Assembly: GCA_011389865.1 (NCBI GenBank) | Contig: JAABTL010000008.1 | Coordinates: 1 to 64,000 of the forward strand | DNA from: Trueperaceae bacterium | GTDB taxonomy: Bacteria; Deinococcota; Deinococci; Deinococcales; Trueperaceae | Length of the DNA stretch: 64,000 bases | Direction: 5' to 3' | Program-made: the position numbers and the translations under genes | Part shown: one piece after another, positions 1 through 64,000 of the stretch | Position numbering within the stretch: position 1 is the stretch's first letter | Layout of the letters: each line of letters starts with the position of its first letter | Notes under the pieces: model-generated | The model's database searches: none | Told to the model about the DNA's origin: nothing | What the model saw: the letters and a program-made list of their open reading frames with translations, nothing else

Positions 1-1574
1 AGGCGCCCGTCCACCATCCTCCAGATGCCCAGCGGATTGGCGTCCTGCAGTTCGGGCGGCAGCACGTCATCGGGGAAGTCCTGGTAGCAGACGGGCCGGA
101 CGAAGCGCTCGATCGCCGCGGTGCCGACCGAGGTCGATCGCGCGTCGGTCGTGGCGGGATAGGGGCCGCCGTGCTGCATGGCGTGGCCGACCTCGACGCC
201 GGTCGGGAAGCCGTTGAGGATGAGGCGACCCGCGATGCTCTCCAGGATTCGCACGAGCTCGGCGTGGTCGGCGAGGTCGTCGGGCGTGGCGTGGAGGGTG
301 GCGGTGAGCTGCCCGTCGAGGTCGCGCGCCAGCGACAGGAGCGCCTCCGCGGATGACGCGGTGACGATCAGCGTCGAGGGCCCGAAGAGCTCCTCGGCGA
401 GCGCGGGGGACGCGCGGAACGTGGCGTCGTCGGTGGTGAAGACGACGGGCGCGCCCTCGCTCCGCGCCGGGTCGGCGGACGCCGAGGCGCGACCGACGAG
501 GCGTACGCCTGCGGTCGCCTCGACGCCGCCCGCGCCCTCGGTGAAGCGCTCGCAGATGCCGCGGTAGAGCATCGTCGTGGGCGGAACCGCGGCCACGGCC
601 GTCGCCGCCGTGGTGAGCAGGCGGTCGGTGTCGGCCCCGGCGAGCGCGAACACGAGGCCGGGGTTGGTGCAGAACTGGCCGGCTCCCAACGTGGCGGAGA
701 CGACGAGGCCGTGCGCGATCGCCTCGGCGCGCTCGCGTGCAGCTCCTGGGAGCACGAACACCGGGTTGACGCTCCCCATCTCCGCGTAGGCGGGGATGGG
801 GTGGGACCGGGTCGCGGCCGCGTCGAACAGCGCGCGGCCGGCGCGGAGCGAGCCCGTGAAACCGAAGGCGGTCGTGAGGTGGTGTGTCACCAGCGCGCGT
901 CCGAGCTCGTGCGAGGTGCCCTGCAGGTGCGAGAAGACGCCGGCGGGCATGCCGGTGGCGGCGGCGGCCGTGGCGATCGCGCGGGCGACGAGCTCGCCGG
1001 TGCCGGGGTGGGCGGGGTGGCCCTTCACGACGACCGGGCAACCTGCTGCGAGGGCGGAAGCGGTGTCGCCGCCGGCGGTGGAGAAGGCGTAGGGGAAGTT
1101 GCTCGCGCCGAACACGACCACGGGCCCGAGCGGGACGAGCGTGCGCCGGAGGTCGGGCTTCGGTTGGGGCTTGCGCTGCGGGTCACCGCGGTCGATGCGC
1201 GCGCCGAGCCACGAGCCCTCGTCGAGGAGGTCGGCGAAGAGGCGCAGCTGGGCCGTCGTGCGACCGCGCTCGCCGAGCAGTCGCGCCTCGGGGAGTCCGG
1301 TCTCGCGCCGGGTGCGCTCGATGAGCTGGTCGGCGAGTGCCTCGATCTCGTCTGCGATCCGCCGCAGGAACGCCGCGCGGTCATGCCCCGGTGTCCGCCG
1401 GTAGGTCGTGAAGGCCGCCGCGGCGGCGGCGAGCGCCTCCTCGACCTCGGCCACCCCTCCCTCGGCGAACGGTGGCCCCAGCACCTCACCCGTGCGGGGA
1501 TCGATCGCGTCGAACGTGTCGGTTCCGGAGGCGGTCGGCGTGCCGGCGATCTGGTGGCGGCCGTGCAGGTTCAT
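1..1574 (-). CDS. NADP-dependent aldehyde dehydrogenase (alpha-ketoglutaric semialdehyde dehydrogenase type), 3' end cut by window edge
   Basis: This frame is open from ATG 1574 to the left edge (524 codons). It begins MNLHGRHQIAGTP and reaches IWRMVDGR at the edge, which resembles the normal C-terminus of the ~525-residue family, so only a few residues are missing. The NADP-binding region (VVVFGASNFPYAFS), the catalytic cysteine in GAGQFCTNPG and the general-base glutamate region (EELFGPST) are all present. The family oxidises 2,5-dioxopentanoate to 2-oxoglutarate at the end of non-phosphorylating pentose and sugar-acid pathways. An AGGAGGA Shine-Dalgarno sequence lies just before the ATG. 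The exact substrate is inferred from family; close relatives act on other semialdehydes. No pathway partner is adjacent, although a KDG-type kinase and a sugar ABC transporter lie elsewhere in the window. Confidence 0.9.
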   Translation of the reverse strand, partial: MNLHGRHQIAGTPTASGTDTFDAIDPRTGEVLGPPFAEGGVAEVEEALAAAAAAFTTYRRTPGHDRAAFLRRIADEIEALADQLIERTRRETGLPEARLLGERGRTTAQLRLFADLLDEGSWLGARIDRGDPQRKPQPKPDLRRTLVPLGPVVVFGASNFPYAFSTAGGDTASALAAGCPVVVKGHPAHPGTGELVARAIATAAAATGMPAGVFSHLQGTSHELGRALVTHHLTTAFGFTGSLRAGRALFDAAATRSHPIPAYAEMGSVNPVFVLPGAARERAEAIAHGLVVSATLGAGQFCTNPGLVFALAGADTDRLLTTAATAVAAVPPTTMLYRGICERFTEGAGGVEATAGVRLVGRASASADPARSEGAPVVFTTDDATFRASPALAEELFGPSTLIVTASSAEALLSLARDLDGQLTATLHATPDDLADHAELVRILESIAGRLILNGFPTGVEVGHAMQHGGPYPATTDARSTSVGTAAIERFVRPVCYQDFPDDVLPPELQDANPLGIWRMVDGR

Positions 1575-1688
1575 GGGTCCTCCTCGTGCGTGCGCGGTCC
1601 TTGGTGGGCGCACGAGATCGAGGCCAGCGGACCTCGTCGCTCGATCACGCAGCCTAACGGAGCGAGGGGAGGGGGGACCTGACCTTGA

Positions 1689-2144
1689 CCGTGTGGCACC
1701 AGCACGCTCGTCGACAGCAGCGGTGCCTACGACACCTTCGTCGCGAAGATCGATGCGAGCGGGACCTGGGCCTGGGCGAGCAAGGCAAGCGGGTCGAACA
1801 ACCTGCACGTCTGGGTTGTGGGCGCCCTGGGGGACGGCGGCGCTGTGGTGGTCGGGACCCTCCGCGGCACGGCGAGCTTCGGTCCCCTGACGCTCTCGAG
1901 CGCCCCGAACGTCACCGACGCGTTCGTCGCCAAGGTGGCTGCAGATGGCACCTGGGTCTGGGCGACCGCGATCGGCGCGCTGGGCAGCACGAGCGGCGCC
2001 AACGGCGTGCGCACGCTCGCCGATGGCAGCGCCATCGTGGGCGGGTACTTCAGTGAAGCCGCCACCTTCGGGAGCACGTTCCTCGCGGGAGAAAACGGCT
2101 CCACCGTGGTGGTTGCCAAGGTCAGCGCAGACGGCGACTGGTGA
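1689..2144 (+). pseudogene. 5'-truncated beta-propeller (SBBP-type) repeat protein fragment
   Basis: An open frame follows an in-frame TGA at 1686-1688 and has no ATG at its 5' end. It encodes two copies of a repeat with the pattern TFVAKIDASGTWAWA then DAFVAKVAADGTWVWA, each followed by a glycine-rich VGG(Y/T)F segment. This is the SBBP/beta-propeller repeat found in large secreted bacterial proteins. The last repeat is cut after VVVAKVSADGDW by a stop. A GTG at 1818 could start a 108-residue product, but it falls inside a repeat and lacks a signal peptide. I read it as the remnant of a much longer extracellular protein. An assembly break inside a repeat gene is the alternative. Confidence 0.6.
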
Positions 2145-2809
2145 ACCGCGCTAGACAGCCCCGATCTGGACGCGCAGGCGAGCCGCAGGCCTCGAAGCCG
2201 CGACGGTAGGTCGACCGGAGCTGCCATCCGTGAGGTAGCTGCGCCTACGCACCGTCGGCCCTTCGGATCCCTTGCCCTCGGGCTTCAGGCACGGATCTCG
2301 GGCACGCGGCGGCCGCGGCGACCTTCTCTACCGACCCGGGCCCTTCACGGCTGCGCAACCTCGCTGAGGTCGCCGCGTTCGGGTCCGGGCCCTCCTACCC
2401 GGTGACGGCCGTGACGCTACGCGTCAGCGGCACGGGCGGCGACCCGGCCGGGGTCGCGGTTCGTGACAAGGCCCTGGTCGGCCTGCGCCTCGCGGTCGAC
2501 CCTCATGCGGTCGGGAACGACCCACGCGGACGCGACGAGGCCCGCCACCACGTGGCGAGAACGGTGACCCCGACCTGGCCCATCCTGTCCCAAGACTGTC
2601 CCTGCGGCCAGTGCGGCAGCGGGCCGGCGCACCGCACAATCATGCTGACGGGTGTGGAGGACGCCTACGTTGGTGCCGTCCCTGACGCGACCTACGCTGC
2701 CGGGGCGTCTCCCCCCGGCTGACGGGAGCGCGCGAGCATCGCGCTCTGACCCGCCACGGGTCCTTCTGCGTTCCCGCGACTCAGGGCGCCGTGCACGAAG
2801 GGAGCCATC
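2145..2809. other. 665-bp non-coding, decayed stretch
   Basis: No convincing gene is present. A 106-codon ORF (2402-2722, plus) has no family signature, and its sense strand is the complement of a recognisable DJ-1/PfpI fragment, so I reject it. The rest of the stretch, including 2145-2400, holds nothing I recognise. Flanked by a truncated propeller gene, the region looks like a graveyard of degraded genes. The last ~20 bases contain the GAAGGGAG ribosome binding site of the beta-helix lipoprotein. Confidence 0.6.
2444..2526 (-). pseudogene. relic of a DJ-1/PfpI family protein (C-terminal segment)
   Basis: Read on the minus strand, this segment gives RVDREAQADQGLVTNRDPG. The intact DJ-1/PfpI gene at 8016-8591 has WVDREVQVDQGLVTSRKPD at the equivalent position. 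The DNA is also similar, for example the shared blocks CTCGCGGTCGACCC and CGTGAC-AGGCCCTG. Neither the catalytic cysteine region nor a start codon is found around it, so this is a decayed partial copy and not a gene. It could be a paralog that degraded in place or a fragment moved by recombination. Confidence 0.65.
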
Positions 2810-4807
2810 ATGAACACGAGGAGGTCGTCGACGTTCGGCCTGGGGCTCGTCCTGGTCGTCGGGGTGCTCGTGGCGTGCAGCCGCACCATGAATCCGCCGG
2901 CGGCGGAGTTGAGCACCCTGGACCTCGCTACGTGCATCGCAGACACCGAGGCGACCCTGCGGAGTCACATCGCGGATTCCGCTTGCAGCACCATCAGCGT
3001 CACCAACGACATCACGCTGACGAGTGGCCAGCTTCTCATCAAGCGGGACGTGACCATCGCCGGGCCTGCCGGCGGCACCGTCACCATCGACGCGAACGGC
3101 GCCAGTCGCGTTCTCGAGGTGTTCTATGGCGTGAACGTGACGCTGCGCAACTTGACCATCACCGGAGGAAACGCGTCGACCGACGGTTACGGCGGCGGCG
3201 GCATCCTCAACGCCGGCTCGTTGACCATCCAGGATTGCGCCGTAACCGCGAACCGCAGCCCGCGGCCCGCCGGCGGCATCCTCAACACCAATGGCGGGAC
3301 ACTGATCCTCCAGGACACCACCGTCTCGGACAACACGGCTGAAGGGGGCTCCGGCGGCGGCATCTTCAGCGACCTCGAAGGCGCCCTCACGATCCAGGAC
3401 AGTACCGTTGCCCGCAATCAAGCAAGCGAGGACGGCGGAGGCGTCTTCTCATCCGGCGCCCTGACCATCGACAACGGCACGATCAAGGAGAACGGTGCAC
3501 GCTATATGGGCGGTGGCATCTTCAGCGGTAGCTACAGCGAAGGTGACGTCCTGGGCGGAGGCGGCCCCGTCACGATCACGCGGAGCTTGATCGCCGGCAA
3601 CGCGGTCAGCGGCACGGACGTCGCCGACGGTATGGGGGGAGGTCTCTACCTCGCAGCGAGCGACGTGACGATCACCGAGAGCACGATCTCCGGCAACGGC
3701 GCCCATGCGGGCGGAGGTCTCGTCAACGCCTTTGGCGCGCTGACGCTGGAACGCAGCACCGTCTCCGGCAATTCCGCCATCGAGGTCGCAGGCGGGATCG
3801 GCTCGGTGACGGAGCCTGAGAACAATGCGCAGCACACCACGATCCTGAACAGCACCATCTCCGGCAACCTCGTCCCGTTCTCCGTCGACGGAACCTCCAT
3901 GTTCGGCGGTGGGATCGTCAACGTGCTGGGCGTGACGCGGATCCTCCTCAGCACCGTCACCGGCAACCATGCCGGCGCCGTGGGCGGGGGCGTGTACGCG
4001 GGCGCATGGCAGGGCGAAACGAGCACCACCGTCGTGAAGGGCAGCCTCATCTGGGGCAACACGAGCGGCACCGACACCGCCGATGACCTGGCCACGGGCA
4101 GCACCCTCGCCAACGCGCTCGTCAGCCTGGGCCACAACCTCGTCGGCGCGGCCGGCGACTTCTCCGACGCGTTCGATGCGACGGACCAGAGCGTCCCCGA
4201 CGCGATGATCGGTCCCCTGCTGCCCAACGCCCCCGGTGTCACCGCGACGCACGCGCTGATGGCGGGCAGCCCCGCCCTCGACGCGGGCAGCTGCACGGAC
4301 CACGACGATGCCGTCGTCACGATCGACCAGCGGGGCGTGGCGCGCCCGCAGGGGAGCGCCTGCGACGTCGGCGCCTTCGAGCTCGAAGCGACCGCGCCGT
4401 TCCACGCGACGGGCTTCTACGCCCCCATCGGCGAGTCGAGCTCCGTCTTCGTGCCGGACGGCACGGCGCCGTCGCCGGGCCCGGACACGGTGTGGAACCT
4501 GGCCACGGGCGGCTCGACCATCCCGCTCAAGTTCAACCTCTACGAGTACGACGGCGGCCCCGAGATCACCAGCACCGCCGACATCGTCTTCGACGCGACG
4601 ACCTTCGCCTGCCCCAGCGGCGGCGAGGGGGACGACCCGGTGGACTTCACCACCACCGGCAGCACCAGCCTCCGTTACGACGCGACCGAGGGCCTGTTCA
4701 TCCAGAACTGGAAGACGCGCAAGGCGGGCAGGGACACCTGCTACCGCGTGAGCGTCAGCTTCGCGGACGACTCCGCGCTATTCGCGTTCATCAGGCTGCA
4801 CAGGTAG
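2810..4807 (+). CDS. surface lipoprotein with parallel beta-helix, choice-of-anchor Q region and C-terminal PxKF domain
   Basis: The 665-residue product starts with a lipoprotein signal peptide, with lipobox LVAC and modified Cys23. Residues ~75-430 are a right-handed beta-helix made of repeated units such as ITGGNAS, GGGILNAGSLTIQDC and STISGNGAHAGGGL. Around residues 480-525 is a choice-of-anchor Q-like segment (ALDAGSC...DQRGVARPQGSACDVGAFE). The C-terminal ~135 residues match the PxKF domain: IPLKF, C/GG loop, LRYD, NWKT and a final Cys. The protein is probably anchored in the outer envelope and exposed outside; its ligand is unknown, and beta-helices of this type occur in adhesins and polysaccharide-active proteins. 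A GGGAG ribosome site precedes the ATG. A perfect hairpin follows at 4850-4876. Confidence 0.85.
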   Translation: MNTRRSSTFGLGLVLVVGVLVACSRTMNPPAAELSTLDLATCIADTEATLRSHIADSACSTISVTNDITLTSGQLLIKRDVTIAGPAGGTVTIDANGASRVLEVFYGVNVTLRNLTITGGNASTDGYGGGGILNAGSLTIQDCAVTANRSPRPAGGILNTNGGTLILQDTTVSDNTAEGGSGGGIFSDLEGALTIQDSTVARNQASEDGGGVFSSGALTIDNGTIKENGARYMGGGIFSGSYSEGDVLGGGGPVTITRSLIAGNAVSGTDVADGMGGGLYLAASDVTITESTISGNGAHAGGGLVNAFGALTLERSTVSGNSAIEVAGGIGSVTEPENNAQHTTILNSTISGNLVPFSVDGTSMFGGGIVNVLGVTRILLSTVTGNHAGAVGGGVYAGAWQGETSTTVVKGSLIWGNTSGTDTADDLATGSTLANALVSLGHNLVGAAGDFSDAFDATDQSVPDAMIGPLLPNAPGVTATHALMAGSPALDAGSCTDHDDAVVTIDQRGVARPQGSACDVGAFELEATAPFHATGFYAPIGESSSVFVPDGTAPSPGPDTVWNLATGGSTIPLKFNLYEYDGGPEITSTADIVFDATTFACPSGGEGDDPVDFTTTGSTSLRYDATEGLFIQNWKTRKAGRDTCYRVSVSFADDSALFAFIRLHR

Positions 4808-4849
4808 GCTCCGTCGCGACCGACGCTACCGAAGCATCCACGCAAGCCC

Positions 4850-4876
4850 GAAGGGCCCCCTCGATGGGGGCCCTTC
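4850..4876 (+). terminator. hairpin terminator after the beta-helix lipoprotein
   Basis: This is a perfect 11-bp inverted repeat, GAAGGGCCCCC with loop TCGAT and then GGGGGCCCTTC, 43 bases after the stop codon. It has no T-tract, which is usual for terminators in very GC-rich genomes. Confidence 0.6.
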
Positions 4877-4970
4877 CCGCGCGTAGAATGCGGGCAGACA
4901 ACAGACGCAGGTTCGGGGCCGACCGCGAGGTACGGGTCTCCTCGGTCCGGCAGAGGGCGAGGCAAGCGAC

Positions 4971-6689
4971 GTGGGATCGGAGTTCACCGCGGCGACCTTC
5001 GTTGGCTTGGCTGGCGCAGCGTTCATGTTCGGCCTCGCCGTTCACTCGTCGGATCGATCGGGCTCCCACGGCGCGGGTGCCTTCGCCGCGTACAGTGGCG
5101 TTTCCGGCCTGCGTCTCCTCATCGCCGTGTTTCTGCCGCTGCTCCCGCAGCCCTGGGCCACCGGTGCGGGGGTACTCAGGCATCTGACCGTCTGGATGGG
5201 TCCCCTGCTGGGCCTCCTGTTTGCGGTCCGCTTCGCAGGGGAAGCCCGAGGTACCAAGCGATGGCGAGCAGCGGCCCCGTTCTGGGCGGTGGGCTTCATC
5301 GTGTTCGCCATCGTCATCACCAACCCCATCCACGGTCTGTACCTGGTTTCGCCCTGGCGGGACAACACCATGGAGTTCGGTCCGCTCGGATGGGGCATGA
5401 TCGCGATCACCAACATCGCCGCGCTGGCCGTCGTCGTCTTGCTCGTGGCCGCGTTCGCCAGCGCCGAGGGTCGGCGGGGGCCCCTGGCGCTCGTGATCAC
5501 CGGCATCTTGCTGAACTGGTCCGCCACGGCACTACCGGTGTTCGCGTGGAGCCCGTTCGGCTTCGGGCAGGTGGACGTCGTCATGCGGACCGTGGCCGCC
5601 GGACTCTACGCCATCGCACTCTTCGGGTTCGGGCTCCTGCGCCTCGTGCCGATCGGCCGCGAGGCCGTGCTGCGGCGGATGGACGACGGCTGGTTGGTGC
5701 TCGATCCGGCGGGTCGCATCGCCGACCTCAATCCGGCGGCCGAGCGCATGTTCGGGGTCGCCGGGCGGTGGGCGATCGGGCGTGAGGCGTCGGACACGCT
5801 GCGTGCGGTGGTGGGCCTCGACACCAGGTGGCGCGGGGATGCCACCGAAGCCCACGACACCGAACTGCGGCTGACTGCCGGTGACACCGAGCATCACCTC
5901 GACGTCCACGTGACGCCGCTCCTGAGCCGCCACGGGGCGGTGCTGGGAAGGACGCTGCTGGTTCGCGACGTGACCGCGCTGCGCCGCGCGGAGGCGCAAG
6001 CGCTCGAGCGGGAGCGGGCGCTCGCCGCGCTGCAGGAGCGCGAGCGCGTCGCGCGCGAGCTTCATGACGGTCTGGCCCAAGTGCTGGGGTTCGTGCGAAT
6101 GCAGGCGGAGGCGGCCAGGGGTCTGCTACGGCGCGACGCGCCGACGGCCGAGGCCTACCTGAACCGGTTGGCGGAGACGGCGCTGGATGCGCATGGTGAG
6201 GTCCGCTCGTTCATCGCGGGTTCCGCCGCGGGGCCCCAGGTCGGGTGGTTGGCCGCGATCGCGGAGGCGGTGCGGCGCACCGGCGAGGATGCGGGCCTCG
6301 AGGTCGAACTTCGCGTGGGGCCGGGCCTGGACGACGACGCGCTGGCGGAGCCGGTGGGCGCCCACCTGCTGCGTATCGTCCAGGAGGCGCTGCACAACGC
6401 CCGCAAGCACGCGCGAGCGAAGCGCGTGACGGTCACCATCGAAGCCGATGACGCCTGGGTCGAGGTCGTGACGTCCGATGACGGCGTCGGGCTCCCCGAC
6501 CCGTCCCCGGCTCCCGCCGGCTCCGGTTTCGGGCTGCGTTTCATGCACGAGCGCGCCGCGGCCGCGGGCGGAACGCTCGCGATCGCGTCCGACCCCGCCA
6601 AGGGCACGCGCGTCAGCGTACGCGTCCCGCGGCTCGGGACGCCCTCCCTGGCGGGCAAAGCGGTCGCCGCCGACCGGGGAGTAGGCTGA
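4971..6689 (+). CDS. NarL-type sensor histidine kinase with N-terminal 7TM and PAS domains
   Basis: The 572-residue kinase has about seven hydrophobic helices in residues 1-225. This resembles the histidine-kinase 7TM sensor domain, with the typical NPIHGLY motif in the loop. A PAS domain (~230-335), a short coiled segment rich in E/R/L, the HisKA_3 domain with phospho-acceptor His365 in RELHDGL, and a HATPase_c domain follow. The ATPase has its N-box in QEALHNARKHA and its G1 box in DDGVGL. The start is GTG, with GAGG eight bases upstream. The response regulator begins 4 bases after the stop, so the two form one operon and a cognate pair. The ligand sensed is unknown; 7TM sensor domains usually detect small membrane-accessible molecules. 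Confidence 0.9.
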   Translation: MGSEFTAATFVGLAGAAFMFGLAVHSSDRSGSHGAGAFAAYSGVSGLRLLIAVFLPLLPQPWATGAGVLRHLTVWMGPLLGLLFAVRFAGEARGTKRWRAAAPFWAVGFIVFAIVITNPIHGLYLVSPWRDNTMEFGPLGWGMIAITNIAALAVVVLLVAAFASAEGRRGPLALVITGILLNWSATALPVFAWSPFGFGQVDVVMRTVAAGLYAIALFGFGLLRLVPIGREAVLRRMDDGWLVLDPAGRIADLNPAAERMFGVAGRWAIGREASDTLRAVVGLDTRWRGDATEAHDTELRLTAGDTEHHLDVHVTPLLSRHGAVLGRTLLVRDVTALRRAEAQALERERALAALQERERVARELHDGLAQVLGFVRMQAEAARGLLRRDAPTAEAYLNRLAETALDAHGEVRSFIAGSAAGPQVGWLAAIAEAVRRTGEDAGLEVELRVGPGLDDDALAEPVGAHLLRIVQEALHNARKHARAKRVTVTIEADDAWVEVVTSDDGVGLPDPSPAPAGSGFGLRFMHERAAAAGGTLAIASDPAKGTRVSVRVPRLGTPSLAGKAVAADRGVG

Positions 6690-6693
6690 AACC

Positions 6694-7335
6694 GTGCGCG
6701 TCCTGATCGTCGACGACCATCCGCTCTTCGCCGAGGGTCTCAAGAACCTGCTCACCGAGCGCGGGATCGACGTCGTGGGGCTCGCCCACGACGGTCACGA
6801 GGCGCTCGTCCGGGCGCGCGCGCTGCGCCCCGACGTCGTGCTCATGGACGTGGCGATGCCGCGGCTCGACGGCGTGGAGGCGACGCGGGCGCTGAAGGCG
6901 ACGTCCCCCGAGGTGACCGTGCTCATGCTCACGCAGGCCGGCGACGACGACCACCTCTTCGCGGCGGTCGCCGCCGGCGCCTCCGGTTACGTGCTCAAGA
7001 GCGAACCGACGGAGACCTTCCTGCGCCTCCTGGAGGGCGCCACCCGCGGCGAGGCGGCCATCTCGGCGACGCTGGCAGGACGCCTCCTGCACGAGTTCGC
7101 TCGCCTCGCCGCCATCGCGCAACCCGAAGGCACCGTCGACGACCTGCTCACTCCCCGGCAGCTCGAGGTCCTGCGGCTCGCGGCCGACGGTCTGCTGTAC
7201 AAGCAGGTGGCCGCGCGCATCGGCGTCTCCGAACGCGCCGTGAAGTACCACATGGGCGAGATCCTCGCGCGGCTGCACGTGCACGACCGCGCGGAGGCGG
7301 TCGCCTACGCCCGCCGCCTCGGCCTGATCCCCTGA
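6694..7335 (+). CDS. NarL/FixJ family response regulator, partner of the 7TM kinase
   Basis: The 213-residue protein has a CheY-like receiver (residues 1-120) with acidic pair Asp7/Asp8, phospho-acceptor Asp52 in VVLMDVAMP, a Thr in MLTQ and Lys in YVLKS. A LuxR-type HTH follows at ~147-210 (LTPRQLEVLRLAADG...VSERAVKYHMGEIL). The start is GTG, four bases after the kinase stop. It is expected to bind DNA on phosphorylation; its targets are not evident. The HTH has YKQVAARIGVSERAVKYH in place of the commoner NKEIA...VKSH, a normal variation. Confidence 0.9.
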   Translation: MRVLIVDDHPLFAEGLKNLLTERGIDVVGLAHDGHEALVRARALRPDVVLMDVAMPRLDGVEATRALKATSPEVTVLMLTQAGDDDHLFAAVAAGASGYVLKSEPTETFLRLLEGATRGEAAISATLAGRLLHEFARLAAIAQPEGTVDDLLTPRQLEVLRLAADGLLYKQVAARIGVSERAVKYHMGEILARLHVHDRAEAVAYARRLGLIP

Positions 7336-7513
7336 GCACCGCTCACCCCGTCCACCGTCGGCCCACCCAGGACTGGCCCCCGCCTGTCCCCGCTTCCCTC
7401 GGACTTCCTCCGGGGCCAGTGCGCCAGCGAGCTACGTAGGCACACACTCCGGTTGACGGCCGCGATCGCCCGGCACGCCGCGGGCGCAACGGGCGACGGT
7501 TGTCGGCCGGAGG

Positions 7514-7921
7514 ATGGGGGCTCGTATGGCATCTCGCCGGAGTCCCCCGCAGCGGCGGGTGGTGGCGTGGGGTACGTCGGTGCTGGCCTCGGCGCTGGTC
7601 GCGGGGCTGGCCCATAGGACCGACCTCGACCTGGTGCAGGTCGAGGCCACCGTGCCGGCCGCCCTCGGCGCGCTGCGTCGCAGACGCGCGCACGCGGTGG
7701 TGTGCGACCTGGCGTCGGTGCCGGCGGCGTGCGTCCTGAGCTTGCTCGAGGCGCATCCACGCCTGACCTTGGTGATCGTCGATCCGAACGCCGAACGCGC
7801 CCTGGTGTTGACCTGCCGGCGGCCCCGCATGCGGACGGTCGACGACCTCATCGCCGTCCTTCTAGAGGGCGGGGTCGGAGGCGAAGACGCCACCCCGGAT
7901 CCCGTGCGGCCGACCGCGTGA
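7514..7921 (+). CDS. small receiver-like protein, function unknown
   Basis: A 135-residue ORF (or 131 from ATG 7526) has an alternating hydrophobic/helix pattern resembling a CheY-like fold: VVAWGTSVLASALVAGL, VQVEATVPAALGAL, AHAVVCDLAS, LTLVIVDPNAER and MRTVDDLIAVLL. The position expected for a phospho-Asp is in VVCDLA, but the N-terminal acidic pair is missing, so phosphorylation is unlikely. It follows the NarL-type pair in the same direction, 178 bases on. The family is unrecognised; I infer a pseudo-receiver that senses by protein contact. It has no clear ribosome binding site other than GGAGG overlapping the first ATG. Confidence 0.55.
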   Translation: MGARMASRRSPPQRRVVAWGTSVLASALVAGLAHRTDLDLVQVEATVPAALGALRRRRAHAVVCDLASVPAACVLSLLEAHPRLTLVIVDPNAERALVLTCRRPRMRTVDDLIAVLLEGGVGGEDATPDPVRPTA

Positions 7922-8015
7922 ACTCGCGCACTCGGCAGCCAAGCTGAGGGGCCAGGGCGGACGGGCCGCGGCCGAGCGCCACGACCCGTCCCCGCGTGGC
8001 CAGGCAGACGGCGAC

Positions 8016-8591
8016 TCAGACGCTGCGCGCTTGCGCCTCGTGCTTCCCCTCCGCGATCTCTTCGACCAGCTTGGCCGTGAACGCTGGCAGGTCGTCGGGC
8101 TTTCGGCTCGTGACGAGGCCCTGATCGACCTGCACCTCGCGGTCGACCCAGGTCCCGCCCGCGTTGCGGATGTCGGTCCGCACGCTCGGGTAGGAGGTGA
8201 GCGTCCGGCCGCGCACGACGTCCGCCTCCACGAGGAGCCAGGGACCGTGGCAGATCGCCGCGACCGGCTTCCCCTGCTCGAAGAAGCCGCGCACGAAGCC
8301 GACGGCGTCCTCGTCGAGTCGCAGCCTGTCGGCGCCCACGGTGCCGCCGGGGATGACGACCGCATCGAAGTCGTCGGCCGATACGTCGGAGAAGGCCGCG
8401 TCGACGGCGATGGTCTCGCCCTGCTCGAGGTCGTGCCGCACGGTCGTGGCCTCTCCGCGGCGGATGCCGACGACGCTGACGCGACCGCCAGCGCCCTCCA
8501 CCGCGGCCTTCGGTGCGGCGAGTTCGACGTGCTCGGTGCCCTTGGGCGCGACGAGGATCGCCACGTGCTTGCCGCTCAGATCGCGTGCCAT
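8016..8591 (-). CDS. DJ-1/PfpI family protein (general stress protein 18 type)
   Basis: The 191-residue product has the PfpI fold: VAILVAPKGTEHVELAAPKAAVEGAGGRV at the N-terminus, FDAVVIPGG in the middle, nucleophile Cys114 in AAICHGPWLL, and a C-terminal DQGLVTSRKPDDLPAF signature. Members are described as deglycases, chaperones or proteases; I would not pick one from sequence. The frame stays open 65 codons further upstream, but ATG 8591 is preceded by GGGAGGAGCACCTC and matches family starts. A degraded second copy of its C-terminus lies at about 2444-2526. Confidence 0.88.
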   Translation of the reverse strand: MARDLSGKHVAILVAPKGTEHVELAAPKAAVEGAGGRVSVVGIRRGEATTVRHDLEQGETIAVDAAFSDVSADDFDAVVIPGGTVGADRLRLDEDAVGFVRGFFEQGKPVAAICHGPWLLVEADVVRGRTLTSYPSVRTDIRNAGGTWVDREVQVDQGLVTSRKPDDLPAFTAKLVEEIAEGKHEAQARSV

Positions 8592-8756
8592 GAGGTGCTC
8601 CTCCCTGGACGCAGGGCGGCCCCGGAAAGGGTCCGGGTGCCATGCGCCCGGTCCCTTCGATTCTGTAGGCCCGATCAGGCCGGGGGCGTCGCACGGTTGA
8701 CGGGGTTCGACGAGGCTTCCGACGGACTCGACCAGCCGCGAGCGCGCCGCAAGTGC

Positions 8757-8762
8757 TACCAT
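8757..8762 (+). promoter_or_regulatory. -10 box (TACCAT) placed for a leaderless start
   Basis: TACCAT ends 7 bases before ATG 8770 of the antitoxin gene, which has no Shine-Dalgarno sequence. Transcription would start at or next to the start codon. Confidence 0.4.
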
Positions 8763-8769
8763 GTAGCTC

Positions 8770-9033
8770 ATGATGAGGATCGGCATCCGTGAGCTGCGCC
8801 AGCATGCCAGTCGCTACGTCGAACTCGTCCGCGGCGGCGAGGCGATCGAGGTGACGCTGCGCGGCATGGTCGTCGCGCGCCTGGTGCCGCCGGCCGGGGA
8901 CGGTTGGGACCAGCTCGTGCGCGCGGGCCGCGTGAGGGCCGCTACCGGCGACCTCCACGAGATCGAGCCTGTGCGTGTCGCCGCTGCCGTCTCCGACGAA
9001 CTGCGGGCTCAGCGCGACGACGACCCCCGATGA
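8770..9033 (+). CDS. Phd/YefM-type antitoxin of a VapBC-like module
   Basis: The 87-residue protein begins MMRIGIRELRQHASRYVELVRGGEAIEVTLRGMVVARLVP, the typical Phd/YefM N-terminal DNA-binding fold. Its C-terminal tail (PVRVAAAVSDELRAQRDDDPR) would wrap the toxin. The next gene starts inside its stop codon (ATGA overlap), which is standard translational coupling for a type II toxin-antitoxin operon. The antitoxin is expected to neutralise the PIN toxin and repress its own promoter. A second ATG at 8773 is an equally possible start. Confidence 0.85.
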   Translation: MMRIGIRELRQHASRYVELVRGGEAIEVTLRGMVVARLVPPAGDGWDQLVRAGRVRAATGDLHEIEPVRVAAAVSDELRAQRDDDPR

Positions 9034-9425
9034 TCTACCTCGACACGTCGGCGCTCGTGAAGCTCGTCGTCCGGGAAGACGAGACGGAGGCGCTGCGGCT
9101 GCACCTTCGGACCCGACGGACGCTCCGACCCTTCTCGAGCATGCTGGCGCACGCCGAACTGCTCCGGGCCGTGCAGGACGCCGGTACGGCGGCGGTCAGC
9201 ACGGGACGCCTGGTGCTCAGTGGCCTCGATCTGGTCGACGTGACCCGCGAGATCCTCGAGGCCGCGGGGAGCATCCGCACCGAAGCGCGCCTTCGGACGC
9301 TGGATGCCATCCATCTTGCGACCGCGATGGCTGCGGACGACAGACTCGTCGAGATGATCGTCTACGACGATCGCTTGCGGTCAGCGGCGGTCGAACTGGG
9401 GTTGCCGACGGCGGCGCCGACCTAG
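9030..9425 (+). CDS. vapC: PIN-domain ribonuclease toxin (VapC-like)
   Basis: The 131-residue PIN protein keeps the acidic catalytic set: Asp5 (MIYLDTSALVKL), Glu43 (HAELLRA), Asp92 (LDAIHLATA) and Asp113/Asp114 (VYDDRL). These coordinate Mg2+ for RNA cleavage; the RNA target is not predictable. It starts at ATG 9030, overlapping the antitoxin stop by four bases. The module looks intact, unlike the HepT/MntA wreck at 11.1-11.4 kb. Confidence 0.88.
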   Translation: MIYLDTSALVKLVVREDETEALRLHLRTRRTLRPFSSMLAHAELLRAVQDAGTAAVSTGRLVLSGLDLVDVTREILEAAGSIRTEARLRTLDAIHLATAMAADDRLVEMIVYDDRLRSAAVELGLPTAAPT

Positions 9426-9510
9426 TCGCCGAGGTCCCGTGTCGGGCCGCCGGCTGGCTCGTCCCTGGCGGCCCGGGCTCGTATCCGCGCGCGGCTCTCG
9501 CCGAGCCCCG

Positions 9511-9945
9511 TCACCTCACCCGCGTGAACTCGACGTCGCCCACCGGCGCGACACCCGCGATGGCCACGGTGCCGATCAGTCGGTTGCGCACGAAGCGGCC
9601 TTCGAAGGTGAGTAGCCCGGAACGGCTCTCGAGGTCGAGGCGATCATCGAAGCCGAGGCGGCCGGTGAGGGCCATCAGGCCGTCGGTCTGGAGCCGCAGG
9701 AGGGGCGAGCTGTACTCCAGCGACGCATCGGCGGTGACGTCGGCGCCCGTCTGCCGGAAGGTCAGGGTGAGGTCGACGGGGAGGCGGACGGCGGGTCCGC
9801 TGGCCGGCCCGACGGCGACGTCGAAACGGGCGGCCCAGGTCTGGCCATCGACGTCGCGCAGGAACCCGATGGAACCGGGGAGGCAGGCGGGCAGCGCGAG
9901 TAGCGCGAGAAGGGCAAGCAGGGCGAGGTGGCGGGTGCGGCGCAT
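9511..9945 (-). CDS. small lipoprotein of unknown function
   Basis: The 144-residue product has a signal peptide of repeated LLAL units ending in lipobox LPAC (Cys21). The mature part is predicted to be mostly beta-strand (DLTLTFRQTGADVTADASLEY, LLTFEGRFVRNRLIGTVAI) with no cysteines or catalytic motifs. It has the look of an envelope beta-barrel-like or lipocalin-like domain, but I do not recognise a family. AAGGAA lies upstream of the ATG. It is convergent with the toxin gene and divergent from the EamA exporter. Confidence 0.75.
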   Translation of the reverse strand: MRRTRHLALLALLALLALPACLPGSIGFLRDVDGQTWAARFDVAVGPASGPAVRLPVDLTLTFRQTGADVTADASLEYSSPLLRLQTDGLMALTGRLGFDDRLDLESRSGLLTFEGRFVRNRLIGTVAIAGVAPVGDVEFTRVR

Positions 9946-10172
9946 GGCGGGTCACCGTTCCTTCCGGGTGGCGCGCGGCTGGGACCGGCGCAGTTGCCTC
10001 CCATCATGCCGCGCGCCATGGCGACGCCTGGGCATGAGGCGACAACGGCAACGGCCAGCTCGGCGACGGCACCGGCGAGGATAGGCTGGAGCCCAAGGCG
10101 GTACAGATGCCCTGATCGAGCGACCGCCGGGTGGAGGTCGCGCCGACACCGTCGAACCCGGAAGGAGCCTGC

Positions 10173-11072
10173 ATGCGGACCGTGCTCCTACTCGCCATGA
10201 TCACCGTGTCCGAGGCGACCATCGGCGTGTTCGTCAAGCTGGTGGACGGACGCATCCCGATCGCCACGCTGAACTTCTACGCCATGGCGTTCGCCGCGGC
10301 GTTCCTGCTGGTGACCGTGCCGCGCGCGACGGGTCGGCCCCTCGAGCTTCCGACCGACAACCTGCGCGACACGCTGATCATCGGTGTGCTCATCGCGACC
10401 CAGATCAGCGTCTTCAACTTCGCCATGACGCTCGCGCCGATCGCGAACGTGGTGATCTTCTGGAGCGTCGCGCCGTTCTTCTCGTTCCTCTTCGCCTGGG
10501 CCTTCCTGGGGGAGCGCCCACGTCGTTCCTACGTCGCGATCTTCGTCCTGGCGCTGGTGGGCATCGTGATCGCGAAGCCGCTGGCGGGCGGCCACGTCGC
10601 CGGCAACCTGGTGGCGTTGGGCGACGCGGCGATCTATGCGGCGATGGTCACCTACCTGCGGTACGAGGGTCGGACCGAGAGCGACTACGACATCCCGTGG
10701 CAGATGTTGATCGCGGCCATCGTGCTGGCGCCGTCCCTCCTGCTGGCGGGGCCGGGCGAGCCGCTGGCCACCATCGCGTACCCGGCGTTGGGCGTCGAGC
10801 TGCCGGTGCTGCTGTGGGCCGCGGGGCTCGGGATCGTCTCGACCGGCGTCGCCTACCTGGGCATCGCGATGGTTCTGCGGCGGATCCGGGCGGACACGTA
10901 CACGCTGGTGGACGTCATCGTCTCGCCGGTCGTGGCCGCGACCTTCGGCTGGCTCGTGTTCGGCGAGGTTCCGGGGACCGGCATGATCGTGGGCGGCGCG
11001 ATCCTGTTGGCGTCGGGCGCCTGGCTGTCGCGGGAGATGGCGCGTCGTCGTGCCCAGGCGGATGCCGCCTGA
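10173..11072 (+). CDS. EamA/DMT family metabolite transporter
   Basis: The 299-residue membrane protein has ten hydrophobic helices arranged as two EamA halves (~5-140 and ~150-290). The family-typical ends are present: FAWAFLGERPRRSYV closing half 1 and FGWLVFGEVPGTGMIVGGAILLASGAWL closing half 2. The family exports amino acids, nucleotides or other metabolites; the substrate is unknown. The reading frame is open 14 codons further upstream, but ATG 10173 is preceded by GGAAGGAGCCTGC and starts directly in the first helix. Confidence 0.88.
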   Translation: MRTVLLLAMITVSEATIGVFVKLVDGRIPIATLNFYAMAFAAAFLLVTVPRATGRPLELPTDNLRDTLIIGVLIATQISVFNFAMTLAPIANVVIFWSVAPFFSFLFAWAFLGERPRRSYVAIFVLALVGIVIAKPLAGGHVAGNLVALGDAAIYAAMVTYLRYEGRTESDYDIPWQMLIAAIVLAPSLLLAGPGEPLATIAYPALGVELPVLLWAAGLGIVSTGVAYLGIAMVLRRIRADTYTLVDVIVSPVVAATFGWLVFGEVPGTGMIVGGAILLASGAWLSREMARRRAQADAA

Positions 11073-11090
11073 CGGCGCCGACCGGGCCAG

Positions 11091-11228
11091 CCTCAGGGCC
11101 CGGAGGCCCTTGCGGCACCCCGCCGCTGCGCGAGATCGCTCGAAGGGAAGCCCGAGCGCTCGAGCAGGTCGAACGCGTCTGAGGTAGCACTCGACGTTCT
11201 CGGCCCTGTTCAGGACGACGTCATCCAT
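11091..11228 (-). pseudogene. remnant of HepT (HEPN toxin) with internal deletion
   Basis: From ATG 11228 the frame reads MDDVVLNRAENVECYLRR, the typical N-terminus of HepT toxins. It then shifts frame, and the neighbouring frame reads AFDLLERSGFPSSDLAQRRGAARASGP before a stop. That segment matches the middle of HepT (AFDLLER...LAxRL). The ~50 residues normally between these pieces and the catalytic RxxxxH region are missing. The locus therefore cannot make a toxin. The start overlaps the end of the MntA relic by 8 bases, preserving the operon layout of an intact HEPN-MNT module. Confidence 0.6.
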
Positions 11229-11427
11229 TCACGCTTCCCCGCCGGACGGCATCCTCCAGGATGGCGCGGCGCTCCTCGTTCAGGTGCGCGCGGCGTGACA
11301 GGGCGTGCATCTCGAAGCGCGCCCACTCGTCGGCGTCGCGTACGTACAGCACCCGGCCGTGTTCGATGACCTGGACCCGCAGGACGTGGTCGGCGGACCA
11401 GAGGGCGACGAGGGTCCTACGGCCGCG
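11221..11427 (-). pseudogene. C-terminal remnant of MntA-type nucleotidyltransferase antitoxin
   Basis: This minus-strand frame reads TLVALWSADHVLRVQVIEHG then RVLYVRDADEWARFEMHAL and ends SVNG-stop. The (L)R-x-x-V-x-x-x-G-R-x-L-Y pattern followed by D-x-x-E-W-A-R-F-E is the C-terminal end of MntA-family antitoxins (type VII HEPN-MNT systems). An in-frame TAG just upstream closes the frame, and the N-terminal nucleotidyltransferase motif (GSxxxGxxxxxSDxD) is absent. It lies in the usual antitoxin-then-toxin order with the HepT relic. Confidence 0.55.
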
Positions 11428-11472
11428 CTACCCTCGGTCCAAGCCCGCGCATGCCGCGGGCGTGGAGGCACG

Positions 11473-12024
11473 ATGCGCAGGGTCCTCTACGTGCTGGTTG
11501 GCCTCGCCCTGGCCGCCGCCCTCTACTACGGCGTGGCCGCGCCGCGGATCGCGCTGGCCGCCATCGAGCGCGCCGCGAGCGCCGACGACGTGGTGGCGCT
11601 CGCGTACCACGTCGACGTCGCGAGCGTCCGCCGGTCGCTCCTCGAGGACCTCGGCCCGAGCGCGACGGCTCCGCTGCCGAGCCCCGACGCCGGTCCGCTG
11701 GAGCGCATGGCGACCTCGCTGGGTGAGGCGCTCGGCGTCGCCGTGGGCACGCTGGTGGGCAACACCGTCGCCGAGCTGGTGGCCTCACCCGAGGGGATCC
11801 TGCAGCTGCTGGGCGGGGTGCCGCTGCGGCCGCTGCTGGGCGGCGCCATCGGGCGCAACACGGTGGCCGAGACCTTCGACCGCGCCACCACGCGCTACGC
11901 GTGGCCGCCGGCGTTCGTGCTGCGCGTGCCGACCGAGGACGGCGACGCCGCGACCGAGTTCGTGCTGCGGCCGCGCGGATGGGTGTGGAAGATCACGGGG
12001 GTGCGCCTCCCCGCGGCGACGTGA
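11473..12024 (+). CDS. DUF2939 domain protein
   Basis: The 183-residue product has one N-terminal hydrophobic helix (VLYVLVGLALAAALYYGVA). The DUF2939 signature follows: a helix of small residues, then the VDVASVRRSLLEDL element. A central glycine/alanine-rich amphipathic region and a C-terminal strand pair (FVLRPRGWVWKITGVRLP) complete it. It is probably periplasmic, anchored at the inner membrane; the family has no known function. Start ATG 11473 follows GGAGG. Its stop overlaps the GTG start of the MFS permease (GTGA), so the two are translationally coupled. Confidence 0.8.
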   Translation: MRRVLYVLVGLALAAALYYGVAAPRIALAAIERAASADDVVALAYHVDVASVRRSLLEDLGPSATAPLPSPDAGPLERMATSLGEALGVAVGTLVGNTVAELVASPEGILQLLGGVPLRPLLGGAIGRNTVAETFDRATTRYAWPPAFVLRVPTEDGDAATEFVLRPRGWVWKITGVRLPAAT

Positions 12025-13190
12025 ACGCCCGCCGCGACCTCAACCTGCTCAGCGCCGCGAGCGCCGTCGCCATCACCGGCTGGTCGATGCTCACGCTGTT
12101 GCTGCCGCTGCTGGCGCTGCGCTTCGGGGTCGATGCCGGCGGTATCGGCCTGCTGGTCGCCGCCGCGGCGGTGTTGCCGCTGGTCCTGGCGGTGCCGATC
12201 GGCACCGCCGTCGACCGCTGGGGGGCGCGGCGGGTCATGCTGCTGGGCTTCGCGGGTACGGCCGTGGCGTTGCTGCCGATGGTGGCACTGCCGTCGCTGG
12301 CGTGGCTCGTGGTCGCGTTCGTGGCCGGCAGCGCGTTGCAGAACGGCTTCATCATCGGCGCGCAGGCGCTGATCGCCACCCTCGGCGCCGAGGGCCGCGG
12401 CCGCGAGGCCGCCTACGGCTGGTGGACGACCGCCATGGCGGCCGGCCAGGTGGTCGGCCCGATCGTCGCGGGCGTGCTGCTGGACACCTTGGGCGTGCGG
12501 CCGGCCTTCGTCGGGGTCGCGACAGCGTTCGCGGTGGCGGTGGCGCTCATGCTCGCGGTACGCACCCGGGGGCGGTCCGAGGCGTACGTACCGCCGTTCC
12601 GGTGGCGCGCCGCCGCCGGACTCCTGCGCGACCGCACGGTCGGCATCGCCGTCCTGACGAGCACGGCCGCGGTGTGGGCGATGACGATCCACGCCACCTT
12701 CCTGCCCGTGCACCTGGAGTCGCTCGCCATGTCCGCGGCGACGATCGGCGCCATCCTCTCCCTGCGGTCGGCGGCCGCCGTCGTCATCCGGCCGGTGATG
12801 CCCCAGGTGGTCGCCTTTCTCGGTGGCCGCGAGCGCACCGTCGTCTACACGCTGGCCGCGCTCGCCCTGGCGCTCGCGGGCGTGGTCGCCAGCCCGTCGC
12901 CCTGGCTCATCGGCCTGTGGGTCGCGCTCTTCGGCGCCGGCCACGGCCTCTCGCAGCCGATCTCCATGGTCATGGTGGCGGACCGCGTCGCGGCCCGCGA
13001 GCGCGGCGCGGCCCTCGGCATGCGGCTCATGCTCAACCGGCTGTCGCAGGTGCTCGCGCCGATCGCGCTCGCCTGGGTCGCCGGCGGGGTCGGGCTGCCG
13101 ACGATGTTCCTGGCGCACGCGGCGCTCGTCGCGGTCGCGGCGTTCGTGCTGTGGACGTGGACGCGGCGGCCGGTGGCCGCCGCGTCGTGA
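12021..13190 (+). CDS. MFS transporter
   Basis: The 389-residue protein has twelve hydrophobic segments. The MFS loop 2-3 signature is present as GTAVDRWGARRVML, with a second one around PVMPQVVAFLGGRERTV in the other half. Helix 5 contains GQVVGPIVAGVLLD, a motif-C-like glycine/proline pattern typical of drug/H+ antiporters. Substrate unknown; exporter function is likely. The GTG start overlaps the DUF2939 stop codon. Confidence 0.85.
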   Translation: MNARRDLNLLSAASAVAITGWSMLTLLLPLLALRFGVDAGGIGLLVAAAAVLPLVLAVPIGTAVDRWGARRVMLLGFAGTAVALLPMVALPSLAWLVVAFVAGSALQNGFIIGAQALIATLGAEGRGREAAYGWWTTAMAAGQVVGPIVAGVLLDTLGVRPAFVGVATAFAVAVALMLAVRTRGRSEAYVPPFRWRAAAGLLRDRTVGIAVLTSTAAVWAMTIHATFLPVHLESLAMSAATIGAILSLRSAAAVVIRPVMPQVVAFLGGRERTVVYTLAALALALAGVVASPSPWLIGLWVALFGAGHGLSQPISMVMVADRVAARERGAALGMRLMLNRLSQVLAPIALAWVAGGVGLPTMFLAHAALVAVAAFVLWTWTRRPVAAAS

Positions 13191-13537
13191 CCTTTGGCGG
13201 GATGGTGGTCGTGCAGGCCTCCGATCGGTTCGGGTTCGCGGCCGCCCGCCAGGAGGCGAGGTCGCGCGGGAGGGCGACCGGCTGGCTACCAGCCGGCGCC
13301 CCGGAGGGCGACGCCCGGAACCGGGTGTTCATCTGCCCACCGCGATGGCCGGAGCGGCGCCTAAGGTGAAACCACGAGCATCGGGGTTCACCGCGCGCCT
13401 TCGGGCGCGAAGTGGCGTGCGAGGAGGGAGGTGGACCGACCGTCTGCCGGCCACGCCCCGACGCCTTCGAGCGCGGGAGTGGCCCGCAGCGCGCCCCCGT
13501 GACCACGCCATCGCCGAACGAGCACGAAGGAGCAACC
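13191..13537 (+). promoter_or_regulatory. 347-bp leader/intergenic region before the amine oxidase, with two hairpins
   Basis: No gene is visible. It holds a perfect 8-bp hairpin at 13278-13296 (CCGGCTGG-CTA-CCAGCCGG), a plausible terminator for the MFS gene. A UUCG-capped hairpin lies at 13394-13409 (CGCGCC-TTCG-GGCGCG), in the probable 5' leader of the amine oxidase. The GAAGGAG ribosome site sits 7 bases before ATG 13538. The frame stays open upstream of that ATG but has no homology-like composition. Confidence 0.45.
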
Positions 13538-15163
13538 ATGAAGACCAGATCGAACCTGACCGTGCCGCGAAGCATGAGCCGCCGCCACTTCCTGCGGGTC
13601 CTCGGCGCCACCGGCGGCGCCGCCGCCGCCATCGGAGCCATGGACGCCTGGGGGATGATGATGGCCTCCGCCGCCGAGGCGCCGCCCGTGCTCTCGGGCA
13701 ACGCCAACGGTCGCCGGGTGATCATCCTGGGCGCGGGCCTCGCCGGCATGACCGCCGCCTACGAGATGTCCAAGCTCGGCTACGAAACGCCCATCTTCGA
13801 GGCTCGTGACTTCGCCGGCGGCCGCTGCCAGACGGCGCGTCGTGGCTTCTCGCTCACTGAAGTCACTGGCGTGACGCAGCGCTGCCTGTTCGACGACGGT
13901 CAGTACATCAACCACGGCCCCTGGCGCATTCCGTACCACCACCGCTCCACCTTGCACTACACGAAGGAGTTCGACGTCCCACTCGAGATCATGGTCAACG
14001 ACAACGACAACGCTTGGGACTACCGCGAAGAGGAGGGCAGCCCCTTGTCGGGCCGCAGGATCCGGCGCCGTGAGCTGCAGGCCGACATCGGCGGGTACAC
14101 CAGCGAGCTGCTGGCCAAGGCCGCCGATCAGGACGCGCTGGACAGGGAGCTGACGGCGGAGGACAAGGAGCAGCTCCTCGACTACCTGGTGGCCTTCGGG
14201 CAGCTCGACCGCGACACGCTCAGCTACGGGGGCACCGGCGGCCGCGGGTACGAAGAGGACCCGGGCGCGGGGCTGCGACCCGGCGTGCCGTCCGACCCGT
14301 TCGCGTTCCGCGACCTGCTGCAGCACGGTGCCATCGACGGCTTCCGTGCGGTCGCCGGCCACACGCAGAAGAACACGATGTTCGAGCCGGTCGGCGGCAT
14401 GGACCAGATCGCTCGCGGATTCGAGCGGGAGGTCGGGCATCTGATCCATTACGAGCACGTGGTCAGGGAGATCCGCCAGTCCGACGACGGCGTGCGGGTC
14501 GTCCTCGAGAACGCCACCACGGGCGAGACGCGCGAGGTCGAAGGCGATTACTGCATCTGCACGATCCCGCTGTCCGTCCTGAACCAGATCCCCGCCGACT
14601 TCTCGAGCGAGTTCCAGGCGGCGATGCAAGCGGTGACGTACGTCAGCGTCGGCAAGATGGGGCTCCAGTTCGCGCGCCGCTTCTGGGAAGAGGACGACTT
14701 CATCTACGGTGGCCACAGCACGACGAACGTGTTCGGCAACATCAGCTACCCCTCGTACGGTTGGCAGGGTGAGAAGGGGGTCATCCTCGGTTACTACAAC
14801 TTCGGCGGGCAAGCCGTCGAGGTCAGCGCCAGGTCGCCGAGGGAGCGCGTCGAGTACGCGCTCGAGATGGGAAGCCTGCTGCACCCCGAGGTGTACCGGC
14901 GCGAGTTCGAGACCGGGTTCTCGGTGGCCTGGCACTTGGTGCCGCACAATCTCGGTGGTTGGGCGAGCTGGTCGTCCGAGGCCCGCAACGACGCCTACCC
15001 CAGGCTCAACGAGCCCGACGGCCGCGTCTACCTGGCCGGCGAGCACCTCAGCTACATGACGGGCTGGATGTCGGGGGCGATCGAGTCGGCATGGTTGCAG
15101 ATCGAGAAGATCCACGACCAAGTGCAGGCGCGTCAGGGTCACGCCGCGCGACAGGTGGCGTGA
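13538..15163 (+). CDS. Tat-exported flavin amine oxidase/dehydrogenase
   Basis: The 541-residue protein has a Tat signal (SRRHFLRVLGATGGAAAAIG, twin Arg at 15-16) and an FAD-binding GxGxxG at 65-70 (ILGAGLAGMTAAYE). The GG-R motif (FAGGRCQT), a central substrate domain and the C-terminal FAD signature (RVYLAGEHLSYMTGWMSGAIESAW) complete the amine oxidase family architecture. Folded export with FAD implies periplasmic oxidation of an amine or amino acid. The next gene, overlapping its stop codon, encodes a diheme cytochrome c. This suggests electrons go to the cytochrome and not to oxygen, as known for the NicA2 nicotine oxidoreductase/CycN pair (inference). The start is chosen on GAAGGAG and the Tat signal; the open frame extends 42 codons upstream. 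Confidence 0.85.
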   Translation: MKTRSNLTVPRSMSRRHFLRVLGATGGAAAAIGAMDAWGMMMASAAEAPPVLSGNANGRRVIILGAGLAGMTAAYEMSKLGYETPIFEARDFAGGRCQTARRGFSLTEVTGVTQRCLFDDGQYINHGPWRIPYHHRSTLHYTKEFDVPLEIMVNDNDNAWDYREEEGSPLSGRRIRRRELQADIGGYTSELLAKAADQDALDRELTAEDKEQLLDYLVAFGQLDRDTLSYGGTGGRGYEEDPGAGLRPGVPSDPFAFRDLLQHGAIDGFRAVAGHTQKNTMFEPVGGMDQIARGFEREVGHLIHYEHVVREIRQSDDGVRVVLENATTGETREVEGDYCICTIPLSVLNQIPADFSSEFQAAMQAVTYVSVGKMGLQFARRFWEEDDFIYGGHSTTNVFGNISYPSYGWQGEKGVILGYYNFGGQAVEVSARSPRERVEYALEMGSLLHPEVYRREFETGFSVAWHLVPHNLGGWASWSSEARNDAYPRLNEPDGRVYLAGEHLSYMTGWMSGAIESAWLQIEKIHDQVQARQGHAARQVA

Positions 15164-15930
15164 TCGTGGCCGCCGCGATCGCGGCGGACCCGCGCCGCAC
15201 GCTGCTCGCGGTCTGTGCGCTTGCGCTCGCTTCGCTCTTCGCGCCCGCGTTCGCCGCCGACGGCCCCGAGGTCTACGCCTTGCACTGCGCGGTGTGCCAT
15301 CAACCCGACGGGGAGGGCTTGGGGACGTTCCCGGCCCTCGCCGGAAGCGAACGCGCGCTCGGCGATGCCCATGCGCTCGTCGCCTTCGTGCTCGACGGCG
15401 AGGGCGCCATGCCCGCCTTCCGGTACGTGCTGGACGACGACGCGCTCGCGGCCGTGCTGAGCCACGTCCGCACGAGCTTCGGCAACGATGCCGAGCCGAT
15501 CGAGGCGGACCTCGTCGCCGATGCCCGCCTGGAGACCGCAGTCGACGTCGAGACCGAGCCGGTCGAGGTCGACTTGCCCGAGGACTGGTTCGACCTGGGC
15601 GAAGAGTTGTTCGTCACGAACTGCGCCGCATGCCATCAGGCGTCGGGCGCGGGGTTGCCGGGGGCGTTCCCGGCGTTGGCCGGGGCAGCCTTCGTGCAGG
15701 GGAACGCCGACGAGGTCCTGCGGTTGGTGCTCCAGGGGCGTGCGGGCATGCCCGCGTACGGCGGGAGCCTCGACAACCGGCAGCTCGCGCTGATCGTGTC
15801 GTACGTCCGCAACGCCTGGGAGAACGAGGCCCACCCGGTCGACGCGTCGATGGTGGAGACGGTGCGCGGGGGCGGTGACCTCGAGCTCGAACCCACCACG
15901 CCGACGACGAGGCCCGGCGCGGGCAACTGA
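15160..15930 (+). CDS. periplasmic diheme cytochrome c, partner of the amine oxidase
   Basis: The 256-residue product has a Sec signal peptide (LLAVCALALASLFAPAFA) and two class I cytochrome c domains. Heme sites are Cys43-Cys46-His47 (CAVCH) and Cys155-Cys158-His159 (CAACH). Likely axial methionines are Met84 (GAMPAF) and Met197 (GMPAYGG). An acidic linker (~112-142, rich in E and D) separates the domains and could bind a basic partner. GTG 15160 overlaps the amine oxidase TGA (GTGA), so the two proteins are made in a fixed ratio. It probably passes electrons from the flavoprotein to the respiratory chain. A strong terminator follows. Confidence 0.9.
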   Translation: MIVAAAIAADPRRTLLAVCALALASLFAPAFAADGPEVYALHCAVCHQPDGEGLGTFPALAGSERALGDAHALVAFVLDGEGAMPAFRYVLDDDALAAVLSHVRTSFGNDAEPIEADLVADARLETAVDVETEPVEVDLPEDWFDLGEELFVTNCAACHQASGAGLPGAFPALAGAAFVQGNADEVLRLVLQGRAGMPAYGGSLDNRQLALIVSYVRNAWENEAHPVDASMVETVRGGGDLELEPTTPTTRPGAGN

Positions 15931-15957
15931 CCCGAGACGCGTCGACGTACCCACGAC

Positions 15958-15994
15958 GCCGCGCGCCCCCGGTAGCGTTCCGGGGGCGCGCGGC
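15958..15994. terminator. bidirectional hairpin terminator
   Basis: A perfect 15-bp stem (GCCGCGCGCCCCCGG with its complement) and a 7-base loop TAGCGTT lie between the convergent cytochrome and kinase genes. It can serve both strands. Confidence 0.75.
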
Positions 15995-16026
15995 GCCCCA
16001 TGGGCACACCTCCCACCGCCAGGCCG

Positions 16027-17106
16027 TCAGCGCCTGACCCGGGCGTTCCCCTTCCAGGCGCTCCAGACCTGCTCCTCGTCGGCGACCTGGGCGTAGTCGG
16101 TCAGGAACGTGGTGGCCAGCGCGCCCGTGGCCCAGCCGAACTGCACCCAGGTGGCCGGCTCCCAGCCGCGCAGGATGGCGTAGAGCATGCCGCCCACGAA
16201 GCCGTCGCCGCCCCCGATGCGGTCGAGCACGGCGATCTCCCGGGGCTCCGCGACGTGCCAGCTGTCGCCCTCGGCCAAGATCGCGCCCCAGCGGTGGAGG
16301 TTGGCGTTCACCACCTCGCGCAGGGTCGTGGCGAAGACCGAGGCGTTGGGGTACACCGCCTTGGCGCCGTCGATCATCGCCTGGAAAGCCTCGATCTTGT
16401 CCCCCAGTTGCTCGCCGCCCGGTTCGGGGCCCTCGACGCCGAGGCAGAGCTGGAAGTCCTCCTCGTTGCCGATCAGGACGTCGGCCAGCCCGGCGATCTC
16501 GGCGAAGTCCCGGTGCAGTTCGTCCTCGCGGCCGGCCCAGAACGATGCGCGGTGGTTGAGATCGAAGGCGATGCGCGTGCCGTGCCGTTGCGCCGCACGG
16601 GCGAGCTCGAGGCAGAAGCGGGTGGTCTCCGGCGACAGCGCGGCGATCAGGCCGGACAGGTGGAGGATCTGTACGCCCTCGCGCCCGAAGATCCGCTCCA
16701 GGTCGAAGTCCTTGACGTCCAGCGTGCGGCCGACCTCGCCGGCGCGGTCGTTCTGCACGCGCGGGCCCCGCACGCCCAGGCCGCTGTCGGCCAGGTTGAA
16801 CTGGTGGCGGTACCCCCAGGGGTCACCCTGGGGGACCTCGACGGCCTCGACGTCCATGTGCCGGCGCGCGAGGTCGTCGCGGATCATGCGCGCCACGGGG
16901 CTGTCCTTCACGAGCGCCGTCAGCACCTTCACCGGGAGGCCGAGGAGGGAAGCGATGCTGGCCACGTTCGTCTCGGCGCTGGTGACCTGCATGACGAAGC
17001 GCTCGCTGCTGTGGAAGGGCTGCCCGTTCTCCGGGGTGAGACGCACGCCCATGCTGCTGGGCACCAGAAGCGCGTAGGTGGCGTCGGTCTTGAGCGGCAT
17101 CGTCAT
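16027..17106 (-). CDS. PfkB family sugar kinase, 2-keto-3-deoxygluconate kinase type
   Basis: The 359-residue kinase has the ribokinase fold. It shows the PfkB N-terminal G/N region (SAETNVASIASLLG), the DLNHR strand typical of KDG kinases (Asp182), the NEEDF motif (~214-218) and the catalytic GGGDGFVGG with base Asp301. The first glycine pair reads GGGD in place of the commoner GAGD. It would phosphorylate 2-keto-3-deoxygluconate or a similar keto-sugar acid. ATG 17106 is preceded by AAGGAGACAGCCCC; a second ATG two codons on is less well placed. The frame is open much further upstream, but that part is unlike any kinase. Confidence 0.8.
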   Translation of the reverse strand: MTMPLKTDATYALLVPSSMGVRLTPENGQPFHSSERFVMQVTSAETNVASIASLLGLPVKVLTALVKDSPVARMIRDDLARRHMDVEAVEVPQGDPWGYRHQFNLADSGLGVRGPRVQNDRAGEVGRTLDVKDFDLERIFGREGVQILHLSGLIAALSPETTRFCLELARAAQRHGTRIAFDLNHRASFWAGREDELHRDFAEIAGLADVLIGNEEDFQLCLGVEGPEPGGEQLGDKIEAFQAMIDGAKAVYPNASVFATTLREVVNANLHRWGAILAEGDSWHVAEPREIAVLDRIGGGDGFVGGMLYAILRGWEPATWVQFGWATGALATTFLTDYAQVADEEQVWSAWKGNARVRR

Positions 17107-17340
17107 GGGGCTGTCTCCTTGGCCTCGCGGGCCGTGTCGAGGTCGACGGGGCGGAACCTCGTCGGTGGACGGCCTGGGGCCGCGCCGGCCGCTCGGCCGT
17201 CGTCCTACCGAACGATACCCGCGGTGGGTGCCGCGGGTGATGGCCTGGCGTCCCCCATTCGGTCGTCGGTGGGCACCCGCACGCTGGTCCGCGTGCTCGC
17301 GCCGCCGTCGCCGGGGCCAGATCGGCGGCGTCCGCGCCCC

Positions 17341-17386
17341 GTCCCCGCCCCGTCCCCGCCCCGTCCCCGCCCGGGCGAGGCATGAT
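17341..17386 (+). promoter_or_regulatory. three 7-mer direct repeats at 11-bp pitch before a -10-like box
   Basis: GTCCCCG occurs at 17341, 17352 and 17363, each copy separated by CCCC, giving a pitch of 11 bp. Exactly 11 bp after the last repeat is CATGAT (17381-17386), a plausible -10 box for the hydrolase gene at 17430. This is the geometry of OmpR/SARP-type activator sites. The divergent region 17107-17340 also holds a 7-bp hairpin (17218-17237, CCCGCGG/CCGCGGG) and no gene. The low complexity of the repeats lowers confidence. Confidence 0.4.
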
Positions 17387-17429
17387 CGAGGTCGAGGCCG
17401 CGCGTGCGGGCCACTCGGAAGGAAGCACC

Positions 17430-18731
17430 ATGTCGAAACTCGCCTGGATCCCCCTCGCACTCCTGATCCTGCTGGGCGGCGCCGTCGCCCAGTCCGACAA
17501 CCGCATCGACCTGCAGCGGCCCGACGCCCCGGAGCTCGCCGCCTTCGGCGACCACGCCGTGGGCGTGCGCACGCTCGAGGTCGTCGACCCCGACCGAATC
17601 GACGTCTTGGGCACGGCCAGCGGCGCGGAGGCGCCCCGCTACGACCGGCCGCTGACGCTCGAGGTCTGGTACCCGGCGGCGCTGCCCGCGGGGGTCGCCG
17701 AGGGCGGTACCTACGAGGTCGTCACCCGCGACGGCACGCCCGCCCAGCTGACGGGGCGCGCGGTCCGCGACGCGGAGCCCGCGGCCGACGCCGGCCCCTA
17801 CCCCCTCGTCGTCCTCTCGCACGGCTACCCGGGCAACCGCTTCCTGATCGCCCACTTCGGCGAGAACCTGGCGAGCAAGGGCTACGTGGTCGTCTCGATC
17901 GACCACACCGACAGCACCTATTCCGACCAGGCGGCGTTCGCGAGCACGCTCTACAACCGCCCCCTCGACCAGCTCTTCGTGGTCGACGAGATGGACCGGC
18001 GTTCGGCGGCGGGCGAGGGCTTCCTGAGCGGCCTGGTCGACGCGTCCCGCACCGGGATCATCGGGTACTCGATGGGCGGGTACGGGCTGGTCAACGTCAT
18101 CGGCGCCGGCTTCACCGAGGCCAGCACGCAGCTGGGCTTCGCGCCGCCGAACGGCCTCCTGGCCGAGCGGCAGGCGGGCACCGAGGCGTACCAGGCCAGC
18201 TTCGACCCGAGGATCCGGGCCGCCGTCGCGATCGCACCGTGGGGCATGCCGGCGGGCTTCTGGGACGCCGAGGGGCTGGCGGGGATCGAGACGCCCGTCC
18301 TGTTCATGGCCGGTAGCGACGACGACGTCTCGGGCTACGAGAACGGCACGCGCGCCATCTTCGAGGGCGCGGTCAACGCCGAGCGCTACCTGCTCACCTT
18401 CGAGGCCGCCCGCCACAACGCCGCCGCCCCCATCCCGGCGCCGCGCGAGACCTGGGACGCCGGTACCTTCGCCCACTACGCGGAAGCGGTGTGGGACACG
18501 GTCCGCATGAACAACGTCGCGCAGCACTTCGTGACCGCCTTCTTCGGCCTGCACCTCGAGGGCGACGAGGCGATGGCGCCGTACCTCGACCTGGTGGGGG
18601 ACGCGGTCGCGGGCGTGTGGTCGGTCGACGACGCGGGCGCCTTCACGAGCGACCACACGTACTGGCTCGGCTTCCAGCAGCGCACGGCCCTCGGGCTGCG
18701 GTTCGAGCGGGGGGCGCCGGCGGCGGAGTGA
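17430..18731 (+). CDS. secreted alpha/beta hydrolase (PAF-acetylhydrolase/dienelactone hydrolase-like)
   Basis: The 433-residue product has a Sec signal peptide (LAWIPLALLILLGGAVAQ) and an alpha/beta hydrolase domain. The oxyanion region is VVLSHGYPGNRF, and the nucleophile is Ser214 in GYSMGGYG (GxSxGG). An Asp candidate lies in PVLFMAGSDDDVSGY and the likely catalytic His in EAARHNAAAP. This order fits platelet-activating-factor acetylhydrolase and dienelactone hydrolase families. The substrate is an ester or lactone, not determinable here. ATG 17430 follows GGAAGG; an upstream in-frame ATG at 17382 lies inside the probable promoter. The repeats at 17341-17386 suggest activator control. Confidence 0.85.
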   Translation: MSKLAWIPLALLILLGGAVAQSDNRIDLQRPDAPELAAFGDHAVGVRTLEVVDPDRIDVLGTASGAEAPRYDRPLTLEVWYPAALPAGVAEGGTYEVVTRDGTPAQLTGRAVRDAEPAADAGPYPLVVLSHGYPGNRFLIAHFGENLASKGYVVVSIDHTDSTYSDQAAFASTLYNRPLDQLFVVDEMDRRSAAGEGFLSGLVDASRTGIIGYSMGGYGLVNVIGAGFTEASTQLGFAPPNGLLAERQAGTEAYQASFDPRIRAAVAIAPWGMPAGFWDAEGLAGIETPVLFMAGSDDDVSGYENGTRAIFEGAVNAERYLLTFEAARHNAAAPIPAPRETWDAGTFAHYAEAVWDTVRMNNVAQHFVTAFFGLHLEGDEAMAPYLDLVGDAVAGVWSVDDAGAFTSDHTYWLGFQQRTALGLRFERGAPAAE

Positions 18732-18804
18732 GGTGCTGGCATGCGACGGGCGCGCGCTGCCGGGTGGCGCCGGTGACGCGCGCCCCGCGTGATAATCCCG
18801 TCAG

Positions 18805-18819
18805 AGTAGCGGTGCTACT
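18805..18819. promoter_or_regulatory. palindrome AGTAGC-GGT-GCTACT before a small ORF
   Basis: A perfect 6-bp inverted repeat with a 3-base centre ends 11 bases before ATG 18831. It could be an operator or a weak terminator of the hydrolase gene; the sequence does not decide. Confidence 0.35.
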
Positions 18820-18830
18820 TTGACGGTCCT

Positions 18831-19001
18831 ATGTGGGTCATCCTCTTCGCCAGCGTCTACGTCGCCTGTGGTGCCGTGTTGTTGGCCGTCCTGCTGCAGG
18901 ACCGCGCCAAGAGCGTCGGCGTCCGGCAGCGGCACGCGGGCGGCGACACCGAGCGGCAGGCCCACGCCATGCCCGACATGGTCTTCCGCACCCACGCCTG
19001 A
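18831..19001 (+). CDS. 56-residue single-helix membrane protein
   Basis: The ORF from ATG 18831 encodes MWVILFASVYVACGAVLLAV followed by LLQDRAKSVG and a polar tail ending DMVFRTHA. The first ~22 residues form one transmembrane helix with a cysteine, and the tail is hydrophilic. It fills an otherwise empty interval between the hydrolase and the convergent radical SAM gene. No Shine-Dalgarno sequence is clear. I do not recognise it; small one-helix proteins like this are often subunits of membrane complexes. Moderate chance of being a real gene. Confidence 0.45.
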   Translation: MWVILFASVYVACGAVLLAVLLQDRAKSVGVRQRHAGGDTERQAHAMPDMVFRTHA

Positions 19002-19005
19002 CCGC

Positions 19006-19986
19006 TCACGCCACCATCCGTTTCGGCCGCCGCACGTAGAACGTGTGGTCTCCGTAGCGCGTCGCCACGAGTCGGCCGTCGTCGACGAGCCGGCGAACGA
19101 CGTCGCGGTCGGCGCCGGAGCGGCGGAGGAGCTCCACCACCGCGTCCTCGCGCATGGGGTGGACGGCGGTGATGCCGAGCAGGTCGGTCTCGGCGTCGCC
19201 GCTGGCGGAGAAGGCGTTCCCCTCGTAGCCGAGCAGGCACTCCACCGCGGGTAGGCGCGCGGCGAGGACTTGGTAGGCGCCGTTCACCTTGGCCTCGTCG
19301 GGCGGCCGCACGCCGTGCAGCGCCGGCGGCCGCGTGGGCACCGACAGGTAGGCGGTGCTCGGCGCGAGCTCCGCGAGGAAGCCTGCTACCGCGTCGAGGT
19401 GGGCCGGGGCGTCGTTGATGCCCGCGACGAGCATCGTCTCGCTCACGAGGGTGCCGCCGAAGCCGCGGGCGAACGCCCGCGCCCCGTCGAGGATCGCGTC
19501 GAGCGAGAGGCTCCCGTGCGGGCGGTCGAGCGCGTGCCAGACCCGCGGGTCGACGGCGTCGACCTTGAGCGACACCCAGTCGGCCTCCGCCAGGTCGGCC
19601 CGCACGCCCGCCTGCCAGATGAGCGACGCGTTGCTGATGACCGCGATCGGGATGCCGAGCGGGCGTAGGGACCGGATCTCGGCGCCGAGGTTCGCGTCGA
19701 GCGTCGGCTCGCCGGCTGGCACGAACGTGAGCGCGTCCACGGCCTCGCCGCGCCGCCGCAGGTCGGCGACCTTGGCGCGCACCGCCGCGGCGACCTCAGC
19801 GGGCGGCGCGAAGGCGCGCCGTTCCACCTGCATCCGCAGCGTCGGCCCCAACTGGCAGTAGGTGCAGGCGTAGCTGCAGGTCTTGGGCGGCACGTGATCG
19901 ATGCCGAGGCTCCGGCCCAGGCGCCGGGAGGGTACGGGCCCGAAGGCGATCTCGTGGCCCGGCGGGAACTGCGTGGGGTCGGCCAT
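19006..19986 (-). CDS. radical SAM protein
   Basis: The 326-residue protein has the radical SAM motif Cys37-x3-Cys41-x2-Cys44 (CSYACTYC) after an N-terminal FGPVPSRRLGRSLGID. The SAM-binding elements include FVPAGEPTLD (GEPTL) and AVISNASLIW. The extended C-terminal half (~245-326) looks like a small winged helix (EDAVVELLRRSGADRDVVRRLVDDG). The FGPVPSRRLG start is typical of a conserved but uncharacterised radical SAM family. The reaction is unknown. GGAGG lies 6 bases before the ATG. Confidence 0.88.
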   Translation of the reverse strand: MADPTQFPPGHEIAFGPVPSRRLGRSLGIDHVPPKTCSYACTYCQLGPTLRMQVERRAFAPPAEVAAAVRAKVADLRRRGEAVDALTFVPAGEPTLDANLGAEIRSLRPLGIPIAVISNASLIWQAGVRADLAEADWVSLKVDAVDPRVWHALDRPHGSLSLDAILDGARAFARGFGGTLVSETMLVAGINDAPAHLDAVAGFLAELAPSTAYLSVPTRPPALHGVRPPDEAKVNGAYQVLAARLPAVECLLGYEGNAFSASGDAETDLLGITAVHPMREDAVVELLRRSGADRDVVRRLVDDGRLVATRYGDHTFYVRRPKRMVA

Positions 19987-20023
19987 CTCGGGCCTCCTGG
20001 TTCGCGTCGCCGGCCGAGGGCGG

Positions 20024-20620
20024 CTACCCGTGCGGCCGGTGGGCGCCGTCCCCGTCGCCCGCCGCCTGGAAGACCACGAGCAGCCGGGCGCGGCGCGCCG
20101 AGGCGTTGCGGAAGGCGTGCGGCAGCGTGCTCTCGAGCAGCAGGCTGTCGCCCGCGGTGAGCACGTAGCCTTCGCCGTTGACGGTGTACTCGACCTGGCC
20201 CTCGAGGCAGTGGGCGAACTCCTGGCCCGGGTGCCGCACGGGTCGCTCGCCGCCAGCCCCCGGCGCCAGCGTGAAGAGGAACGGCTCCAACTGCTGGTCG
20301 CGCAGCCCGCTGCCGAGGCTCTCCATGCGCACGCCGTGCTCGTCGTGTCCCAGCCGACGATCGCGGGTGACGGCCACCACGCGGCGTGCCTCGGCCGCCT
20401 GGAAGAGGTCGACGATCGGGACCCCGAGCGCCGCGGCCAGCGCGTGCAGCGACGACACCGTGGGCGAGCTCTTGCCGCGCTCGATGAGGCTGATCGCGTT
20501 GATGGAGAGCGAGCAGCGCTCCGACAGGGCGCGCAGCGAGAGGCCGCGGGTTTCGCGCAGTTCGCGGAGGCGGGCGCCGACCGCTGGCGGTGCGGGGTCC
20601 CCGTGGGGTGGGCTGCTCAT
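20024..20620 (-). CDS. XRE-family regulator with C-terminal cupin domain
   Basis: The 198-residue protein has an HTH-XRE domain (~14-70: LRELRETRGLSLRALSERCS, INAISLIERGKSSPTVSSL) and a cupin_2 domain (~100-190: HPGQEFAHCLEGQVEYTVNGEGYVL, DSLLLESTLPHAFRN). The cupin probably binds a small ligand or metal through the HxxxE/H residues. It is divergent from the CooC-like ATPase gene, and the shared 134-bp region holds an inverted repeat (20651-20669), so it likely controls both. The ATG at 20620 is preceded by TACGCT 7 bases upstream and no Shine-Dalgarno, fitting a leaderless start. Confidence 0.85.
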   Translation of the reverse strand: MSSPPHGDPAPPAVGARLRELRETRGLSLRALSERCSLSINAISLIERGKSSPTVSSLHALAAALGVPIVDLFQAAEARRVVAVTRDRRLGHDEHGVRMESLGSGLRDQQLEPFLFTLAPGAGGERPVRHPGQEFAHCLEGQVEYTVNGEGYVLTAGDSLLLESTLPHAFRNASARRARLLVVFQAAGDGDGAHRPHG

Positions 20621-20627
20621 CGCCCCC

Positions 20628-20633
20628 AGCGTA
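20628..20633 (-). promoter_or_regulatory. -10 box (TACGCT) for the XRE-cupin gene, leaderless spacing
   Basis: TACGCT on the minus strand ends 7 bases before ATG 20620. Confidence 0.4.
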
Positions 20634-20650
20634 CCAGTAGACAGGACGGT

Positions 20651-20669
20651 TGTACATGTTTGCAGTACA
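20651..20669. promoter_or_regulatory. inverted repeat TGTAC-N9-GTACA, candidate operator
   Basis: TGTAC (20651-20655) and GTACA (20665-20669) form a 5-bp inverted repeat centred between the XRE-cupin regulator and the CooC-like ATPase. A third GTAC occurs at 20631-20634. Positioned just upstream of the regulator's -10 box, it is the natural site for autorepression (inference). Confidence 0.45.
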
Positions 20670-20754
20670 GTAGGGCGACGCGCGGCGGCCGGCGCGAAGC
20701 GATCGCTGGCGGCGTGCACGGCCCACGACCCGCGCCAGGGAAGGAAGTCGCATC

Positions 20755-21657
20755 ATGACCGGCGAATCGGGCGTCCTCCAGGGGAAGCGGATCGGCGTGT
20801 TCGGCAAGGGCGGGGCGGGCAAGAGCACGGTCGTCGTCCTGCTGGCGCGGGCCCTCCACCGCCACGGTTACGAGGTGTGCGTCGTGGACGCGGACTCCAC
20901 CAACGCCGGCCTGGCGGCCGCGCTCGGCCTGGAGCGCGTGCCGGACCCCCTGATGCGTCGCTTCGGCGGGACGGTGTTCACCGGCGGGGCCGTCAGCTGC
21001 CCCGTCGACGACCCCACCCGCCTGCCATCGCCGCGCATCGCGCTCGACGCCGTCGATCCCGACTACCTGAGCCACGACGGCGCGGGCCTGAGCCTGCTCT
21101 CGCTCGGCAAGATCACCGAGGACGGACCGGGCGCCGGCTGCGACGGACCGGTGGCGAAGATCGCCCGCGACCTCGAGGTCGAGAGGGACGGTCGCGACGT
21201 GTTGACGCTGCTCGACTTCAAGGCCGGCTTCGAGGACTGGGCCCGCGGCGTCATCACCACGCTCGACTGGGCGGTCGTCGTCGTGGACCCCACCACCGCG
21301 GCCGTCGACATGGCGGGGCACATGGACGACGTGGTGCGCAGGATCCGCGCCGGCGCGGGGCCTGCGACCCGTCACCTCGACGACCCGCGCCTGGTCGAGA
21401 TCGCCGAGGGCCTCTACCGCGACGCGCGCGTCCGCGGCACCCTCTGCGTGCTCAACAAGGTCCCCGACGCGGAGAGCGAGGAGTACCTGCGCGCGGCGCT
21501 GGCGCGCCACGCCATCACCCCGGTCGCGGCGATCCACGAGGACCGGGCGCTCGCAGGCGCCTGGATGCGCGGCGATCGTCTGGAAGCCGACGGCCGCGCC
21601 AAGGACGCTGCGGCGATCGTCGACGCTCTCGAGGCCGCAGAGGCGGTCGCAGGGTAG
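20755..21657 (+). CDS. CooC/MinD/ArsA-like P-loop ATPase
   Basis: The 300-residue protein has a deviant Walker A, GKGGAGKST (~17-25), the VVDADSTNAG switch region and a Walker B-like LLDFKAGFEDWARG, ending in an alpha-helical tail. This is the SIMIBI class that includes CooC (nickel insertion into CO dehydrogenase), NifH-like and ArsA ATPases. The conserved Cys in VSCPVDDP and GAGCDGPV could form a dimer metal site like that of CooC (inference). Ribosome site GGAAGG is present. Downstream lie a two-helix membrane protein and a His-rich NifX-like protein in the same direction, suggesting a metal-cofactor role. No CO dehydrogenase or nitrogenase gene is in the window. Confidence 0.75.
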   Translation: MTGESGVLQGKRIGVFGKGGAGKSTVVVLLARALHRHGYEVCVVDADSTNAGLAAALGLERVPDPLMRRFGGTVFTGGAVSCPVDDPTRLPSPRIALDAVDPDYLSHDGAGLSLLSLGKITEDGPGAGCDGPVAKIARDLEVERDGRDVLTLLDFKAGFEDWARGVITTLDWAVVVVDPTTAAVDMAGHMDDVVRRIRAGAGPATRHLDDPRLVEIAEGLYRDARVRGTLCVLNKVPDAESEEYLRAALARHAITPVAAIHEDRALAGAWMRGDRLEADGRAKDAAAIVDALEAAEAVAG

Positions 21658-21790
21658 GCGACGCGCGGGCGTCGGCGATCACCTGGCGAAGGGGCCGGAG
21701 CGCGGTCATCGGGCCATGCGGCCCTCCGGTGCTGGCCTAGCATGAAGGGTCGGGCCCGACCCTGGGAGGCCGCCCGAGAAGGGAACCACC

Positions 21791-22087
21791 ATGGCCATCG
21801 GAGCGCCATTCCGTCGTCTACTTGCTGCCGCCTGTGCCGTGCTCGGCGTCGTCCTGGTGGTGGTCGCCTTCATGTCCGCCGGTGCCGCACCGGAGCGCGC
21901 TCATCGGGATTTCAGCGATCTGGTCGCAGCGCAGGGTGGTTCGATGACGCACTCCCCCACCTACCCGGACACGTTCCGGCAGTTCTCGGCCCAGGCACGC
22001 ATGGTACAGAGCCTGCTCCTGGGCGGCACGGGCATCGTGCTGGTCGCGATCGGCACCGCGGCGGTGCTGCGGGACGACCCCGCCTAG
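21791..22087 (+). CDS. small two-helix membrane protein, unknown function
   Basis: The 98-residue product has two hydrophobic helices (LLAAACAVLGVVLVVVAFMSAG and LLLGGTGIVLVAIGTAAVL). They are joined by a ~45-residue polar loop (HRDFSDLVAAQGGSMTHSPTYPDTFRQFSAQAR), probably outside the cytoplasm. A GAAGGGAA ribosome site precedes the ATG. It lies between the CooC-like ATPase and the NifX-like gene, all in one direction with gaps of 133 and 52 bases, so co-transcription is plausible. No family recognised. Confidence 0.7.
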   Translation: MAIGAPFRRLLAAACAVLGVVLVVVAFMSAGAAPERAHRDFSDLVAAQGGSMTHSPTYPDTFRQFSAQARMVQSLLLGGTGIVLVAIGTAAVLRDDPA

Positions 22088-22139
22088 GCGCGCCGCCGGC
22101 AGCGCATCGCGGCAGGCGGGGATCGAAGGGAGCCGTTGC

Positions 22140-22625
22140 ATGGAACCGAGTGAGTCCGCGAAGATTGCGGCCGTGACCGACGACGGGCGGACGATCAGCG
22201 CCCACTTCGGTCGGGCCCGCGCCTACCTGGTGTGCACCATCGAGGGCGGCCGCGTGGTGGCGGAGGAACTGCGCGACAAGGCCGGTCACCACACCTTCGC
22301 CGCGAGCGACGAACACGGACCCGATCACGATCACGATCATGGGCACGACCATGGTCACGATCACGAACACCAGCACGATCGCCACCACGATCACCACGCC
22401 GGCGGCCACGGCACCGGGCCCGGCGCGGCGGACCGGCACGCGGCGATGACGGAGCCCATCCGCGACTGCGCCGTGGTGCTGGCGCGCGGCATGGGCCGCG
22501 GTGCCTACCTGGCGCTCGAGCAGGCCGGTCTCGAGCCGTTCATCACGACCGAGACGAGCATCGCCGAGGCCGTGCGCGCGTACCTGGGCGGCGAGCTCGT
22601 GAACCACACGGAACGGCTGCACTGA
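22140..22625 (+). CDS. NifX/NifB-type dinitrogenase cofactor-binding fold with long His-rich insert
   Basis: The 161-residue protein has the Nitro_FeMo-Co fold: KIAAVTDDGRTISAHFGRARAYLVCTIEGGRV at the N-terminus and DCAVVLARGMGRGAYLALEQAGLEPFITTETSIAEAVRAYLGGEL at the C-terminus. Between them (~55-85) is an insert with more than 15 histidines in repeated HDH/HGHD units. Such inserts bind Ni, Zn or Co in metallochaperones such as HypB and SlyD. The fold carries iron-sulfur or FeMo-type clusters in NifX/NafY; here a metal store or delivery role is inferred. Ribosome site GGGAG. Confidence 0.85.
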   Translation: MEPSESAKIAAVTDDGRTISAHFGRARAYLVCTIEGGRVVAEELRDKAGHHTFAASDEHGPDHDHDHGHDHGHDHEHQHDRHHDHHAGGHGTGPGAADRHAAMTEPIRDCAVVLARGMGRGAYLALEQAGLEPFITTETSIAEAVRAYLGGELVNHTERLH

Positions 22626-22795
22626 CGGTCCTTCGCGGTCGCATCGTCGAGGCGCCGTCGGTTGCCGCGGTCGTGCCAGGGGTGGCCGGTCGGCAGCGCC
22701 GACGGGGACGCGGTCCTGCACGCGCGGATGCCAGCGCGCCCGAGACACGGTAGGCCTCGGGCGCGGGTACGGCTAGGTGGAGCCGGGAGACGTCG

Positions 22796-23941
22796 TCAGC
22801 GGAACAGCGAGAGGACCCGCATCGCCGCGGTGGCGGTGGTCTCGAGCTGGTTCTCGATGAACGCCTCCAGCGTCGTGGAATCGCCGTTGGCGAACACCAG
22901 GAGGAGGTTGTCGCCGGGGATCCCGTCGTCGTCTTGGTCGTCCAGCGTGCCGCTGAAGGCGACCGCGGCCGCGCCGTCGACGGTGAGGTCGCCGTCGAGG
23001 CCGACCGACACGAACTCGCCGGTGACGTCGTCCACGACGATGTTGTCGAAGGTGAAGTCGACGCCGAAGCTGGACATGACGCCCGCCCGCTCGCTGAACA
23101 GCAGCACGTCGACGGCGCCGCTCTCGGGCTCGAAGTCGTCGATGAAGCAGTCGGCGCCCCGCGTCAGGGGGCCGGTCAGCGTGACGTCCCAACTCAGGCC
23201 CGCGCGGTCGCCGTCGGCGGACGCGACGACCTCGCCGCTGGCACCGATCTGGGCGTCGGCTGCCGAAACGGTCGTCAGCTCGAGGGTGATCTCGTTGAGC
23301 GCCAGCGTGGCGTCGACGCCGAACGAGCCGTCGACGGCAACGCGGGTGGGCTCGAGGATGCCGTCCGTGCAGGTGGCGGCCGAGTACCACGCGAACTCGG
23401 CGTCGGCGTCGGCCACGGTGGTCGTGTCCACCGTCATCGTCACGTTCATGGCCGTGGGCACTTCGACGAGGTCACCGAACTCGTCGCGGACCTGGGTCGT
23501 CACGCCCCAGTCGATCGTGATGGACGCGGTGTGCGTGTCGCTCGCTGCGTCCACGAAGGACCACCGCAGCACGAGATCGGTCGAGTCCCCGACCTCCACC
23601 CAGTCGAACAGGTCGTCGTCCCACACGAGGATGCCGCGCGGAAGCGACCCCGCCTGCGAGGGGTGGACGAGCGGGAGCGACAGCGCGCCGTCGCTGGGCG
23701 CGATCGGCTCCGCGACGGTGGGGAAGAAGCCGGGGAAGGCGCCGAGGGCGGCCACGCCCAGTTCGCCCTCGAAGCCGGCGCCCAGGTCCTCGAGGTCGGT
23801 GGTGACGTCCGCCACGGCCTGCTCGAGGTCGTCCTCGCCGTAGGTCGAGCCGCCGTCGCCGCCGTTCCCGGCGGGGTCGCACGCGCTCAACAACAGCAGT
23901 AGGGCTGCGAGGATGGATACGAGAACGGTCGGTCGTGGCAT
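22796..23941 (-). CDS. lipoprotein of unknown function
   Basis: The 381-residue product has a lipoprotein signal (LAALLLLLSAC, Cys21). A glycine-rich spacer is followed by a long acidic, beta-rich region with repeated motifs such as GDLTVDGAAAVAFSGTLDD and GSFGVDATLALNEITLELTTV. The composition (about one in five residues D or E) suggests a secreted, possibly calcium-binding domain. Cysteine pairs at ATCTDG and DCFIDD could form disulfides. No family recognised. GGAGGTGCGCC lies right before the ATG. The following 220 bases (23942-24161) hold nothing else I can identify. Confidence 0.75.
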   Translation of the reverse strand: MPRPTVLVSILAALLLLLSACDPAGNGGDGGSTYGEDDLEQAVADVTTDLEDLGAGFEGELGVAALGAFPGFFPTVAEPIAPSDGALSLPLVHPSQAGSLPRGILVWDDDLFDWVEVGDSTDLVLRWSFVDAASDTHTASITIDWGVTTQVRDEFGDLVEVPTAMNVTMTVDTTTVADADAEFAWYSAATCTDGILEPTRVAVDGSFGVDATLALNEITLELTTVSAADAQIGASGEVVASADGDRAGLSWDVTLTGPLTRGADCFIDDFEPESGAVDVLLFSERAGVMSSFGVDFTFDNIVVDDVTGEFVSVGLDGDLTVDGAAAVAFSGTLDDQDDDGIPGDNLLLVFANGDSTTLEAFIENQLETTATAAMRVLSLFR

Positions 23942-24161
23942 GGCGCACCTCCAAGGGAGCGAATTGCGTGAGCCGAAGGGAGCGAACCAACACGAGCCGC
24001 TCCGCTGGAACCGATGGCCTCAGGATACGACGAATCCCGACGCTGGGGATCCGTGTGATGGATGCTGGTTCAGCGAGGCGCGATCATCGGCCGAACTTCG
24101 GGCGTGACAGCATTCTCGGCCCGTTCTCTGCGACGCCCCGGCGCCGACCGTGCCCCTCGGC

Positions 24162-25475
24162 CTAAGGCGACTCGATCGCGCGCGCCGATTGGCCAGCGTC
24201 CGCCGCCGCCCGCCGCCCGACGACCGCCACCCCGACGTAGGCGAAGGCCGCGAGCAGCGTGAAGCCGCCGGCGACCGCCAGCGCCAGTCGTGGGTCGGTG
24301 ACGCTGGCGAGTGGCCCGAGGACGCCCGATCCGATGGCGATGCCGAGGAAGAAGACCAGCGAGTTGATGCTCAACAGGATCGAGCGTCGCTCGTTGGGGA
24401 CGGCGTCGTTGAGCAGGGCGTCGTGGGGCACGTTCTGCGTCGCGACGGCGAAGTACGCGAGCGCGAGGCCCACGGCGACGCCGAGGCCACCCGCGTGCAG
24501 CGCCAACAGCAGCATCGCGCCGCCCTTGACGAGGACGCTGATGCCGCCGAGCGCCGCCGGTCCCCCGGGGAAGCGGTCGCCGTAGCGCATGACCACCAGG
24601 CTGCCGAGTAGGCCCGCCGCCCCCAGGGTGAAGCCGAGGGCGCCGTACACGACGCTCGTCTCGGGATCGGCCCCGAAGGTGAGGCTGGCGATCGGCTGCC
24701 AGAAGGTCTCGATCGCGATCATGGCGATCCCCATGGACGCGCCGGCGAAGAGCAGGTACGGCATCACGGGGATGCGGACCGCCAGGCGCAGGCCGTCGCG
24801 GACGATACCCGGCGCGGTCAGCGCGTCGGAGAGGCTGCTCTTGCCGTCGAACTCGGGCTCCTCGACCAGCGCGACCGTCAGCCACCACACGACCATCCGG
24901 AGCACCAGACCCGCGAGCAGCGCGACGCCGAAACCCGACAGCGGCCACGGCAAGCCGAGGCCGCTCGTCAGCGACGGCAGGCTGCCGCCGACGGCGGCAC
25001 CGACGAGCATGGCGGCCGTCTGCGCGACGCTGACGGCCGCGAGGTTCTTCTGCAGGTCGACGGAGGGCCCGGTCGCCTTCAGCTTGTCGACGTACCAGGC
25101 CTCGAGCGCGCCGCTGTGCAGGGCGGCGCCCACACCCTGGAACAGGGCGTAAGCCAGCAGCGTGATCGGGCCGCTGACGACCAGCAGGAAGGCGAACGAG
25201 AGGAGGGTCGCGGTCTGCGACGCGAGCGCGATCGGCTTGCGCCCGATCGCGTCGGCGAGACCGCCGGTGGGGATCTCGAGCAGCACCACCAGGACGGCGC
25301 GGATGGCGAAGGCGACGCCGATCATCGCCAGGTCGAGTCCGCGGTCGGTCATGTGCAGGATGAGCACCGGCAGCGGGAGCCAGATCGCGAACTCCTGCAG
25401 GCCGGCAAGCAACGCGAAGCGCGCCGTCACGCCGCGTTCGGTGTCGAGGGAAAACGCCTGCGCGAGGCGAGGCAC
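24162..25475 (-). CDS. MFS transporter
   Basis: The 437-residue protein has twelve hydrophobic helices. The loop 2-3 signature is GGLADAIGRKPIALAS and there is a weaker counterpart near MRYGDRFPGG in the second half. The acidic/aromatic helix 5 (HSGALEAWYVDKL) resembles MFS families related to tetracycline-resistance and DHA-like permeases. Substrate unknown. The start is GTG; the upstream 112 bases have no Shine-Dalgarno sequence and no TAnnnT box at the usual distance, so the start is the least certain part. Confidence 0.82.
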   Translation of the reverse strand: MPRLAQAFSLDTERGVTARFALLAGLQEFAIWLPLPVLILHMTDRGLDLAMIGVAFAIRAVLVVLLEIPTGGLADAIGRKPIALASQTATLLSFAFLLVVSGPITLLAYALFQGVGAALHSGALEAWYVDKLKATGPSVDLQKNLAAVSVAQTAAMLVGAAVGGSLPSLTSGLGLPWPLSGFGVALLAGLVLRMVVWWLTVALVEEPEFDGKSSLSDALTAPGIVRDGLRLAVRIPVMPYLLFAGASMGIAMIAIETFWQPIASLTFGADPETSVVYGALGFTLGAAGLLGSLVVMRYGDRFPGGPAALGGISVLVKGGAMLLLALHAGGLGVAVGLALAYFAVATQNVPHDALLNDAVPNERRSILLSINSLVFFLGIAIGSGVLGPLASVTDPRLALAVAGGFTLLAAFAYVGVAVVGRRAAADAGQSARAIESP

Positions 25476-25587
25476 GAATCAGCCGCCGCCGGCTGGGCCG
25501 GGGAGACGCCGTCGGTTTCGAACCGCTACCATCTGCGCCGCAGTATCCGACACCAAGACGGCCCGGGTCCAGTCTCGTCGCGCGGCG

Positions 25588-26847
25588 CTAGCGACCGCGA
25601 TCGTTCACGCGCCCGACCAGCACCGCGTTGCGCAGGCCGCCGGTCACGATCGTGCGGACCTCGAGCAGTTCGACGCCGGGGACGCCCTCGAGGTCGCTCG
25701 GGCGAGGGTAGAGCAGCGCGAAGCGCCAGCCCGCCGCCGTGCCTAGCAGCGTGCGCAGCAGTTCGCGGGGTGCAGCGCCGCGAGCGCCTGCGAGCCGGCC
25801 GTACGGGGGGTTCGTGATCAGGAGCGGGCGGCGCGCGGCGCGGTCGGCCGCGATCGCACCGAGATCGAGCGACTGGGCAGGGGCGACCTCGGCCCGTACG
25901 CGATCGGCGTAACCCAGCGTCTCGAGGTTGTGGTTCGCCGCCCGCACCGCCGATGGGTCGGCATCGGACGCGAGCACGATGGGCGCCTCGGCGAGCGCGC
26001 CCGGTCCGCCGTGGAGGCGGCGCGCGTGCGCCCAGCGCTCGGGCTTCCACGCCGGCGACGCCGCGACGGGGATGGCGAGCGCTTCGCTGCCACGCGCGCG
26101 GCCCGCCGCCGCGCCCGAGAGCGCGTCGAGCGCCTCGGCGAGCAGCGTGCCGGAGCCGCAGAAGGGGTCGCACAGCAGGTCGGGCTCGTTCGCCGGGTCG
26201 TTCACGCCGGCGAGGCGCACCAGCGCGGCGGCCGTGGTCTCGCGGATCGTCGTCGGCGACACCCACTTGTCGCCCTGCCGGCGGTGCAGCGCCCCGCCGG
26301 CGTCGAGCGTGACCGACGCGCGGTCGTGGTGCACGTGCAGGTGCAGGGTGACCGGCGGGGCAACGCCGATCTCGCCGCCGCCGGCCTCGCCGGCCTCGCC
26401 GGCGCCGGGGTCGACACCACCGGCCCGGAGCGCGCGCCGCAGCGTCCGCTCGAGCCCCGCGTCGTCGCGCAGGCGCGACTTGCTCGAGCGCACGCGGACG
26501 GTCGCGTCGCACGGCGTGGGCAGCCACAGCGCCCAGCGGACGCGCTGCAGCTGGTCGAACAGCATCGGGAAGCTGCCCGCCGCCACGCCCTGCACCAGGA
26601 AGACCCGCAGCGATTCGGCGACGCGCAGCCGCAGCAGCGCCGGGTAGACGGCGTCGAACGGCGCTTCGAAGGCGACGGCGCCGGTGCGCGTCTCGACCGC
26701 GATGACCTCCGGCAGGCGGGTGACCTCCTCCGCCACCAGCGACTCGAGGCCCGGCGCGCAGGTGGCCAGGAAGCCGTGACGCCCGAGCCACACGTGGCGC
26801 TTGATGGCGCGCAGGCGGGCGGCGGGCGTGGGCGGCGCGTGGGGCAT
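25588..26847 (-). CDS. THUMP-domain RNA guanine-N2 methyltransferase (RlmL/Trm14 type)
   Basis: The 419-residue enzyme has an N-terminal ferredoxin-like/THUMP region (~15-190: GFLATCAPGLESLVAEEVTRL, SKSRLRDDAGLERTLRRAL). A Rossmann-fold methyltransferase follows, with SAM motif DPFCGSGTLLAEAL and catalytic NPPYGRL. This combination modifies guanine in rRNA or tRNA. The frame is open 31 codons upstream, but the family start fits ATG 26847. That ATG has TACGAT 8 bases upstream and no Shine-Dalgarno, again suggesting a leaderless mRNA. It is divergent from the ABC exporter pair with only 94 bases between. Confidence 0.85.
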   Translation of the reverse strand: MPHAPPTPAARLRAIKRHVWLGRHGFLATCAPGLESLVAEEVTRLPEVIAVETRTGAVAFEAPFDAVYPALLRLRVAESLRVFLVQGVAAGSFPMLFDQLQRVRWALWLPTPCDATVRVRSSKSRLRDDAGLERTLRRALRAGGVDPGAGEAGEAGGGEIGVAPPVTLHLHVHHDRASVTLDAGGALHRRQGDKWVSPTTIRETTAAALVRLAGVNDPANEPDLLCDPFCGSGTLLAEALDALSGAAAGRARGSEALAIPVAASPAWKPERWAHARRLHGGPGALAEAPIVLASDADPSAVRAANHNLETLGYADRVRAEVAPAQSLDLGAIAADRAARRPLLITNPPYGRLAGARGAAPRELLRTLLGTAAGWRFALLYPRPSDLEGVPGVELLEVRTIVTGGLRNAVLVGRVNDRGR

Positions 26848-26855
26848 CGGCCACC

Positions 26856-26861
26856 ATCGTA
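26856..26861 (-). promoter_or_regulatory. -10 box (TACGAT) for the RNA methyltransferase, leaderless spacing
   Basis: TACGAT on the minus strand ends 8 bases before ATG 26847. Confidence 0.35.
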
Positions 26862-26941
26862 TGGCGCCGCCGCGTGAGCGGCGGCGCACGCGGTAGTCTG
26901 CGGGCCGCTCGCGCGCGTGGTCCGCGCGCCACGGAGGCACG

Positions 26942-28735
26942 GTGACCGTTCAGCCCATCCCCCTCGGCGCCCCCCGCAGCGAGTTCAGCGTCGAGGGCAC
27001 CCGCGGCTACGACCGGCGCGGCCCGCTGCGCTGGGTGCTGTCGCACCTGCTGCACCAGCCGGGCCTGCTGGTCGGCTTCTTCGTGGCCGCGATCGTCGCC
27101 AGCGTGCTGTCGGCGGCGGTGCCGCGGCTGACCGGCCTTGCCTTCGACGCGGTGCTGGCGCCCGAGCCGAGCTCGCGCACGCTGCTCACCATCGCGCTCG
27201 GCGTGCTCGGCGCCGTCGCGCTGCGCGGCGTCCTCTCCCTCGCCAGCAACTTCGCCATCGAGACGCTCGGGCAGCGGCTCGAGCGCGACGCCCGCGACGA
27301 GCTCTACCTCAGCCTGCTGGGCAAGAGCCAGACGTTCCACAACCGGCAGCGGGTCGGGGACGTCATGGCGCGCGCCAGCAACGACGTGCGGCAGCTCAAC
27401 GGGATGATGAACCCCGGCGTGTCGCTGATCACCGACTCGCTCATCGGCATCGTCGTGCCGATCCTGTTCATCGCCCGGCTGGAGCCGCAGCTGCTCGTCG
27501 CGCCGCTGGCGTTCGTGGCTTCGTTCGTCGTCGCGCTCCGGCATTACATGCGCCAACTCAACCCCGTCTCCGGCGCCCTGCGCCGCCAGTTCGGGGTCGT
27601 CAACGCCGGCCTCAACGAGACGATCACCGGCATCGAGGTCGTCAAGTCGACCGCCCAGGAGGGGCAGGAGCGCGACAAGTTCCTCGCCGCCGCCGGTCGC
27701 TTCCGCGATCTCTTCGTGCAGCAGGGCAAGATCCAGGCCCGCTACCTGCCGATCCTGCTGCTCGGCGTGGCGACCACCGGCGCCTTCACGCACGGCCTGT
27801 GGCTGCTCGCCCGCGGCGCGCTGAGCACCGGCGATCTCGTGGCCTACATGGGCCTGATGGGCATCCTGCGCTTCCCCGCCTTCATCTCGATCTTCACCTT
27901 CTCGCTCGTGCAGCTCGGCTTGGCCGGCGCCTCCCGCATCCTCGAGCTGATGCGGGCCGACAGCGAGCTCGACGAGAACCCCGCCGGCCACGCGGCGCCG
28001 ATGCAGGGCGAGATCGCCTTCGAGGACGTCGGCTTCGCGTACGAGGGCGCGGCCCAGGGCCGCCACGGCCTCAGGGGGGTGTCGTTCCGCGTGCGACCGG
28101 GGCAGACGGTCGCGATCGTCGGGCAGACCGGCTCGGGCAAGAGCACCCTCACCAAGCTCGTCAACCGCACCTACGACGCCACCTCCGGGCGCATCACCGT
28201 CGACGGCGTCGACGTCCGCGACTGGCGGCTCGAGGCGTTGCGCTCGCAGGTGTCGGTCATCGAGCAGGACGTGTTCTTGTTCTCGCGCACGGTCGAGGAG
28301 AACATCGCCTTCGGCCTCGGCGCCAAGGCGACGCGCGAGGCAGTGGTGGCGGCGGCCAAGGACGCGCAGGCGCACGGTTTCATCGAGCGCTTCCGCGACG
28401 GCTACGCCACCGTCGTCGGCCAGCGCGGCGTCACGCTCTCCGGCGGCCAGCGCCAACGGCTGGCCATCGCGCGTGCGCTGCTCACCGACCCGCGCATCCT
28501 GGTCCTCGACGACGCCACCAGCGCCGTCGACAGCGCGACCGAGGACGCCATCCAGCGGGCGATCGCCGCGGTGCTCCAGGGGCGCACGACGCTGCTGATC
28601 ACCCACCGTCTGTCGCAGATCCGACGCGCCGACCTCATCCTGGTGCTCCACCAGGGCGAACTGGTCGATCAGGGGACGCATGACGAGCTCCTGGGGCGCA
28701 GCGACCTCTACCGGCGCATCTTCGCGAGGTACTGA
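26942..28735 (+). CDS. ABC exporter half-transporter, subunit 1 (degenerate Walker B site)
   Basis: The 597-residue protein has six transmembrane helices (~30-330) and an ATPase domain: Walker A GQTGSGKST (394-402), Q-loop QDVFLFS, perfect signature LSGGQ, Walker B LVLDDATSAVD and H-loop ITHR. The catalytic glutamate after Walker B is replaced by Asp524, so this half should not hydrolyse ATP efficiently at its own Walker site. Its intact LSGGQ completes the site of subunit 2. This is the pattern of heterodimeric exporters such as TM287/288 and TmrAB. The partner starts one base after its stop. GTG start with GGAGG 4 bases upstream. Substrate unknown: lipid, peptide or drug. Confidence 0.92.
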   Translation: MTVQPIPLGAPRSEFSVEGTRGYDRRGPLRWVLSHLLHQPGLLVGFFVAAIVASVLSAAVPRLTGLAFDAVLAPEPSSRTLLTIALGVLGAVALRGVLSLASNFAIETLGQRLERDARDELYLSLLGKSQTFHNRQRVGDVMARASNDVRQLNGMMNPGVSLITDSLIGIVVPILFIARLEPQLLVAPLAFVASFVVALRHYMRQLNPVSGALRRQFGVVNAGLNETITGIEVVKSTAQEGQERDKFLAAAGRFRDLFVQQGKIQARYLPILLLGVATTGAFTHGLWLLARGALSTGDLVAYMGLMGILRFPAFISIFTFSLVQLGLAGASRILELMRADSELDENPAGHAAPMQGEIAFEDVGFAYEGAAQGRHGLRGVSFRVRPGQTVAIVGQTGSGKSTLTKLVNRTYDATSGRITVDGVDVRDWRLEALRSQVSVIEQDVFLFSRTVEENIAFGLGAKATREAVVAAAKDAQAHGFIERFRDGYATVVGQRGVTLSGGQRQRLAIARALLTDPRILVLDDATSAVDSATEDAIQRAIAAVLQGRTTLLITHRLSQIRRADLILVLHQGELVDQGTHDELLGRSDLYRRIFARY

Positions 28736-28736
28736 C

Positions 28737-30590
28737 GTGGGCTTCGTCATGGACGGCCTGGCGGCCGAGGGCTACGACCGCAGCTACTCCGACCGGCAGC
28801 TGCTGGGCCGCATCGTCCACTACTTCCGCCCGTTCCTGCCCACGATGGCGGTGGTCTCCGGCGCGATCTTCGGTGCCGCCGTGCTCGACGCGGCGCTGCC
28901 GGTGCTGGTCGCGACCGGCATCGACCGGTTGACCGTCGACGGGATCGGCGAGGCCGCGGCGTCGGAGCCAGGCGGGCTCCTCGAGCCAGGCGGGCTCTTC
29001 GCGCGCGCCGGCTGGATCCTGCTCGCCATCCTGCTGGCCGGCGCGCTGTCGTGGAGCTTCAACTTCCTGCGCCAGTGGCTGACCGCGACGGCGGTCGCGA
29101 ACGTGGTGCTCGACCTGCGGCGCGACGCCTTCGACGCCGTGCTGGCGCGCGACATGTCCTTCTACGACGAGTACGCCACCGGACGCGTGGTCAGCCGCGT
29201 CACCAGCGACACGCAGGACTTCGCCACGGTGGTGACGCTGACGCTCAACCTCATGAGCCAGCTGCTGCAGGTGGTCATCGTCGCCGGGGTGCTCGTCTAC
29301 ATCAACCCGAGGCTGGCGCTGATCGCGCTGGCCATCGCGCCGTTCATCGTGGCGATCGCGCTGGCGTTCCGGCGCATCGCACGCCACACCACCCAGCAGG
29401 CGAGGCGCGTGCTCGCCGACGTCAACGCCAACGTGCAGGAGTCGATCACCGGCATCTCGGTCGCCAAGGCCTTCCGCCAGGAGGCGGCCGTCTACGGCAC
29501 CTTCCGTGACGTCAACGCCCGCTCCTACCGGCTCAACCTGCGGCAGGGTCTGGTGTTCTCGTCGATCTTCCCCGTGCTCGGCACCGTCGCCGGGATCGGC
29601 ACCGCGGCGGTCGTGTACTTCGGCGGCAACAGCGTGCTGGCGGGCATCGCCACGCCCGGCCAGTGGTTCCTGTTCGTCGAGGCCGTCGCGCTGTTCTGGT
29701 TCCCGCTCACCAGCATCTCGTCGTTCTGGAGCCAGTTCCAGCTCGGCCTCTCGGCGAGCGAGCGCGTGTTCGCGCTGATCGACGCCGAACCGCGCGTGCG
29801 GCAGCGGGCGTCCGAGCCGGCGGGCCGGCTGCGGGGCGAGATCGAGTTCCGGCACGTCGACTTCCGCTACACGGAGCAGGAGACGGTGCTGCGGGACTTC
29901 TCGCTGACGATCGCGGCAGGCGAGACCGTCGCGCTGGTCGGGCATACGGGGGCCGGCAAGTCGAGCCTCGGCAAACTGATCGCCCGCTTCTACGAGTTCC
30001 AAGGCGGGCTGCTGCTCGTCGACGGGCGCGACCTGCGGACGCTGGACCTCGCCGACTACCGCCGACAGCTCGGCATCGTGCAGCAGACGCCCTTCCTGTT
30101 CCGCGGCACGGTGCGCGACAACGTGCGTTACGGCAGCCCCGACGCGGACGACACGGCCGTCGCCGCCGTCTGCGCGCAGGTCGGCGGCGGCGACTGGCTC
30201 GACGCGCTGCCGCAGGGGCTCGACAGCGACGTCGGCGAGGGCGGCCGCGGCATCTCGATGGGCCAGCGTCAGTTGGTCGCGCTCGCGCGGGTGCTGCTGC
30301 AGGACCCGGCGATCCTCATCCTCGACGAGGCGACCGCCAGCGTCGACCCGTTGACCGAGGCGCAGATCCAGGAGGGCCTCGACGTGGTGCTGGAGGGCCG
30401 CACGGCGATCGTCATCGCCCACCGGCTGTCGACCATCCGCTCCGTCGACCGCATCCTGGTCCTGAGCCAGGGCGAGGTGATCGAGCAGGGGAGCCACGAC
30501 GAGCTGTTGGCTCAGGGTGGGCACTACGCCGAGCTGTACGACACCTACTTCCGTCACCAGTCGCCGGACTACGTGCCGGGGGCGGTCTGA
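28737..30590 (+). CDS. ABC exporter half-transporter, subunit 2 (catalytically competent, degenerate signature)
   Basis: The 617-residue partner has six helices (~35-340) and an ATPase domain with Walker A GHTGAGKSS, Walker B LILDEATASVD with the catalytic Glu531, and H-loop IAHR. Its signature motif is altered to ISMGQ (506-510) in place of LSGGQ. It faces the Asp-substituted Walker B of subunit 1, so both defects fall in the same composite site, as in known asymmetric exporters. The start is GTG 28737 with GAGG 7 bases upstream; an ATG four codons later is an alternative. An 18-bp tandem duplication at ~28967-29002 gives EPGGLLEPGGLF in the loop between helices 1 and 2. Confidence 0.92.
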   Translation: MGFVMDGLAAEGYDRSYSDRQLLGRIVHYFRPFLPTMAVVSGAIFGAAVLDAALPVLVATGIDRLTVDGIGEAAASEPGGLLEPGGLFARAGWILLAILLAGALSWSFNFLRQWLTATAVANVVLDLRRDAFDAVLARDMSFYDEYATGRVVSRVTSDTQDFATVVTLTLNLMSQLLQVVIVAGVLVYINPRLALIALAIAPFIVAIALAFRRIARHTTQQARRVLADVNANVQESITGISVAKAFRQEAAVYGTFRDVNARSYRLNLRQGLVFSSIFPVLGTVAGIGTAAVVYFGGNSVLAGIATPGQWFLFVEAVALFWFPLTSISSFWSQFQLGLSASERVFALIDAEPRVRQRASEPAGRLRGEIEFRHVDFRYTEQETVLRDFSLTIAAGETVALVGHTGAGKSSLGKLIARFYEFQGGLLLVDGRDLRTLDLADYRRQLGIVQQTPFLFRGTVRDNVRYGSPDADDTAVAAVCAQVGGGDWLDALPQGLDSDVGEGGRGISMGQRQLVALARVLLQDPAILILDEATASVDPLTEAQIQEGLDVVLEGRTAIVIAHRLSTIRSVDRILVLSQGEVIEQGSHDELLAQGGHYAELYDTYFRHQSPDYVPGAV

Positions 30591-30756
30591 GGCGAGGGCC
30601 GACGCCGCGTCGCGCGTGGTGCGCCGTGCATGGCGTCGAGGCCGGCCGCTGGCGCGCGCGCGCATCGTCGCGGGACGGAGGCCCCTACCGGGGAGGGAGG
30701 GGTAGGATGGAAACTCGGATAAGAACATCGCAGTAATGCGCTGCGAGGAGGTTCCG

Positions 30757-31935
30757 ATGCCCCGCTCCACACCCGGTTGGCTCACCATCGCCGCCGTCCC
30801 GATCGTCTTCGCCCTCGCCGTGGCCGCCGCCGGCGCGCTCGGCGTCGCCTCACCCGCCGTGCCGACGGCCGTCACCAACGCCGCCGGTCACGACGCCGGC
30901 GCTCCGGGCGGTACCACGGGCCACGACCTCGTGGTTCCCGGCCTCGAGCGCGCCGTCGCCTCGGTCGGCCCGATCTCCGTGGCCTCCCTACCCACCGTCC
31001 GCGGCGAGGTCGCGTATGCGCCCCACGCCGCCCCGCCCGTCGATCGCGACTACCGCGCCCACGTCCTCGTCGACCTCGAGGTCACCGAGGAGGTCATGGA
31101 GATCGCGGACGGAGTCAGCTACGAGTTCTGGACCTTCGGCGGCAGCGTGCCAGGCCCGATGATCCGCGTCAGGGAGGGTGACTACGTCACGATCAACCTG
31201 CAGAACCACCCCGACAGCCGCTTCCCGCACAACATCGACCTCCATGCGGTGAAGGGCCAAGGCGGCGGCGCCGAGGCGACGCTCATCATGCCCGGCCAGC
31301 AGGCGGGTTTCGGCTTCGCCGCCCTGTCGCCCGGCGTCTACGTCTACCACTGCGCCACCGCCCCCGTCGGGATGCACGTCGCGAACGGCATGTACGGCCT
31401 GATCGTCGTCGATCCGGCGGACGGCTGGAGCCCGGTGGACCATGAGCTCTACGTGGTGCAGGGCGACTTCTACACCACTGGTGACTTCGGCGAGGGCGGC
31501 CACCAGCCCTTCGACATGCAGCGCGCGGTCGACGAGGACCCGAGCTACGTGGTGTTCAACGGTCGCGTCGGCAGCATGACCGGCGAGAACGCCCCCGTGG
31601 CCCGGGTGGGCGACCGCGTCCGCGTCTTCTTCGGCAACGGTGGCCCCAACCTCGCGTCGAGCTTCCACGTCATCGGGGAGATCTTCGAGAACGTGTACCC
31701 GGAGGGCGGCCTCGTCGCCAACCACAACGTCCAGACCACGCTCGTCCCCGCCGGCGGGTCCGCCGTGGTCGAGATGACCTTCGAGGTCCCGGCCACGTAC
31801 ATTCTGGTCGATCACAGCATCTTCCGGGCGTTCAACAAGGGCGCGCTCGGCACGATCGTCGTCACCGGCCCCGAGACACCCGAGCTCTTCGACGCCTACC
31901 ACGACGTCCGACCCTACGATCCGGACGCCCGCTGA
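30757..31935 (+). CDS. nirK: copper-containing nitrite reductase, AniA-like
   Basis: The 392-residue protein has a hydrophobic N-terminal signal/anchor and two cupredoxin domains. All metal and catalytic residues of NirK can be matched. Type 1 Cu: His158, Cys199, His207, Met212 ([27 protein letters not shown]). Type 2 Cu: His163, His198, His353. Proton relay: Asp161 and His304 ([10 protein letters not shown]). The short PVGMHVANG loop is that of the AniA class. It reduces nitrite to NO in the periplasm. Ribosome site GAGGAGG. No nor or nos gene is nearby; a Crp/Fnr regulator and a P460 cytochrome occur ~22 kb away. Confidence 0.93.
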
Positions 31936-31941
31936 GCCGCC

Positions 31942-33162
31942 TCAACCCACCGCCACCGCCACCCGGAACCCGCGCAGCTCGTAGCTCTCGATCAGCTCGT
32001 TCCACCGCAGCTGCGGTGGGTCGACCACCTCGAGCGGCAGGCGCAGCAGTCGCTGCAGGAAGACGTCGCTCTCCTGGATCGCGATGAAGGCGCCGGGGCA
32101 GCGGTGCGCGCCGTCGCCGAAGCTCAGCACCGCCGGTTGGACCCCTGCGCCGAGCTCGCGCTCGGGGTGCAGTTGCAGCGGGTCCTCGCCGACGGCCGCG
32201 GGGTCGGCGTTCGCCGCCCGCAGGTCGAGGTCGATCAGCGCGCCGGTGGGGATGCTGTGGGTGACGCCGTCGTGCTCGACCTCGATGTCGCCGACGGCGC
32301 GGCGGTAGAGGTGCGCGACGACCGGCTCGAGGCGCAGGATCTCGTGCAGGATGCGGTGGCGCTCCGCCTCGGCGGCGGCCAGGTAGCGCGCCCGCAGCTC
32401 GGGCGCCTCGAGCAGGTGCCAGGCGGCCATGCAGATGAACTCGCGGGTCGTGGCCATCCCGGCGGCGCCGTAGGTGATGCACTCGATGAGGATCTCGACG
32501 CCGCGGTAGCGCTTGGCGAGCAGATGGCTGATGACGTCCTCGCGCGGCTCGCGGCGGCGCGCCGCGATCGCGGGGCGCACGTCGAGCAGGTAGAACCACC
32601 ACATGCGGGCCTGCGCCACGAGCATCCCGAGCGCGCGCTTCGCCGGCGCCGCCGCGGTGAGGCGCTCCAGCGACAGCACGGCCTCGAGGCGGCCCGCCAT
32701 GCCCGGGCGGCGCGAGTCTGTCAGCCCGACGACGCGCGCGGCAACCTCGACGGCCAGCTTCAGGCTCACGTCGTCGAGATCGGCGCCGCCGGCGGCGCGC
32801 AGGTCGTCGACCAGCGCGTCGCTCAGTTCCGTCATCAGCGTCCGGTAGCGCTCGTCGACCGTCTTGGGCGTGAAGAAGCGGGCGATGGCCGTGCGCTGCT
32901 CGCGGTGCTCGGCGCCGTCCTGGAACAGGACCGGCTGACGCAGCGAACTGCGGCGTGCCAGCTCGGCGTTGAAGCCGGCCTGGCGGGTGGCGTCGGCGTC
33001 GCGCAGCACCTGCCGCACGGCTTGGTAGGAGCGCAGATGCCAGACGTCGCCGCGCCGCTCGACGGCGGGCGCGGCGGTCGGCGGGGACGGATCGCTCTTG
33101 CGCTGGGAGGGGGGACGCTGTTCTGGGTCCCGTGGGTGGGCGGCCGCGTGCGACGCGTTCAT
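31942..33162 (-). CDS. cytochrome P450
   Basis: The 406-residue P450 has the heme signature FGDGAHRCPG with thiolate Cys355, an ExxR motif (EILR) and the I-helix motif AAGMATT. The usual acidic residue before the threonine pair is replaced by alanine in the I-helix (MATT instead of M-E/D-TT). Conventional oxygen activation may therefore be altered. No ferredoxin or reductase is adjacent. ATG 33162 is preceded by GAGGTGCCCC; the open frame extends 49 codons further but has low-complexity basic sequence. Its stop is only 6 bases from the end of nirK, in convergent orientation. Confidence 0.9.
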   Translation of the reverse strand: MNASHAAAHPRDPEQRPPSQRKSDPSPPTAAPAVERRGDVWHLRSYQAVRQVLRDADATRQAGFNAELARRSSLRQPVLFQDGAEHREQRTAIARFFTPKTVDERYRTLMTELSDALVDDLRAAGGADLDDVSLKLAVEVAARVVGLTDSRRPGMAGRLEAVLSLERLTAAAPAKRALGMLVAQARMWWFYLLDVRPAIAARRREPREDVISHLLAKRYRGVEILIECITYGAAGMATTREFICMAAWHLLEAPELRARYLAAAEAERHRILHEILRLEPVVAHLYRRAVGDIEVEHDGVTHSIPTGALIDLDLRAANADPAAVGEDPLQLHPERELGAGVQPAVLSFGDGAHRCPGAFIAIQESDVFLQRLLRLPLEVVDPPQLRWNELIESYELRGFRVAVAVG

Positions 33163-33310
33163 GGGGCACCTCGTTCGCCCCATGGTAGCGCCGGGGGCGC
33201 GCGGGCGGGCGCAGGCACCGTGTTCGCTGCGCGGCACGTCCCCGCGATGAAGCTCCGCGCGGTCACGCCGTCCGCGGCGGTGCCCGCGGAGACGGTACGA
33301 TCGCAGCACC

Positions 33311-34879
33311 TTGGACGATCACCGAAGCCGCCGAATCACCACCTTCTGGTTCGTGCTCGCCTTCGCCGCGGGGGCGGCCGTCGTCGGCATGGTCCTCGCG
33401 GCCTGGACCGCGCCGGGTTTCGAGGCGACCGTCGGCTGGCGCTTCGAGTCGACGTTGGTGGCGGGAGACGCCGACCGCGAGGCGTTCCTCACCGCGATCG
33501 TGGAGGAGGACGTCTTGCGCGGCGCGCTCCGCGCACTCGGCTCGGCAGAAGCGACGGCGTCGGATGTCGCCGATCTGCGTGACCGCCTGCGGGCCCAGCT
33601 CGACCCCGCGGGGCCGGACGGCGCAGAGCTGTGGCTCGCGCTGCGGGCGAGCACGCCGTGGGCCGCTGCCCGCGCGGCGGCTGCGGTCGCTGGGGAGCTC
33701 GAGGCGCGCGATCGCGCGGATGCGGGCGCTCGGTCCGAGCGCGTGTTGGCGGAACTCGACGCGAGCATCGCTGACCTGGCGGAGGAGGTTCGCGCGCAGC
33801 AGGTGCTCGGTGGCGGGGTCGACGAGCGGGTGGCCGAGCTGGTCGCCGCGCGTGCCCGGCTCATCGAGACGCGCACGGATCTGGCGGCGGCGATCGCCGC
33901 CGGCGAGGCACCCCTCGCGCTCGAGCGCATCGGCCCGATCCGCTGGACGCCCGCGCCCACGCTGATCGTCGCGGCCGCCGCCGCGGCCCTGATCGGGGGC
34001 CTCGTCGGCTTCGTGTCGCACCGGTCGTCGGCCCGCACGCGTCGGCCGGCGAGCGGGCGCGGCCGGCGTCAGGCCGAGAGCCGTCGAGGGGGCGCTCCGC
34101 TGGTGGTGTTCCCACGGCCGCGCATGGACCGCGATCCGGCGTCGTTCGCGGCGGCCGATCGACTGCGGGTGCGCGTCTTGACGCTGACCGCGCAGGTCCG
34201 GCCACGCGTGGTGATGGTCAGTGGCGCCCTGGAGCCGGCGGGCGCCGTCGACGTGGCGAGCCTGTTGGCGGAGGAGTTGGCGTACAACGGGGCACGGACG
34301 CTTCTCGTCGACGGCGTGATCTACGCACCGGCCCTCGCGTCCCGGTACGCGGTGCCGGAGCCGGCCGACGCCGGCGGACCCGATCCGCGGGCCGCGACGA
34401 CGCTCGAATGGCTACAGCATCCCGCCGGGCCGCACCACCTGGTGACCATCGACGTCTCGGACGGGCGTTCGCTCGACCTGGTGCCGCAGTTCCGCCCTGC
34501 CCGGCCGGCGCCCGGGACCGCGCCCGCCCTGTTCGCCGGCTTCGGTGAAGCGTTGGAGCGCTGGGTCGCGTACGACGCCATCGTGGTCCATGCACCACCG
34601 CTCGAGACGGTCGAGGACGGCCGACTGCTGGCCCAGTTCGCCACCGGCGTGGTGTTGGTCACCGGTCGCGGTGGGCTCGATCGACGCACGGAGCAGCGCT
34701 TGGCGCGCATCGTCCGAGACGCGGGTTCGCGGCTCCTCGGCATCGTCGAGGTCGAGGCCGACGCTTCAGACGGCGGCGGCGACATCGGGCAGGTTGCCGA
34801 GTTGCGCTCCGGGCGCGCCGTCACCAAGGTCGCGGCGCGCGGCGTCGGCGGTGGGCCGCCCGGCGGCGCCGAGGGCTGA
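33311..34879 (+). CDS. Wzz/BY-kinase-like membrane protein lacking a P-loop
   Basis: The 522-residue ORF has a first membrane helix (~11-33), a coiled periplasmic region (~60-190, rich in Ala, Glu, Arg) and a second helix (~215-235). A cytoplasmic domain with the order of a MinD/BY-kinase ATPase follows. Where Walker A should be, the sequence is VMVSGALEPAGAVDVASLLAEEL, with no GK(S/T), while the following ARTLLVDGV strand matches Walker A'. The C-terminus lacks the tyrosine cluster of BY-kinases. It may be a scaffold in polysaccharide export that binds no ATP. The start is TTG, with TACGAT 9 bases upstream; start uncertain. Confidence 0.6.
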   Translation: MDDHRSRRITTFWFVLAFAAGAAVVGMVLAAWTAPGFEATVGWRFESTLVAGDADREAFLTAIVEEDVLRGALRALGSAEATASDVADLRDRLRAQLDPAGPDGAELWLALRASTPWAAARAAAAVAGELEARDRADAGARSERVLAELDASIADLAEEVRAQQVLGGGVDERVAELVAARARLIETRTDLAAAIAAGEAPLALERIGPIRWTPAPTLIVAAAAAALIGGLVGFVSHRSSARTRRPASGRGRRQAESRRGGAPLVVFPRPRMDRDPASFAAADRLRVRVLTLTAQVRPRVVMVSGALEPAGAVDVASLLAEELAYNGARTLLVDGVIYAPALASRYAVPEPADAGGPDPRAATTLEWLQHPAGPHHLVTIDVSDGRSLDLVPQFRPARPAPGTAPALFAGFGEALERWVAYDAIVVHAPPLETVEDGRLLAQFATGVVLVTGRGGLDRRTEQRLARIVRDAGSRLLGIVEVEADASDGGGDIGQVAELRSGRAVTKVAARGVGGGPPGGAEG

Positions 34880-34893
34880 CGGGACGGCCCGGC

Positions 34894-35970
34894 TCAGTAC
34901 CGCAGCGTCAGCGCCACCCGCCCGTGCCCTTCGAGCGCGCCGTCGTCGACGAACGCCACCTCGCCCTGCTTCGCCAGCACGAGCTCGATGAGGTCGTCGA
35001 CGGCGTCGACCATGGTGGCAGCGGGGTCGCCCGCGGGGAGTAGGTGCAGCTGTCCCGTGGCCTCGTCGTAGCGCGCGGCCTGGTGGTAGTCCTGCTCGAC
35101 CAGCAGCAGCTCGCCGCGGCCCTCCTGGGCGCGGCGCCAGGCCTCGTCCAGCCCGGAGGCGAAGCGCTGCGCCCCGACGGCGGCGTCGAGCGCGTCGAGC
35201 GCCCTTTGGCGCCGGACCGACAGGGCCTCGGCCACCACCGGCCACACGAGCTTGCCGAGTTCGTGCGGCGGCGTTTGGTCGTGGTTGCCCGTGACGGTGG
35301 CGACGATGTTCTTGTGGTCGGTGACGTTCTGGAAGTACGCCAGCCAGCGTTCGACGCCGACGACGCAGAGCGGTAGCGGGTCGGCCTTGGTGTACGCCGC
35401 GAGCGCCTGGTCGACGCGGCGGAAGAACTGGCGATGGTACTCGGCCTCGATCTTCGACTTGTCGGTCATCTCGGGCAGCGCCTCACTGCCGCCGGGACCG
35501 GTGTGCACCATCGGAAACCCGCCGCCCCGCACTTCGACCAGGGTGCCGCGCACCCCCTCGAACAGGCGCGTGGGCTGCTCGGAGAGCGCCAGCACCCAGT
35601 AGCGCGGCGAGCGGTTCATCGCGAACACCAGGTCGCGGGTGGCGAAGGTGTCGTCGATGACGACGCGCGGCTTGAGCGGCACGGGCAGCAGGTACACGCC
35701 CGCGTGCTCCGCGCTGACGAAGATCGCCATGCCATCGAGGGTCCGGCGCAGGTCGATCGCGGCGACCTGGCTCTCGAGGTCGCGGATCAGCGGCGCCGCG
35801 TCGCGCTTGCCGAGCAGCTCCACCAGCCGATCGGTGGCCTCGCTGGCGAGGTTCTTGAGCAGGATGGGGTCGCGCTTGTTGTCGGGCGACGTGCGGTGGG
35901 TCGGGAGCAGGATGCTGAGCGAGGGGTGGCTGCGATGGCTCTGGAGTTCGAGGATGTCCTGGCGGTTCAT
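34894..35970 (-). CDS. baeRF-type (bacterial release-factor-like) domain protein
   Basis: The 358-residue protein fits the bacterial eRF1/Vms1-like families (baeRF, family 3 type). The N-terminus is LSILLPTHRTSPDNKRDPILLKNLASEATDRL, the central domain contains MAIFVSAEHAGVYLLPVPL and WVLALSEQPTRLFEG, and a Pelota/L7Ae-like C-terminal domain includes ELLLVEQDYHQAARYD and GEVAFVDDGALEGHGRVALTLRY. The family is proposed to act on stalled ribosomes or tRNA, but no function has been proved for this subfamily. ATG 35970 follows AAAGGAGCCGACATCG. It is convergent with the BY-kinase-like gene, 14 bases apart. Confidence 0.75.
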   Translation of the reverse strand: MNRQDILELQSHRSHPSLSILLPTHRTSPDNKRDPILLKNLASEATDRLVELLGKRDAAPLIRDLESQVAAIDLRRTLDGMAIFVSAEHAGVYLLPVPLKPRVVIDDTFATRDLVFAMNRSPRYWVLALSEQPTRLFEGVRGTLVEVRGGGFPMVHTGPGGSEALPEMTDKSKIEAEYHRQFFRRVDQALAAYTKADPLPLCVVGVERWLAYFQNVTDHKNIVATVTGNHDQTPPHELGKLVWPVVAEALSVRRQRALDALDAAVGAQRFASGLDEAWRRAQEGRGELLLVEQDYHQAARYDEATGQLHLLPAGDPAATMVDAVDDLIELVLAKQGEVAFVDDGALEGHGRVALTLRY

Positions 35971-36078
35971 CGATGTCGGCTCCTTTCGGGGAGCGGGGCG
36001 ACGTCGTGACGCTCCCAGGTTAGCAGGCCCCCCGGACACGCGGCTTTCGCGGCCATCCCCCCAAGGCGCTCGCCTCGC

Positions 36079-37407
36079 TCAGGCCACCGCGTCCGCCGCC
36101 CGCGAGAGCCGCTCGGCCCCCTCGCCGATCAGGGCCGAGGTGACGTTCAGCATCGGCGCGATGCGCAGCACGTTGCCCCAGCGGCCGCCCTTCCCGATCA
36201 GCAGCCCTTCGACGCGGGCGGCGTTCAGCAGGGCATTGGCGCGCGCCGGGTCGGGCTCGGCCGTGCCGGGGACGACGATCTCGATCCCCTGCATGAGGCC
36301 CATGCCGCGGACGTCGCCGACGAAGTCGTGCGCGGCCATCAGCACCTCGAGGTGCTCGCGCAGTCGCGCGCCCTGGGCGTCTGCGTTCTCCCACAGCCGG
36401 TGGCGCTCGATGTAGTCGATGGTCGCGTAGGCCTGCGCCATCGAGACGGGGTTGCCACCGAAGGTCGACAGCGTCAGCGCCTGCACCGATTCGGCCACCT
36501 CCGGCGTCATCACGGTCGCGCCCACGGGCGCGCCGTTGGCGATGCCCTTGGCGAAGGTCATGACGTCGGGCTCCACGCCCCAGTGCTCGATGCCGCACCA
36601 GTGCTTGCCGGTGCGCCCCCAGCCGGTCTGCACCTCGTCGATGATCAGGATGCCGCCCGCCTCGCGCACGAGCGGCTCGATCCGACGGAAGTAGTCGGCG
36701 GGGGCGACGGCGAAGCCGCCGACGCCCTGGATCGGCTCGGCCATGAACGCGGCGATCTTGCCGTCGGTGCACGTGGCGAGGAAGTCGGCGAGGTCGTCGA
36801 CCAGGAAGTCGAGGTAGGCCTCGTCCGTCATGCTGGCCGGCTTGCGGTAGAGGTTGGGACTGCGCACCTGCTTGATGTGACCGTCGTAGACGCCGCCCTG
36901 CTTCCAGTTGGCGTGCGCCGTCATCGCCATCATCGACGCGCTGCGGCCGGCGTAGGCGTGACGCAGGGACACGACGTCGCGGTTGCCGGTGAACGTGCGG
37001 GCGGCCATGATGGCCATCTCGTCGGCCTCGGTGCCGCTGTTGCTGAAGAACGACACCTGGAGCCGGCCGGGGGTGATCGCGGCCAGCTTCTCGGCCACCC
37101 GGATCGTGATCTCGTTGACGTACAGGGTACTGGTGTGGCCGACCGTGCGCATCTGCTGGGCGGTCGCCTCGACCACGTCGGGGTTGGCGTGCCCCACCGA
37201 GACGGTCAGGATGCCGCCGAAGAAATCGAGGTAGCGCTTGCCCTCGTGGTCCCACAGCCAGTCCCCCTGGGCGCGGGCCACCACCAACGGGCGCTCCCCG
37301 TAATAGAGCATGCGGCTCTGGACGGGCAGCAGGTACGCCCGCTGGCGGGCGAGCAGCGCGTCCGTGGTGGTGGGCGCCGGGTCGGCGGCGACGGTGTCGA
37401 CGGCCAT
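36079..37407 (-). CDS. class III PLP-dependent aminotransferase
   Basis: The 442-residue enzyme has the class III signature with cofactor-binding motifs NSGTEADEMAIMAAR, the Asp in LIIDEVQTGWGRTG and the Schiff-base Lys in TFAKGIANGAPVGA. It resembles the AGXT2/4-aminobutyrate/ornithine group, which transfers an amino group from an omega-amine or alanine to a 2-oxo acid. Sequence alone does not fix the substrate. An ATG four codons upstream is part of the GGAGGA ribosome site, so the second ATG at 37407 is the likely start. Confidence 0.9.
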   Translation of the reverse strand: MAVDTVAADPAPTTTDALLARQRAYLLPVQSRMLYYGERPLVVARAQGDWLWDHEGKRYLDFFGGILTVSVGHANPDVVEATAQQMRTVGHTSTLYVNEITIRVAEKLAAITPGRLQVSFFSNSGTEADEMAIMAARTFTGNRDVVSLRHAYAGRSASMMAMTAHANWKQGGVYDGHIKQVRSPNLYRKPASMTDEAYLDFLVDDLADFLATCTDGKIAAFMAEPIQGVGGFAVAPADYFRRIEPLVREAGGILIIDEVQTGWGRTGKHWCGIEHWGVEPDVMTFAKGIANGAPVGATVMTPEVAESVQALTLSTFGGNPVSMAQAYATIDYIERHRLWENADAQGARLREHLEVLMAAHDFVGDVRGMGLMQGIEIVVPGTAEPDPARANALLNAARVEGLLIGKGGRWGNVLRIAPMLNVTSALIGEGAERLSRAADAVA

Positions 37408-37462
37408 GAACTCCTCCATACCGCCCGGGCGCCCACGATCGAGGCCGCTTCGCGCCGGGGGG

Positions 37463-37762
37463 TCAACCCCGACGATAGCGCGCGGCGGGTGCGCGGACGC
37501 CGACGGTGGGCGGCCGGAGCGGAGCGTCCGCCGGCCACGTCGTCACCGAGGCCCGGGCCGTGGGGCGACCGGTGCCGTCGACGGGAGCGTGCGCGCGCGA
37601 CGGGCGTGCGAGGTCGTCGATGGTGAGGTCGTCCAACAGCACCAGTTCGCAGGTCTTGGCCAGCGACTCGAGCGTGGACCACAGGCCGGCCACGTCGCGG
37701 TAGGTCTGCTCCGTCACCTCGACGATCAAGCGTCCCCGCATCGCCGGCAGCAGGTCGGCCAT
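37463..37762 (-). CDS. 99-residue protein with EAL-like segment, possibly a fragment
   Basis: The ORF begins MADLLPAMRGRLIVEVTEQTYRD and continues LESLAKTCELVLLDDLTIDDL before a low-complexity tail. The IVEVTE...LDD spacing resembles the core of EAL phosphodiesterase domains (EVTE then LDDFG). However, the EAL signature itself and most of the barrel are absent. It is either a short regulatory remnant or a degraded gene; no ribosome site is clear. The rest of 37763-38137 holds the candidate peptide and the divergent promoter described separately. Confidence 0.35.
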   Translation of the reverse strand: MADLLPAMRGRLIVEVTEQTYRDVAGLWSTLESLAKTCELVLLDDLTIDDLARPSRAHAPVDGTGRPTARASVTTWPADAPLRPPTVGVRAPAARYRRG

Positions 37763-37868
37763 GGTGGCGGCAAGTGCGCGCCCGCCCGGTCGGGCGGGCG
37801 CGGTTCCCTTCGGCGAGCGTCGCTAGATGGCTGCTACGCGTCCCGGCGAGCGCTCGGAGGGGTCAGGG

Positions 37869-38009
37869 TCAGCCGACGTCGATGTCACCGGGTTGGCCGG
37901 AGCTGCCCACCATCGTCGTCGGGGTCGGGAGGCCGCCCGAAGCTGCGACCAGGCGTGTGAGGACCAGGGCGGCGAGGATGCTGCGGAGCGCGCGTGCCAG
38001 GGCCTTCGT
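37869..38009 (-). CDS. candidate 46-residue exported peptide (non-standard ACG start)
   Basis: A minus-strand frame begins ACG (38009-38007), four bases after GGGAGGTGA (38021-38013), and reads (M)KALARALRSILAALVLTRL then VAASGG and a polar end TTMVGSSGQPGDIDVG. It has the basic, hydrophobic and cleavage regions of a signal peptide, which would leave a mature peptide of ~20 residues. A TATCTT -10 box at 38037-38032 would start the mRNA ~16 bases before the codon. ACG is a rare initiator and an in-frame TGA lies two codons upstream, so no ordinary start is available. A base error turning ATG into ACG is possible. Divergent from the BTAD regulator cluster. Confidence 0.35.
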   Translation of the reverse strand, partial: TKALARALRSILAALVLTRLVAASGGLPTPTTMVGSSGQPGDIDVG

Positions 38010-38031
38010 GGCTCACCTCCCGAGATGCTGG

Positions 38032-38115
38032 AAGATAGTCGCGACCCCGCTTCAGACCCGCTTCAGCCAATCCCATGCACGTGCAGCGCCCCTGAAGCGG
38101 CCCCGCCCCTAACCT
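38032..38115. promoter_or_regulatory. divergent promoter with SARP-type direct repeats
   Basis: On the minus strand, CTGAAGC occurs at 38066-38060 and 38055-38049, two 7-mers separated by 4 bp, followed by 11 bp and the -10 box TATCTT (38037-38032). On the plus strand, GTGCAGC (38081-38087, 5 of 7 matching) and CTGAAGC (38092-38098) have the same 4-bp gap, and TAACCT (38110-38115) follows after the same 11 bp. Heptamer repeats at 11-bp pitch close to the -10 box are the recognition pattern of SARP/OmpR-type winged-helix activators. A BTAD regulator is encoded just downstream. TGCACGTGCA (38076-38085) is a perfect palindrome at the centre. Confidence 0.6.
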
Positions 38116-38137
38116 TTTCGAAGAGAAGGAGGTTCGC

Positions 38138-38374
38138 ATGACGCACCAGGAAGCGAGGCGCGTCGTCGAGGCGTCGACGCGGTTCGATGTTCGAGGCGGG
38201 TACGTGTGGCTGCGCGAGGTGCGATGGTTGCGCGCCGCCGGACGCCAGCGATGCGAGGAGGCCGCGTCGGCCGAGCCGCTGCAGGAGAGCGTGGATGCGG
38301 CCCTAGCGCTCGGTGTTCGCTGCCCATCTTTGGGATCCCGGCGGGGCGGCCGGCGGGCGGTTCCGATCACCTGA
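38138..38374 (+). CDS. 78-residue protein of unknown function upstream of the BTAD regulator
   Basis: ATG 38138 follows one of the strongest ribosome sites in the window (AGAAGGAGGTTCGC) and a -10 box TAACCT at 38110-38115. The product (MTHQEARRVVEASTRFDVRG, then GYVWLREVRWLRAAGRQRC) is basic and probably cytosolic. Its C-terminal third (RCPSLGSRRGGRRAVPIT) is low complexity and may not be conserved. No family recognised. It shares direction with the regulator gene, which begins about 100 bases later, so they may be co-transcribed. The well-formed translation signals are the main support. Confidence 0.55.
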   Translation: MTHQEARRVVEASTRFDVRGGYVWLREVRWLRAAGRQRCEEAASAEPLQESVDAALALGVRCPSLGSRRGGRRAVPIT

Positions 38375-38393
38375 GTCCGGCGCGCGCGCCGGC

Positions 38394-38446
38394 GCAGGCC
38401 CGAGCACGCGCGGGGCCGCGCCAACGCAGGTCCGAGCACGCGCGGG
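38394..38446. repeat. two 21-bp direct repeats at 32-bp pitch
   Basis: GCAGG-C-CCGAGCACGCGCGGG at 38394-38414 recurs at 38426-38446 with one change (C to T). The pair lies just before the regulator's start and could be a binding site or a simple duplication. Confidence 0.6.
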
Positions 38447-38468
38447 CCCGCGCATGCTCGGGGCGCGC

Positions 38469-38474
38469 TATCGT
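38469..38474 (+). promoter_or_regulatory. -10 box (TATCGT) for the BTAD regulator, leaderless spacing
   Basis: TATCGT ends 6 bases before GTG 38481. This supports GTG as the start in preference to ATG 38454 upstream. Confidence 0.45.
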
Positions 38475-38480
38475 GCTCGC

Positions 38481-40961
38481 GTGTGGCTGGCGCGCCAACT
38501 CGATGCGGTTCTGGGCGCCGATCGTCCGGTGCTGCTGCTCGGCGGCGAGGCCCACGGGTCGCCTTACGTTCTCGACACCTTGCGCACGAGGCGGCGGACT
38601 GCGTGGTGGACGCTTCCGAGTGCCTTCGCCGGCGACGACGTGGCGCAGGGTAACGCCCTGGCCGAGGCGCTGAACGACGTCCTGGAGGCTCCCCTCTTCC
38701 CCCAGGCGCTGCCCTATCGAGCGCACCTCCAGGGACTCCGCCACCACGCCGCCGACCTCCTGCCGCTGTGGCTCGCCGTCACCTCGGCGATCCCGGACGC
38801 GGCGCTGTTGGACGACCTCACGGAGCTTGGCGGCGCCGGCTTCGGCGTCGTGATCGACCTGCGCTTGCATGACGCGACGCCCGCGTCGGCTTGGGCGTCG
38901 CGCTGCCTCCGGCTGGGTCCGGCCGAGATGCGCCTGTCGCTCGCGGAGGCGGCGCAGGTCGCCCCGGGCGGCCTCGGCCGCGAGCGCGTCGCCGAGCTGT
39001 GGTGGACGACGGAGGGCCGCTTCACCGACCTGATGCGGGCCGCGCACGCGGCGGTCGGCCTGCCACCGCTCAACGTCCCGGCGCCCGCCGGACCCCTCCG
39101 CCCCGCGGACCGCGCCGAGCCCGTTCCGAGCGCGCTCGCGGTCCGCGCCCTGGCCCGCGAGGGCGACTGGATCGACGCGCTCGAGCTCGCCGTGCTGGCC
39201 GCTCCGGAGCTCGTCGACGACCTGCTGAGGACGGCCGGCCCCGCCTTCCACGAACGCGGCCTGACGCGCCGGCTGCACCTGCTGCTGTCGGCGCTCCCGC
39301 CGGCGTACGCGCGTCAGGAGCGGGTGCTGGAGTGGCGGCTGGTAGCGGCGGCGGAGGCCGGCGAACTGCCGTCGGTCCTACCCGACGTCGACGCCCACCT
39401 CGCCGCCCATCGTGCGCCGGACCTGCGGGCGCGGCGCGCCGGCACGCTGCCGCACGCGGAGGGCTTCGGCCTCGCCGAGCAGGCGGTGCGCGACCACCGG
39501 ACGCCCCTGACGCTGTGGCAATACGGGCGCTTGCACCCGGACTTCGACGTGGCCACCAAGCTGCTCGAGGAGAGCGTGCGGCTGGCCGAAGACGGCGGGT
39601 CGCCCCACGCGGTCTCGCGCAACGCAGGCAGCCTGGCGGCGAAGCTGGTGCACGTCGGGGAGTTCGCGCGTGCCCGAGCCTGGGCGCAGTTCGCCCTGGG
39701 CGTGTTCGACCAGCACCAGCTGCGCGACGGCGCGCGGCGCCTGCGGCTGGTCAACGACCTGGCGTTCGCCCGCCTCCTGACGGGTGACGTCGCCGGGCTG
39801 CGGCGCGGCCTCGCGGATGCGGCGGCCACCCTGACGGCCGCCATGCCGGCGGTGGCGGACCTCTACCGCAGCACCTGGGCCGCCGTGGAGCTCGCCGGTG
39901 GCGACCCGGAGGCTGCCCTGGCGCTGTTGCGACCGCTCGTCGAGGGCGCTCCGAGGGCGCGCCGGGCGTCGTTCGCACAGCTGGCGGTGCGGGCCCTGCT
40001 CGACCTCGACCGCGTGGACGAGGCCGTGCTGGTGGCGGAGGACGCGGTCGAGTTGGCCGCCGGTATGGGTGACCACGCGCGGCGCGTCGCCCGCCTCGCG
40101 CGCGGGATGGCCGAGGCAGTCCGCGCCGCGCGTGCCGGCGGCGAGCCGGGCGATGCGCGCTGCGAGCGTGCGAGGGAGGACCTGCTCGTCGTCATGACCG
40201 CTACCGATGTCGCCGCCGAGCTACGGCTGCCGGCCGCGCTGCACTACCTCCTCACCACCGGCGGCGCGGCGCAGGACGTGCCGGCCGACCTCGTCCGGAT
40301 CCTCGTCAGCCTTCACCCGTTGGCGCTGCGCCTCTTCGCCGGGCCGGCCGACCTCTTCGCGCCCATCTGGGACGCCGTCGGCGGTGGGGGGCCAAGGCTC
40401 CGCCTGCGCTTCTTCGGCACGGTCGCGTGCCGCTGGGACGGTGTCCTCATCGACCTCTCGCCCCGGTTGGCGGAGGTCGCGCTCGCTCTGACGCTCTCGC
40501 CCGACGGCGTGTCGCGCGACCGGCTCAACGACTTCCTGACGCCCGACGGCCAGCCGCCGTTCACCGGCAGCGGACTCCGGGGGCTGCTCACGCGCCTGCG
40601 TGGCCTTCTGCCGGTCAGCGAGGCGCCGTACCGCTGGACGGCGCCGTTCTCCGCCGACGTCGCCGAGGTCGGAGTGATGATCGCCGACGGCCGGGTGCGC
40701 GAGGCCATCGCGCTGTGGCAGGGCCCGCTGCTGCCCCTCAGCGAGGCACCCGGTGTGCGCGAGGCGCGCGAGACCCTGGAGGAGTCGCTGCGGCAGGCGG
40801 CGCTCTTGAGCGGCGATGGCGACGCGCTGTACGAGCTCGCGGACCGCTGGGGCGACGACTTGGTGCTGTGGGAGGCTGCCGCCGAGGCGATGCCGCCCGG
40901 TGAGCCGCGGCTGGCACTGGCACTGGCGCGCGTGCGGCGACTCGCGGCTGCCTACGGTTGA
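38481..40961 (+). CDS. large BTAD/SARP-like transcriptional regulator with helical-repeat sensor region
   Basis: The ~826-residue protein starts WLARQLDAVLGADRPVLLLGGEAHGSPY, resembling a STAND/MalT-type NTPase start but without a GKT P-loop. A long TPR-like helical region follows (~280-600). Near the C-terminus (~680-800) are a winged-helix and BTAD-type block: LRLRFFGTVACRWDGVLIDL, LSPRLAEVALALTLSPDGVSRDRL, SGLRGLLTRLRGLLPV and helices REAIALWQGPLLPLSEAPGVREARETLEESL. Domain order is reversed relative to classic SARPs, whose DNA-binding part is N-terminal. It probably activates the divergent promoter at 38032-38115. GTG 38481 is chosen for its TATCGT box; ATG 38454 is in frame and possible. 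Confidence 0.7.
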   Translation: MWLARQLDAVLGADRPVLLLGGEAHGSPYVLDTLRTRRRTAWWTLPSAFAGDDVAQGNALAEALNDVLEAPLFPQALPYRAHLQGLRHHAADLLPLWLAVTSAIPDAALLDDLTELGGAGFGVVIDLRLHDATPASAWASRCLRLGPAEMRLSLAEAAQVAPGGLGRERVAELWWTTEGRFTDLMRAAHAAVGLPPLNVPAPAGPLRPADRAEPVPSALAVRALAREGDWIDALELAVLAAPELVDDLLRTAGPAFHERGLTRRLHLLLSALPPAYARQERVLEWRLVAAAEAGELPSVLPDVDAHLAAHRAPDLRARRAGTLPHAEGFGLAEQAVRDHRTPLTLWQYGRLHPDFDVATKLLEESVRLAEDGGSPHAVSRNAGSLAAKLVHVGEFARARAWAQFALGVFDQHQLRDGARRLRLVNDLAFARLLTGDVAGLRRGLADAAATLTAAMPAVADLYRSTWAAVELAGGDPEAALALLRPLVEGAPRARRASFAQLAVRALLDLDRVDEAVLVAEDAVELAAGMGDHARRVARLARGMAEAVRAARAGGEPGDARCERAREDLLVVMTATDVAAELRLPAALHYLLTTGGAAQDVPADLVRILVSLHPLALRLFAGPADLFAPIWDAVGGGGPRLRLRFFGTVACRWDGVLIDLSPRLAEVALALTLSPDGVSRDRLNDFLTPDGQPPFTGSGLRGLLTRLRGLLPVSEAPYRWTAPFSADVAEVGVMIADGRVREAIALWQGPLLPLSEAPGVREARETLEESLRQAALLSGDGDALYELADRWGDDLVLWEAAAEAMPPGEPRLALALARVRRLAAAYG

Positions 40962-41021
40962 CGTTGGCCTAGCGCTAGGTCGCGCCAGCGCCCGCGCTGG
41001 CGTCCGACGCGGCGAGCGGCA

Positions 41022-41027
41022 TAACCT
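41022..41027 (+). promoter_or_regulatory. -10 box (TAACCT) for icd, leaderless spacing
   Basis: TAACCT ends 6 bases before ATG 41034; there is no Shine-Dalgarno sequence. Confidence 0.5.
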
Positions 41028-41033
41028 GGCGCC

Positions 41034-42563
41034 ATGGACGTCTCCGAGAGCCCCATCCCCGTCGTCGTCGCCGAGGGCGACGGCATCGGTCCCGAGATCA
41101 CCCGCGCCACCGTGCGCATCCTCGACGCCGCCGGCGCCCGCATCGACTGGAAGCCGGTCGTGCTGGGCCAGGTGGCGTACGAGCGCGGCGTCGCGACCGG
41201 CGTGCCCGACGACGCCTGGAGCCTGCTGCGGCGGCACCAGGTGCTGCTCAAGGGCCCCATCACCACGCCCCAGGGCGGCGGCTACAAGAGCGTCAACGTC
41301 ACCCTGCGCAAGAGCCTCGGGCTCTTCGCCAACGTGCGCGAGACCAAGTCGTACGCTCCCTACGTGCCGACGCGCCACGAGGGCATGAACCTCGTCATCG
41401 TGCGCGAGAACGAAGAGGACCTGTACGCCGGCATCGAGCACCGCCAGACGCGCGAGGTCACCCAGTCGCTCAAGCTGATCACCCGACCCGGGACCGAGCG
41501 CATCGTGCGCTTCGCGTTCGCGTACGCCCGCGCCTACGGCCGGCGCAAGGTCACTTGCATGACCAAGGACAACATCATGAAGGCCACCGACGGCCTGTTC
41601 CACAAGACCTTCGACGCCGTCGCGGCCGAGTACCCCGACATCGAGTCCGAGCACCTGATCATCGACATCGGGGCCGCGCGGCTCGCCGACACGCCCGAGC
41701 GCTTCGACGTGATCGTCACGCTCAACCTCTACGGCGACGTCCTCTCCGACATCGCCTCGCAGATCGCCGGCTCCGTCGGCCTGGGCGGTTCCGCCAACGT
41801 CGGCGACGGGGTGGCGATGTTCGAGGCCGTCCACGGCAGCGCCCCCGACATCGCCGGGCAGGACCTCGCCAACCCCTCCGGCATGCTGCTCGCGGCCGTG
41901 CAGATGCTCGTGCACGTCGGCCAGGCCGAGATCGCGCAACGCGTCGCCAACGCCTGGTTGCGCACCCTGGAGGACGGCGTCCACACGGGCGACCTCTACC
42001 GCGCCGGCAGCAGCATCGAGCGCGTCGGCACGCAGGGTTTCGCCGACGCCGTCATCGCGCGCCTCGGCGAAGACCCGCTCCACCTGCCGCCGGTGCACTA
42101 CCGCAAGATCGACCTGCACGTCGAGCTTCCCGAGCCCCCCGTCGAGCGCAAGGACCTGCGCGGGATCGACGTCTTCCTGGATTGGCACGGCGCCGCCCGA
42201 GCAGACGGCGCGGGGCCCGCAGCCGGCGCGGGGCCCGCAGCCGGCGCGGGGCCCGCAGACGACGCGCGGCGCGACCCCGAGGTGCTCGGCCCGGCCCTGG
42301 CCGCGACGGCGAAGGCCGTCGGCTGGCACCTGAAGATGGTCACGAACCGCGGCGTCAAGGTCTGGCCCGAGGGCTTCGCCGAGACCTTCTGCACCGACCA
42401 CTGGCGCTGCCGCTTCCACCCCGCCGACGGTGCCGTCACCGACTTCGACGCCGTGTTGCGGCTGCTCGGCGCCGTCCACGGCGCGGGCTACGAGGTCATC
42501 AAGACGGAGCACCTGTACGACTTCGACGGGTTGCCGGGGTACTCGTTGGGGCAAGGCGAATGA
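41034..42563 (+). CDS. icd: NADP-dependent isocitrate dehydrogenase, long Thermus type
   Basis: The 509-residue enzyme has the isocitrate/isopropylmalate dehydrogenase fold: [45 protein letters not shown] (substrate Ser/Arg loop), [13 protein letters not shown], the Lys-Asp pair in TKDNIMK, and [17 protein letters not shown] with metal-binding Asp. The C-terminal ~140-residue extension ([28 protein letters not shown]) is specific to the ~496-residue Thermus-type enzyme. It converts isocitrate to 2-oxoglutarate in the TCA cycle. The linker into the extension carries an insertion from three 18-bp repeats (42207-42258), reading [16 protein letters not shown]. The start follows TAACCT by 6 bases. 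Confidence 0.95.
42207..42258 (+). repeat. three in-frame 18-bp tandem repeats inside icd
   Basis: The unit GGCGCGGGGCCCGCAGCC begins at 42207, 42225 and 42243. It adds AGPAAG units to a surface linker and is in frame. Copy number could vary between strains. Confidence 0.85.
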
Positions 42564-42565
42564 GT

Positions 42566-42710
42566 CTTGGGGGTTGGGGCCTCCGGCCCCAACCCCCAAG
42601 CCATTGCAGTTCGCGAGCGAAGCTCGCGAACTGCCGAGTCCGGCGGGGGCCTCCGGCCCCAACCCCCAAGCCATGGCGGTTCGCGAGCGAAGCTCGCGAA
42701 CCGCCGAGTC
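42566..42710. repeat. tandem two-copy hairpin element with a compensatory base-pair change
   Basis: Copy 1: a perfect 16-bp hairpin (42566-42600, arm CTTGGGGGTTGGGGCC, loop TCC), then a perfect 13-bp hairpin (42606-42634, arm GCAGTTCGCGAGC, loop GAA). Copy 2, 70 bp on: GGGGCC-TCC-GGCCCC (42646-42660) and a 14-bp hairpin (42675-42705, arm GGCGGTTCGCGAGC, loop GAA). In the second stem, an A-T pair in copy 1 is a G-C pair in copy 2, a compensatory change that keeps pairing. Copy 2's first hairpin has lost its outer left arm. It may act as the icd terminator, or be a REP-like mobile structured repeat. Confidence 0.8.
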
Positions 42711-42813
42711 GAGCCTGCCCCCCGTCCCCCGATTGGCGGAGACCAGCGCCGACCGATGGCGGATGCGAGCTGGCGCATCTCGCGGCTACCTTGAGGCCAC
42801 GGGAGGTACGTCC

Positions 42814-43704
42814 ATGGTGGTCGAGATGCACGGCGTGGAGAAGCGCTACGGCGACGTTCAGGCCCTCGCCGGGGTCGATCTTTCGGTCGCGGCGGGTGAG
42901 TTGGTGGGTTTCCTGGGGCCGAACGGCGCGGGCAAGACGACGTCCATCCGCGTGATGCTCGGGCTGACCAGCCCGACGGCGGGGGAGGCCCGCCTCTTCG
43001 GCGGCGCCCCGGATCGGCGCGAGGCGCGCGGCCGGGTGGGGGTCATGCTGCAGGAGTCGGGCGTGCCCACCACCCTGCGCGTGCGCGAGTTGGTCGCGCT
43101 GTTCGGGCGCTACTACCCCTACGCCCTGCCGGTCAAGGAGGTGCTCGCGCGCGCCGGGCTCGAGGACAAGGCGCACGCGCTGGTCTCGACCCTCTCCGGC
43201 GGCCAGCGCCAGCGGCTGTACTTCGCCCTCGCCATCGTCGGCGACCCCGACCTGCTGTTCCTCGACGAGCCCACGGTGGCGCTCGACGTCGAGGGCCGGC
43301 GCGCGTTCTGGCAGCAGGTCGTCGGCTTCGCCGAGCTCGGCAAGACCGTGCTCTTCACCACCCACCACCTGTCCGAGGCCGACGCCGTGGCGCGGCGGCT
43401 GGTGGTCATCGACAAGGGGAGGATCATCGCCGAGGGGACCCCGTCCGAGGTCAAGCGGCGGGTCGCCGACCGGACGGTGCGCTTCCGCTCCGACCTGCCT
43501 GCGTCGGCGCTGGCCGCTCGGCCCGGCGTCCAGCGGGTCGATCTCGAGCCCGGCGGCCTGCTGGCGGTGTACACGAGCGAACCTGAGCGCCTGCTGCGTG
43601 AGCTCTTCGCGCAAGGCGCGGAGCTGCGCGACCTGACGGTCACCGACGCCGATCTGGAGGCCGCCTTCGTGGCCCTGACGCGCCGCGAGGGGGTGGCCGC
43701 GTGA
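42814..43704 (+). CDS. ABC transporter ATP-binding protein (ABC-2 type exporter)
   Basis: The 296-residue ATPase has Walker A GPNGAGKTTS, Q-loop LQESGVPTTL, signature LSGGQRQRL, Walker B LLFLDEPTVALD and H-loop TTHHLSEAD. A C-terminal ~80-residue domain typical of the CcmA/NatA/drug-export class (DUF4162-like) follows. The start ATG 42814 has GGGAGG upstream; the open frame continues back through the hairpin repeat and is not coding there. The permease gene overlaps its last four bases (GTGA). Substrate unknown. Confidence 0.9.
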   Translation: MVVEMHGVEKRYGDVQALAGVDLSVAAGELVGFLGPNGAGKTTSIRVMLGLTSPTAGEARLFGGAPDRREARGRVGVMLQESGVPTTLRVRELVALFGRYYPYALPVKEVLARAGLEDKAHALVSTLSGGQRQRLYFALAIVGDPDLLFLDEPTVALDVEGRRAFWQQVVGFAELGKTVLFTTHHLSEADAVARRLVVIDKGRIIAEGTPSEVKRRVADRTVRFRSDLPASALAARPGVQRVDLEPGGLLAVYTSEPERLLRELFAQGAELRDLTVTDADLEAAFVALTRREGVAA

Positions 43705-44561
43705 CCGGGCCTGCGAGCGTCGCGCAGCGTCCCGACGGACGACGTCTCAGCGCCAGTGCGCGACCGGGTGGCGGGGCGTGGGGCCTGTGGCTTGCCCAGA
43801 CGCGCGCGGAGTTCGCCTCCAGCCTACGTGCACCCGACTTCGTGATCGGGGTGGTGGCGATCCCGGTGATGCTGTTCCTCATGTTCGGCCCGCCCAACGC
43901 GCGCTGGTCGCTGCCCGAGGGCACCCGCATCTCGGCGATGATGATGCCGGGCTTCGGCGCCTTCGGCATCCTCAGCTTGGTGCTGTTCGCCTTCGGGGTG
44001 GAGATCGCGCAGGAGCGCGGCAAGGGGTGGTTGCGGCTCATGCGGGCGACGCCGGCCCCGGCGTGGGTGTACCTCGGGGGGAAGCTGGCGATGAGCGTCC
44101 TGTACGCCGCGGTCACCTTGGTGGTGCTCTTCGCCGTCGCCGCGGCCTTCGCCCAGGTGCGGTTGTCACCGCAGCAGTGGTTGCAGGTCGGCGGCGTGCT
44201 GCTCGCGGGCGGCGTGGCGCTGGCCCCGATCGGCTTCGCGCTCGGGTTCCTGGCGCGCCCGCGGGCCGCCAGCACGATCGGCAACCTCGTGTTCCTGCCG
44301 CTGTCGTTCGCCTCCGGGTTCTTCTTCCCGCTGAGCCAGCTGCCGCCATTCCTCCGCGACCTGGCGCCCTACCTGCCGACCTACCATTACGGTCGCCTGA
44401 TCTGGTCGTCGTTCGCCCCCGCCGCCGACATCACGGCCTACACCGGCATCGAGCCCGTCGGAGCGCTCGCGTCGGTCGCTTGGCTCGTCGGCACCTTCGT
44501 GGTCTTCTCGCTGCTGTCGGTGTGGGCCTACCGGCGCGACCGGCGGCGCGACGAGGGTTGA
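43701..44561 (+). CDS. ABC-2 type permease subunit
   Basis: The 286-residue membrane protein has six helices. The ABC-2 permease pattern is visible: ISAMMMPGFGAFGILSLVLFAFGVEIAQERGKGWLRLMRATP (coupling region), and NLVFLPLSFASGFFFPLSQLPPFLRDLAPYLPTYHYGRLI, the conserved late helix and loop. It pairs with the ATPase encoded immediately upstream, overlapping by four bases. Probably exports a lipid, antibiotic or polymer. Confidence 0.88.
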   Translation: MTGPASVAQRPDGRRLSASARPGGGAWGLWLAQTRAEFASSLRAPDFVIGVVAIPVMLFLMFGPPNARWSLPEGTRISAMMMPGFGAFGILSLVLFAFGVEIAQERGKGWLRLMRATPAPAWVYLGGKLAMSVLYAAVTLVVLFAVAAAFAQVRLSPQQWLQVGGVLLAGGVALAPIGFALGFLARPRAASTIGNLVFLPLSFASGFFFPLSQLPPFLRDLAPYLPTYHYGRLIWSSFAPAADITAYTGIEPVGALASVAWLVGTFVVFSLLSVWAYRRDRRRDEG

Positions 44562-44611
44562 CGTCTCACGGCCCGGGCGACGCCCCGGCCCCGGCACCCT
44601 GCGAGCGTGGC

Positions 44612-44638
44612 GGGGACGCCGGCCTCGGCGGCGTCCCC
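44612..44638 (+). terminator. hairpin terminator after the ABC-2 operon
   Basis: A perfect 10-bp stem (GGGGACGCCG/CGGCGTCCCC) with a 7-base loop lies 50 bases after the permease stop and just before the DHA2 permease promoter. Confidence 0.6.
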
Positions 44639-44643
44639 GGGCG

Positions 44644-44649
44644 TAAGCT
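44644..44649 (+). promoter_or_regulatory. -10 box (TAAGCT) for the DHA2 permease, leaderless spacing
   Basis: TAAGCT ends 6 bases before GTG 44656; no Shine-Dalgarno sequence. Confidence 0.5.
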
Positions 44650-44655
44650 CCGCGG

Positions 44656-46464
44656 GTGAATCTCTCGCCGCGCGACAAGACCCTCACTCTCATAGGGATC
44701 CTGCTCGCCGTCTTCCTCGGCGCGCTCGACCAGACGATCGTCGCCACCGCCCTCCCGAAGATCGTCGAGGACCTGCAGGGCGTCTCGCGCTACGCCTGGG
44801 TGGCGACCGCCTACCTGCTCGCCTCGACGGTGCTGGTGCCGATCTACGGCAAGCTCGCGGACATGTTCTCGCGCAAGCGCATCGTGCTGTTCGCGATCGC
44901 GACCTTCCTGCTCGGCTCGCTGCTGTCCGGCATCGCCGGCGAGTTCGGCACGCTGCCGCTCCTCGGCGACGGCATGAGCCAGCTGATCGTGTTCCGCGCC
45001 GTCCAGGGCCTGGGAGGCGCCGGGCTGTTCTCCCTCGCGTTCATCGTGATCGCCGATCTGTTCTCGCCGCGCGAGCGCGGCAAGTACCAGGGACTGGTCG
45101 GCGCGACCTTCGGCGTCGCCAGCGTGCTCGGCCCGTGGATCGGCGGCCTGCTGACCGACTACGGCGGCGCGCTGATCCCCGGCGTCGAGGGCTGGCGCTG
45201 GGTGTTCTACGTCAACGTCCCCGTCGGCGCCGTCGCGCTGTGGTTCGTGGCGATGCGGATGCCGCCGCTGCGCCCGAAGGACGCATCGGCACGCCTCGAC
45301 GTCCCCTCGGCCCTCTTCCTCATCGGTGCGCTGGTGCCGTTCGTGCTCGCGTTGCAGCTCGACCGCTCCGTGTACCCGTGGGGCGGCGCGGTCACCCTGG
45401 GCGCGTTCGCCGTGGCGGCCGCCTTCGCCGTCGCCTTCGTGCTGCGCTCGCTGGCGTCCTCCAGCCCGGTCCTCGAGGTGCGCCTCTTCGCCGACCGCGT
45501 GTTCGCGACCGCCAACCTCGCGGCCTTCCTGCTCGGCGCGGCCTTCCTGTCGACGGTCATCTTCCTGCCGCTGTTCATGGTCAACGTCCTCGGCGTCAGC
45601 GCGACGCGCGCGGGGCTCAGCCTGATCCCGCTGTCGATCGGCACGGTCCTCGGCTCGGTGTTCGCCGGCCAGATCGCCTCCCGGCTCGGCCGCTACAAGG
45701 GACTGATGGTGTTCGGCGGGGTGGTGCTGCTGCTGGCGATGGTGCTGCTGTCGACGATGTCCGCGGACGTGCCGTACTGGCGCGTGACGCTCTACATGGT
45801 GATCGCCGGCCTCGGCGTCGGGCCCGGGCTGCCCCTCTACACGCTGGCGATCCAGAACGCCATCGACCCGCGCAAGGTGGGGCAGGCGACCAGCGCCGCG
45901 CAGTTCTTCCGGCAGATCGGCGGGGCCGTCGGCGCCGCCGTCATGGGGACGATCCTCGCGACGACGCTGGCGGCGGCGTTCGCCGGGGTCGGGCGCACGG
46001 CCGCGGTCGCGGGCCTCGAGGCGCCGGCCCTCAGCGGCGGCGAGCTCGCCTCGACCGGCGGGGGTGACGTCGGCGCCGCCGTGCGGGAGGCGTTCGGGGC
46101 GCAGGCGGAGGCGCTGGTCGCCGCGCTCGACGATCCCGACCCGCAGGCGCTCGCGCGGGCGCTGGAGGCGAGCGCCGTGCCGGACGAGGCGCGCGGCTTC
46201 ATCCTGGGTGCCGCGGCGCAGGCCCGCGGCGACGCCGCGGCCATGGCCGCCCTGGCGGCGCAGCTTCGCGCGCAACTCGACGAGCAGGCCGACGCGGTCG
46301 CGGCGACGGTGGCCGAGGCGGTGCGCCAGGGCTTCGCGGACGCCGTGACCGCCATCTTCGGCGCGCTCGTGTGGGTGGTGGCCGCGGCGCTGGCCGTCAC
46401 GGCCTTCGTGCCGTCGCTGGAGCTGCGGCGATCGAACGAACCGGGGGCGGCGGCGCTCGATTGA
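44656..46464 (+). CDS. MFS drug exporter, DHA2 (EmrB/QacA) family
   Basis: The 602-residue protein has fourteen predicted helices. The DHA2 signature in helix 1 is LDQTIVATALPKI, followed by GKLADMFSRKR (loop 2-3) and VLGPWIGGLLTD (motif C). Between helices 13 and 14 is a ~150-residue soluble insert (~460-580), rich in Ala, Glu and Asp (GAQAEALVAALDDPDPQALARALEASA). It is longer than usual and probably faces the periplasm. The start is GTG. Exports hydrophobic or cationic compounds by proton antiport; substrate unknown. Confidence 0.9.
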   Translation: MNLSPRDKTLTLIGILLAVFLGALDQTIVATALPKIVEDLQGVSRYAWVATAYLLASTVLVPIYGKLADMFSRKRIVLFAIATFLLGSLLSGIAGEFGTLPLLGDGMSQLIVFRAVQGLGGAGLFSLAFIVIADLFSPRERGKYQGLVGATFGVASVLGPWIGGLLTDYGGALIPGVEGWRWVFYVNVPVGAVALWFVAMRMPPLRPKDASARLDVPSALFLIGALVPFVLALQLDRSVYPWGGAVTLGAFAVAAAFAVAFVLRSLASSSPVLEVRLFADRVFATANLAAFLLGAAFLSTVIFLPLFMVNVLGVSATRAGLSLIPLSIGTVLGSVFAGQIASRLGRYKGLMVFGGVVLLLAMVLLSTMSADVPYWRVTLYMVIAGLGVGPGLPLYTLAIQNAIDPRKVGQATSAAQFFRQIGGAVGAAVMGTILATTLAAAFAGVGRTAAVAGLEAPALSGGELASTGGGDVGAAVREAFGAQAEALVAALDDPDPQALARALEASAVPDEARGFILGAAAQARGDAAAMAALAAQLRAQLDEQADAVAATVAEAVRQGFADAVTAIFGALVWVVAAALAVTAFVPSLELRRSNEPGAAALD

Positions 46465-46524
46465 CGCGCGCCGACGCCGCGCGGGGCGCGGCGGCAACAC
46501 CGTGCCGCGGTGAAGCCGCGCCCG

Positions 46525-47136
46525 CTAACGCCCCCGGCGCGTCCAGCCGAGCACCGCGACGCCGACGCCGATCATCGTCAACGGCAGCCACCAGCGTGTG
46601 AAGGCGCCGGTGGGGTCGTTGGCCAACACGGTCAGCAGGGCCCAGGCGAGCGCGGGCCACAGGGCCCAGCGCCCACCGCCGTGTTCGCGCGGCAGCAGGT
46701 AGATGGCGGTGAAGGTCGCGGTCATGCCGAGCAGGAAGACGGCGCCGCCGTCCCATCCCGGGCGCAGGGCATCCACCGCCGCGACGGCCGCCAGGGTGGT
46801 CAGGACGCCGGCCGGGATGATCGCCCAGCCGGTCACCGCCTGCCGGCGTGTGGGCGTGCGGTAGACGAGCCAGAAGGCGACGGCGGCGAAGCCGAGGAAC
46901 GCGGGCCCAGAGAGCTGCGTCGTCGTGGCGGCCGCCGTCATCCCCAGGGCCGCATGGACCACGATGCGCAGGGCCAGCGGCGCGCGCGGGGTCAGCGTGC
47001 GCCAGGCGACGACCGCCGCGAGCGTCAGCCCGCCGATCCAGGCGAGCTCGGCCGCCAGGCCAACGGCGCCGCGGCCACCGAGCAGGGTGGCGGCCCCCGC
47101 CAGCAGCAGGAACGCACCGGCGACGCGGCGGTTCAC
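46525..47136 (-). CDS. membrane protein, paralog of the protein at 49498
   Basis: The 203-residue protein is nearly all hydrophobic helices (about seven), starting VNRRVAGAFLLLAGAATLLGG. The segment WAIIPAGVLTTLAAVAAVDAL, then GGAVFLLGMTATFTAIYLLPRE, matches WAVIPAGALFSLAVTALVDGM, then GGAVFLFGLAATFFVLTRLPRH in the protein encoded at 49498-50340. The two are paralogs flanking one two-component system. The GTG start overlaps the kinase stop codon (GTGA), so this is the third gene of the response regulator-kinase operon. Function unknown; a sensor accessory or regulated envelope protein is inferred. Confidence 0.75.
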   Translation of the reverse strand: MNRRVAGAFLLLAGAATLLGGRGAVGLAAELAWIGGLTLAAVVAWRTLTPRAPLALRIVVHAALGMTAAATTTQLSGPAFLGFAAVAFWLVYRTPTRRQAVTGWAIIPAGVLTTLAAVAAVDALRPGWDGGAVFLLGMTATFTAIYLLPREHGGGRWALWPALAWALLTVLANDPTGAFTRWWLPLTMIGVGVAVLGWTRRGR

Positions 47137-48674
47137 GCTGCGCCGCCCGCCGTGGGCGTTGCCGCGCCTGAGGCGACGCCGGCACCGGGGCCGGCGCCCG
47201 CCGCGAGCGACACATCGAGCGCGACGGTGGTGCCTTCGCCGGGGGCGCTCGCGAGGCGCAGCTGCCCGCCGAGGGCCGCGAGGCGCTCGCGCATCGACGT
47301 GTGCCCCAGGTGGCCGGGGAAGGCGGCGTTGGGGTCGAAGCCGACGCCGTCGTCCCGGACCTGCAGGTGCAGGCGTCCGTCCTCGGTCCACCCGCGCACC
47401 TGGACGCGGTTGGCGCGCGCGTGCTTGACGACGTTGTGCAGCGCCTCCTGCACCACCCGCAACAGCACCTGCTTGCTGGCGAAGGGGAGGTCCGGTTCGT
47501 CGGGCAGGTCGCGCTCGGTCGCGAGCCCGTGGCGCAGCTCGAGGCCGTCGAGCTGGCGGTGCAGGGCGCCGACGAGGCCGACGTCGACGAGCGCCTCGGG
47601 ACGCAGCTCGAAGATCAACGCGCGCATCTCGGCCAGCGCCGCCTCCGCCAGCTCCACCACCGTGTCGAGCGCCTCGCGCGCTCGGTTGGGGTCGCGCTCC
47701 GCCCGCCGTTGGGCGGCGTGCGTGGTCAGCACGATCGCGTAGATCGCCTGGCTGACGGAGTCGTGCAGCTCGCGTGCCAGGTGGCGCCGCGCCTCCTCCG
47801 TCGCCTCGTCGCGCGCGCGCTCGTAGAGGCGCACGTTCTCGATCGCCACCGCTGCCTGCGCGGCCACCCCGGTGGCCCAGTGCAGGCGCTCCTCGTCCCA
47901 GGCCGCGCCCGCGCGCGCCCGTGCGCGGAGCAGGCCGACCGTGCGGTCGCGGACCCGCAGCGGCAGCGTCAGGAGGTCGCCGGCCACCGGCGCGGGCTCG
48001 TCCTCGCCGGGCCGGGGCGGGACGCCGGCGAAGCCGTCGCCGCGGGCGACCAGCCGGCTCCAGCCGCCGTCGGGACCGAGCTCCCACACCTCGGCGGCGG
48101 CCGTGGCGCCAGCCTCGTCGAGGCGGTCGAGCACCGCGACCAGCAGCGGCTGCAGTTCGGTGGTGACGGCGATCGTGTTGGAGAGCTCGAGCAGCGCCCG
48201 GAGCTCGGCGGTGCGTGCCGCGACCCGCGACTCCAGGCCCTGCTGGGCCTCGGTGAGGGCGTCCGCCATGGCGTTGAAGGACGCGGCCAACTGGCCCAGC
48301 TCCGAGGCGTCGCGCGCGGGCAGGCGCACGGCGCGGTCGCCGGCCGCCAGCGCGCGGGTGGCGTCGGTGAGCTGGGCGATCGGTTCGGCCAGCAGCGCGC
48401 GCGAGAAGGCCGTCGCGGCGATGACGGTCACGGCCACCACCACCGCCAGGTTGATCAGCGTGCCGCGCACGACCGCGCCGACCGCCTCGGGATCGACGTC
48501 GGCGAGCACGGCGCCGGTGCCGTCGGGGGTGAGCAGGAGGGCGTCGAGGCCGCGCCACAGCAGGACGGCGGTGGCGCCCGCGAGGACGGCCACCACCGCG
48601 AGGAGCAGCAGCGTCAGGCGGGTCGACAGCCGCTGCAGGAGGGGGACGGGTGTGGCGCCCTCTTCATGGCTCAC
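47133..48674 (-). CDS. NarL-type histidine kinase with HAMP and GAF domains
   Basis: The 513-residue kinase has two transmembrane helices (~17-45 and ~72-95), a HAMP domain (~93-148: AEPIAQLTDATRALAAGD), a coiled linker and a GAF domain (~155-295). HisKA_3 follows with the phospho-His in RRHLARELHDSVSQAIYAI, then HATPase_c (VQEALHNVVKHARANRV, DDGVGF, GLG-like GHTSMRERL). Architecture matches NarX/LiaS-like kinases with an added GAF. Its ATG lies inside the end of the response regulator gene (11-bp overlap), and the next membrane gene overlaps its stop. Signal unknown. Confidence 0.9.
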   Translation of the reverse strand: MSHEEGATPVPLLQRLSTRLTLLLLAVVAVLAGATAVLLWRGLDALLLTPDGTGAVLADVDPEAVGAVVRGTLINLAVVVAVTVIAATAFSRALLAEPIAQLTDATRALAAGDRAVRLPARDASELGQLAASFNAMADALTEAQQGLESRVAARTAELRALLELSNTIAVTTELQPLLVAVLDRLDEAGATAAAEVWELGPDGGWSRLVARGDGFAGVPPRPGEDEPAPVAGDLLTLPLRVRDRTVGLLRARARAGAAWDEERLHWATGVAAQAAVAIENVRLYERARDEATEEARRHLARELHDSVSQAIYAIVLTTHAAQRRAERDPNRAREALDTVVELAEAALAEMRALIFELRPEALVDVGLVGALHRQLDGLELRHGLATERDLPDEPDLPFASKQVLLRVVQEALHNVVKHARANRVQVRGWTEDGRLHLQVRDDGVGFDPNAAFPGHLGHTSMRERLAALGGQLRLASAPGEGTTVALDVSLAAGAGPGAGVASGAATPTAGGAA

Positions 48675-49335
48675 GCGTCACCCACCCCTCCCGCAGGGCG
48701 TGCAGCGCCGCCTGCGTGCGGCTCTTGAGGCCGAGCTTGGCGAGGACGGCCGAGACGTGGCTCTTGACGGTGGCCTCGCCGACGCCGAGCGCCTGCGCGA
48801 TCGCCTTGTTGGTGGCGCCACGGGCGAGGTGCTGCAACACCTCGGTCTCGCGCTCGGTGAGCGCTTCGCGGGCCGGCGCGGGCGTGGCGGGGCGGCGCAG
48901 CTCACGCATGAGGCGCTGCTGGGCGCGCGGGTCGAGGCGCACCTCGCCGCGGGCGGCGGCGCGCACGGCCTCGAAGAGGTCGTCGGGCCGCGTCTCCTTG
49001 AGCAGGTAGCCGGCGGCGCCGGCCTCGACCGCGTCCACCACCATGCGGTCCTCGAGCACGGAGGTCAGGGCCACCACCTCGACGTCCGGGTAGGACGAGC
49101 GGATCGCGCGGGTCGCCTCGACGCCGTTCATGACCGGCATCAGCAGGTCCATGACCACGACGTCGGGCCGCAGCTCCGCGACCCTCTCCAGCGCCTCGCG
49201 GCCGTCGGCGGCCTCGCCGACCACCTCGAGGTCGTCCTCGAGCTCGAACACCATGCGCAGGCCCCGCCGCACCACGGTGTGGTCGTCGACGAGGAGCACG
49301 CGCACGCGGTCTTCCGGGGTGGGTTCGGGGTTCAT
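48664..49335 (-). CDS. NarL/FixJ family response regulator
   Basis: The 223-residue regulator has a receiver with VLLVDDH, the phospho-Asp in VVVMDLLMP, a Thr in ALTS and the Lys in YLLKET. The LuxR-type HTH is LTERETEVLQHLARGATNKAIAQALGVGEATVKSHVSAVLAKLGL. It is the first gene of the three-gene operon with the GAF-kinase and the membrane protein. ATG 49335 has GGGAG upstream. The divergent paralogous membrane gene at 49498 is a natural target. Confidence 0.92.
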   Translation of the reverse strand: MNPEPTPEDRVRVLLVDDHTVVRRGLRMVFELEDDLEVVGEAADGREALERVAELRPDVVVMDLLMPVMNGVEATRAIRSSYPDVEVVALTSVLEDRMVVDAVEAGAAGYLLKETRPDDLFEAVRAAARGEVRLDPRAQQRLMRELRRPATPAPAREALTERETEVLQHLARGATNKAIAQALGVGEATVKSHVSAVLAKLGLKSRTQAALHALREGWVTREP

Positions 49336-49497
49336 GGGGTCTCCCACGCCAGGGTACCCGCCGTCGCCGTGTACGCGCCTCCGTCGGATGGGGGAGGCGG
49401 ACTCCTCCTTCGGACGCAGCGCCGCCACCCACGGTCGGCCGATGCGCCCCGCCGGCCCTTGGCCCTAACCTGGTGGCGACCCTCAAGGAGGTCCACC

Positions 49498-50340
49498 ATG
49501 TCCTTCCGCTTCGATCTCAGTGGCATCGACCGCCGCCGCCTCGTCCCCGGCCTCATCCTCATCGGCATCGGCGTCCTCGGCCTGTTCAGCACGCTCGGAT
49601 GGTTCGGCGGCCTCGGTGGCCTCCCGGGCGCCGTGCTCTTCGGCGCCGCCGCCTACTTCGCGCACCTGCAGGGCCGCCAGACCGGCTCCCGCTTCTGGCG
49701 GCTGGCGTCCTTCCCGCTCGCCGGCCTCGCGATCGCCTCGATCGCGCCCGACTCGCTCGGCGGCTTCGCCTTCCTCGGCTCGATCGGCCTCGCCTTCGCG
49801 CTCGTCTACCGTGAGGACGACAATCAGTGGTGGGCCGTGATCCCCGCCGGCGCGCTCTTCTCGCTCGCCGTCACCGCGCTGGTCGACGGCATGACGCGCA
49901 ACGCGGGCGCCGGCGGCGCGGTCTTCCTGTTCGGCCTGGCCGCCACCTTCTTCGTGCTCACCCGCCTGCCGCGGCACGCGCAGGGCTGGGCCATCTTCCC
50001 CGCTGCCGTCCTCGCGGTACTGGCCGTCGTCGCCCTGACCACCAGCGGTGGCTGGATCGTCCCCGTCCTGCTGATCGCGGCCGGCGCCTGGATGCTGCTC
50101 CGGCCCGACAGCGCCCGCGGTGTCGCCTCCGCGCTCCGTACCGTCGCCCCGACCCGCACGGACGCCGCGGCACCGGCCGTGGCCGAACCGACCCAGGCGG
50201 CCGCCCCCGCCCCCGCCGCCGCGGAGACCGTCGCCGCACCCGACGACGTGAGCGCGGCGCCCTCGAGCGACGGCGAAGCGAGCGGCGAGCCCACCGCCGA
50301 CGAGGCCCGCGACGACGAAGAGGAGAAGCCCGCGATCTGA
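49498..50340 (+). CDS. membrane protein with disordered acidic C-terminus, paralog of 46525-47136
   Basis: The 280-residue protein has about six hydrophobic helices (residues ~15-200), with WAVIPAG and GWAIFPAAVLAVLAVV units shared with the protein at 46525-47136. The C-terminal ~80 residues are a Pro/Ala then Asp/Glu-rich tail (ending DEARDDEEEKPAI), probably disordered and cytoplasmic. A near-perfect ribosome site AAGGAGGT and a -10-like TAACCT (49466-49471) suggest strong expression. It is divergent from the response regulator gene. Function unknown. Confidence 0.75.
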   Translation: MSFRFDLSGIDRRRLVPGLILIGIGVLGLFSTLGWFGGLGGLPGAVLFGAAAYFAHLQGRQTGSRFWRLASFPLAGLAIASIAPDSLGGFAFLGSIGLAFALVYREDDNQWWAVIPAGALFSLAVTALVDGMTRNAGAGGAVFLFGLAATFFVLTRLPRHAQGWAIFPAAVLAVLAVVALTTSGGWIVPVLLIAAGAWMLLRPDSARGVASALRTVAPTRTDAAAPAVAEPTQAAAPAPAAAETVAAPDDVSAAPSSDGEASGEPTADEARDDEEEKPAI

Positions 50341-50374
50341 GTCCGCCCGCCATCCTGCGGCCCGCACACAGCCA

Positions 50375-50402
50375 GCGCCCACGGCGATCGCCCCGTGGGC
50401 GC
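50375..50402. terminator. hairpin terminator between convergent genes
   Basis: A 10-bp perfect stem (GCGCCCACGG/CCGTGGGCGC) with an 8-base loop lies between the membrane protein and lhgO. Confidence 0.6.
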
Positions 50403-50422
50403 CGCTTCATGGAGGCAGACGC

Positions 50423-51661
50423 TCAGGCGAACCAGCCGCGCACGCGTTCGGCCAGGTGGTCGCCGATGGAGAGCGCGGCCGTCGCCGCCGGCGAGGGTGC
50501 GTTGAGCACGTGCAGCGAACGCTCGGTCTCGACGACGGCGAAGTCGTCGACCAGCCTCCCCTGCGGGTCGATCGCCTGCGCCCGCACGCCGGCGCCGCCG
50601 CGGCGGACGTCGGCGGCGGTCACCGCCGGGACCAGCTTCTGCAGCGAGCGCACGAAGGCCGCGGTGGAGAAGGAGCGGTAGGTCTCGAAGACGCCGATGC
50701 GCCAGAAGCGCCGTGCGAGCCGCCAGAAGCCGGGGTAACCGGCGACCTCGGCGAGGTCACGGGCGTCGATGTGGGTCCAGCCGTACCCCTCGCGCGCGAG
50801 CGCGAGGACCGCGTTGGGGCCCGCCTCCACCTCGCCGTGGATGGTCCGGGTGAAGTGCACCCCGAGGAAGGGCAGCGCGGGGTCGGGAACGGGGTAGATC
50901 AGCCCGCGCACGAGGTCGCTCCGCTCTGGACGCAGGAAGTAGTACTCGCCACGGAAGGCGACGATGCGCACCTGGGGGCCGGCGCCGGCGAGACGCGCGA
51001 TGCGGTCCGCGTGCAGGCCTGCGCAGGCGATCAGGCGGCGCGCGCGGAAGGTCTCGCCCGGGGTGGCGAGCCGCAGGCCGTCGGGCTCTTCGGCGACGCC
51101 GACGAGCGGCTGGCCGAACACGACCCGGGCCCCGCGGGCGCGCAGGCGCGCGAGCAGCGCCCGGCACACGCCCGGGTAGTCGACGATCGCGGTGTTCGGC
51201 GAGTGGATGGCACGCAGCCCGGCGGCGTGCGGTTCGATCGCCCGCAGTTCGTCGGCGTCGATCATCCGCAGGCCGGGCACCCCGTTGGCGGCGCCGCGCT
51301 CGAGCAGCCGGTCCAGCCGCGGCAGCTCGGCCTCGTCGGTCGCGACGATCACCTTGCCGACGGCGTCGTAGGCGACGCCGTGCTCGGCGCAGAAGTCGCG
51401 CAGGCGCCCCACGCCCGCCACGCACAGGCGCGCCCGCAGCGAACCGGGCGTGTAGTAGATGCCGGCGTGCACGACGCCGCTGTTGCGCCCGGTCTGGTGG
51501 CGCGCGACGTCGTCCTCCTTCTCGAGCAGCAGCAGCCGCAGGCCGGGATGGCGCGCGAGAAGGGCGTCGGCGGTGGCGAGGCCGACGATGCCGCCGCCCA
51601 CGACGGCGACGTCGTAGACGGCGGCACCGTCGCCCCGCGGGGCGGTGGCGGACGGTGGCAT
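50423..51661 (-). CDS. lhgO: L-2-hydroxyglutarate oxidase/dehydrogenase
   Basis: The 412-residue flavoprotein has FAD-binding VAVVGGGIVGLATADALL, then HQTGRNSGVVHAGIYYTPGSLRARLCVAG, the LhgO signature. FRGEYYFLRPE and VPDPALPFLGVHFTRTIHGEVEAGPNAVLA follow, and the C-terminal FAD strand is HVLNAPSPAATAALSIG. It oxidises L-2-hydroxyglutarate to 2-oxoglutarate, passing electrons to oxygen or quinone, and is a metabolite-repair or lysine-degradation enzyme. The frame stays open 76 codons upstream; ATG 51661 is chosen for homology and the TAGGCT box 5 bases upstream. Divergent from the ArsR gene. Confidence 0.9.
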   Translation of the reverse strand: MPPSATAPRGDGAAVYDVAVVGGGIVGLATADALLARHPGLRLLLLEKEDDVARHQTGRNSGVVHAGIYYTPGSLRARLCVAGVGRLRDFCAEHGVAYDAVGKVIVATDEAELPRLDRLLERGAANGVPGLRMIDADELRAIEPHAAGLRAIHSPNTAIVDYPGVCRALLARLRARGARVVFGQPLVGVAEEPDGLRLATPGETFRARRLIACAGLHADRIARLAGAGPQVRIVAFRGEYYFLRPERSDLVRGLIYPVPDPALPFLGVHFTRTIHGEVEAGPNAVLALAREGYGWTHIDARDLAEVAGYPGFWRLARRFWRIGVFETYRSFSTAAFVRSLQKLVPAVTAADVRRGGAGVRAQAIDPQGRLVDDFAVVETERSLHVLNAPSPAATAALSIGDHLAERVRGWFA

Positions 51662-51666
51662 GGCGG

Positions 51667-51672
51667 AGCCTA
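51667..51672 (-). promoter_or_regulatory. -10 box (TAGGCT) for lhgO, leaderless spacing
   Basis: TAGGCT on the minus strand ends 5 bases before ATG 51661. Confidence 0.45.
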
Positions 51673-51724
51673 CCGTGGGCGCGGGACGTTCGGACCCACC
51701 GGCGGCCCCGCGCGGGGCGCATAC

Positions 51725-51755
51725 TTCAACCATGGTTGGTTCAACGAGCGTTGAA
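51725..51755 (+). promoter_or_regulatory. ArsR-type operator overlapping the gene's own start codon
   Basis: TTCAAC occurs at 51725-51730 and 51740-51745, with its complement GTTGAA at 51750-51755. The pair TTCAAC-GAGC-GTTGAA is a perfect palindrome, and CAACCATGGTTG (51727-51738) is another, centred on the ATG at 51732. ArsR/SmtB repressors bind TTCAA/TTGAA dyads. A -10-like CATACT (51720-51725) places transcription start on this dyad, so bound ArsR would block initiation. Confidence 0.6.
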
Positions 51756-52106
51756 GCGTTCGATCCCGACGCCGCCCTGCCGCACCTGCGGGCCCTCGCC
51801 GACCCGACCCGGCTCCGCATCGTCGCGCTGCTGGGTAACGGTCCCCGCTGCGTCTGCTCGCTGCAGGAGGAGGTCGACGTCGCCGGCAACCTCCTCTCTC
51901 ACCACCTCCGGGTGCTGCGCGAGGCGGGCCTGATCGAGGGCGCGCGGCGGGGCCGCTGGATCGACTACCGGCTGCTGCCCGAGGCGTTCGATGGCATCGA
52001 GCGGCTGCTGGCGGGACTGCGCGAGGGCGGGGCCGCGACGTGCTGCGCGACCGTCACGCCGCGGGCCAGCGCCCGGCGGCCGGCCACGCGGGCGGCGGCG
52101 AGCTGA
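51732..52106 (+). CDS. ArsR/SmtB family metal- or metalloid-sensing repressor
   Basis: The 124-residue protein has the ArsR winged helix (LPHLRALADPTRLRIVALLG, SHHLRVLREAGLIEGARRGRWIDYRL). The metal site CVC lies in the alpha-3 region (RCVCSLQEE), like As(III)-binding ArsR. A second Cys pair (TCCAT) lies in the C-terminal tail. It is expected to repress the following permease operon until metalloid binds. The next gene starts at its stop codon (TGATG). The N-terminal MVGSTSVEA residues are encoded by operator DNA, so the start could be a little further downstream. Confidence 0.88.
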   Translation: MVGSTSVEAFDPDAALPHLRALADPTRLRIVALLGNGPRCVCSLQEEVDVAGNLLSHHLRVLREAGLIEGARRGRWIDYRLLPEAFDGIERLLAGLREGGAATCCATVTPRASARRPATRAAAS

Positions 52107-53152
52107 TGCAGGCGACGGCCGCTGGGGCGCAGCGCGCCGACGCCCGTGCCTGGGCGCTCGTGGCGGTCGCGACCGCCACCTGGATCGCCCTGTACCGCAC
52201 GATCCTGCCCTTCTGGGACTGGCTGGTCTACGGCGTGATCGGCCTCGACCCGGCCACCCGGCTGGGCGGCGCCGTCCACTTCTTCTTCTACGACGTCAGC
52301 AAGATCCTGCTGCTGCTGGCGGGCATCGTCTTCGTGGTGACCGTCCTGCGTTCGTTCCTGAGCGTCGAGCGCACGCGGGCGCTGCTCGGCGGCCGCCGAG
52401 CGGGGCTCGGCACCGTGCTGGGCGCCCTCCTCGGCGTCGCCACCCCCTTCTGCTCCTGCTCCGCCGTGCCCGCCTTCATCGGCTTCGTCGCCGCCGGGGT
52501 GCCGCTGAGCGCCACCATGGCCTTCCTGATCGCCAGCCCGATGGTTGACGTCGTCGCCGTGACGCTGCTGTACGGGCTGTTCGGCTGGCGCCTCGCCGCG
52601 CTGTACGTCGGCGCCGGCCTGGTCGTCGCCATCGTCGCCGCCACGCTCTTGGGGCGGCTGCGGCTGGAGCGCTTCGTCGAGGGCTTCGTGTTCGAGACGC
52701 AGGTGCGTGCGGGCGTCGACCCCTCGCTAGGGCTCGGCTGGGCCGATCGCTTCGCGATCGGCCGCGACGAGGTGGGCGGCATCCTGCGCCGCATCTGGCC
52801 CTTCCTGCTCGTCGGCATCGGCCTCGGCGCCGCCATCCACGGCTGGCTCCCCGAGGACCTCTTCGCCCGCATCGCCGGCCCCGACAACCCGTTCGCGGTG
52901 CCCCTGGCCGTGCTGCTCGGCGTGCCGCTCTACACCAACGTGGTCGGCGTCATCCCGCTGGTGGCCGCGCTGCAGGCGAAGGGCCTGGCGATGGGGACGC
53001 TGCTCGCCTTCATGATGTCGGTCGTCGCGCTGTCGCTCCCCGAGATGATCCTGCTGCGCCGCGTGCTCAAGCCGCAGCTGATCGCCATCTTCGTCGCCAT
53101 CGTCGCCGCCGGCATCGTCGGCGTCGGGATCCTGTTCAACGCGGTGCTGTGA
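52106..53152 (+). CDS. permease of the ArsP/YraQ (DUF318) family
   Basis: The 348-residue membrane protein has eight to ten helices. The family signature with adjacent cysteines is GVATPFCSCSAVPAFIGFVAAGVPL, and a second conserved loop is GVPLYTNVVGVIPLVAAL. ArsP members export trivalent organoarsenicals, and the CSC cysteines are thought to bind the metalloid. It lies between the ArsR repressor and a CxxC redox protein, overlapping both genes by a few bases, which supports an arsenic or thiophilic-metal efflux operon. Confidence 0.85.
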   Translation: MQATAAGAQRADARAWALVAVATATWIALYRTILPFWDWLVYGVIGLDPATRLGGAVHFFFYDVSKILLLLAGIVFVVTVLRSFLSVERTRALLGGRRAGLGTVLGALLGVATPFCSCSAVPAFIGFVAAGVPLSATMAFLIASPMVDVVAVTLLYGLFGWRLAALYVGAGLVVAIVAATLLGRLRLERFVEGFVFETQVRAGVDPSLGLGWADRFAIGRDEVGGILRRIWPFLLVGIGLGAAIHGWLPEDLFARIAGPDNPFAVPLAVLLGVPLYTNVVGVIPLVAALQAKGLAMGTLLAFMMSVVALSLPEMILLRRVLKPQLIAIFVAIVAAGIVGVGILFNAVL

Positions 53153-53409
53153 GCACCCCAGGGGAGGTCGTCGTGAACGTCAAGGTCTTGGGATCGGGTT
53201 GCGCCAACTGCCAGCGGCTCGCCGCCAACGTCCGGCTCGCGCTGGACCATGCCGGCATGACCGCCGAGGTCGAGAAGGTCGAGGACATCGCCGCCATCAT
53301 GGGCTACGGGGTCACCGCCACGCCCGCCCTGGTCGTCGACGAGCGCGTTCTGGTCAGCGGCCGCGTGCCGAGCCCGACGCAGATCGCCGCGCTGCTGCGC
53401 GGGGTGTGA
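53149..53409 (+). CDS. thioredoxin-fold redox-active disulfide protein
   Basis: The 86-residue protein has a glutaredoxin-like fold with a CxxC site, GSGCANCQRLAANV, and the conserved cis-Pro loop TATPALVVDERVLVSG. It belongs to the 'redox-active disulfide protein 2' family often found next to ArsP/YraQ permeases. It may reduce the metalloid or the permease cysteines. The GTG start overlaps the permease stop (GTGA); a second GTG at 53173 is possible. Confidence 0.85.
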   Translation: MSTPGEVVVNVKVLGSGCANCQRLAANVRLALDHAGMTAEVEKVEDIAAIMGYGVTATPALVVDERVLVSGRVPSPTQIAALLRGV

Positions 53410-53481
53410 CGCCGGCGACGCGGAGGCGCGTGTCTGACCGTCTACCGTTCGGCATGCACACGACGAGACGAGCACGCCCCG

Positions 53482-54180
53482 ATGGCTGACCTGCGCCCCG
53501 CTTGGCACGTCGCCGGCACCGGCCTGGTGGAGCGCGTGCCGCCCGACGACATGCGCACGTTCATGCAGGTCTGCCCAGAGCGCCCCTTCGCTCGCGGCGG
53601 CTACGTCTTCCACGCGGGCGATCCCGCGAGCCACCTGCACGTCGTCGCCAAGGGCCGGGTCAAGCTCGTCGCGCCCACCGCCGACGGTCGCGAGCGGATC
53701 CTGGCCGTCTGCGGCCCGGGCGACTTCTTCGGCGAGGCCTTCGTCGACGACGGCGACAGCTACCGGGTCGACGCGGTGGCCCTGACCGACGTCGCCACCT
53801 GCCCGATGAGCCGAGAGGACTACCGGCGGCTGTCGCTGCACGCGCCGGGTTTCGTGCTGGCGTTCACGCAGATCCTGGCGGGCAAGCTGTTCGGCTGCCG
53901 CGACCAGCTGGCCCGTATCGAGGCGCCCATCCGCACGCGCCTGGCCACGCTGCTGCTCGACCAGGTGCAGCGCTACGGTCGTGACGAGGGCAACGGCTGG
54001 TGGGCGCTCGACACCGAGTTGCGCCACGACGACCTCGCCGGCATGGTGCCGGCGACCCGCGTGTCGGTGACGTCGGCGATCGCCAGCCTGCGGGCCGACG
54101 GCATCCTCGAGGGGACCCGCGGCCGCTACCGGCTGCACGTCGAGGGGATCGAGGCGGTGGCGGAGGAACTGCCGGACTGA
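53482..54180 (+). CDS. Crp/Fnr family transcriptional regulator
   Basis: The 232-residue protein has an N-terminal cyclic-nucleotide-binding fold (YVFHAGDPASHLHVVAKGRVKLV, GDFFGEAFVDDG) and a C-terminal HTH_Crp (RHDDLAGMVPATRVSVTSAIASLRADGIL). The glycine/arginine cAMP-binding motif is only partly conserved (FGEAFV), and there is no N-terminal FNR-type four-cysteine cluster. It may sense NO, redox or another ligand. Target promoters are unknown; nirK and the P460 gene are the obvious candidates. Confidence 0.88.
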   Translation: MADLRPAWHVAGTGLVERVPPDDMRTFMQVCPERPFARGGYVFHAGDPASHLHVVAKGRVKLVAPTADGRERILAVCGPGDFFGEAFVDDGDSYRVDAVALTDVATCPMSREDYRRLSLHAPGFVLAFTQILAGKLFGCRDQLARIEAPIRTRLATLLLDQVQRYGRDEGNGWWALDTELRHDDLAGMVPATRVSVTSAIASLRADGILEGTRGRYRLHVEGIEAVAEELPD

Positions 54181-54236
54181 GGCAACCGGCGCGGCCCACC
54201 GGGAGTTGGCTCACGTTCTCGCGTGGGTGCGCGCGC

Positions 54237-54242
54237 TAGCTT
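54237..54242 (+). promoter_or_regulatory. -10 box (TAGCTT) for the first M23 peptidase, leaderless spacing
   Basis: TAGCTT ends 5 bases before ATG 54248. Confidence 0.45.
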
Positions 54243-54247
54243 CTGGC

Positions 54248-54940
54248 ATGCGACCCCGTCCTTTCCCGAACACCCTGCGCGGCGTCCTCATCGGCCTGGC
54301 CGTGTGTCTCGGGGTCGCCGCCGCGCAGCGCGCCCCCGACGCCGAGCTACGGCTGCTCCGGCCCGAACTGCTCGCGCTCACCTGCCCGGAGCGGATCTGG
54401 ACGCAGCCGCCGACGGAGGCGCAGCGCCTCGCGGCGGCCCGACGCGAGGCCTTCCGGGCGCTGCTGCCCGAGTACCTCGCACGCCTGCCCGCCGAGCCGG
54501 ACGACGTGCTGTTCATGCCGGTCGACGGCGTCCGGGTGGCCCAGGTCGCGGACACCTGGGGTGCCCCGCGCGGCGGCGGCCGCCGCCACGAGGGACAGGA
54601 CGTGTTCGCGGCGCGGGGCACGCCGATCCGCTCGGCCACCCACGGGATCGTGTTCGAGGTCAGCGACCGCTTCACCGGCGGCCGCGGCGTGATGGTGCTC
54701 GGCCCCGGCGGCGTGCGCTACTTCTACACCCACTTCGACGCGTACGCCGCGGGCCTGCGCGAGGGGATGGCGGTCTCGCCCGACACCATCCTCGGCTACG
54801 TGGGCACGGCCGGCAACGCGGCCGGGACGCCGCCTCATCTGCACTTCGGCGCCTACGCCTTCGACCCCGAGACGTGCCGCCACCGCGCCTTCGACCCGCT
54901 GCCGCTGATGGTCGATCGCGACCGACTGGCGCAGCAATAG
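54248..54940 (+). CDS. secreted M23 metallopeptidase (copy 1)
   Basis: The 230-residue product has a Sec signal peptide (LRGVLIGLAVCLGVAAAQ) and a C-terminal LytM/M23 domain. Zinc ligands are His and Asp in RRHEGQDVFAARGTPI and the last His in TPPHLHFGAY, with the ordering loop RYFYTHFD between. M23 enzymes cut peptidoglycan peptides or act as activators of amidases. It is a close paralog of the gene at 55644, sharing VAQVADTWGAPRGGGRRHEG; the two flank a cytochrome P460 gene. A frame extension of 14 codons upstream is possible but lacks homology. Confidence 0.88.
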   Translation: MRPRPFPNTLRGVLIGLAVCLGVAAAQRAPDAELRLLRPELLALTCPERIWTQPPTEAQRLAAARREAFRALLPEYLARLPAEPDDVLFMPVDGVRVAQVADTWGAPRGGGRRHEGQDVFAARGTPIRSATHGIVFEVSDRFTGGRGVMVLGPGGVRYFYTHFDAYAAGLREGMAVSPDTILGYVGTAGNAAGTPPHLHFGAYAFDPETCRHRAFDPLPLMVDRDRLAQQ

Positions 54941-54972
54941 CGCGCCGCACGGATGCCGTCACCCCGGCACGG

Positions 54973-55017
54973 CGACGGCCGCCGCACGGGCCGTCAGGCG
55001 GCGCGCGGCGGCCGTCG
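54973..55017. terminator. long inverted repeat between convergent M23 and P460 genes
   Basis: A 12-bp perfect stem (CGACGGCCGCCG/CGGCGGCCGTCG) with a 21-base loop lies between the M23 stop and the P460 stop. It could terminate both strands. Confidence 0.45.
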
Positions 55018-55026
55018 GTGGGGCGC

Positions 55027-55509
55027 TCAGTCGCCGGTGTAGGTCAGGAAGGCGTAGTCGTTGTCGGCGGCGCCGGTGTGGCAGGTCACGCACATGGCGT
55101 GCATCTCGCTGCCCACCTCGGCCCACATGCCGCCGAAGCTGCCGTCGTCCATGCGCTCGAACATGCCGTACTGCCAGTCGCCGTTCTCGGGGTCGAAGCC
55201 GGCGACCTTGCGCATCGCGGTGATGACGAACACCGAGAGCGTCTCGGTGTCGGTGCTCTCCTTGACCAGCTCGCTGCCCTCGGGGAAGGGGAAGCTGCGC
55301 GTCAGCGCGGCCTCCGCGCCGACCTCGTTGACGTAGACGTCCTTGGCGGTCGGGTGCGCGCTGGTGATGAAGTTCTTCTGCGGGTTGAGGCGCGTCCAGT
55401 CGGCGTACTCGGGACGGTGGTCGCCGGTCATCGCCTGGGCGGCGACGAGCGTGACGACGAGCGCGATGGCGAGGGCGAGGAAGGTGCGGCGGCGGGGGAT
55501 TCTAGGCAT
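55027..55509 (-). CDS. cytochrome P460 family protein
   Basis: The 160-residue exported protein has an N-terminal hydrophobic signal (FLALAIALVVTLVAAQA) and a single c-type heme site CVTCH (140-144) near its C-terminus, the position used by cytochrome P460. The segments YADWTRLNPQKNFITSAHPTAKDVYVNEVG and MWAEVGSEMHAMCVTCHTGA fit the family. P460 oxidises hydroxylamine or binds NO; a Lys crosslink to heme is a mature-enzyme feature not visible in sequence. ATG 55509 follows GGAGGTCAAACC. It lies between two paralogous M23 genes. Confidence 0.85.
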   Translation of the reverse strand: MPRIPRRRTFLALAIALVVTLVAAQAMTGDHRPEYADWTRLNPQKNFITSAHPTAKDVYVNEVGAEAALTRSFPFPEGSELVKESTDTETLSVFVITAMRKVAGFDPENGDWQYGMFERMDDGSFGGMWAEVGSEMHAMCVTCHTGAADNDYAFLTYTGD

Positions 55510-55632
55510 GGTTTGACCTCCGACCCCACCATCCGGTGGGGCGGTGCGGCGCGTCGGTCGTCCGTTTGACCGACGCCAGCCGGCGGAGCGCGACCGTGGC
55601 CTGCCGAACGGAGGCCGGCACGCCCCGCCGGG

Positions 55633-55638
55633 TAGCGT
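55633..55638 (+). promoter_or_regulatory. -10 box (TAGCGT) for the second M23 peptidase, leaderless spacing
   Basis: TAGCGT ends 5 bases before ATG 55644. Confidence 0.45.
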
Positions 55639-55643
55639 GCCGG

Positions 55644-56339
55644 ATGCCGAAGCGTCAGCCCATCGTGTCGTCGCGCTCCCCCTGGGCGGCGCCGCTCGCC
55701 GCCCTCGCCTGCGCACTGTGGGGGGGCGCCGCCGCCCAGGCGCTGCCCGACCCCGCCTTCCCGGTCGTGCGCCCGGCGTTCGTCGGCTTCGTCTGCGAGG
55801 CCGGGGACCCTCCCGTCGCGCGCACGGAGGCCGAGCGCGCCCGTTTCGCGATGCGCGCCCGCTACCGCGAGTTCCTGCCGGCGTTCTTCGCGCGCGTCGG
55901 CGAGCAGCCCGACGCGTTCCTGCTCATGCCCGTCGACGGCCTGCGGGTCGCCCAGGTGGCCGACACCTGGGGCGCGCCCCGCGGCGGCGGCCGGCGCCAC
56001 GAGGGCCAGGACCTCTTCGCGCCGCGCGGCACGCCGGTGCGCTCGGCCACCGCCGGCTTCGTCTACCGCATCGACGACCTCAGCCTCGGCGGGCTGTCGG
56101 TGACGATCGTCGGCGAGGGCGGCCGGCGCTACTACTACACGCACTTCGACGCGGTGCCCGACGGCCTCGCCGAAGGGCAGTGGGTCGGCGTCGACACGGT
56201 GATCGGCTTCGTGGGCGACTCCGGCAACGCCGCCGGCACGCCCCCGCACCTGCACCTGGGGGTGTACGACGGCAGCGACGACGACCCCTGCGCCTGGGCC
56301 GCGATCGACCCGCTGCCGCTGTTGGTCGACCGACCCTGA
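55644..56339 (+). CDS. secreted M23 metallopeptidase (copy 2)
   Basis: The 231-residue protein resembles the one at 54248 throughout. It has a signal peptide (SPWAAPLAALACALWGGAAAQ), an M23 domain with RRHEGQDLFAPRGTPV, the YYYTHFD loop and TPPHLHLGVY. Paired cysteines (FVCEAGDPP and DDDPCAW) suggest one disulfide. The duplication predates the insertion or inversion that placed the P460 gene between the copies, or the P460 gene arrived with one of them. Role in cell wall remodelling inferred from family. Confidence 0.88.
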   Translation: MPKRQPIVSSRSPWAAPLAALACALWGGAAAQALPDPAFPVVRPAFVGFVCEAGDPPVARTEAERARFAMRARYREFLPAFFARVGEQPDAFLLMPVDGLRVAQVADTWGAPRGGGRRHEGQDLFAPRGTPVRSATAGFVYRIDDLSLGGLSVTIVGEGGRRYYYTHFDAVPDGLAEGQWVGVDTVIGFVGDSGNAAGTPPHLHLGVYDGSDDDPCAWAAIDPLPLLVDRP

Positions 56340-56373
56340 CGGCGCGCCTGTCGGGTCGATCGCGCGATCGGGC

Positions 56374-58332
56374 TCAGCGGACGCGCAGCGCGTAGCGGGC
56401 GGTGTCCAGGCCGCCGTCGAGCCACACGACGTCGACGTACCAGCGCCCCGGCTGCGGCGCCGGAACGGTGAGCACCGCGCGGTTCGCGACGTCGACGTCG
56501 CGGTAGTCCCAGTCGCCTTCGTCGCCGAGCGCGACGGTCTCGCTGCCGTACTTGAGGAACAGGTCGAGGTCGGCGTCCGCGGTCATCTCCACGGTCAGCG
56601 CCGGGGTCCCGGCGGGCACGTCGACGAAGTACGTGTGGAACGCCGCCGACTCGAACGTGCCGGTGAGTTCGGCGCGGACCTGCTCGCCGAGGGCCACCGG
56701 CCCCACCAGGCCGCTGGCGCCAGCCATGGCCGGCGGGGTGCCGCTGCCGACGATCCCGGCGACCGTGCCGCCGTTGCCCGTGCGTGCCGTCAGCGTGTAG
56801 GCGCCCGTCTCACCGCCGAAGGCGCTGGTCACCGCCACCAGGTACTCGCCGGTCGCCGGCGGGACGAGCGACGTCGCGACGTCGAGGCCGTACCCGGCCG
56901 AGTCGTCGACCTCGAGGACGATCTCGTCGTCGGGGCCCAGCACCACGAGGTAGACGTCGAACTCGCCCGAGGTCGCCTCGAACCACACCGGCACGCCGGC
57001 CGCGAGCCGAACGGTGTAGACGTCGACGTACTCGCCGCCGTCGAGGGTGAAGTCGGCCGCGCCGAGCACCCCCCGTTCCGCGAGCAGCAGTTCGCCCGGC
57101 AGGGTCGTGGGCCCGGTCGGCCCGACCGCCTCGCCCGACGCGGCCACCTGCAGCAGGTAGTCGCCCGCTTCGCCGGGCGCGTAACTGGTGACGACCAGCG
57201 TGTAGCGTCCACTCACCGCCGGGACGAAGCCCTCGGCCACGTCGCTGCCGTACCCCGGGCTGTCGTCGACCTCGAGGACGATCTGGTCGGCCGGATCGAG
57301 CACCGCCAGGTAGACGTCGAAGGCGCCGGAACTGAGCTCGATGGCCACGGGCGCGCCCGCGGTCAGCTCGACCTCGTGGAACGCGAGGTACTCGCCGGAG
57401 TCCAGCGTCTCGTTGCCTGGACCCAGGGCGCCGCGCTGGCTGAGCAGCAGGCTGCCGACGGCCGGGGCGGTCTGCGTGGGCGTGGGCGTGGGCGTGGGCA
57501 CGACCGGCGTCGGCGTGGGGGGGATGGCGGGCGTCGGCGCCACGCTGGCGACCTGGCTACCGAGGCCGCCGGACCGGTTGACGTTGGCCACGTGGGCGGT
57601 CAGGAGCGGCCAGGCGAGCGAGATCGGTCGCAGGTAGTCCTGCTGCTCGATGTAGCTCTCGTCGGTCGTCTGTACGCGCAGCGTGGGGATGCCGACCAGC
57701 AGACCGTTGTCGTCGAAGGCGGCGCCGCCGGAGTTGCCGCGCGCCAGCTTGGCGTCCGTCTTGATCCACTGCTTGCCACCGGCGCTGAGGTCCTCGCCCA
57801 GGAAACCGGAGACGATCCCCGACGTGAAGGTGATCGTGCTCCCGGAGATGCCCGGATAGCCCACCACCGTGATCGGGTCGCCGGGGATGAGTGAGTTCGA
57901 GTCGCCCACCGGCATCGACACGAACGTGAAGTCGGCCGGCAGCGGCCGCTCCTCGGCGTCCTCGACGATGTGCACGATCGCCAGGTCCTGCCGCGGGTCG
58001 CCGGCCACGAAGCGTGCCCAGTAGCGGAACTCGGGCTCGAGGTCGGGTGAACGCGGGTCGGTGACGAAGATCCCCTGCCACTCGTAGGCGCGGCCGGTGT
58101 CGTTGTCGCCGACCACATGGAAGTTGGTCAGCACGAAGCCGTCCGGGCTGACGATGGTGCCGGAGCCGCTCGTGCCGGCGAAGCGGTTGCCCGCCATGTC
58201 GTACGGGCGGACCTCGACGACGGCCTGCAGGATGCGCTCGCGCACCTCGCGGGGCAGGATCGCCTGGGCCCAGGCGTGGCTGGCGACGACGAAGGTCAGG
58301 AGCAGCGGGAGCAGGACCTTCCAGCGTGGCAT
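56374..58332 (-). CDS. HtrA-like serine protease with C-terminal PPC-type repeats
   Basis: The 652-residue exported protein has a signal peptide (VLLPLLLTFVVASHAWA) and a trypsin-like domain with catalytic His72 (TNFHVVG), Asp116 (RQDLAIV) and Ser201 (RGNSGGAAF). A Pro/Thr-rich linker (~265-290: TPTPVVPTPTPTPT) leads to three repeats related to the pre-peptidase C-terminal domain (EYLAFHEVEL, EYVDVYTVRL, AAFHTYFVDV), each with an FDVYL/LDLFL strand. There is no PDZ domain, unlike classic HtrA. It is probably a cell-surface protease. ATG 58332 follows GGAGGAGCC; the open frame is longer but low in homology. Confidence 0.88.
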   Translation of the reverse strand: MPRWKVLLPLLLTFVVASHAWAQAILPREVRERILQAVVEVRPYDMAGNRFAGTSGSGTIVSPDGFVLTNFHVVGDNDTGRAYEWQGIFVTDPRSPDLEPEFRYWARFVAGDPRQDLAIVHIVEDAEERPLPADFTFVSMPVGDSNSLIPGDPITVVGYPGISGSTITFTSGIVSGFLGEDLSAGGKQWIKTDAKLARGNSGGAAFDDNGLLVGIPTLRVQTTDESYIEQQDYLRPISLAWPLLTAHVANVNRSGGLGSQVASVAPTPAIPPTPTPVVPTPTPTPTQTAPAVGSLLLSQRGALGPGNETLDSGEYLAFHEVELTAGAPVAIELSSGAFDVYLAVLDPADQIVLEVDDSPGYGSDVAEGFVPAVSGRYTLVVTSYAPGEAGDYLLQVAASGEAVGPTGPTTLPGELLLAERGVLGAADFTLDGGEYVDVYTVRLAAGVPVWFEATSGEFDVYLVVLGPDDEIVLEVDDSAGYGLDVATSLVPPATGEYLVAVTSAFGGETGAYTLTARTGNGGTVAGIVGSGTPPAMAGASGLVGPVALGEQVRAELTGTFESAAFHTYFVDVPAGTPALTVEMTADADLDLFLKYGSETVALGDEGDWDYRDVDVANRAVLTVPAPQPGRWYVDVVWLDGGLDTARYALRVR

Positions 58333-58418
58333 GGCTCCTCCGTGGGGCGCGTGGGCCGCGGGCGCCCCGGGGGCGCGGCGTGCGCGGTAGATGCCCCAGC
58401 CTAGCCGAACGCCCGTCG

Positions 58419-58424
58419 TAGTCT
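58419..58424 (+). promoter_or_regulatory. -10 box (TAGTCT) for pepF, leaderless spacing
   Basis: TAGTCT ends 5 bases before ATG 58430; no Shine-Dalgarno sequence. Confidence 0.5.
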
Positions 58425-58429
58425 GCGGC

Positions 58430-60268
58430 ATGAGCCTCACGTTGCCCACCCGCGTCGAGCTCGCCCCCGAGGAGACGTGGGCGCTCGAACACCTCTTCGC
58501 CACCCCCGACGTCGCCGAGGCCGCGCTGCGCGACGCCGACGATCGCGTCGCGGACCTGGGCGCGCGGGCGGGAACCCTCGCCGGCGACGCGGCCGGCCTC
58601 CTCTCCGCCCTCGAAGGCCTGGAGGCCTTCACCCGTGCGAGCACCCGCCTGGGCAACTACTTCCGGCTGCCGGTCACGACCGACCAGCTCGATGCCCACG
58701 CCCGAGCCATGGACGGGCGCTTCCAGGGCATCGCCGCTCGCTGGGCGCGGGCGCTCGCGTTCTTCGAGCCCGAGCTGCTCGCGTCGCCGCCCGAGCGGCT
58801 CGAGGCGTTCATGGCGCAGGAGCCGCGTTTGGCTCGCTTCGCTCCCTACCTGGCCCGCCTGCAGGAGCGCCGGCCGCACGTCCGCTCCCCCGAGATCGAG
58901 GACGTGTTGGCCGGGGCCGCCGGCGTGTTCGATGCCTACGAGCGCTCACGCGACGCGCTGGCCGAGGGCGACCTGCGCTTCGAGCCGGTCGACGCCGGTG
59001 GCGGCGCCCGGGAGCTGGCGCCCAGCAGCTACCGCGCTCTCGTCCACGACCCCGATCGCGCGGTGCGCCGGCAGGCCTTCGATCGCTGGACCGACGGCTA
59101 CCTCGGCGTGAGCGACACGCTGGCCGAGACCTACCTGGCGCGGGTGCGTCGCAGCGCGTTCGAGGCCGAGGTGCGCGGCTACGCCTCCGGCGAGGCGCTG
59201 GCGCTGGCCGACCACCGCGTGACGACCGAGGTGCTCGATGCCACCCTGGCGGCCTTCCAGCGCCGCCTCCCCGTGTGGCACCGCTATTGGGCGGCGCGCC
59301 GCCGGCTCCTCGGCGTCGATCGCCACCAACCCTGGGACGTCTTCGCGCCGCCGCCGACGCGCCGCATCGAGGTCCCCTACGACCAGGCCGCCGAGTGGAT
59401 CGCGGAGAGCGCCGCCCCGCTCGGCCCCGCCTACGTCGGGCAGCTACGGCACGGCATGCTCGAGGGTCGCTGGGTCGACCGCCGCCCCAACCGCGGCAAG
59501 CGCCAGGGCGCCTTCTGCGCAGACGCGCCGGACGTGCACCCCTACGTCTTCGTCAGCTACACCGACGACCTCCCCTCCGCCAGCACCCTCGCCCACGAGA
59601 TGGGCCACGCGATGCACGCGGTGTGGGCCGAGGCCGCCGTGCCGGCGCTCGATGGCGTCCGCGCGTTGTCGATGACGGTGGCCGAGACGGCCTCCAACGG
59701 GCAGCAGGCGCTGTTGCGCGGTCATCTCATGCGGCACGAGCTCGCGGCGGACGCCGACTTCGAGTTGGCGCTGATCGACGAGGCGTTCGGCAACCTGCAC
59801 CGCTACCTGTTCGTCATGCCCACGCTGGTGCGCTTCGAGCGCGAGGTGCACGCGGCCGTCGGGCGGGGCGAGGCGCTCGCGGCCCGCGACCTGACCGCCA
59901 AGGCCGCGGCGCTCTTCGCCGAGGCCTACGGCCCGGAGGCCGCCGCCGGCTGGGACGACGAGCTCGCCGACCGGGTCGGCATCGCCTGGGCCGAGTTCCC
60001 GCACCTGTACGCGCCCTTCTACACCTTCCAGTACACGGTGGGCATCGCCGTCGCGCTCGCGCAGGTCGCGCGCATCGATGCCGGCGACGAGGGCGCGGTC
60101 GACGCGTACCTCGACTTCCTGTCCGTCGGCGGCGCGGTGCCGCCCGTCGAGCTCTTCGCCCGTCTGGGTTTCGACGTCACGACGCCGGCGCCGGTGGAGG
60201 CGGCCTTCGACGTCATCGAGGGCCTGGTCACGCGCCTGGAGGCCCACGCCGACCGCGTCGGTCGTTGA
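58430..60268 (+). CDS. pepF: oligoendopeptidase F (M3 metallopeptidase)
   Basis: The 612-residue enzyme has an N-terminal PepF helical domain (~1-200) and the M3 catalytic domain with zinc motif HEMGH (389-393) in STLAHEMGHAMHAVWAE. A downstream Glu lies in VAETASNGQQALL, and the C-terminal lid is VGIAWAEFPHLYAPFYTFQYTVGIAVALAQ. It digests short peptides (about 6-20 residues) in the cytoplasm; no signal peptide is present. The start ATG 58430 follows TAGTCT by 5 bases. An upstream in-frame ATG at 58391 lies within the promoter region. Confidence 0.93.
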   Translation: MSLTLPTRVELAPEETWALEHLFATPDVAEAALRDADDRVADLGARAGTLAGDAAGLLSALEGLEAFTRASTRLGNYFRLPVTTDQLDAHARAMDGRFQGIAARWARALAFFEPELLASPPERLEAFMAQEPRLARFAPYLARLQERRPHVRSPEIEDVLAGAAGVFDAYERSRDALAEGDLRFEPVDAGGGARELAPSSYRALVHDPDRAVRRQAFDRWTDGYLGVSDTLAETYLARVRRSAFEAEVRGYASGEALALADHRVTTEVLDATLAAFQRRLPVWHRYWAARRRLLGVDRHQPWDVFAPPPTRRIEVPYDQAAEWIAESAAPLGPAYVGQLRHGMLEGRWVDRRPNRGKRQGAFCADAPDVHPYVFVSYTDDLPSASTLAHEMGHAMHAVWAEAAVPALDGVRALSMTVAETASNGQQALLRGHLMRHELAADADFELALIDEAFGNLHRYLFVMPTLVRFEREVHAAVGRGEALAARDLTAKAAALFAEAYGPEAAAGWDDELADRVGIAWAEFPHLYAPFYTFQYTVGIAVALAQVARIDAGDEGAVDAYLDFLSVGGAVPPVELFARLGFDVTTPAPVEAAFDVIEGLVTRLEAHADRVGR

Positions 60269-60362
60269 CGTGACCGCGTCGGTGGTTGACGCGGCTGGGC
60301 CGGAAGCCTCGGGGTCCACAGACGCCGACGCTTCCACAGACGTCCGCGCCCCACGCATGAGC

Positions 60363-60392
60363 GAGGCGCCCGGTCGGATGACCGGGCGCCTC
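60363..60392 (-). terminator. hairpin terminator after the cold-shock gene
   Basis: A perfect 13-bp stem (GAGGCGCCCGGTC/GACCGGGCGCCTC) with loop GGAT lies 22 bases beyond the minus-strand stop of the cold-shock gene. It can also serve pepF. Confidence 0.75.
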
Positions 60393-60414
60393 GAACGTGA
60401 TCTGGGTCGGTGGT

Positions 60415-60663
60415 TCAGTAACGGTCGCGCGAGCCGCCGCCCATGGCGGGCCCGACGCTACGGGTGACCTTGACCATCTTGGCCTGCGGGCCCTTGGCGC
60501 CCTGCTCGACCTCGAACTCGACCTCGTCGCCTTCGTTGAGCGAACGGTAGCCGTCGCCCTGAATCGCGGAGAAGTGGCAGAAGACGTCCTTGCCGCCGCC
60601 TTCGACCGCGATGAAGCCGAAGCCCTTTTCGTTGTTGAACCACTTGACAGTTCCGGTAGCCAT
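60415..60663 (-). CDS. cold-shock domain protein (CspA family)
   Basis: The 82-residue protein is a single cold-shock domain ([16 protein letters not shown]) with RNP1 KGFGFI and RNP2 [10 protein letters not shown], where a Cys replaces the usual Val in VFVHF. The [19 protein letters not shown] strand and a Gly/Arg-rich tail (MGGGSRDRY) follow. It binds single-stranded RNA and DNA and melts RNA secondary structure. ATG 60663 is preceded by AAGGAAG. A consensus promoter at 60783-60811 gives a leader of about 110 bases, consistent with thermally regulated csp mRNAs. Confidence 0.93.
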
Positions 60664-60686
60664 TGTCGTACCTATCTTCCTTGAGC

Positions 60687-60705
60687 CGCCGTGGTTGCCA
60701 CGGCG
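60687..60705 (-). promoter_or_regulatory. hairpin in the cold-shock mRNA leader
   Basis: CGCCGTGG-TTG-CCACGGCG (plus-strand reading) is a perfect 8-bp stem just upstream of the cold-shock ribosome site, the kind of leader element that can tune csp translation. Confidence 0.4.
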
Positions 60706-60782
60706 TTCATGCATGTGCCGATGCGCTGACGCACACCGGGTCTCAGAACGAGAGCGCTTGGGCTGCCATCCAGGGACCAGGC

Positions 60783-60811
60783 ACCCTACACGGTGGCGCC
60801 GGTGGTGTCAA
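60783..60811 (-). promoter_or_regulatory. consensus promoter of the cold-shock gene
   Basis: On the minus strand, TTGACA (60811-60806), a 17-bp spacer and TAGGGT (60788-60783) form the best sigma-70-type promoter seen in the window. Transcription would start near 60776, leaving a leader of ~113 bases before the ATG. Confidence 0.65.
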
Positions 60812-60938
60812 GTCAAGCGGGCATGCCGCTGCAATCGGGGCGGCCCGGTCGGCGGGGGACGTGCGCCTGCCGAGCACGGCCCGCGACACCACGCAGTACA
60901 CTCGAGGGGTCGAACAACTCGCTCGCAAGGAGGCGCAC

Positions 60939-62198
60939 ATGTTCCGTCCCGCCCGCATCTTCGTTCTCGCGCTCGCGGCGCTCGCCATCGCCGGTGCCGG
61001 GTTCGCTCAGCGTGCCACGCTCACGATCGAGAGCTGGCGCAACGACGACCTCGGCATCTGGCAGAACACCCTCATTCCGGCCTTCAACGCCCACTACCCG
61101 GACATCGAGGTCGTCTTCTCGCCCACCGCCCCGACCGAATACAACGCCGTCCTGAACTCGCGGCTCGAGGCCGGCAGCGCGGGCGACCTGATCACCTGCC
61201 GCCCGTTCGACCTGTCGCTCGACCTCTTCAACCAGGGCTACCTCGCCTCGCTGAACGACCTGCCGGGCATGGAGAACTTCTCCGACGTCGCCAGGAGCGC
61301 GTGGGTCACCGACGACGGCAGCGACGTCTTCTGCGTGCCGATGGCATCGGTCATCCACGGCTTCATCTACAACAAGGACGTCTTCGACGAGGTCGGCGTG
61401 GACGAGCCCGAGACCTACGTGGAGTTCCTCGCCACGCTGCAGGCGATCGCCGACGCCGGCTACGCGCCGCTGGCCATGGGCACCACCGACCAGTGGGAGG
61501 CCGCGACCATGGGGTACCAGAACATCGGCCCCAACTACTGGAACGGTGAAGAGGGCCGGCTCGGCCTCATCGAGGGCTCGATCGGCTACGACGAGGGCGG
61601 CTTCGTCGAGGCCTTCGAGGCCCTGGCCGCCTGGCGCCCCTACCTGCCCGACGGTTACCAGGCGATGTCGTACCCCGACGCGCAGAACTTCTTCACGCTC
61701 GGGCTCGGCGCCATCTTCCCAGCGGGCTCCTGGGAGATCGGCGTGTTCCGGCCGATGGTCGACTTCGAGATGGGCGCCTTCAAGCCGCCCGTCCCCGCTG
61801 GCCAGGACACCTGCTACATCAGCGACCACACCGACATCGCCCTCGGCATGAACGCCGACACCGCCAACCCTGAGGCGGCGCGGGCCTTCCTCGAGTGGAT
61901 GACGACGCAGGAGTTCGCCGAGCTCTACGCCAACGCGCTCCCGGGCTTCTTCCCGCTCGCCGACCACGCCGTCTCGCTCGACGACCCGCTCGCCCAGACG
62001 TTCCTCGACTGGCGCGCCGAGTGCGAGCCCACCATCCGCAGCGCGTACCAGATCCTCTCGCGCGGCACGCCCAACAACGAGAACGACCTGTGGAACGCCT
62101 CGGCCCAGGTGCTCAACGGCACCCTGACGCCAGAGGAGGCCGGCGAGATGGTCCAGCGCGGCCTGGAGAGCTGGTACCCGCCGCAGCAGGACCGCTGA
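60939..62198 (+). CDS. sugar ABC transporter substrate-binding protein
   Basis: The 419-residue exported protein has a signal peptide (RIFVLALAALAIAGAGFA) without a lipobox cysteine. The family 1 extracellular binding-protein fold follows: ESWRNDDLGIWQNTLIPAFNAHYPDIEVVF, IYNKDVFDEVGVDEPETYVEF, FPAGSWEIG and ARAFLEWMTTQEFA. Aromatic residues in FGIYN/GPNYWNGEE-like loops suggest sugar stacking. It delivers an oligosaccharide or sugar acid to the permeases encoded downstream. Ribosome site AAGGAGG. No ATPase gene is in view; it may be shared (MsmX-like) or lie beyond the edge. Confidence 0.9.
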   Translation: MFRPARIFVLALAALAIAGAGFAQRATLTIESWRNDDLGIWQNTLIPAFNAHYPDIEVVFSPTAPTEYNAVLNSRLEAGSAGDLITCRPFDLSLDLFNQGYLASLNDLPGMENFSDVARSAWVTDDGSDVFCVPMASVIHGFIYNKDVFDEVGVDEPETYVEFLATLQAIADAGYAPLAMGTTDQWEAATMGYQNIGPNYWNGEEGRLGLIEGSIGYDEGGFVEAFEALAAWRPYLPDGYQAMSYPDAQNFFTLGLGAIFPAGSWEIGVFRPMVDFEMGAFKPPVPAGQDTCYISDHTDIALGMNADTANPEAARAFLEWMTTQEFAELYANALPGFFPLADHAVSLDDPLAQTFLDWRAECEPTIRSAYQILSRGTPNNENDLWNASAQVLNGTLTPEEAGEMVQRGLESWYPPQQDR

Positions 62199-62221
62199 GC
62201 GCACCCGCACGACGTCGTCCA

Positions 62222-62249
62222 TGGGGGCGGGCCTCTAGGCCCGCCCCCA
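62222..62249 (+). terminator. attenuating hairpin between binding protein and permease genes
   Basis: A perfect 12-bp stem (TGGGGGCGGGCC/GGCCCGCCCCCA, loop TCTA) lies 24 bases after the binding-protein stop. Such hairpins keep permease levels below those of the binding protein. Confidence 0.6.
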
Positions 62250-62266
62250 CACGCTCGTGGCAACGG

Positions 62267-62272
62267 TAGACT
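62267..62272 (+). promoter_or_regulatory. -10-like box (TAGACT) before the first permease
   Basis: TAGACT ends 9 bases before GTG 62282, giving the permease genes a possible promoter of their own after the hairpin. Confidence 0.35.
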
Positions 62273-62281
62273 GCCGATGCG

Positions 62282-63202
62282 GTGAAAAGCAGGAAGCCCT
62301 TCCCGTTCCACGTCATCGTTTTCTTGGCGCCGGCCACGCTGGTGTACACGGCGTTCATGATCTACCCGCTGCTGGACTCACTGCGCCTGAGCATGTTCGC
62401 GCCGGGTCCCGGGCGCGTCGAGGCGTTCGTCGGCCTCGCCAACTACCAGCGCCTCGTCAGCGACCCGAACTGGGCGCCCTTCCTGTGGAACGCGATCCGC
62501 AACAACTTCGTCTTCTTCGCCGTCCACATGCTCGTGCAGAACCCGCTCGGCCTGCTGCTCGCCGCCCTCCTGAGCTCGCAGGTCGTGCGCTTCCGGGCGG
62601 TCTTCCGCACCGTGCTGTTCCTGCCGACGGTGCTCTCCATCGTGCTCGTCGGCTTCATCTGGCGGCTGATCCTCAGCCCCATCTGGGGCATCTCCAAGGA
62701 CTTCCTGGGCCTCTTCGGCGCGGCGCACCTCAACCAGCCGTGGCTGGGCCTCGAGGCGACCGCGCTGGTGACGCTGTCGCTGATCTCGGTGTGGCAGTGG
62801 GTGGGCATCCCCATGCTGCTCTTCCTGGCGGCGCTGGTGGGGATCCCCGACGAGCTGATCGAGGCGGCGCGGGTCGACGGTGCCACCGCCTGGCAGGTGT
62901 TCTGGGGCATCAAGTTCCCGCTGATCCTGCCGACCGTCGGCATCGTGGGCGTCCTGACCTTCGTCGGTAACTTCAATGCCTTCGACCTGATCTACACCAC
63001 CCAGCGCGCCCTGGCGGGGCCGAACTTCTCGACCGACATCCTCGGCACCTTCTTCTTCCGCACCTTCTTCGGCGCCCAGCTGCAGCCGGGCAACCCGACG
63101 ATGGGCGCCACCGTCGCGGGCGTGATGTTCCTGATCATCCTCACCGGCGTCGTGCTCTACCTCTTCGCCTACCAGCGCCGCCTGCAGAGGATCGAGTTGT
63201 GA
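62282..63202 (+). CDS. sugar ABC transporter permease, MalF/UgpA type
   Basis: The 306-residue membrane protein has six helices and the EAA loop EAARVDGATAWQVFWGIKFPLILPTVG, which contacts the ATPase. The N-terminus (FPFHVIVFLAPATLVYTAFMIYPLLDSLRLSMF) is typical of the MalF/UgpA group. It begins with GTG, 83 bases after the binding-protein stop. The next permease gene overlaps its end by four bases (GTGA). Confidence 0.92.
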   Translation: MKSRKPFPFHVIVFLAPATLVYTAFMIYPLLDSLRLSMFAPGPGRVEAFVGLANYQRLVSDPNWAPFLWNAIRNNFVFFAVHMLVQNPLGLLLAALLSSQVVRFRAVFRTVLFLPTVLSIVLVGFIWRLILSPIWGISKDFLGLFGAAHLNQPWLGLEATALVTLSLISVWQWVGIPMLLFLAALVGIPDELIEAARVDGATAWQVFWGIKFPLILPTVGIVGVLTFVGNFNAFDLIYTTQRALAGPNFSTDILGTFFFRTFFGAQLQPGNPTMGATVAGVMFLIILTGVVLYLFAYQRRLQRIEL

Positions 63203-64000
63203 GACGACGGCGGGAGCGGCCCGGCCGCGGTTTCGGCTACTGGGCGCAGGTGATGGGCGCCCACGCGGTCCTGCTCGCCTACACCGCCATCGCGCTCTTC
63301 CCGATCGTGCTGGTGGTGATCAATTCCTTCAAGGAGCGGCGGGCGATCTTCCGCACGCCCTACGCCCTGCCAGACGCCGAGAGCTTCAGCCTGGTCGGCT
63401 ACCGCACGGTCTTCGAGGGCGCGCGCTTCGACCTCTACTTCCTCAACAGCCTGACGGTGACGATGGTGTCGCTGGGCCTGGTGCTGCTGCTCTCCTCGAT
63501 GGCCGCGCACGCGCTGGCCGAGTACCGTTTCCGCGGCAACACGCTGCTGGGCCTCTACCTGGCGCTCGGCATCATGATCCCGATCCGCCTGGGCACCGTC
63601 AGCATCCTGAGGATCATGGTCGGGCTGGGGCTGACGGACACCCTGTGGTCGCTGATCCTGGTCTACACCGCCCAGGGCATCCCGCTGGCGGTCTTCATCC
63701 TGTCGGTGTTCATGCGCCAAGTGCCGGGCGAGCTGAAGGACGCCGCCCGCATCGACGGCGCGAGCGAGTACCGCATCTACGCGCTGATCATGCCGCTCGT
63801 GCGGCCGGCGCTCGGTACGGTGGCCGTGTTCACCATGATCCCCATCTGGAACGACCTGTGGTTCCCGCTGGTGCTGGCGTCCGGCGAGCGCACCAAGACG
63901 GTCATCCTGGGCGCGCAGATCTTCCTGGGGCAGTACGTCAACGACTGGAACGCCGTGCTGGCGTCGCTGACGCTCGCGATGGTGCCGATCATCGTCCTCT
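63199..64000 (+). CDS. sugar ABC transporter permease, MalG/UgpE type, 3' end cut by window edge
   Basis: The frame is open from GTG 63199 to the right edge (267 codons). It encodes RRRRERPGRGFGYWAQVMGA and then six-helix MalG-type sequence: ALFPIVLVVINSFKERRAIFRTP, LAEYRFRGNTLLGLYLALGIMIPI, and the EAA loop LKDAARIDGASEYRIYALIMPLVRPALG. The family is ~275-285 residues, so only the C-terminal end is missing. It forms the translocation heterodimer with the preceding permease. Confidence 0.92.
   Translation, partial: MRRRRERPGRGFGYWAQVMGAHAVLLAYTAIALFPIVLVVINSFKERRAIFRTPYALPDAESFSLVGYRTVFEGARFDLYFLNSLTVTMVSLGLVLLLSSMAAHALAEYRFRGNTLLGLYLALGIMIPIRLGTVSILRIMVGLGLTDTLWSLILVYTAQGIPLAVFILSVFMRQVPGELKDAARIDGASEYRIYALIMPLVRPALGTVAVFTMIPIWNDLWFPLVLASGERTKTVILGAQIFLGQYVNDWNAVLASLTLAMVPIIVL

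Follow-up and report, generated by a model that had tools for sequence, protein, structure and literature searches.

A CooC-like ATPase, a histidine-rich NifX-fold protein and a radical SAM protein encoded around one XRE-cupin regulator in Trueperaceae

CooC (PDB 3KJE, 3KJG, 3KJH and 3KJI) is a SIMIBI ATPase of Ni-CODH maturation, for which PMC6006190 describes the deviant Walker A sequence GKGGVGKTT (in CooC-1) and two strictly conserved cysteines, arranged as C-X-C, at the metal site of the dimer. According to the same source, CooC and the histidine-rich protein CooJ of Rhodospirillum rubrum are encoded together (PMC6006190). The fold family of the NifX/NafY/NifB C-terminal domain (PF02579) is known for a His-Phe-Gly (HFG) motif, the histidine of which is reported to be a key cofactor ligand in NafY (PMC8496260). 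The coupling of a SIMIBI ATPase to a NifX-fold domain is itself known, from the DUF134-NifX-ATPase group and, as a fusion, from MrpORP. DUF134 and DUF5320 are usual companions of NifX. Here we describe a locus of a Trueperaceae bacterium in which a CooC-like ATPase and a histidine-rich NifX-fold protein are encoded by separate genes in one direction, divergent from a regulator gene and a radical SAM gene.

The locus lies in the window, that is, the whole stretch of 64,000 nucleotides that was analysed, which comes from contig 66; the genome as a whole measures 3.05 Mb, at 97% completeness. The four open reading frames of the initial annotation were all recovered with the same coordinates and strands, and the TGTAC-N9-GTACA site that it had reported is present at 20651-20669; the radical SAM gene had been overlooked.

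19006-19986, minus strand: radical SAM protein, 326 aa (Radical_SAM, 43.4 bits)
20024-20620, minus strand: XRE-cupin transcriptional regulator, 198 aa (Cupin_2, 71.4 bits; HTH_31, 53.3 bits)
20651-20669, no strand: palindrome TGTAC-N9-GTACA, candidate operator (pattern match)
20755-21657, plus strand: CooC-like SIMIBI ATPase, 300 aa (CbiA, 44.9 bits)
21791-22087, plus strand: two-helix membrane protein, 98 aa (two hydrophobic stretches)
22140-22625, plus strand: histidine-rich NifX-fold protein, 161 aa (Nitro_FeMo-Co, 58.0 bits)

The ATPase gene is separated from the membrane protein gene by 133 bp, and the latter from the NifX gene by 52 bp; on the opposite arm, the radical SAM gene lies 37 bp behind the regulator gene on the same strand. 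No promoter- or terminator-like sites were found in 19950-22850. The dN/dS values computed against the sister genome G001 were 0.16 for the ATPase, 0.22 for NifX and 0.31 for the membrane protein, as compared with 0.13-0.19 for four whole genes of the region and 0.165 for a partial one. All three genes are under purifying selection.

The ATPase matched CbiA above the Pfam cut-off of 25.4 bits; the NCBIfam matches shown for it were far below their cut-offs and mostly covered the P-loop. It has the deviant Walker A motif in common with CooC, in the form GKGGAGKST at residues 17-25. At the position of the metal site, however, the ATPase reads C129-D-G131, with the single Cys129 and a glycine in place of the second cysteine of CooC; its further cysteines are C42, C82 and C231. 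The subfamily is marked by the sequence DFKAGFEDWARG and by one cysteine at the metal site. By the two-cysteine test the ATPase is therefore not a CooC. Two comparison proteins, from genome G105 and from Acetoanaerobium, carry GCLC and GCVC at this site; we term them CooC-type from their alignment and these motifs, and no annotation says so. In BLASTP, the ATPase aligned with the Acetoanaerobium protein over 251 columns (62.8 bits), whereas its alignments with two Mrp-type proteins were confined to the P-loop (37-42 bits), and hhalign with the CooC-type proteins gave a probability of 98.7 over 209 columns. A profile of five proteins matched the CooC structure 3KJE at 4e-44, a match that leans on the two CooC-type rows included in it; among the PDB matches at E<=0.01, no CooC was found for the ATPase alone or for the profile of the ATPase and its 91% homologue. 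The ATPase also differs from CooC in an insert after about residue 190. Judged from these alignments, the likeness to CooC extends over the length of the ATPase, which may work like CooC with a single cysteine. The assignment of the protein to the metal-insertion class of ATPases in the initial annotation thus holds for its overall likeness to CooC, but one of the two metal-site cysteines of CooC is missing.

The NifX-fold protein matched Nitro_FeMo-Co (PF02579) well above the cut-off of 26.3 bits, and its residues 49-100 form an insert with 18 histidines in 52 residues (21 histidines in the whole protein), so that the NifX fold and the histidine-rich insert proposed earlier are both real. It scored 22.9 bits against the NifX equivalog, the cut-off of which is 112, and 26.1 bits against the MrpORP model (cut-off 450). 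The HFG motif is formed by H22-F23-G24, and the terminal residue is a histidine. HFG was found in all eight aligned members of the subfamily, whose common features are this motif, a histidine-rich insert of variable length and the final histidine (for the G069 copy, the alignment did not include the end). The long insert and the C-terminal histidine set the protein apart from NifX, NafY and NifB, and the genome has no nitrogenase match. In its insert, the protein recalls histidine-rich nickel binders such as CooJ (PMC6006190), and the encoding of a SIMIBI ATPase close to a histidine-rich protein resembles the CooC and CooJ arrangement of R. rubrum. In contrast to CooJ as described there (PMC6006190), the histidine-rich part is here an insert in a NifX fold, and the locus is not within a CODH operon. 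Structure prediction from two-row alignments gave unusable models for both the NifX-fold protein (mean pLDDT 46.6) and the ATPase (33.1).

The regulator matched Cupin_2 and HTH_31 (cut-off for the former, 27.2 bits) and scored 106.8 bits against the PuuR equivalog, as compared with a cut-off of 211. Its start is likely the ATG at 20620; the alternative longer start, a GTG at 20719, would make the gene span the palindrome. Regulator matches at E<=1e-10 were present in 507 plasmid records, each with less than 60% identity, and the first 32 residues remain at a contig edge in the sister genome (72% identical). The palindrome, TGTACATGTTTGCAGTACA, lies 30 bp before the regulator ATG and 85 bp before the ATPase ATG. 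Its exact sequence has a single match in the 3.05 Mb genome, a rarity that proves nothing, since the reversed control pattern is about equally rare there (one forward and one reverse match). A 20-bp core, GTACATGTTTGCAGTACAGT, is identical in the sister genome, where the outer T is a C and the exact palindrome is thus not kept. Because the core is unchanged while flanking bases differ, the palindrome is a fair candidate operator, possibly that of the XRE-cupin regulator.

The radical SAM protein belongs to its superfamily by its Pfam score (cut-off 29.5 bits) and by the CX3CX2C motif in TCSYACTYCQLG. At E<=1e-20, it was found in 2 of the 111 genomes of the phylum, the same two that carry the close ATPase. 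In the sister genome, the gene stands at the end of contig C214, beside a PfkB-like gene that is also near the window's copy, and the contig with the ATPase (C113) begins inside the regulator; most likely, the two contigs adjoin. The sister copy is shorter by about 90 codons, which are missing near the C-terminus. A homologue in Peptoclostridium (35%) is located among DUF5320, DUF134 and Mrp/NBP35 genes, and the closest NifX is some 55 kb away; the same replicon carries a group composed of DUF134, NifX, two ATP-binding proteins and MrpORP. None of the three homologues in the plasmid collection had a NifX relative in its 6-8 kb flanks (tblastn, two queries, E<=1e-3). A viperin-like, anti-phage identity of the radical SAM protein was considered and rejected, as the match is at the superfamily level (32.9 bits against the NCBIfam viperin cut-off of 180).

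A search with the ATPase at E<=1e-8 retrieved 3 of the 111 genomes of the phylum, namely the window's own, G001 and G105. The G105 protein is 30% identical and has the complete C-X-C; its gene immediately precedes that of a [NiFe]-hydrogenase small subunit, with hypC in the vicinity. The close subfamily is accordingly confined to two genomes of one genus, the window's and G001. At E<=0.001, 56 of 101 genomes gave matches, of which 54 (all except the window's genome G000 and G001) were dropped, none exceeding 24.7 bits and nearly all covering the P-loop only. A contig scan, with 159 pattern matches, yielded the sister genome's contig alone (Trueperaceae bacterium S08.Bin137, JAABRV010000200.1); the patterns used, KAGFEDW and DMA[GA]HMD, are narrow, and distant relatives outside the phylum may escape them. 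Plasmid records contained three weak ATPase matches, and viral contigs contained no relatives of the ATPase or NifX. In both genomes with the close ATPase, the ATPase, membrane protein and NifX genes occur together and are collinear, although the gene between NifX and the MFS gene is a different one in each. Since the two genomes are congeners, this linkage may be plain inheritance, and since two sister genomes amount to one evolutionary observation, the co-occurrence is statistically weak.

The NifX-fold protein and the membrane protein are distributed more widely. NifX matches at E<=0.001 were found in 12 of 101 genomes; we counted eight as true relatives (G000, G001, G003, G010, G022, G030, G069 and G073) and dropped four (G023, G004, G008 and G033) with partial coverage, mainly of the histidine-rich stretch. 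The gene behind the G004 match was inspected and encodes another histidine-rich protein. Six of the eight genomes have NifX without the ATPase, an absence that weighs less in the incomplete G073 (78%), G069 (85%) and G030 (89%). With names read from translations, the neighbours of NifX in these genomes are an alpha/beta hydrolase gene (G003), ribosomal protein S20 and RNA methyltransferase genes (G010 and G030), an uncharacterised gene and an AarF-like gene (G022), an RNA methyltransferase-like gene (G069), and ATP phosphoribosyltransferase-like and Trk-type potassium uptake genes (G073). Relatives were also present in two Chloroflexota records (34-37% by tblastn, 41% by BLASTP). In one of these records, the surrounding genes encode TusA, rhodanese, DsrE-type and thioredoxin reductase proteins, and the NifX linked to nif genes on the same replicon belongs to a different type. 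These free-standing proteins of Trueperaceae and Chloroflexota share HFG, the insert and the final histidine with the window's copy, which differs in adjoining an ATPase gene. The membrane protein, with hydrophobic stretches at residues of about 9-28 and 69-90, reached no cut-off among the profile families. Its own family, one of Trueperaceae, comprises 11 matches in 9 of the 111 genomes, of which two belong to the cassettes; the other nine include a paralogue in the window's own genome (G000:C37). The nine other copies are surrounded by hydrolases, transporters, large regulators and others, and no NifX, ATPase, radical SAM or regulator relative was found around them (tblastn, E<=1e-3, stretches of 4.4-9.4 kb); by eye, no motif was common to the 11 upstream regions. 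As this family is scattered, its position between the ATPase and NifX genes is weak evidence of a joint role, and the membrane protein gene probably does no more than adjoin them. The initial annotation had treated the three genes as one cassette and had named scattering of the neighbours among relatives as evidence against it. The genes are indeed joined in both congeneric genomes that have the close ATPase, but the scattering was largely what we found for NifX and the membrane protein, two of the three.

No gene for a client was recognised in the window, and none adjoins the locus. The earlier statement that CO dehydrogenase, hydrogenase and nitrogenase are absent is correct for the window. 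Elsewhere in the genome, however, there are genes for three [NiFe]-hydrogenase large subunits, of which C7 carries one (a complete match) and C33 two; HypA and HypB are likewise encoded on C7. Within this 97% complete genome, no match was found to the Prismane family, which would represent the Ni-CODH served by CooC, or to nitrogenase (Oxidored_nitro). A hand-over of nickel to the hydrogenases is possible; since HypA and HypB already serve the nickel step, the role of the locus would then be supplementary, or directed to another metal.

One reading that would tie together the observed gene content, motifs, constraint and restricted co-occurrence is that this small locus serves metal trafficking, with two arms that diverge next to a single XRE-cupin regulator. 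We prefer the hypothesis that the ATPase and the NifX-fold protein act as a pair in the storage and hand-over of a metal, perhaps nickel, for a client encoded elsewhere, to which we assign a probability of roughly 0.4. The histidine-rich insert would bind or buffer a transition metal, most likely nickel, with zinc or cobalt as possible alternatives, and a metal or a metal-sulfur unit may be bound at the HFG site. The CooC-like ATPase would dimerise with nucleotide and move the metal to its client; with one cysteine per monomer, the site at the dimer interface would consist of two cysteines, not four. Among the proteins of this genome, [NiFe]-hydrogenases would be the most plausible clients. 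Both arms may be regulated jointly, and the radical SAM protein may share the pathway. A more specific scheme, in which the single-cysteine relative of CooC draws metal from the NifX reservoir, a co-regulated radical SAM protein builds the accepting cofactor, and hydrogenases or another metalloenzyme are the clients, appears quite improbable.

A serious rival, nearly as likely as the metal buffer and ATPase pair, is that these genes are neighbours without a joint function: a NifX buffer, a membrane protein, and ATPase and radical SAM genes, perhaps gained horizontally, that came to adjoin in one genus. NifX stands free of the ATPase in six other genomes, two of which have it near the S20 and RNA methyltransferase genes, no such ATPase is annotated directly beside the two Chloroflexota relatives, and the membrane protein has nine further copies in other places, one of them a paralogue within the window's genome. 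The 133-bp gap behind the ATPase gene points in the same direction. The collinearity of the three genes in both genomes, despite the different gene that follows NifX, and the constraint on all three argue against mere adjacency. A cluster-assembly variant of the NifX/Mrp (ORP) type, in which the radical SAM protein builds or modifies a metal-sulfur cluster that NifX carries and the ATPase loads or releases, is unlikely. It would agree with the match, far below the cut-off, of NifX to the MrpORP model, with the restriction of the radical SAM protein and the close ATPase to the same two genomes, and with the surroundings of the Peptoclostridium homologue, including the DUF134-NifX-MrpORP group on its replicon. 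That homologue is, however, distant from the nearest NifX, the plasmid-collection homologues have no NifX relative in their flanks, no gene of the locus matched DUF134, and the sister radical SAM gene is shortened. The ATPase alone scores best against the P-loops of MinD, Mrp and ParA, as would be expected of an ATPase of the MinD/ParA type with a positioning or regulatory function and no relation to metals; these matches are mostly limited to the P-loop, whereas the full-length similarity is to CooC-type proteins, and we regard such a function as very improbable.

Taken together, these data suggest that the locus probably represents a small, local arrangement for metal trafficking, and not a new system. 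The initial annotation had suggested an undescribed module. The combination of genes was not named in the literature titles and abstract openings searched, but an ATPase with NifX is a known pairing, even fused in MrpORP, so that the single-module interpretation is supported in part and the set is at most a variant of that pairing, differing from MrpORP in its separate genes and its CooC-type rather than Mrp-type ATPase. If the genes do not act jointly, they would serve as a warning that what looks like a neat cassette of three genes may largely reflect the neighbourhood within a single genus. If the ATPase and the NifX-fold protein do work together, the NifX fold would have a role outside nitrogen fixation, as the metal store of a P-loop ATPase, and the metal site of CooC could function, or be turned to another use, with a single cysteine in each monomer.

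The radical SAM gene lies behind the regulator gene:

window 19006-19986, minus strand, radical SAM gene

At E<=1e-20 it was found in 2 of the 111 genomes of the phylum, namely those of the window's organism and its sister, whose copy has lost about 90 codons. The two-helix membrane protein belongs to a small Trueperaceae family of varying gene context (9/111 phylum genomes), with a second copy in the window's genome:

L074 6376-6648 (G000:C37:18917-19150), second copy

A CooC-type ATPase that has the C-X-C pair is encoded in G105, a relative in the same order, directly followed by a [NiFe]-hydrogenase small subunit gene, with hypC close by:

L055 1495-3471 (G105:C478), CooC-type ATPase

The window's genome itself carries three [NiFe]-hydrogenases, of which one is read from gene order as membrane-type and the other two as cytoplasmic-type:

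L101 11550-17004 and L103 6218-16394, [NiFe]-hydrogenase and maturation genes

On the Chlorohelix replicon, the His-rich NifX relative, separate from the nif-type NifX genes, shares one run with TusA, rhodanese, DsrE-type and thioredoxin reductase genes:

L078 7998-16372, His-rich NifX relative and neighbours

Follow-up and report, generated by a model that had tools for sequence, protein, structure and literature searches.

The closest described parallels to the locus reported here come from three directions. The SARP AfsR of Streptomyces coelicolor combines a wHTH-BTAD domain with TPRs, has as its target sequence direct repeats with an 11-bp period just before the -10 element, and activates the small gene afsS. 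SARP promoters more generally contain repeats with an 11- or 22-bp period, with about 8 bp separating the last repeat from the -10 element (PMC10936776), and SARPs classically control product genes, as in the antibiotic clusters of Streptomyces (PMC10936776, PMC10972967). In the RRNPP systems of Bacillota and phages (Rap, Rgg, NprR, PlcR, PrgX, and AimR), a TPR receptor adjoins a short pre-peptide of the exported type, the C-terminus of the peptide is the likely signal, the tags are specific to clades, and multi-copy precursors occur. Finally, the MalT/LAL-type STAND regulators are large proteins with a MalT-like TPR region.

The window (the whole stretch of DNA analyzed, 64,000 nucleotides) comes from a 3.05-Mb genome of the family Trueperaceae and holds a locus that resembles each of these systems in part. 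A large regulator with TPRs and a SARP-type domain lies beside a divergent promoter region, from which a peptide gene is read in one direction and a small gene, reminiscent of afsS, in the other. The reading that we favor, if by no wide margin, is a peptide pheromone circuit that works like those of the RRNPP family and is built on a SARP-type activator; that the peptide is sensed is an inference.

Two outward-pointing promoter-like units carry SARP-type repeats

Two promoter-like units that point away from each other lie within positions 38,010 to 38,137, and both have a repeat period of 11 bp. Their elements are as follows.

38,048–38,065, minus strand: peptide-side SARP-type direct repeat TGAAGCG-GGTC-TGAAGCG (copies at 38,059–38,065 and 38,048–38,054, 4-bp gap)
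38,032–38,037, minus strand: -10 box TATCTT of the peptide promoter, 10 bp past the second repeat
38,082–38,099, plus strand: small-protein-side SARP-type direct repeat TGCAGCG-CCCC-TGAAGCG (copies at 38,082–38,088 and 38,093–38,099, 4-bp gap)
38,110–38,115, plus strand: -10 box TAACCT of the small-protein promoter, 10 bp past the second repeat

On the minus strand the order is repeats, 10 bp, TATCTT, a Shine-Dalgarno sequence, and a frame of 46 codons; on the plus strand it is repeats, 10 bp, TAACCT, a Shine-Dalgarno sequence, and a frame of 78 amino acids. The window's intergenic stretch was dinucleotide-shuffled 4000 times: no shuffle had paired repeats on both strands, and a pair on either strand arose in 0.125%. 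A search of 39 Trueperaceae genomes with the pattern TGRAGCG-N4-TGRAGCG-N9..11-TANNNT gave 19 matches in 15 genomes, all 19 of them inside the divergent region, and the reversed control of the pattern gave no match in the same 39 genomes. Comparison thus shows both the geometry of the sites and their uniqueness to the locus. Given that the sites are found nowhere else in the genome, the peptide gene and the small-protein gene are the only apparent targets.

In triples of close relatives, the repeats and the -10 boxes were nearly invariant, and most of the drift fell between the two units. The 10-bp gap on the peptide side was present at all of the aligned loci with a recognizable repeat, TGRAGCG or TTCAACG (16 of 16). 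Two genomes have diverged repeats of the same geometry: TTCAACG in G011, which is among the 16, and CGGYAAC, with one mismatch, in G036. The wHTH recognition helix also differs in the proteins of G011 and G036, with GxRxxxTRLR replaced by xLRSxVSxLR. This joint change of repeat and recognition segment supports the assignment but does not decide it, as it rests on only two independent changes. The peptide side of a further relative, L067, yielded no sites with this geometry, and Rfam gave no match either for the window or for the second-type loci described below.

An earlier note, made before any comparison, had reported 7-mer direct repeats with 4-bp gaps on both strands and one -10 box in each direction, and both claims held, the former in the sequence and against shuffles. 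Its statement that a TAnnnT box follows at exactly 11 bp held only in part: counted from TGAAGCG the distance is 10 bp, and 11 bp is reached only by defining the 7-mer as CTGAAGC. The recognition geometry of SARP/BTAD proteins, also claimed, held for the repeat period and the -10 spacing. In its repeat geometry, then, the locus meets the SARP promoter rule apart from 2 bp, in the absence of binding data. In the conservation check that the note had proposed, relatives kept the peptide frame as well as the repeats and -10 boxes, with drift in the middle of the intergenic region.

The divergent genes encode a conserved peptide and a small protein

37,869–38,009, minus strand: exported-peptide gene of 46 codons, (T/M)KALARALRSILAALVLTRLVAASGGLPTPTTMVGSSGQPGDIDVG, supported by profile conservation, alignment, and dN/dS
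38,014–38,021, minus strand: Shine-Dalgarno sequence GGGAGGTG of the peptide gene, seen in the sequence and kept in relatives
37,872–37,907, minus strand: C-terminal tag GSSGQPGDIDVG, candidate mature pheromone, duplicated in the relative L024
38,138–38,374, plus strand: small protein of 78 amino acids, of no known family, with profile matches in 18 genomes

From its N-terminus on, the peptide is first basic and then hydrophobic, and it closes with a C-terminal tag of some 12 residues that ends in D-x-G; the D and the G are the invariant columns of the aligned tags. The N-terminus is signal-like, and export is inferred from sequence alone. A profile of the peptide gave 16 strong matches in the 39 genomes, every one at the divergent locus; 14 of the 16 had built the profile, so the informative point is the lack of copies elsewhere. 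Pairwise dN/dS ratios of close pairs ranged from 0.13 to 0.46, on the basis of which we conclude that the peptide is under purifying selection. The tag is short, acidic, hydrophilic, and variable: it changes from clade to clade, and the rest is kept. The tag GSSGQPGDIDVG is present twice in the peptide of L024 and L026, and the precursor of L067 (G031) contains at least five tandem copies of GLVVPDVGDSG, the number being a lower bound because the end of the contig cuts the precursor. We liken this duplication and tandem repetition to the multi-copy pheromone precursors already known (PMC11343458). No peptidase or dedicated exporter was found linked to the locus.

The small protein was likewise found only at the divergent locus, in 18 genomes (E down to 4.8e-24), and has no match in Pfam or NCBIfam. 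Its first 38 or so residues are conserved, with invariant A, F, and R, and its tail is not. The selection signal is weaker than that of the peptide (pN/pS 0.28–0.84). The small protein could modulate the regulator, but this is no more than a guess.

The regulator joins TPRs to a C-terminal SARP-type domain

38,481–40,961, plus strand: regulator of 826 amino acids, with an N-terminal region of uncertain fold, a TPR middle, and a C-terminal wHTH-BTAD
38,469–38,474, plus strand: -10 box TATCGT just before the regulator start, with a similar box in most orthologs

Neither Pfam nor NCBIfam recognized the window's regulator. However, when hhalign was used to compare the family profile with ten canonical SARP domains that the same genome encodes, residues 637 to 826 matched with a probability score of 97.1 (E 6.7e-11). 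The profile-profile match thus places a wHTH (ODB) followed by a BTAD in the last 190 or so residues, and since it covers residues 637 to 826, the domain order is reversed relative to that of AfsR. Pfam TPR_12 was detected in 14 of 20 family members and PF17874 (MalT-like TPR) in four of the 20, with Trans_reg_C and BTAD in a few; no TPR_12 match was significant in the window's own protein. The family profile also matched TPR structures and, weakly, the DNA-binding domain of CpxR. Domain make-up is in this way shown by comparison. Pfam found no NTPase domain in the 20 family members. By eye only, a possible degenerate P-loop region can be made out in the N-terminal 200 residues. A structure prediction by AlphaFold with two sequences reached a mean pLDDT of 44, which is too low for the model to be usable.

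Most orthologs have TATCST or a similar box 6–8 nt ahead of a G/ATG-TGG-CT start, and the start of the window's regulator is most likely the GTG at 38,481. Because the conserved start sits 6–8 nt after the TATCGT box, the mRNA of the regulator is likely to be leaderless. A start farther upstream, at 38,313, was dropped in favor of the conserved GTG-TGG start.

The three genes are linked in one clade, with an EAL gene in four tested relatives

Among named relatives, the closest that we found is Trueperaceae bacterium KA26, assembled from a metagenome, with a regulator 83–84% identical to that of the window. The regulator orthologs compared, which were taken together with their upstream regions, were 39–84% identical to it. 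Comparison shows that the gene content is conserved: peptide, small protein, and regulator are kept together in 18 of the 39 Trueperaceae genomes, and profile searches of the 39 never met the peptide or the small protein away from the locus. Every ortholog of the clade whose upstream region is on the contig keeps the layout, with the peptide on one side and the small protein and regulator on the other. The rearranged case is G036, in which the peptide, MVKKIVTLGLICLSLSTFAFARPGNGGGDVCRTSVSSTR, is divergent to the small protein and the adjacent regulator has been turned round into convergent orientation. The peptide-linked Trueperaceae regulators of this EAL and small-protein type form a single clade (SH-aLRT 100); four family members in the tree lack a peptide that passed the filters used.

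Directly behind the peptide gene, a stand-alone EAL gene was confirmed by Pfam in the four relatives tested, L024, L055, L063, and L066 (PF00563, E 1e-28 to 3e-34). Reading of G036 found no EAL gene beside the peptide. A search of the window by tblastn with the EAL protein of L024 recovered a remnant from which two blocks are missing, corresponding to residues 1–123 and 189–242 of the relative's protein:

37,463–37,762, minus strand: remnant of an EAL phosphodiesterase gene

Of the genes themselves, the earlier note had given a BTAD-type protein beside the promoter region, which held through the profile-profile match despite being missed by Pfam and NCBIfam, and a minus-strand frame of 46 codons with a well-placed Shine-Dalgarno sequence, which held as well, except that its first codon is ACG. 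Its helical-repeat sensor region held for the family as far as TPRs are concerned, sensing being inferred; the regulator start is most likely the GTG at 38,481 rather than one upstream; and the note did not mention the EAL gene, intact behind the peptide in relatives and a remnant in the window. The peptide-signaling circuit that it proposed is supported, with the peptide as the regulator's ligand still an inference.

Related regulators elsewhere in Deinococcota have peptides of their own

The regulator family was found in 75 of 111 Deinococcota genomes. A second Trueperaceae type, present also in the window's genome (contig C11), has a different conserved peptide of the exported type, MKNTGKRIFF...ASQR, in four genomes; a search upstream of these peptides for sites with the geometry of the divergent locus gave none. 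In G020, Pfam places an HD_5 (HD-GYP-like) gene between the genes for peptide and regulator, and the same arrangement is seen by eye in G008; in the window's genome a gene for an oligopeptide-binding protein lies about 1 kb beyond the second-type regulator. A third peptide, MRK..LFLALL...ACTRPDCLPPGAVRSGGPSGTGR, was found at 11 of 11 loci of a group that we take to be Meiothermus-like (the group name is inferred); it is convergent to the regulator and starts 124–133 nt past the regulator stop. This group has GGTTACC repeats about 20–22 bp apart that end 10 bp before the -10 box TAGGGT (spacing counted by eye). Other clades of BTAD-TPR regulators thus have their own unrelated peptides, whose export is again inferred.

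For some family members no peptide was found. The other BTAD regulators of the window's genome, most of which carry the SARP domain near the N-terminus, had no comparable exported peptide save for one candidate next to the BTAD genes of contig C28; this candidate apart, the peptide link therefore belongs to the group with a C-terminal BTAD. A bolder reading, which we put forward tentatively and would not yet bet on, is that TPR proteins with a C-terminal SARP-type domain are peptide pheromone receptors throughout the Deinococcota, each with its own fast-evolving peptide and, in Trueperaceae, with c-di-GMP phosphodiesterases, and constitute a class of quorum-sensing systems independent of RRNPP.

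A proposed circuit

In the circuit that we favor, the two divergent promoters would be activated through the repeats of 11-bp period by a cytoplasmic TPR protein whose SARP-type domain is C-terminal. One promoter would drive the exported pre-peptide (and, in relatives, the EAL c-di-GMP phosphodiesterase) and the other the small protein. Once released outside the cell, the peptide's C-terminal tag would re-enter through an oligopeptide permease (Opp) and bind the TPR region, which would switch the activator on so that its SARP domain engages both repeats. Activation of both promoters would amount to positive feedback, and in relatives expression of the EAL protein would lower c-di-GMP. Export, processing, import, peptide binding, and the lowering of c-di-GMP as output are all inferred, as is activation rather than repression, which we assume from the mode of action of SARPs. 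The window's genome encodes 15 oligopeptide-binding proteins over the Pfam cut-off. As the window stands, the arm for signal and output looks decayed (peptide start ACG, EAL gene broken), and what remains is the receptor with both promoters. Against the circuit as a whole, it must be said that no binding, export, or expression data stand behind it.

Alternative explanations

The alternative that survives best concerns the window alone: the circuit there may be a dying remnant that has stopped producing the peptide and retains only the receptor, perhaps for listening to neighbors. We see as much reason to accept this as to reject it. The first codon of the peptide is ACG in the window and ATG in relatives (two were compared directly), and the EAL gene is doubly deleted; on these grounds the signal and output arm looks partly decayed. 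On the other hand, the peptide frame, its Shine-Dalgarno sequence, and its promoter are intact, dN/dS for the window against L040 is 0.37, and the ACG could be an error of the assembly consensus. ACG can, moreover, weakly start translation. The regulator, the small protein, and both promoters are intact. Being limited to one genome, this alternative is no rival to the family-level reading.

An unlikely alternative is that the exported peptide is an effector, that is, a small secreted, RiPP-like, or antimicrobial product, and that the activator senses something else. In its favor, the classical targets of SARPs are product genes, and there are family members without a detected peptide. Against it, the locus showed no gene for a modification enzyme, a transporter, or immunity, the only apparent targets of the sites are the peptide and small-protein genes, and the short, acidic, hydrophilic tag differs from clade to clade and occurs in tandem copies in one of them.

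Less likely still, the peptide could be a small membrane or periplasmic protein resident in the envelope that modulates the linked EAL enzyme or serves as a reporter of envelope state, with the regulator only setting its level. The EAL gene directly after the peptide gene in the four tested relatives and an N-terminus that could be a membrane anchor would fit, but no EAL gene was seen by reading beside the peptide of G036, and the tandem repeats of L067 would be unexpected in a membrane microprotein. Finally, that the repeats arose by chance in a very GC-rich region is all but excluded by their conservation, their uniqueness to the locus, and the shuffles.

Comparison with known systems

The literature that we searched, which left out most subscription journals, contained no description of a peptide pheromone system in Deinococcota and returned no system of this layout there, as the earlier note had supposed. 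If the pheromone reading is true, SARP-type BTAD regulators, known as activators of antibiotic production, would have a second role as receptors of peptides, and the entire phylum would acquire a signaling code that can be tested. The circuit is compact, with its only sites in its own promoter region, which would make it simple to test and usable as an orthogonal sensor.

Unlike AfsR and other SARPs, the regulator carries its SARP domain at the C-terminus rather than the N-terminus and has no intact P-loop visible at the N-terminus; its targets include an exported peptide, and a single divergent region holds its sites in both orientations. It differs from the MalT/LAL-type regulators in that its DNA-binding domain is an OmpR-type wHTH with a BTAD rather than a LuxR-type HTH. 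RRNPP proteins have an N-terminal XRE-type HTH or, as in Rap, none, whereas here the wHTH-BTAD is of the SARP type and C-terminal; moreover, the locus belongs to the Deinococcota and is linked to c-di-GMP phosphodiesterases. Thus, the proposed system would resemble RRNPP in its working but is not a member of that family, because both the DNA-binding domain and the order of the domains are different.

Other regulator genes, peptide loci and a repeat, in this genome and in others

The source genome (G000) holds a large set of BTAD matches, 21 in 3.05 Mb, most of them within long open frames. On its contig C28, BTAD regulator genes lie on either side of a 74-aa peptide of exported type (locus L100, 4827-5052), whose sequence includes the motifs CIIC and CCG. 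Features at the second type of locus, which encodes an MKNTGKR-type exported peptide, and in the window are as follows.

L081 (G000 contig C11), 3324-3603: MKNTGKR-type peptide leader, with counterparts in L080, L082 and L083
L081, 1505-3238, minus strand: TPR protein, ~580 aa, near the peptide locus
L083, 6367-8130: TPR protein, ~580 aa, near the peptide locus
Window, 42576-42710: GC-rich repeat, two 65-bp copies, intergenic between two flanking genes

The leader carries four conserved copies of TGGGAG (L080-L083), several at hairpin-loop positions (fold z-score, -2.8). It had no match in Rfam; that it is a structured regulatory RNA remains a possibility. The TPR protein weakly matches an NACHT N-terminal helical domain (NNH6).

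The window repeats, 95% identical and spaced 70 bp apart, contain the palindromic core TTCGCGAGCGAAGCTCGCGAA.

Among TPR-BTAD regulators of a group inferred to be Meiothermus-like (L173, L161, L162 and L195-L201), a Cys-containing peptide, judged exported from its sequence, is conserved convergent to the regulator gene, at a constant distance from the regulator stop in nearly all loci, and its promoter bears multiple GGTTACC repeats.
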